The translations under genes and the position numbers were made by a program. From Thermotoga sp. (lineage in GTDB: Bacteria; Thermotogota; Thermotogae; B3-G13): 14,498 nucleotides of DNA. Location of the stretch: the NCBI GenBank assembly GCA_003641555.1, contig QNAT01000005.1:1-14498 (forward strand). The letters are read 5' to 3'. Below are positions 1 to 14,498 of this stretch, piece after piece. The notes under the pieces are model-generated. The model searched no databases, had not been told where the DNA came from, and saw only the letters and a list, made by a program, of their open reading frames with translations. Positions within the stretch are counted from its first letter, which is position 1; every line of letters starts with the position of its first letter.

Positions 1-1
1 A

Positions 2-100
2 GAATTCTACCAACAACCAGGAAATCGTGGGTATGTTGGTGAAATCACAGGAAAGCAAAAAGCGCTTTATGATGCTATGGAAATTCAAGTCCCGACCTAG
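2..100 (+). CDS. C-terminal end of an unidentified protein, cut by the left edge
   Basis: An open frame enters from the left edge and runs 32 codons to a TAG at 98-100, ending in ...GKQKALYDAMEIQVPT. Composition (charged, then an amphipathic helix and a short IxVP tail) looks like a real coding end rather than chance, and the gene lies on the same strand as recG, 143 bases upstream of it. The closing pattern (EQ/KQ, hydrophobic helix, G/E-I-x-V/L-P) weakly recalls the C-termini of some IS4/IS1634-type transposases, but this is a resemblance from memory with only 32 residues to judge. The function should be treated as unknown. The start lies outside the window. Confidence 0.45.
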   Translation, partial: EFYQQPGNRGYVGEITGKQKALYDAMEIQVPT

Positions 101-119
101 ATATAAAATCTTGGGACTT
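87..119 (+). other. Inverted repeat over the stop of the left-edge gene
   Basis: AAGTCCC at 87-93 is the exact reverse complement of GGGACTT at 113-119, with 19 bases between. A second, interleaved inverted repeat pairs ATATAAAA (101-108) with TTTTATAT (124-131). The two stems cannot form fully at once, and neither ends in a clean U-run, so a classical terminator is not clear. It may be a weak terminator for the upstream gene, or remnants of an insertion-sequence end if that gene is a transposase. Nothing else is evident in 101-170. Confidence 0.35.
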
Positions 120-173
120 TAGGTTTTATATGATGCAGCGATTCGATTTCAAGTGATTTTCTCGTGATGCAAT

Positions 174-211
174 TTGACACATTCTTTTCTGGAGTTAAAA
201 TCTGATATAAT
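174..211 (+). promoter_or_regulatory. recG promoter region (two overlapping candidates)
   Basis: One candidate has a perfect TTGACA at 174-179 and TAAAAT at 196-201 with a 16-base spacer. The other is an extended -10, TGA-TATAAT, at 203-211, which needs no good -35. Predicted starts fall near 208 and 218, giving a 5' leader of roughly 25-35 bases with an AAGGTGG ribosome site at 231-237. Both are sigma-70-like by sequence only. Confidence 0.55.
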
Positions 212-243
212 TTCTGTGACAAATACTGAAAAGGTGGAATATC

Positions 244-2595
244 GTGTTTTTAGATCTCTTCTTATCGGAGTCGGAAAAGTGTTTTCAAAAGGAAATGAAA
301 AATGAATATCAGGACAACAACCTGTATAAAAGTCTTTCTTATCTTACTTCTTCCCTTGATCATAGTGAATATGAAAATAACAAAGACCTTGAAATGAAGA
401 TCCATCTCTTCAGAAATCACTTTTCTATTTACTCTTCTCTTCCTATAGAGAGGCGAAAGAAAAGGATAAAGAATGGACTTATAATGCTTGAAAAGATCAG
501 AGATGAATATCTTGTAAAGCCCTTCATCGTTACAACTTTGAATAAATGTGAAAAGGATCCGATGTCTCCGGTTAGATTTGCCAGAGGGATTGGGCCGAGG
601 CGAGAAGTTGTGTTGAATAAGATAAAAGTGAAGACCATCTATGATCTCATTCATTACTTTCCCCGTGCTTACGAAGATAGAAGAGACCTCAGAATGGTAA
701 ATTCTTTAACGGAGGATCTCCCGCAGACTACTGTTTTGACGATAAAGAGAAAGGAAAAAAGGCATGTAAATGGTATGGATTTGATAAAGTTCACATTAAC
801 GGATGGATTTGCTTATGCCTTCTGTACCTGGTTCAATCAAACCTACATATACAGCAATTTTAACGAAGGTGATAAAGTAGTAATCTACGGTACACCCAGG
901 CGAAAATTTAACAAATGGGAATTCGTTTCTCCAGATATAGAATTGTTTGAACCAACATCCGAAATAAGACAGATATTACCTATATACCCCTTAACTTCTG
1001 GAATATCTCAAAAAGTGTTGAGGAATGCCCTGAAAAATGCTCTTGAGGACTATCTCGGTTGTTTAAAAGAATGTATACCTCAATCAATAAAGGAAAAGCG
1101 TGAACTTGTAGATATTCATACCTCCTTAAAGAATATACACTTTCCCGGTAACAACATTATATTGAAGGAAGCAAAGAGAAGACTGGCATATGAAGAACTC
1201 TTTCAATTCGAATTGGCAATAAACTATGCCAGAAGATATTTTACATCTCAATTTCAGGGGATAGAAAAACAATTCACAGGTAGGTTATCCAAAGAATTTA
1301 TAAAGACATTACCGTTTGAGTTGACCTCAGATCAATGCAAGGTCTATGAAGAGATAAAAAGGGATATGCAGGCTTCCAGGTCCATGAGAAGACTATTGCA
1401 AGGAGAGGTGGGAAGTGGAAAGACAGTGATCGCCGAGTTATCCATAATAGATAACTTCGAGGCAGGTTTTCAATCTGCAGTTATGAGCCCTACTTCTGTC
1501 CTCGCAGCACAACATTTCGAACGCTTGAAAGAAGAATTAAAGATTTGCGGTATAAAGGTAGAATTGCTATTGGGTAGTACATCTAAGGTAGAGAAGAAAA
1601 GGATAAAGGATGCATTGGCAAATGACAAAGCGGATGTTGTTATAGGAACACATGCCTTACTTCAAGAAGATGTTAATTTCGCAAAACTTGGTTTGGTAGT
1701 AATAGATGAACAGCATAGATTTGGTGTTAGGCAAAGAGCGCAATTGATCTCCAAAGGAAAGGCAGTCGATACACTTGTCATGACTGCAACACCTATCCCT
1801 CGAACACTTGCTTTAACATTCTACGGAGACTTCGATATATCCATCATCAGAGAGATGCCAAAGGGTAGACTCAAGGTATCCACATACATAGTAAACGAGA
1901 GCAGAATATACGAGGTCTATGACTTTCTGAAAGAAGAAATAAGTAAAGACAATCAAGGGTTCATAATATATCCCATAATAGAGGAATCGGATGTTCTGCA
2001 ATTGAAGGCTGCTACGACGATGTATGAAAAGCTGAGGGCTGGCGTGTTTTCCGATCTGAAGATCGCTCTGCTGCACGGTAGGATGTCTTATGAAGAAAAA
2101 AAAGCGGTAATGGATGCCTTTAGAAAAGGAGATATAAGGATACTCGTCAGTACGACTGTGATAGAAGTAGGTATAGACATACCGAATGCCACTTTTATAT
2201 TGATAGAACACGCTGAGAGATTTGGATTATCTCAACTACACCAACTTCGTGGTAGAGTGGGAAGAGGGGATAAAAAGGCATACTGTTTTCTCATACCTCA
2301 TGTTTATACCAATGAAGTTATGGCCAGATTGGAGAAATTTGCTTCGACAACGGATGGCTTTGAACTCAGCGAATACGATTTATCCATTCGAGGACCTGGA
2401 GAATTTCTCGGTACTCATCAGCATGGATTAACCGATTTCAAGGTTGCCGATATAGTAAATGATAGAAAGACACTATTAGAGGCTATAGAAGACAGCAAGG
2501 ATATACTCGACTCGGATCCCCTTCTTTTGAGACATCCTCTTTTGCTGGGGGTTGTAGAGAAATACAGAAAACGTGTTGAATTGATAAAAGTATGA
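244..2595 (+). CDS. recG: ATP-dependent DNA helicase RecG
   Basis: RecG is a double-strand DNA translocase that rewinds stalled replication forks and branch-migrates Holliday junctions in the cytoplasm. The 783-residue protein is longer than E. coli RecG (693). Residues 1-105 are an extra charged, helical N-terminal domain of the kind known in Thermotoga RecG, and the usual start (SPVRFARGIGP, then FPRAYEDR) only begins near 108. The OB-fold wedge covers about 150-260. The helicase core follows: Walker A GEVGSGKT (K393), the DEQH box (488-491), TATPIPRTLA, and the motif VI region with RGRVGRG. The C-terminal TRG-type region ends with the GPGEFLGTHQHG segment, so all core motifs are intact. 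The start is GTG at 244, set by AAGGTGG six bases upstream. It converges with the minus-strand permease gene across only 21 bases, with no visible terminator. Confidence 0.97.
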   Translation: MFLDLFLSESEKCFQKEMKNEYQDNNLYKSLSYLTSSLDHSEYENNKDLEMKIHLFRNHFSIYSSLPIERRKKRIKNGLIMLEKIRDEYLVKPFIVTTLNKCEKDPMSPVRFARGIGPRREVVLNKIKVKTIYDLIHYFPRAYEDRRDLRMVNSLTEDLPQTTVLTIKRKEKRHVNGMDLIKFTLTDGFAYAFCTWFNQTYIYSNFNEGDKVVIYGTPRRKFNKWEFVSPDIELFEPTSEIRQILPIYPLTSGISQKVLRNALKNALEDYLGCLKECIPQSIKEKRELVDIHTSLKNIHFPGNNIILKEAKRRLAYEELFQFELAINYARRYFTSQFQGIEKQFTGRLSKEFIKTLPFELTSDQCKVYEEIKRDMQASRSMRRLLQGEVGSGKTVIAELSIIDNFEAGFQSAVMSPTSVLAAQHFERLKEELKICGIKVELLLGSTSKVEKKRIKDALANDKADVVIGTHALLQEDVNFAKLGLVVIDEQHRFGVRQRAQLISKGKAVDTLVMTATPIPRTLALTFYGDFDISIIREMPKGRLKVSTYIVNESRIYEVYDFLKEEISKDNQGFIIYPIIEESDVLQLKAATTMYEKLRAGVFSDLKIALLHGRMSYEEKKAVMDAFRKGDIRILVSTTVIEVGIDIPNATFILIEHAERFGLSQLHQLRGRVGRGDKKAYCFLIPHVYTNEVMARLEKFASTTDGFELSEYDLSIRGPGEFLGTHQHGLTDFKVADIVNDRKTLLEAIEDSKDILDSDPLLLRHPLLLGVVEKYRKRVELIKV

Positions 2596-2616
2596 TAAAA
2601 ATGTAAAACCGCTATG

Positions 2617-3129
2617 TCAACTTTCCAATTTGTTTTTAGAAGAACCTTTCAATACCTTTTCCATTAGATAGCCTTCTATCACTGCATAACCTATGGTCAA
2701 AATGACGATGATCGATATAAATGGCCAGCCCAAAAAACCTGCAGCATACGGGATCCATGGAGTCTTTATGGCAAAAGCTCCTATCATGGCTCCGATAACT
2801 GCAAGTCTCGCTCCTTTCTTCAGAAGAGTGTTATACAACGGAAAGAGGATCCAGAGCGGACCAACTATTACTGTACCGAATAGGGCACCCAATAACACAC
2901 CCTTTACACCTGTCTTTCTTCCCATGAACCGTTGGACCGTCTTTGGAGATAAAAATGCAGATAAAAACGAAGAGAACAGCACAACGCATAGGAACACTGG
3001 AAGCATCTTTACAAACATGACTACTCCCTCTTTCAGAGCACAAGAAGTCTTCGATGGTAAGATGAAGAAAAGTGTGATATAAAGTATAGCCACTACACAC
3101 TCGAACCAATATCTCTTCAAGTATTTCAT
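2617..3129 (-). CDS. Half-size membrane permease, subunit 2 (DUF318/ArsP-like fold)
   Basis: This 170-residue integral membrane protein has hydrophobic segments at about 10-26, 38-60, 77-100, 108-130 and 136-155. It is a paralogue of the preceding gene product. Residues 70-107 of the two align without a gap and share 18 of 38 residues (GR..G, AL.GT, GP, PL, LLKKGA). Full-length permeases of the COG0701/DUF318 group are about 300 residues with two related halves, so this looks like one half of a two-subunit permease. The CSC-type cysteine motif usually placed before the PL..LL..GA segment in that group is absent here (FPLYNTLLKKGA). It is the last gene of the cassette, and its ATG overlaps the stop of subunit 1 (ATGA). 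The substrate is unknown. The assignment to the superfamily is from memory of the motif pattern. Confidence 0.75.
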   Translation of the reverse strand: MKYLKRYWFECVVAILYITLFFILPSKTSCALKEGVVMFVKMLPVFLCVVLFSSFLSAFLSPKTVQRFMGRKTGVKGVLLGALFGTVIVGPLWILFPLYNTLLKKGARLAVIGAMIGAFAIKTPWIPYAAGFLGWPFISIIVILTIGYAVIEGYLMEKVLKGSSKNKLES

Positions 3130-3626
3130 GTTGGCATCCCCCCCAACAACAGTCCTGTGAGTATGCCGATCACGATGGCTCCTATGAAGGCAAGGCCATT
3201 TCTTGCAAAGGTAAACCGCTTACCGAAAATAGAGATCTCATATGGGATGCTCACGAAACCTACCATCACCCAACTGTTCAAAAAAACTGCCGTTGCCGCG
3301 ATCGTAGCTCCCTTTTTCAGCAGAAATGCTCCCAACGGATAGGCAGAAGAGACCGGTCCAGCAACGATCGTCCCTGCAAGAGCAGAAGTCAATATGGATA
3401 GTAAACCTTTTCCTCTTCCAACGATAGATACCACAAAACTCCTCGGTACAAATACATCGAACAATCCGATGAGTAAAAAGATAGAGATGAGAAAGGGGAG
3501 CTGTTGTAAAAATCGCGAGATTCCCTTTTTAACTGCCTTTGTAGCACCAGCACTGCTCTTCTTAAAGGCATATATATAACATAGGACAACTATGATGCCG
3601 TAGATAACAGCTCCCAAGATATTCAT
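3126..3626 (-). CDS. Half-size membrane permease, subunit 1 (DUF318/ArsP-like fold)
   Basis: This 166-residue integral membrane protein has hydrophobic segments at about 2-20, 42-60, 74-97, 106-128 and 143-163. The core around 70-107 (GRGKG, SALAGT, GP, YPLGAFLLKKGA) matches the downstream partner position for position. This suggests an internal duplication kept as two genes, or a full-length permease split into halves that work as a heterodimer. The pre-PL cysteine motif of ArsP/COG0701 permeases is replaced by SSAYPLG. The start ATG overlaps the stop of the NifX-like gene (ATGA), with GGAG-type sites just upstream, so translation is probably coupled. A run of seven G's lies seven bases before its stop. 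The transported substrate cannot be told from sequence; a metal-, oxyanion- or cofactor-linked role is inferred only from the neighbours. Confidence 0.75.
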   Translation of the reverse strand: MNILGAVIYGIIVVLCYIYAFKKSSAGATKAVKKGISRFLQQLPFLISIFLLIGLFDVFVPRSFVVSIVGRGKGLLSILTSALAGTIVAGPVSSAYPLGAFLLKKGATIAATAVFLNSWVMVGFVSIPYEISIFGKRFTFARNGLAFIGAIVIGILTGLLLGGMPT

Positions 3627-4111
3627 TTCTCCAATTTCTCCTCGATTTTCGTCAGGCGGGACTTCAGGTCTGCGAGTTGCCTGCGAAGGTCTACGTTTTC
3701 TTTCTTCAACCGTTCGACCTCATCGCTTTCACCAGTTTCTCTTACCGCAACTTCTCTTGATCCTGCCAGTCTGGATTCTTCGGCTGAAATTCTCCTGTGC
3801 AAGAATTCCTCGAGTACATCTCTCACCCTTCCATATGCTCCAGTTACAGCCCTTATTCCATAATCTTCGAAATATTGCTGTGCTCTTGGCCCCATACCAC
3901 CTGTTATGATCGTATCAACACCCTGTTCTCTCATAAAGGCAGGCAGTTCTCCTGGATTATGTTCATCCACGAGCGGATTAGGCATGGATTTCACATCCTT
4001 TACTCTGTTTCCTTCCACTTCAACGATGATGTAGTACGGACAGTGTCCGAAATGATAACTCAAGATACTCTCCAAACCCTCTCGTTGATCCGCGGTAAAA
4101 CAGATTTTCAT
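3623..4111 (-). CDS. NifX/NifB-type (Fe-Mo cofactor binding fold) protein with coiled-coil tail
   Basis: The 162-residue product has the dinitrogenase iron-molybdenum cofactor domain over residues 1-110: it opens MKICFTA, has SYHFGHCPYYIIVEV (H23 C24), then GVDTIITGGMGPRAQ and the GYG-like turn GAYGRV. Members of this family bind Fe-S or Mo-Fe-S clusters, and many lie outside nitrogen fixation. A linker (111-130) is followed by a charged heptad-like tail at 131-162 (VERLKKENVDLRRQLADLK and on), a predicted coiled coil likely used for self-association or partner docking. A longer frame opens at 4153, but the start at 4111 is chosen because a strong AAGGAGGTGA sits directly upstream and the family's MKI opening falls there. 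That leaves a 19-base gap to the ferredoxin gene instead of an overlap. No nif structural genes are nearby, so nitrogen fixation is not implied. Confidence 0.85.
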   Translation of the reverse strand: MKICFTADQREGLESILSYHFGHCPYYIIVEVEGNRVKDVKSMPNPLVDEHNPGELPAFMREQGVDTIITGGMGPRAQQYFEDYGIRAVTGAYGRVRDVLEEFLHRRISAEESRLAGSREVAVRETGESDEVERLKKENVDLRRQLADLKSRLTKIEEKLEK

Positions 4112-4116
4112 AATTC

Positions 4117-4126
4117 TCACCTCCTT
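4117..4126 (-). promoter_or_regulatory. Strong ribosome binding site that sets the NifX-like start
   Basis: On the minus strand AAGGAGGTGA lies just before the ATG at 4111-4109, with a spacer of about five bases. It is close to the full anti-16S complement and overrules the in-frame ATG at 4153, which would lie inside the ferredoxin gene. Confidence 0.85.
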
Positions 4127-4130
4127 AATA

Positions 4131-4769
4131 TCAAGATATCTTCTTTTGTTCAACGATCACGATGCCATTTTCTCCCAGGAATCTATCTATCTCATCTGAG
4201 CAGTGTGAAACATCCTCGAACTTCTGTGAAACGAGTTCGAATTTAGCGACGGAAGGGGCCTTTTCATCATAGCAAACCTTAAGAGATGGGGTATTCACAG
4301 AAAAGTTTACCACATCACAATCACATTGCTCAGTGATATCCATCAGTTTCTTAGGGACATCCTTTTCTAATATATGTCCAGATACAGTGAATTCTACTCT
4401 ATGGCTCGATTGAGAAATAACCCTTTCTGCCTCTGCCCTTGCCTTATCGAGTGCGACTTTCATACCCTTCTTCTTGCTTTCTTTTTGAACGTACCTGAGG
4501 ACAGCATGTTCTTTTTCGATCTTGTGAATCATATCCTTCGGCGGAAAGCTTATCGCCCCGACAGGGCACACGGTCTCACATGTCGTACACCCAACAAGAC
4601 AGTTATATGGGTTTACGACTTTCGACTTGTTTCCTACCATCTCATATACATTCCTGCCGCAGGTTACAAAGCATAAACTACACCCAATACATTTGGTTTC
4701 ATCCACGGTTGGAAACCAGGGGATCTCCTTTCTTGGGATACCATGCCATGTTTTACTTATTTCACTCAT
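4131..4769 (-). CDS. Two-[4Fe-4S] ferredoxin-like protein with extra C-terminal domain
   Basis: The 212-residue cytoplasmic protein carries two cluster motifs: C27-x2-C30-x2-C33-x3-C37 and C57-x3-C61-x2-C64-x3-C68-P, typical of electron-transfer ferredoxin domains. A charged helical stretch (about 80-120) leads into a C-terminal domain (about 122-212) that alternates strands and helices and holds four further cysteines (C149, C151, C166, C190). I do not recognise this domain; by pattern it could be a small ferredoxin-fold or ACT/NIL-like unit. The start ATG overlaps the padR stop (ATGA), with AAAGGAGGT upstream. Its position between the regulator and the NifX-like protein suggests that it passes electrons to, or builds a cluster for, that protein or the permease. 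This role is inference. Confidence 0.85.
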   Translation of the reverse strand: MSEISKTWHGIPRKEIPWFPTVDETKCIGCSLCFVTCGRNVYEMVGNKSKVVNPYNCLVGCTTCETVCPVGAISFPPKDMIHKIEKEHAVLRYVQKESKKKGMKVALDKARAEAERVISQSSHRVEFTVSGHILEKDVPKKLMDITEQCDCDVVNFSVNTPSLKVCYDEKAPSVAKFELVSQKFEDVSHCSDEIDRFLGENGIVIVEQKKIS

Positions 4770-5125
4770 TTCAAGACCTCCTTTATTTTATTTATCAAGT
4801 TATTCATTACTCTCAGATTCTTTTCCGCATTATTTACCCAATTCTTCAGATATTCGCGTCCACTATTTGTTATGGAATAGATCCTCCTCGGCGGTCCAGA
4901 TCCTTCTATTTCCCATTTAGAGGATATCAATCCTCTTACTTCCATATCTCGAAGCAACCTGTATGCAACACCATAAGAGACGAATGCAGGATCTATACCC
5001 AGATCTCGTAATTCATCTACAAGCGAATATCCATGTGCAGGCTTCTTCAACAACAGATACAGAAGCGCAGCTACCAGGGTATTTCCCGTTCTAAAACCAA
5101 ATCTCGCACACTTCATCTTCTTCAT
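4766..5125 (-). CDS. PadR-family transcriptional regulator
   Basis: This 119-residue protein has a winged-helix fold: TGNTLVAALLYLLLKKPAHGYSLVDEL (helices 1-2), then the recognition helix region VSYGVAYRLLRDMEVRGLI, and a wing with GPPRRIYSIT NSGREYL. The helical tail (WVNNAEKNLRVMNNLINKI) probably dimerises. PadR proteins repress nearby genes, often their own operon, and respond to small molecules. It is the first gene of the cassette, and its stop overlaps the ferredoxin start. A frame opens at 5143, but ATG at 5125 is preferred: the promoter's TATAAT ends at 5133, so RNA would begin at about 5125-5127 and the message would be almost leaderless. The ATG at 5116 is an alternative. The inverted repeat at 5156-5176 is a plausible self-regulation site. 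Confidence 0.9.
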   Translation of the reverse strand: MKKMKCARFGFRTGNTLVAALLYLLLKKPAHGYSLVDELRDLGIDPAFVSYGVAYRLLRDMEVRGLISSKWEIEGSGPPRRIYSITNSGREYLKNWVNNAEKNLRVMNNLINKIKEVLK

Positions 5126-5132
5126 ATTAAGT

Positions 5133-5161
5133 ATTATATACACATATATTCATTTTGTCAA
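5133..5161 (-). promoter_or_regulatory. Consensus sigma-70-type promoter of the padR cassette
   Basis: Reading the minus strand, a perfect TTGACA (5161-5156) is followed by a 17-base spacer and a perfect TATAAT (5138-5133). The predicted start is at 5125-5127, at or next to the ATG of padR. It is the strongest promoter match I found in the window, which fits a gene set that needs a repressor to keep it off. Confidence 0.85.
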
Positions 5162-5176
5162 TAGGTAAAATTGACA
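5156..5176. promoter_or_regulatory. Candidate PadR operator (perfect inverted repeat)
   Basis: TGTCAAT (5156-5162), seven bases, ATTGACA (5170-5176): both 7-bp arms are perfect. The left arm contains the -35 hexamer of the padR promoter, so a bound dimer would block RNA polymerase. Family-typical PadR sites are dyads of similar size. Which protein binds here is inferred from position only. Confidence 0.6.
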
Positions 5177-5187
5177 TATAACGAGAA

Positions 5188-5202
5188 GCATGCTCGACAT
5201 GC
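5188..5202. other. Small dyad in the divergent intergenic region
   Basis: GCATG, CTCGA loop, CATGC: a perfect 5-bp stem between the padR and addB promoters. It could be a second regulator site or a chance dyad. No T-run follows on either strand. Confidence 0.25.
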
Positions 5203-5256
5203 GGCTCTATGCCAAATGGATACACCTACAAAAAACACTGTGATACCTTTTCGTAG

Positions 5257-5262
5257 TATAAT
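5257..5262 (+). promoter_or_regulatory. addB -10 element; start at the ATG predicted
   Basis: A perfect TATAAT ends seven bases before the A of the ATG at 5269, so transcription would be expected to begin at the start codon itself. The region 17 bases upstream (about 5234-5239) has no good -35, so a weak or activated promoter is likely. There is no Shine-Dalgarno site before 5269, which agrees with a leaderless message. Confidence 0.55.
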
Positions 5263-5268
5263 TATTTT

Positions 5269-8200
5269 ATGGGGAAAATGCACATGATAGTGGGACCACC
5301 GCTATCCAATATGTTGGATTATGTATTAAAAATACTTTCGAAAATATCGAAAGATGGCTCTCCTTACTGTTACAGGTTCATAGGTGCATCGGGCGGAGTA
5401 ATAGATGATATTGCAAAAGAAGCAGTGAAAAGGTCAGGCTTTATCTTCAGAGATAATTTCAAGCCTATAGACCAGTTCGCAGTGGAATTAGTTTCGAGAT
5501 ACAGGCCTGACCTAACGTATATGGATGAAGCTTTCTCTTATGCTTATGTCGCCGATTTTTTGAGAGGTATCTCAGATGATTCCTATTTCGGAAAAAGTAT
5601 TGAAAATCCTTCTTTCATACATAATTTTTCCTCCTTCGCATCTGATGTGCTCGAAAATGATGTCGATTTGAAAGATATTGAAGGCGGGGATGAACGTCTT
5701 ACCATATTACTTGACATTGTTCGAAGATACGAAGAGCAAAAGGAAAAGGATGGTCTGTTCGAAACGGTAAATGCCTATAAACTCGTTGCAGGATTGGATA
5801 TCCCCGAAGGGAAGGAAGGTGATGTACTCTTTGTGTACGGCTTTTCTGATTTGAAACCTATTCACATGAAATATTTCTTTCCAAAACTCTTCACCATATA
5901 TAATGCGATCTATTTTGCATTAACCTACGATGAAAAACGAGAAGATCTGTTCAAAGGGAGTAAAGAGATCTCTCTATTTTTGTCTCATTATTCTCCAGAG
6001 ATAAAAGAATTCAAAACGATAAAAGATGAAGATATGCGTTCACACATAGCGATTTACGCATTTTCGAATGAAGAAAAAAAGCGAAAAGGGAATTTCATCG
6101 AGATAATGAAGTTCAAAGATATACTCGATGAATGTAAAGGTGTAGCCAGGATGGTGAAATCTCTCATACTGAAGGGAGAAGTTTCACCAAAGTCAATATC
6201 TGTGGTGATCAAAAGTCCCTCGACCTATGGTAGAGAACTCATCAAGAGATTCAAAGAATATGGGATACCATTTCATCTGAACGGTTTTATCGATATATCT
6301 GCCAGTAAGATCATAAGACTCATCGTGTTACCCTTTATGATCGCTATCTCAGGTTACAAAGCAGATATGCTGATGAGTTTGGTGGAAAATGGATACATTC
6401 ACATCGACGATGAATCCTCCTTGAGGGCATTTGAATCTATAATAACTCGTTTGAATCTGGATAAGGATAACCTGCCAATGAGTTTTGCATCCAGGAGGAA
6501 GAGATGGTTGTTGAGATTGAGTGAGTATATAGAAAACTTGGAAAATCTGAGAAGGCATTCGAAATATATAGATGAGGAAGTAGACCTTACAGAGATCAAA
6601 AGGGCGATCGAAGATACGAAGGCAGCAGAGGGAATAACACATAAGATATTCAAATATATCGAAGAAATAGGGATGGATAGTAATAGACGCAGAAATATAA
6701 AGGAATATTCTCATCTTTTCGAGAAAAGTGCTGAAAATTTACACGATCTGCTCAGTTCCCGCCTTGAATCGGATGAAAATAATATCGAGAAAAGTTCGTT
6801 AAAGGAGTTCTTCAATGCAATATGGGATCTGGAAAGGGCGCTTTACAAAATAGGAAGAACGGAGATGAATCCGGGAGACTACAGCCTATATCTCAAATCC
6901 ATATTGAATTACAAAACCTTCAAGGTTCAATCTGAGCCAAAAGCCGGAGTTGAGATCCTGGATGTACTTGATGCAAGATATACGAAATCAGATCACAGAT
7001 TTTTTGTGGGTTTCAATGAGTCAATATATCCATCGGTCAGGAAGAATCCCTTATATCAATTGAATTTCGATGATCGCGTGGGAATATATGGAAATGAACC
7101 ATCTCCCAGTATGATCAGTTTTGTGGAGAAGAGACTTAGAGATGATAAACTCGATTTCTTCCTCTCATTAATACAAACGCGAAAAAAAGTCTTCCTGAGT
7201 TATGCGGAAGCGGATCCCAGCGGAAAAAGGTTACTCCCATCGAATTATATTGTTGACCTCGATAGATGTGTCTCCCTTCAAAATGTAGAATCATCTAAAC
7301 TACTTTCCATTCCCGCTTCTCGCGCTGAGGCGAAGATGGTTCTCATGAGTACCCACGATTTAAAAGATCTGCCCTCTCATTATGTAGAAAAATTCGATAT
7401 AAAGGGAATCCTGGATACAATTAAAAGACTGCATGATATTGGTAATGGTAGATTGGCAAAAAAAGAGCATTTGGAGGTATTGAAACGAAGGATAGAGGAA
7501 GAAGAGGATAATACCTTCAGCTACTCCAGATTGAAAAGGTACAAAGAATGTCCTATGCGATACTTCATAGAATACGTCCTGATGATAAAAGAGCCACCCA
7601 GGTACGAATTCGGTCTCACCCCACTTGCGCTTGGTTCCATATATCACATCTGTCTAAAAGAAGTATTCGAATATGCAAAGAAAAAAAGTTATCTGCCATT
7701 TACCAGTGTATCAGATGATAAAGACAAGATGGAGGAAATAAGGAAATTCCTTACAAATAGTGTGGAGAAAGAGTTAAGGGTATTCCCCCACTTACCTAAG
7801 AGTTTCCTGAAGATAAAAAAGATAGATATAGTGGAAAAATTATGGAGATTCTTGACCAGGGTGGAATTCGAGCCTTCCAAAAAAGCTCGATATAATTTCA
7901 TCCCAACCCTTTTTGAATATCCTATAAATGCCCTACAGATAACAGAAGATACAGAAACATTTAAAAATACTATCAAGATAAGTGGAAGGATAGATAGGAT
8001 GGATATTGGAATAGATAAGAACGGTGAAGAGGTCGCTAAGATAATAGACTACAAGAGGAATAGTTCTTCTGGAGATTGGGAACAACTATTTCTTTACAGT
8101 AAAATTGCGAAGAAAGCCACACTTCTGAAGGATAAAAAACTGGTAGAAGCAGTGTTTTATGGGATAGAGAAAGGAAGTAAAAGTGGTAGAGGGATAGAAG

Positions 8201-8418
8201 TAAATGAAGAATATGACGGAGATCTCTCATTCAAAAACAGCCGTGCTAAATTGCCCTTTGAGACTTACAGTGCCTTTCTATTTTACCTTGACAAAATGGT
8301 CAGTGAGATCAAGTCTGGCAATTTTAGAGAAAAAGCAGATCTATGGACCTGTAAAAACTGCCCATTCTCAATGGCTTGCATGAAAGGAGAGCGTTTCGAA
8401 ATTGGATTTCACGAATGA
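5269..8418 (+). CDS. addB: AddB-like subunit of AddAB helicase-nuclease (Fe-S nuclease)
   Basis: This 1049-residue protein is the AddB-type partner of the gene that follows. The C-terminal RecB-type PD-(D/E)XK nuclease is intact: H793, D909 in GRIDRMD, and D927/K929 in IIDYKR. The Fe-S staple seen in AddB nucleases is also complete, with C761 (KECPMRYF) plus C1028-x2-C1031-x5-C1037 (CKNCPFSMAC). The N-terminus keeps the fold start (MIVGPPLSNM) but has lost the lysine of the AddB-type GxxGSGKT loop, so ATP binding there is unlikely. The middle part has VGFNESIYPS, matching the inactive helicase-like core of AddB. The pair resects double-strand breaks for recombination. The start at 5269 fits a leaderless mRNA; ATG at 5284 with GGGGA upstream is an alternative. 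It overlaps addA by 17 bases. The symbol rests on architecture, not on an alignment. Confidence 0.85.
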   Translation: MGKMHMIVGPPLSNMLDYVLKILSKISKDGSPYCYRFIGASGGVIDDIAKEAVKRSGFIFRDNFKPIDQFAVELVSRYRPDLTYMDEAFSYAYVADFLRGISDDSYFGKSIENPSFIHNFSSFASDVLENDVDLKDIEGGDERLTILLDIVRRYEEQKEKDGLFETVNAYKLVAGLDIPEGKEGDVLFVYGFSDLKPIHMKYFFPKLFTIYNAIYFALTYDEKREDLFKGSKEISLFLSHYSPEIKEFKTIKDEDMRSHIAIYAFSNEEKKRKGNFIEIMKFKDILDECKGVARMVKSLILKGEVSPKSISVVIKSPSTYGRELIKRFKEYGIPFHLNGFIDISASKIIRLIVLPFMIAISGYKADMLMSLVENGYIHIDDESSLRAFESIITRLNLDKDNLPMSFASRRKRWLLRLSEYIENLENLRRHSKYIDEEVDLTEIKRAIEDTKAAEGITHKIFKYIEEIGMDSNRRRNIKEYSHLFEKSAENLHDLLSSRLESDENNIEKSSLKEFFNAIWDLERALYKIGRTEMNPGDYSLYLKSILNYKTFKVQSEPKAGVEILDVLDARYTKSDHRFFVGFNESIYPSVRKNPLYQLNFDDRVGIYGNEPSPSMISFVEKRLRDDKLDFFLSLIQTRKKVFLSYAEADPSGKRLLPSNYIVDLDRCVSLQNVESSKLLSIPASRAEAKMVLMSTHDLKDLPSHYVEKFDIKGILDTIKRLHDIGNGRLAKKEHLEVLKRRIEEEEDNTFSYSRLKRYKECPMRYFIEYVLMIKEPPRYEFGLTPLALGSIYHICLKEVFEYAKKKSYLPFTSVSDDKDKMEEIRKFLTNSVEKELRVFPHLPKSFLKIKKIDIVEKLWRFLTRVEFEPSKKARYNFIPTLFEYPINALQITEDTETFKNTIKISGRIDRMDIGIDKNGEEVAKIIDYKRNSSSGDWEQLFLYSKIAKKATLLKDKKLVEAVFYGIEKGSKSGRGIEVNEEYDGDLSFKNSRAKLPFETYSAFLFYLDKMVSEIKSGNFREKADLWTCKNCPFSMACMKGERFEIGFHE

Positions 8419-11176
8419 ACAGTTAAAAGCGATAAAAATAGAAGAAGGTCTGGTAACTGCAAGTGCGGGGAGTGGTAAGACTCGAATACTGGTAGAAAAA
8501 TACCTTGAGGAGTTGAAAAATGGCACAAATGTGGAAAATCTTCTTGCCTTAACCTTCACAGATAAAGCCGCTATGGAAATGAAAGACAGAATATCAAAGC
8601 GAATAGACGACTGGCTCGAAAGCACAGGAGATATGAGATGGTGGAAATTGAAGGATCACATTCCATTTGCAAAGATCTCGACCATACATTCTTTTTGCTC
8701 GGATGTGATACGTGAAAATGCCTTTCTCCTGGGGATAGATAGCGAATTCACGGTAGTGTCAGAAGGGGAAAAGAAAGATATCATAGATACCCTGATAAAT
8801 GATTCCATTAGAAGCTCTCCGGATAAGTATGAGAAGTGCATAGTTCAATTTGGGGTGAAGAAGGTGAAAGAGCTGCTCGAAAAAATAATGGAAGAACGTT
8901 ACTATTTGGATAAGATAGATACGAAGGATATATCGAGTATGAATTATTTAGAAGACCCCACTAACAACTTGAAAGTCATTGAACTCATGGAAGAATTTGT
9001 AGAACAGGCGAAGGAGATAAGGAAAAAATACAAGGAGCACATCTTCAAGGAATCTCGCTTCGATTTTCTGGATCTGCTATTGATAGTTAGGGAACTGTTC
9101 GAGGAGCATCATGAAGTAAGAGAGAGGTACAGGAGGAGGTACAAATGCATATTCGTGGATGAGTTTCAGGATACAAACGAATTGCAAAAGGAGATCATAG
9201 AGGCTGTTCACAAACCGGGTGTGAATAAGATCTTTTACGTAGGAGATGAAAAGCAGTCGATATACAGATTCAGGGGTGCAGACGTATCTGTCTTCATAAA
9301 TACAAAAAAGAGTTTCAACACAAAGAATAAATCGGTATTAGTGATGTCTGATAACTTCCGCTCTCATCCTCAGATAGTCGGTTTCATAAACAATATGTTT
9401 TCTAACATTATGAAAGGAGAGGGCAACGAAGAATTTTCCCCAAAATATGAACCGATGAAGGCAAGGGTATCCCCTAAGAGAAAATTTGGTGGAGTTTGGT
9501 TTGTAAAGGTAGAAGATAGTAATGACGAGTTGGGTAAGATAGCAAGATTTATCCTCCATGTTATTAAAAGATATGAGAATGAATTGAGAGAAAGGAAAAT
9601 GATTTTCAGGAATTTCGTGATATTACTCAGGAAATTGACCAATGTTTCTACCATAGAAAAGGCTCTGGATAAATATCATATACCCTACTACACTGTTAAA
9701 GGTAGAGGTTTTTACGAAAAAATGGAGGTAAAATCGCTCATAAGCTTCTTGAAATTACTGCAGGACCCGGGAGATAATATATCCCTCTTATCCATCTTAC
9801 GTTCTCCCATGATACTCGCAGATGAAGATATGCTCTTTATGATCGATGAGCAGAGGAGAGCAAAAAATGATACTTCATATCTGGAGATATTGAAAGGGAT
9901 AGACGATGAACGGATAAAGACATTCTTAACACTTTACGAGAGACTTCATAGTTTAAAAGGGATGCTGTCCCCATCCGAGGTCTTGAGCAAAGTAATAGAA
10001 GAATTTGACCTACTCGCCATATTATCTGTGTTTCGCAGCAGTGACAAGATGATAGCCAATGTGGAAAAACTACTTCATATGATCGAATTACTCGAATATC
10101 AAGGTTTCAATTATCGTGATATTGTGGAATACCTCACGACGTATGCGAGTCCGAAGGAATCTGAAGCCATGACTGAGGTAGAACAGGCGAATGTCGTCAG
10201 GATAATGAGTATTCATCAAGCGAAAGGTTTGGAGTTCCCCATAGTGATATTGCCGCAGTTAAATGCCTCAGGAGGAAATCAGGGGGACAAAATCATATTC
10301 GAGAGAGGAATTCCCATAATATCCGGACTGTTAAAAGAGAATAAAGCAGCCTCTGTTATCAAAGAAAGTATAAAAAGGGAAAAGATGAAGAATTTGGAGG
10401 AAGAGAAAAGACTTCTCTATGTTGCGATGACAAGGGCCCAGGATCTGCTCGCCTTGTTTTTACCTGTGGAGAAGAAAAACAGGAAGCAAGGTGTTTGGAT
10501 GAAGATCTTATCAGAGGAAAATGGTGTTTTTGAGGATTGGAAAGATTCTTTTATAGAAATCCCGGATGATATTCAACCTTTTGAAGCAAAGGCAGGTTTT
10601 ACATCTCCCCGAGAAAGATTGGACATATCCCTTGCAGAACCAATAGAAAAGGGGTACGATCAGCCGATTGTATCCGTTACAGAGTTGGCGAGGCAGGAAA
10701 TAAAAGAAGAGGTTGATGAATCGAAAGTGAAGGAATTATTCAATGCATACAAAGGAAAATTATTCCATCAGGTACTCGAAATGCTCGACAATGAGAAAAA
10801 AATATGCGACTTGAAGAAAGAAGTGAAGATGGATAGGAGATTTACTGAAAGAGAAAGGAAGGAACTGATAAGGATATTGGAAAACATTAAGGATAATCCC
10901 ATCGTGAAGATGATAGAAAATGCCGATAGGGTCGAAAGTGAAATGTCACTTGAAGCAGAGATGGACGGAAAGATATTCTATGCAAGAGTGGATAAATATT
11001 TCGAATATAAAGGAAAGAACATAGTGGTGGACTTTAAAACCAATAAAGGCAACAAGGCGTACGAAGACGAGCAATTGCGTAACTATGCCAGGATCCTTGA
11101 AAAGGTATTAGGTAAAAAAATGAACGAAGGTTATGTACTCTATCTGGTCAAAAACGATTTCAGACGGGTCCTTTGA
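8402..11176 (+). CDS. addA: AddA-like UvrD-family helicase with RecB-type nuclease
   Basis: The 924-residue motor and nuclease subunit is compact next to the roughly 1200 residues usual for AddA. All superfamily 1A helicase signatures are present: Q-motif FTNEQLKAI, Walker A ASAGSGKT (K26), VDEFQD (D253 E254), GDEKQSIYRFRGAD, the HQAKGLEFP motif (H605) and the arginine-finger motif VAMTRAQDLL (R678). The C-terminal nuclease keeps H789, D864 (ARVDKYF), and D877/K879 (VVDFKTN), then Q and Y of the QLRNYA helix, so it should cut one strand while AddB cuts the other. No Fe-S cysteines are seen in this nuclease. The start is TTG at 8402 inside addB, chosen because it directly precedes FTNEQ and no later Met lies before Walker A; AAAGGAG at 8383-8389 is slightly far (12 bases). 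Translational coupling to addB is likely. Confidence 0.92.
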   Translation: MDFTNEQLKAIKIEEGLVTASAGSGKTRILVEKYLEELKNGTNVENLLALTFTDKAAMEMKDRISKRIDDWLESTGDMRWWKLKDHIPFAKISTIHSFCSDVIRENAFLLGIDSEFTVVSEGEKKDIIDTLINDSIRSSPDKYEKCIVQFGVKKVKELLEKIMEERYYLDKIDTKDISSMNYLEDPTNNLKVIELMEEFVEQAKEIRKKYKEHIFKESRFDFLDLLLIVRELFEEHHEVRERYRRRYKCIFVDEFQDTNELQKEIIEAVHKPGVNKIFYVGDEKQSIYRFRGADVSVFINTKKSFNTKNKSVLVMSDNFRSHPQIVGFINNMFSNIMKGEGNEEFSPKYEPMKARVSPKRKFGGVWFVKVEDSNDELGKIARFILHVIKRYENELRERKMIFRNFVILLRKLTNVSTIEKALDKYHIPYYTVKGRGFYEKMEVKSLISFLKLLQDPGDNISLLSILRSPMILADEDMLFMIDEQRRAKNDTSYLEILKGIDDERIKTFLTLYERLHSLKGMLSPSEVLSKVIEEFDLLAILSVFRSSDKMIANVEKLLHMIELLEYQGFNYRDIVEYLTTYASPKESEAMTEVEQANVVRIMSIHQAKGLEFPIVILPQLNASGGNQGDKIIFERGIPIISGLLKENKAASVIKESIKREKMKNLEEEKRLLYVAMTRAQDLLALFLPVEKKNRKQGVWMKILSEENGVFEDWKDSFIEIPDDIQPFEAKAGFTSPRERLDISLAEPIEKGYDQPIVSVTELARQEIKEEVDESKVKELFNAYKGKLFHQVLEMLDNEKKICDLKKEVKMDRRFTERERKELIRILENIKDNPIVKMIENADRVESEMSLEAEMDGKIFYARVDKYFEYKGKNIVVDFKTNKGNKAYEDEQLRNYARILEKVLGKKMNEGYVLYLVKNDFRRVL

Positions 11177-11178
11177 GT

Positions 11179-11206
11179 GTTTGGCAGACATAATTCTATG
11201 TCAAAC
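11179..11206 (+). other. Bulged stem-loop between addA and the aldo/keto reductase gene
   Basis: GTTT (11179-11182) and GACATA (11187-11192) pair with TATGTC (11197-11202) and AAAC (11203-11206), leaving an ATTC tetraloop and a four-base GGCA bulge on the 5' side. A run of six T's at 11215-11220 follows eight bases later. It may be a weak or attenuating terminator after addA. I see no convincing promoter in the 78-base gap. Confidence 0.4.
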
Positions 11207-11239
11207 GGTCTTAATTTTTTCTTTATGTTCAGAAATCGT

Positions 11240-11247
11240 AAGGAGGG
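11240..11247 (+). promoter_or_regulatory. Ribosome binding site that sets the reductase start
   Basis: AAGGAGGG lies seven bases before the ATG at 11255. It selects this codon over the in-frame GTG at 11177, whose 26-residue extension would be read through the stem-loop and shows no family resemblance. Confidence 0.85.
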
Positions 11248-11254
11248 ATCAAGG

Positions 11255-12403
11255 ATGAATTGTAGAAAGTTTGGCAAACATGATTTTGAGATCTCTATCC
11301 TCGGTTTTGGATGCATGAGATTTCCTGTTATAAATGATGATGAATCTAAAATCAACGAAAAAGAAACTATCAAAATGCTTCATTACGCCATAGACAATGG
11401 TGTAAACTACCTTGATACTGCTTATCCATATCATGGAGGTAACAGTGAGGTTATAGTTGGCAAAGCACTACAGGGTGGCTATAGGGAAAAGGTTAGACTT
11501 GCAACAAAGCTTCCGGTATGGCTTGTAAAAACTTATGATGATTTCAATATATTTTTGAAAGAACAGCTCGAAAAACTGCATACAGAACATGTTGATTGCT
11601 ACCTTCTTCATGCACTCAACAAATACTCGTGGCGGAGGATGAAGGATCTGGGAGCTCTTGATTTTCTCACCAGAGCAATTAAGGATGGGAAGATAAAATA
11701 CGCAGGATTTTCATTTCACGATGATTTCAAGACATTCAAAGAGATAATTGATTCATATGACTGGGATTTTTGCCAGATCCAATTCAATTACCTTGATGAA
11801 AACTACCAGGCTGGTATTTCTGGATTAAAATATGCGGCATCTAAGAATATAGCCGTCATTGCCATGGAACCTATAAGAGGTGGAAAGCTTGCTAAGAACC
11901 TTCCGAAAGAGGTTAAAGCCATTTTCGGTAAATCAAAGATCAAAAGAAGTCCTGCCGAATGGGCTTTAAGATGGGTATGGAATCATCCAGAAATTACACT
12001 TCTTCTAAGTGGAATGAGCTCCTTGGATCAGGTTGTTGAAAATGTGAAAGTGGCAAACGATGCCTATCCCATGCCACTAAGTGAAAAAGAATTGGATATC
12101 ATAAATGAGGTAAAAGAAATATACAAGAAGAAGATAAAAGTGAATTGTACTTCATGTGGCTATTGTATACCGTGTCCTAATAACGTAAACATCCCGAAGA
12201 TCTTTAATCTCTATAACACCGCATTTATGCTTGATATGTTGGAAGAATCCTCGAAAAATTACAGGGAATTCATTGAGCAAGGAATAGATGCCTCAAAGTG
12301 TGTTGAATGTGGGAATTGTGAAAGCATGTGTCCACAACACTTGCACATAATGGATTCTTTAAAGGAAGTACATAAGGTTTTCACAACATATCATTCGAGA
12401 TGA
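11255..12403 (+). CDS. Aldo/keto reductase with C-terminal two-cluster ferredoxin domain
   Basis: The 382-residue cytoplasmic oxidoreductase belongs to the group of aldo/keto reductases fused to a ferredoxin (COG1453 type). The TIM barrel (1-290) has the catalytic tetrad: D54 and Y59 in DTAYPYHGG, K85 in ATKLP, H119 in YLLHAL. The C-terminal part carries two cysteine motifs: CTSCGYCIPCP (C-x2-C-x2-C-x2-C-P) and CVECGNCESMCP (C-x2-C-x2-C-x3-C-P), expected to hold two [4Fe-4S] clusters. This suggests that electrons may come from ferredoxin or flavin partners as well as NAD(P)H. The substrate is unknown. It is 78 bases downstream of addA and may be read from the same transcript, though no functional link to DNA repair is evident. 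Ile codons look somewhat less ATA-biased than in the helicase genes, a faint hint of a different origin. Confidence 0.93.
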   Translation: MNCRKFGKHDFEISILGFGCMRFPVINDDESKINEKETIKMLHYAIDNGVNYLDTAYPYHGGNSEVIVGKALQGGYREKVRLATKLPVWLVKTYDDFNIFLKEQLEKLHTEHVDCYLLHALNKYSWRRMKDLGALDFLTRAIKDGKIKYAGFSFHDDFKTFKEIIDSYDWDFCQIQFNYLDENYQAGISGLKYAASKNIAVIAMEPIRGGKLAKNLPKEVKAIFGKSKIKRSPAEWALRWVWNHPEITLLLSGMSSLDQVVENVKVANDAYPMPLSEKELDIINEVKEIYKKKIKVNCTSCGYCIPCPNNVNIPKIFNLYNTAFMLDMLEESSKNYREFIEQGIDASKCVECGNCESMCPQHLHIMDSLKEVHKVFTTYHSR

Positions 12404-12410
12404 ATGATAT
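12388..12410 (+). other. Perfect 9-bp hairpin across the reductase stop codon
   Basis: ATATCATTC (12388-12396), loop GAGAT, GAATGATAT (12402-12410) is a perfect 9-bp stem whose loop and right arm include the TGA at 12401-12403. No T-run follows, so it is not a standard intrinsic terminator. It could stabilise the mRNA 3' end or help factor-dependent stopping. Confidence 0.5.
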
Positions 12411-12436
12411 CTCACTCATGTGTATAAGGTACAATA

Positions 12437-12472
12437 AATTGATCCACTCAAGGCCATTGAGAATTGATCCAC
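12437..12472. repeat. 11-bp direct repeat flanking a small hairpin
   Basis: AATTGATCCAC occurs at 12437-12447 and again at 12462-12472, a 25-base period. Between them CTCAA (12447-12451) pairs with TTGAG (12457-12461) around GGCCA. It lies in the 189-base gap between the convergent reductase and metH genes. Confidence 0.5.
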
Positions 12473-12592
12473 AAAAGACACGAAGTAAAAAAGATGTTGG
12501 ATGGTAGATGAGTAAATGGGTGAATGAGCAATGTTAAGTGATTCGTGATGATTAGTGCTAATTCGTGTCCCGTATAATCTATCATTTAACAT
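12473..12592. other. Non-coding repeat-rich stretch between convergent genes
   Basis: No gene is evident. ATTCGTG appears at 12541-12547 and 12561-12567, around the dyad ATTAG-TG-CTAAT (12551-12562). A wider inverted pair ATGTTAA (12531-12537) and TTAACAT (12586-12592) encloses this block and abuts the metH stop. Short purine-rich near-repeats (GATG, GTAGATGAG, GTGAATGAG) fill 12490-12530. It could act as a folded 3' end for metH or be decayed repeat DNA. Confidence 0.4.
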
Positions 12593-14498
12593 CTATCGGG
12601 TCTCTATGGCTAAACGGTTACTTATCTTATTACACAGCTCCAGAGCTTCTGATGCATTCCTTGCATATCCATCGCAGCCAAATTTCTCGGACAGAGTGCG
12701 ACTCATCGATGCCCCTCCTGCTATAACGATTGCCTTAATCCCTTGTTTTTTGATCACACTTGAGACTTCCTCCACTTTTCCTACTGTAGTCGTCATCATC
12801 GCAGATAATCCAACTATATCGGGTTTATGACTTTTTATGGCACTTATGATCTCTTCCGTGGGAACATCTTTCCCAATATCGATTACTTCATACCCACCGC
12901 TCCTCAATACTGTAGCCACTATTTTCTTACCTATATCGTGAATATCTCCCTCGACGGTTGCAAGTAAAACCTTTCCTTTATATGCCCTCTTTACAGAAGT
13001 TAATGAATTTAAGTAATCGAAAACGGGCTTCGAAGTATCTGAAGCCAGCAACAGATGAGGAAGATAGATAACTCCTTTCGAGTATAGATCTCCGATCTTC
13101 TCCATCGCTTTGCCCAGGATTTCCTGGCTGATTGTTAAAGGATCAAATTCTTTCAATTTTTTATCGATGAGTTTCTTGAGTTCATCAGTATTCCCTTTTA
13201 ATAGAATTTCCACTAAAGGATCATCATATTTTTGTATTGCGTTTCGATCTTCCAAATCTTCTCCCTTTAAGTAGAGAGCACCTTTTAGACTGTTCATAAC
13301 AAAAGTATCTTTTGAATTCATTATCGCTGATCTGAGGCCAACGTTAATTGCTTGAGATAAGAACGCCCCATTGATCACCGACCTGTCAGGCATCCCAAAA
13401 CTCAAATTCGATAGTCCTAACGTTGTTTTTATCCCTCGATCAGAGAGATGTTTTATCGTTTCTAAAGTGACGTTAGGATCATTATTTGCTCCTAACGGTA
13501 GAACCAGAGGATCTGCGAATACTCTATCTCTTGAAATGCCATTATTTTCCAAAATCTCTATTCCTTCAAGGATTTTCTCCACCCTTCCTTGCGATGTTTT
13601 TGGGATTTCCTTACCCATTGCAAGCAGTACGAGCACACCCCCATATCTTTTAAGGAGATCAATTTTTCTCTCCAAACTCTCAGGAATAACTCTTGCAGAG
13701 TTGATCAAGGCTCTACCAGGGTACTCTCTTAACGCGACTTCAAGATACCTGCTCATTTGAATATCAAGAGATAAAGGCAAACTCGATATCCTATCCAGTT
13801 CTCTTATTACCTGCCTAAAATACGATTCATCTAACAATTTTTCTATACCCAGGTTGATATCTATTATTGTGGATCCTTCTTTTTCCTGTTCCCTGGCTAA
13901 ATTCAATATCGGTGTATAATCTTTATCAACTATTCTCTTTTGAAACACTTTCTTCGAAGCGGGATTGATCCTTTCTCCCATTATTACAAAGGATTTTATC
14001 GGTTTATATACTGTTCTCGAAGCAAAAGCCTGTTCAAATTCCGCCTTTCTTTTCATTGGTCTTCTGTTACTTATCATCTTTCTCAAAACTTTGATATGTT
14101 CAGGAGAAGTCCCACAGCAACCACCTATTATATTCACACCCTGATCGATGTAGTCTTCTGCATAAACGGCAAAACTTTCAGGGTCCATCTTATAGTACAA
14201 TCTATTACCATCGTAAATAGGTTTTCCTGCATTAGGTTCAACGGAAATGGGTTTTGTCGATGATTCGCAGAGTTCCTTAAGGGGTTTTAGGATTTTATCT
14301 GGACCGAGAGTACAGTTCATACCTATTATATCTACATCTAAATCCTCGAAAACGGTAGCAAATATCTTAACGGATGTCCCCGTAACAGATATGGAATTCT
14401 CTTCAAAAGTCATGTGAGCGATCAGGGGAAGTTCAGATGTTATAGACCTTATACCCAGGACTGCTGCCTTCAATTCCTTTATATCAGACATAGTTTCA
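12593..14498 (-). CDS. metH: Cobalamin-dependent methionine synthase, 3' part (no activation domain)
   Basis: MetH moves a methyl group from 5-methyltetrahydrofolate through cobalamin to homocysteine. The frame is open at the right edge (…ETMSDIKELK), so the Met at 14491 is internal and the first ~130-150 residues of the homocysteine domain are missing. Counting from that Met, the zinc cysteines are present (C60 in GMNCTLGP, C125/C126 in GGCCGTSPEH). The pterin-binding barrel starts near 168 (IMGERINPASKK), a helical cap spans about 415-495, and the Rossmann B12 domain has DIHDIG (H518, the cobalt ligand) followed by SAMMTTTV and AGGASMS. The gene stops after the B12 domain. The reactivation (AdoMet-binding) domain of E. 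coli MetH is absent, as in many Thermotogota and clostridial enzymes, so a separate reactivation partner is expected elsewhere. It converges with the reductase gene. Confidence 0.95.
   Translation of the reverse strand, partial: ETMSDIKELKAAVLGIRSITSELPLIAHMTFEENSISVTGTSVKIFATVFEDLDVDIIGMNCTLGPDKILKPLKELCESSTKPISVEPNAGKPIYDGNRLYYKMDPESFAVYAEDYIDQGVNIIGGCCGTSPEHIKVLRKMISNRRPMKRKAEFEQAFASRTVYKPIKSFVIMGERINPASKKVFQKRIVDKDYTPILNLAREQEKEGSTIIDINLGIEKLLDESYFRQVIRELDRISSLPLSLDIQMSRYLEVALREYPGRALINSARVIPESLERKIDLLKRYGGVLVLLAMGKEIPKTSQGRVEKILEGIEILENNGISRDRVFADPLVLPLGANNDPNVTLETIKHLSDRGIKTTLGLSNLSFGMPDRSVINGAFLSQAINVGLRSAIMNSKDTFVMNSLKGALYLKGEDLEDRNAIQKYDDPLVEILLKGNTDELKKLIDKKLKEFDPLTISQEILGKAMEKIGDLYSKGVIYLPHLLLASDTSKPVFDYLNSLTSVKRAYKGKVLLATVEGDIHDIGKKIVATVLRSGGYEVIDIGKDVPTEEIISAIKSHKPDIVGLSAMMTTTVGKVEEVSSVIKKQGIKAIVIAGGASMSRTLSEKFGCDGYARNASEALELCNKISNRLAIETR

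Follow-up and report, generated by a model that had tools for sequence, protein, structure and literature searches.

Closest described systems

ArsP, the methylarsenite efflux permease, is described as an efflux protein (PMC6205960). Full-length ArsP is a single chain with two repeats, and its substrates are trivalent organoarsenicals. In the locus studied here, located in a stretch of 14,498 nucleotides from Thermotoga sp. (contig QNAT01000005.1; "the window" below), two half-size genes of the same Pfam family (PF03773, above cut-off) encode one repeat each, lack the CSC motif of ArsP, and lie in an operon of their own with genes for a PadR regulator, a ferredoxin and a NifX-like protein ( Table 1 ). 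With respect to the SO_0444 and SaoE equivalogs of NCBIfam, half-permease 1 falls far under the cut-offs (34.4 bits against 300 and 10.6 bits against 325, respectively) and half-permease 2 has no match.

Operons of the ars type contain members of the same ferredoxin family (L036) as well as distant half-permease pairs (L129-L134), whereas in the window the regulator is a PadR, a NifX-like gene is included, ACR3 and ArsC are absent from the operon, and neither arsR, acr3 nor arsC occurs among the ten main ORFs. An earlier case of a 4Fe-4S ferredoxin gene within an ars cluster is pno of Fusibacter sp. 3D3 (arsD-arsR-pno-acr3-arsC), although the available part of that report mentions no PadR, NifX or split permease (PMC9751042). 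The best NCBIfam match of the ferredoxin part is to HgcB, the mercury-methylation ferredoxin (NF040864, 35.9 bits, under the cut-off of 99 bits), which is also found among the structure matches; the window protein differs from it in having an extra N-terminal tail and an ACT-like C-terminal domain, and no hgcA gene occurs among the main ORFs of the window. NifX, NafY, MrpORP and the PF02001-NifX proteins carry the same Nitro_FeMo-Co domain as the NifX-like protein, which is distinguished from them by an HFGHC motif, a coiled-coil-like tail and a PadR or ArsR partner. An operon of this composition was not encountered in the open-access PMC literature searched; a preliminary description of the window, made from its sequence alone, likewise knew of no pathway with exactly this gene set.

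Organization of the locus

The five genes are packed on the minus strand at the coordinates given in the preliminary description, which had also claimed a consensus promoter (a perfect TTGACA-17-TATAAT is present) and ATGA overlaps at three junctions. All three overlaps were recovered, between padR and the ferredoxin gene (4766-4769), the NifX-like gene and half-permease 1 (3623-3626), and the two half-permeases (3126-3129), and the PadR, two-cluster ferredoxin, NifX-type and DUF318-type assignments all hold at scores above the Pfam cut-offs.

Table 1. Features of the locus, with positions in the window.
Feature	Position	Strand	Evidence
Promoter, TTGACA-17-TATAAT	5133..5161	-	12/12 consensus
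Candidate PadR operator half-site, ATATGTGTA	5139..5147	-	in promoter spacer, adjoining -10; binding presumed
padR, PadR-family repressor, 119 aa from ATG 5125 (likely start)	4766..5125	-	PF03551 60.4 bits, cut-off 27
Ferredoxin, 212 aa	4131..4769	-	Fer4_21 36.2 bits, above Pfam cut-off
NifX-like protein, Nitro_FeMo-Co domain	3623..4111	-	PF02579 75.6 bits, above Pfam cut-off
Half-permease 1, ArsP_1 half-unit, 166 aa	3126..3626	-	PF03773 47.6 bits, cut-off 32.3
Half-permease 2, ArsP_1 half-unit, 170 aa	2617..3129	-	PF03773 38.5 bits, cut-off 32.3

Promoter-like sites are not in excess over the region as a whole (7 versus 6.1 ± 2.4 in shuffled sequences), so that the case for this promoter stands on its perfect match and its conservation. 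Comparison by eye of ten PadR cassettes (window, L015-L019, L021, L095, L098 and L099) showed that the position of TTGACA is kept in 8 of them and that ATGT immediately precedes the -10 in 9. PadR regulators act in autorepression via operators of the ATGT/ACAT type, and inverted repeats of the form ATGT-N9-ACAT were read by eye in three of the ten cassettes (L017, L019 and L098), with an N8 form in L025. The start listed for the padR ORF, GTG 5143, falls inside the promoter. More likely, padR starts at ATG 5125, just 7 nt past the -10, and the operon mRNA may therefore be leaderless. Translation of the NifX-like gene likely begins at ATG 4111, preceded by AGGAGGTG and 19 nt past the ferredoxin stop.

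Conservation of the cassette

A gene order unique to this strain had been set beforehand as a refutation of the cassette; instead, the order recurs in other genomes, with all five genes found in the same arrangement in Caldisericota MAGs. The PadR-NifX-permease-permease core is present in 8/8 close Thermotogota orthologues, six of which lack the ferredoxin in the cassette. As judged from these sequence comparisons, the ferredoxin is an add-on to a four-gene core, and the five-gene cassette initially claimed is retained as a recurrent order but not as the unit. Gene order is kept across two phyla despite different flanks, and the position of the cassette differs between two genomes of one genus, the gene upstream of cassette L015 being unmatched in the window. 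In Caldisericota, an ACR3-like gene occurs inside two cassettes (L017, L018) and beside two others (L019, L095); the five ACR3-like genes by these cassettes score 80-112 bits, far under the ACR3 cut-off of 282.8.

The padR product contains one N-terminal Cys (CARFG), kept in 9/10 cassette PadRs. The NifX-like protein is characterized by an HFGHCPYY motif and the C-terminal coiled-coil-like tail (alignment of 11 sequences). One lineage carries it as a fusion with PadR and a second lineage as a fusion with ArsR, both followed by half-permeases, suggesting that it probably works with the regulator; the cofactor binder of the preliminary description thus keeps its NifX domain and is apparently a regulator partner.

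Half-permeases

The ArsP_1 family (PF03773) was formerly known as DUF318. The claimed split permease does consist of two genes, but these are two homologous half-units, both matching ArsP_1 over its first half (11-130 and 12-143 of 294), and their interpretation as an N-half and a C-half was rejected. Two copies of the half-unit were found in 6/6 full-length ArsPs examined, and in 6/6 full-length neighbour ArsPs the CSC motif sits in the first repeat; at its position the half-permeases have AGPVSS and VGPLWI. In half-permease 1, GP replaces CSC and the topology bias is N-out. Half-permease 2 has an invariant Cys48 in TM2, VGPLW and IKTPW motifs, an N-in topology bias and a structure model with a pLDDT of 87.9.

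Among 11 half-permease loci extracted, just 4 have NifX and a regulator directly upstream, and in 16 of 30 loci surveyed both the cassette and an ars set are missing. Half-permease pairs do occur within the ars operons L129-L134, accompanied by CxC-containing ArsR, CSC-type ArsP, ArsE-type thioredoxin, ACR3 or ArsC-like genes, these pairs being distant relatives only (60-66 bits to the permease-2 profile).

Ferredoxin and its neighbours

The ferredoxin comprises a WHGIPR..IPW tail and two [4Fe-4S] sites and, in its predicted fold, a long helix and the ACT-like C-terminal domain; the two clusters claimed earlier are present together with this extra domain. Its two [4Fe-4S] motifs are of the CxxCxxC type, and the 8 Cys are invariant across 25 sequences, including that of the window. 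The C-terminus has a predicted beta-alpha-beta-beta-alpha-beta order, and its predicted fold gave matches to ACT domains (1zpv, TMt 0.67; NikR Ni domain 3qsi, TMt 0.71), none with E <= 0.001.

Across many phyla, members of this ferredoxin family adjoin genes of the ArsR, ACR3-like, ArsP, ChrA or CDF families. Within 4 kb of 81 ferredoxin loci, ArsR was found at 25 (18 containing CxC), ACR3-like genes at 15, ArsP-type at 14, CDF at 13, ChrA at 10, PadR at 10 and ArsC at 7. None of these tallied families is near 23 of the 81, five of which have PFOR and/or DHOD-like neighbours instead. An RND-type cluster occurs at 6 loci (one member tested). Locus L036 is a plain acr3-arsR-arsC-ferredoxin operon, encoding an ACR3 of 359.4 bits (cut-off 282.8), a metalloregulator ArsR with CVC and an ArsC-like protein. 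In a sample of 44 genomes, in which ferredoxin loci make up 0.31% of bases, these loci hold 10 of 64 ACR3-like matches and 16 of 62 matches to ChrA domains (from 8 genes). For ArsP_1 they hold 4 of 48 matches, the 12 of cassettes L015-L019 and L024 being excluded; 0.2 or less is expected in each of the three cases. The ChrA, CDF and RND neighbours imply that the family is not arsenic-specific. At locus L044, a SufC-like ATPase (183.7 bits, cut-off 212.8) adjoins a ferredoxin of this family. Elsewhere in the genome of the window there is an ACR3-like::ArsR gene (CTC), and a SufC-like ATPase, named by sequence, adjoins it.

Proposed function and alternatives

The context of the ferredoxin family, the half-permease pairs in ars operons and the regulator::NifX fusions together point to metalloid efflux, and on this genomic evidence the locus would be an efflux operon autoregulated by PadR, with a toxic metalloid, most likely an arsenical, as its substrate (probability about 0.55). 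Of the regulated redox or metal/cofactor handling system with dedicated export or import first proposed, the redox/metal character and the membrane step stand, while for cofactor handling the context favours arsenical-type metalloid efflux instead. PadR would block the promoter at an ATGT/ACAT-type site covering the -10, and the NifX-like protein might bind a metalloid or metalloid/Fe-S species at its HFGHC site and report to PadR, possibly delivering cargo as well. The half-permeases would pair, probably in antiparallel orientation, into one transporter that corresponds to the repeat pair of a full-length ArsP, and the ferredoxin could provide low-potential electrons, or its Fe-S/ACT site, for conversion of the substrate to the exported form.

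If true, this proposal offers a role for three orphan gene types (a ferredoxin family of many phyla, NifX-like proteins from outside nitrogen fixation and DUF318 permeases of half size), adds both a redox protein and a sensor of the NifX type to the arsenic-resistance parts known in anaerobes and thermophiles, and implies that ArsP-type exporters exist in a split, two-gene form. A bolder extension, which we regard as doubtful, is that the ferredoxin-ACT protein could be a general, unrecognised component of metalloid/metal resistance across many phyla, its low-potential electrons converting toxic species prior to export; here it would operate together with an ArsP of two antiparallel subunits and with a NifX-like sensor, the latter serving as ligand-binding subunit of the PadR (elsewhere ArsR) repressor and making it a metalloid-sensing two-protein repressor.

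It is considerably less probable than metalloid efflux that the locus is a general heavy-metal/oxyanion system, with permeases exporting either a soft metal ion (Cu/Zn, like SO_0444) or a chromate-like oxyanion and with a ferredoxin that acts as a general-purpose reductant, as it would in ChrA, CDF and RND systems. The occurrence of these neighbours (10, 13 and 6 loci, respectively) and the low-scoring match of half-permease 1 to the SO_0444 Cu/Zn family are consistent with it, yet the CxC ArsR, ACR3 and ArsC neighbours and the half-permease pairs in ars operons favour arsenic. The handling of an Fe-S or Fe-Mo-type cofactor, with NifX as cluster carrier, the ferredoxin repairing or reducing the cluster and the permeases moving iron, molybdenum or sulfur species, would agree with the NifX domain and the two SufC-like ATPases mentioned above; this is unlikely, given that no nif-type gene occurs among the ten main ORFs of the window, that an efflux role is described for ArsP (PMC6205960), and that regulators and neighbours alike belong to the metal-resistance type.

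Metalloid efflux has also to be weighed against a loose association of five functionally unrelated genes brought together by the compactness of thermophile genomes. The absence of the ferredoxin from most Thermotogota cassettes and the variable position of the cassette would fit such an association, but it appears very improbable in view of a gene order conserved across two phyla whose flanks differ, the ATGA translational coupling, the single conserved promoter and the two kinds of regulator::NifX fusion. Apart from the latter, fusions of the NifX domain to a PF02001 domain were found in 5 proteins.

Organization and conservation of the cassette

The five genes form a tightly packed unit headed by a perfect sigma-70 promoter, and the three ATGA overlaps given in the preliminary description are all present. 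Its assignments of padR, the ferredoxin, the NifX-like gene and the two permeases also hold, as 5/5 proteins exceed the curated Pfam cut-offs. Since the mechanical padR start (GTG 5143) falls within the promoter, it should be moved to ATG 5125, which lies only 7 nt from the -10, making a leaderless operon message likely. For NifX, ATG 4111 is the likely start codon, preceded by AGGAGGTG. The operon ends 21 nt from the stop of a convergent recG (called from its RecG domains), and AddB/AddA-like genes diverge at the other end (see table).

Coordinates of the cassette and of other features in the window and comparison loci
Feature	Sequence	Coordinates	Remarks
Five-gene cassette	window	2617-5161	minus strand
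PD-(D/E)XK nuclease and UvrD-type helicase, AddB/AddA-like	window	5269-11176	overlapping; divergent from cassette
Aldo/keto reductase, C-terminal 4Fe-4S dicluster domain	window	11177-12403	
Homocysteine S-methyltransferase, MetH-like	window	12593-14491	pterin- and B12-binding
AAT-family protein (PF03417, tested for this locus)	L017	9452-11248	lipoprotein-like start; 3' of permease 2
Ferredoxin, then SufC-like ATPase	L044	493-1852 and downstream	DGC and OsmC cluster genes beyond
ArsR-like gene, ACR3-like::ArsR fusion, ATPase	L136, contig C290 of the window's genome	234-2701	in that order

A ferredoxin profile scan of 84,980 species genomes yielded 152 confirmed relatives, of which 80 were kept. 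The five families co-occur elsewhere, in the exact order of the window at loci L015 (same genus), L016 and L019. The L016-L021 loci come from genomes labelled Caldisericota; L017 and L018 have an additional SBF/ACR3-like gene separating ferredoxin from NifX, L021 and L081 represent one MAG with a cassette broken by contig ends, and L020 is a ferredoxin without cassette whose genome carries ACR3-like, PadR, NifX and two permease genes at a separate locus (L095). An AAT-type gene follows permease 2 in L017, L018, L019 and L095, all Caldisericota, and not in the window. Despite the shared genus, no gene match beyond the cassette was found between the window and the 4.4 kb of L015.

A half-permease match occurs in 43 of 103 Thermotogota genomes, which hold eight close permease 2 orthologues (>270 bits), all preceded by PadR and NifX (8/8, fused in one). 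Among Thermotogota cassettes the ferredoxin is included only in the window and L015; thus, PadR, NifX and the two permeases make up the core, with the ferredoxin as an add-on. In another set of 11 half-permease loci, NifX and a regulator lie directly 5' in only four (L095, L098, L099, L105), with L098 and L099 counted in both sets.

Regulator and candidate operator

NifX occurs fused to two types of repressor: a 308-aa PadR::NifX protein in L098, each domain over its cut-off and with two relatives (P0121, P0122), and a 298-aa ArsR::NifX protein in L024/L105. Both fusions are followed by two half-permeases. These fusions argue that NifX and the repressor would act together. Also, PF02001 is joined to NifX in five more proteins, and 11 aligned NifX proteins all share the HFG[HR]C site and end in a coiled-coil-like tail. 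An ATGT lies directly 5' of the -10 in 9/10 cassettes, and in L017, L019 and L098 belongs to an inverted repeat, ATGT-N9-ACAT, a shape known from PadR operators.

Genomic context and predicted structure of the ferredoxin

Within 4 kb of 81 ferredoxin loci, ArsR was found in 25 (18 with CxC), NifX in 18, ACR3-like transporters in 15, ArsP-type in 14, CDF and Trx_3 in 13 each, ChrA and PadR in 10 each, and ArsC and DGC in seven each. At least one of ArsR, PadR, ACR3-like, ArsC, ChrA, CDF or ArsP occurs in 58/81 loci, and none of them in 23/81. Locus L036 is a plain arsenic operon, with ACR3 (359.4 bits, cut-off 282.8), a CVC-bearing ArsR metalloregulator (71.9 bits, cut-off 55), an ArsC-like protein (130 bits to the pI258 family, under the 174 cut-off) and the ferredoxin in that order; its genome (Thermotogae) and that of L035 (Mesoaciditogaceae) are among the relatives of the window's, which, with the Thermotogae label of L015, suggests Thermotogota for the window's genome. 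L057 carries ArsG (292.5 bits, cut-off 200); a relative of this protein, in cluster 24, occurs in L055.

In the 44 genomes of L015-L060 (129.4 Mb), ferredoxin loci make up 0.31% of the sequence and contain 10/64 ACR3-like matches (0.20 expected), 16/62 ChrA domain matches (0.19 expected) and, leaving out 12 matches of cassettes L015-L019 and L024, 4/48 ArsP_1 matches (0.15 expected), counts that represent non-independent events and for which the MatE control was too small for use. Only 3/10 of these ACR3-like genes (L036, L040, L047) exceed the ACR3 cut-off.

PFOR and/or presumably DHOD-like genes are neighbours of the ferredoxin in some lineages, e.g. Mycobacterium, Rubrivivax and Rhodobacterales (L048, L050, L061, L065, L073, L076, L077, L078, L093), where it possibly has a second role.

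Across the window ferredoxin and 24 relatives (38-73% identical), the eight cysteines, N-terminal W8, H9, R13, P17, W18 and P20, and some C-terminal residues are kept. Its AlphaFold2 model is moderate overall (mean pLDDT 73.7, pTM 0.43) and mostly good over the C-terminal 90 residues (ten-residue means 77-91, last two residues excepted). The predicted fold there, strand-helix-strand-strand-helix-strand, gives matches to ACT-type domains and the NikR nickel-binding domain, all of them at E >0.001.

The half-permeases

Permeases 1 and 2 (about 27% identical) each align with the first half of the ArsP_1 profile, and all six full-length ArsPs found at ferredoxin loci have this half-unit in two copies. 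Full-length ArsP has CSC in the first repeat, whereas both half-permeases have GP. Cys48 of permease 2 is a single invariant cysteine (11/11 orthologues); permease 1 has no conserved cysteine across 10. Charge bias (permease 1 N-out in 10/10, permease 2 N-in in 8/11) suggests opposite topologies, a reading qualified by a simple hydropathy count of 3-5 helices. For permease 2 a good model was obtained (pLDDT 87.9), in which helices are interrupted around residues 88-91 (VGP) and 119-122 (AIK).

Distant half-permease pairs occur within arsenic operons at six loci (L129-L134), five from one Thermotogota family and L132 from another. In 5/6 an ArsR (CMC, CSC, CIC, CIC, CVC) lies immediately 5' and a CSC-type ArsP 3' of the pair; ArsE-type thioredoxin also occurs in 5/6, and L132 has ACR3 (357.8 bits) and an ArsC-like protein beside it. 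Within flanks of ~1.5 kb, the remaining 16 Thermotogota half-permease loci show the arsenic gene set in 0/16, a CDF-labelled ORF in L114 and L115, a weak ArsR-like ORF in L115 and L116, and PadR in L124.

Proposed function

The cassette is read as a PadR-autoregulated efflux operon for an arsenical-type metalloid, its putative substrate. PadR, informed by NifX, would hold the promoter shut until sensing of the metalloid frees it; the ferredoxin, a putative electron donor, would convert or hold the metalloid, and the two half-permeases, presumably paired, would export it. ArsP exports trivalent organoarsenicals and not arsenite, according to PMC6205960; since the half-permeases do not have the CSC, their substrate may differ. 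Ferredoxin genes in ars loci have some precedent: PMC9751042 describes a Fusibacter cluster arsD-arsR-pno-acr3-arsC, where pno is a 4Fe-4S ferredoxin gene, and mentions a ferredoxin near arsC-1. Among titles and abstract openings of open-access PMC papers, nothing was found about a PadR-ferredoxin-NifX-split-permease operon.

Other features of the window and its genome

The window's own genome also has a transporter::regulator fusion, the ACR3-like::ArsR protein of L136 (424 aa, both parts matched, CTC in the C-terminal ArsR domain), and the ATPase after it resembles SufC by sequence. In the window, the match of the MetH-like protein to the homocysteine domain begins only at profile position 144; the domain thus lacks its N-terminal part, perhaps through truncation where the contig stops.
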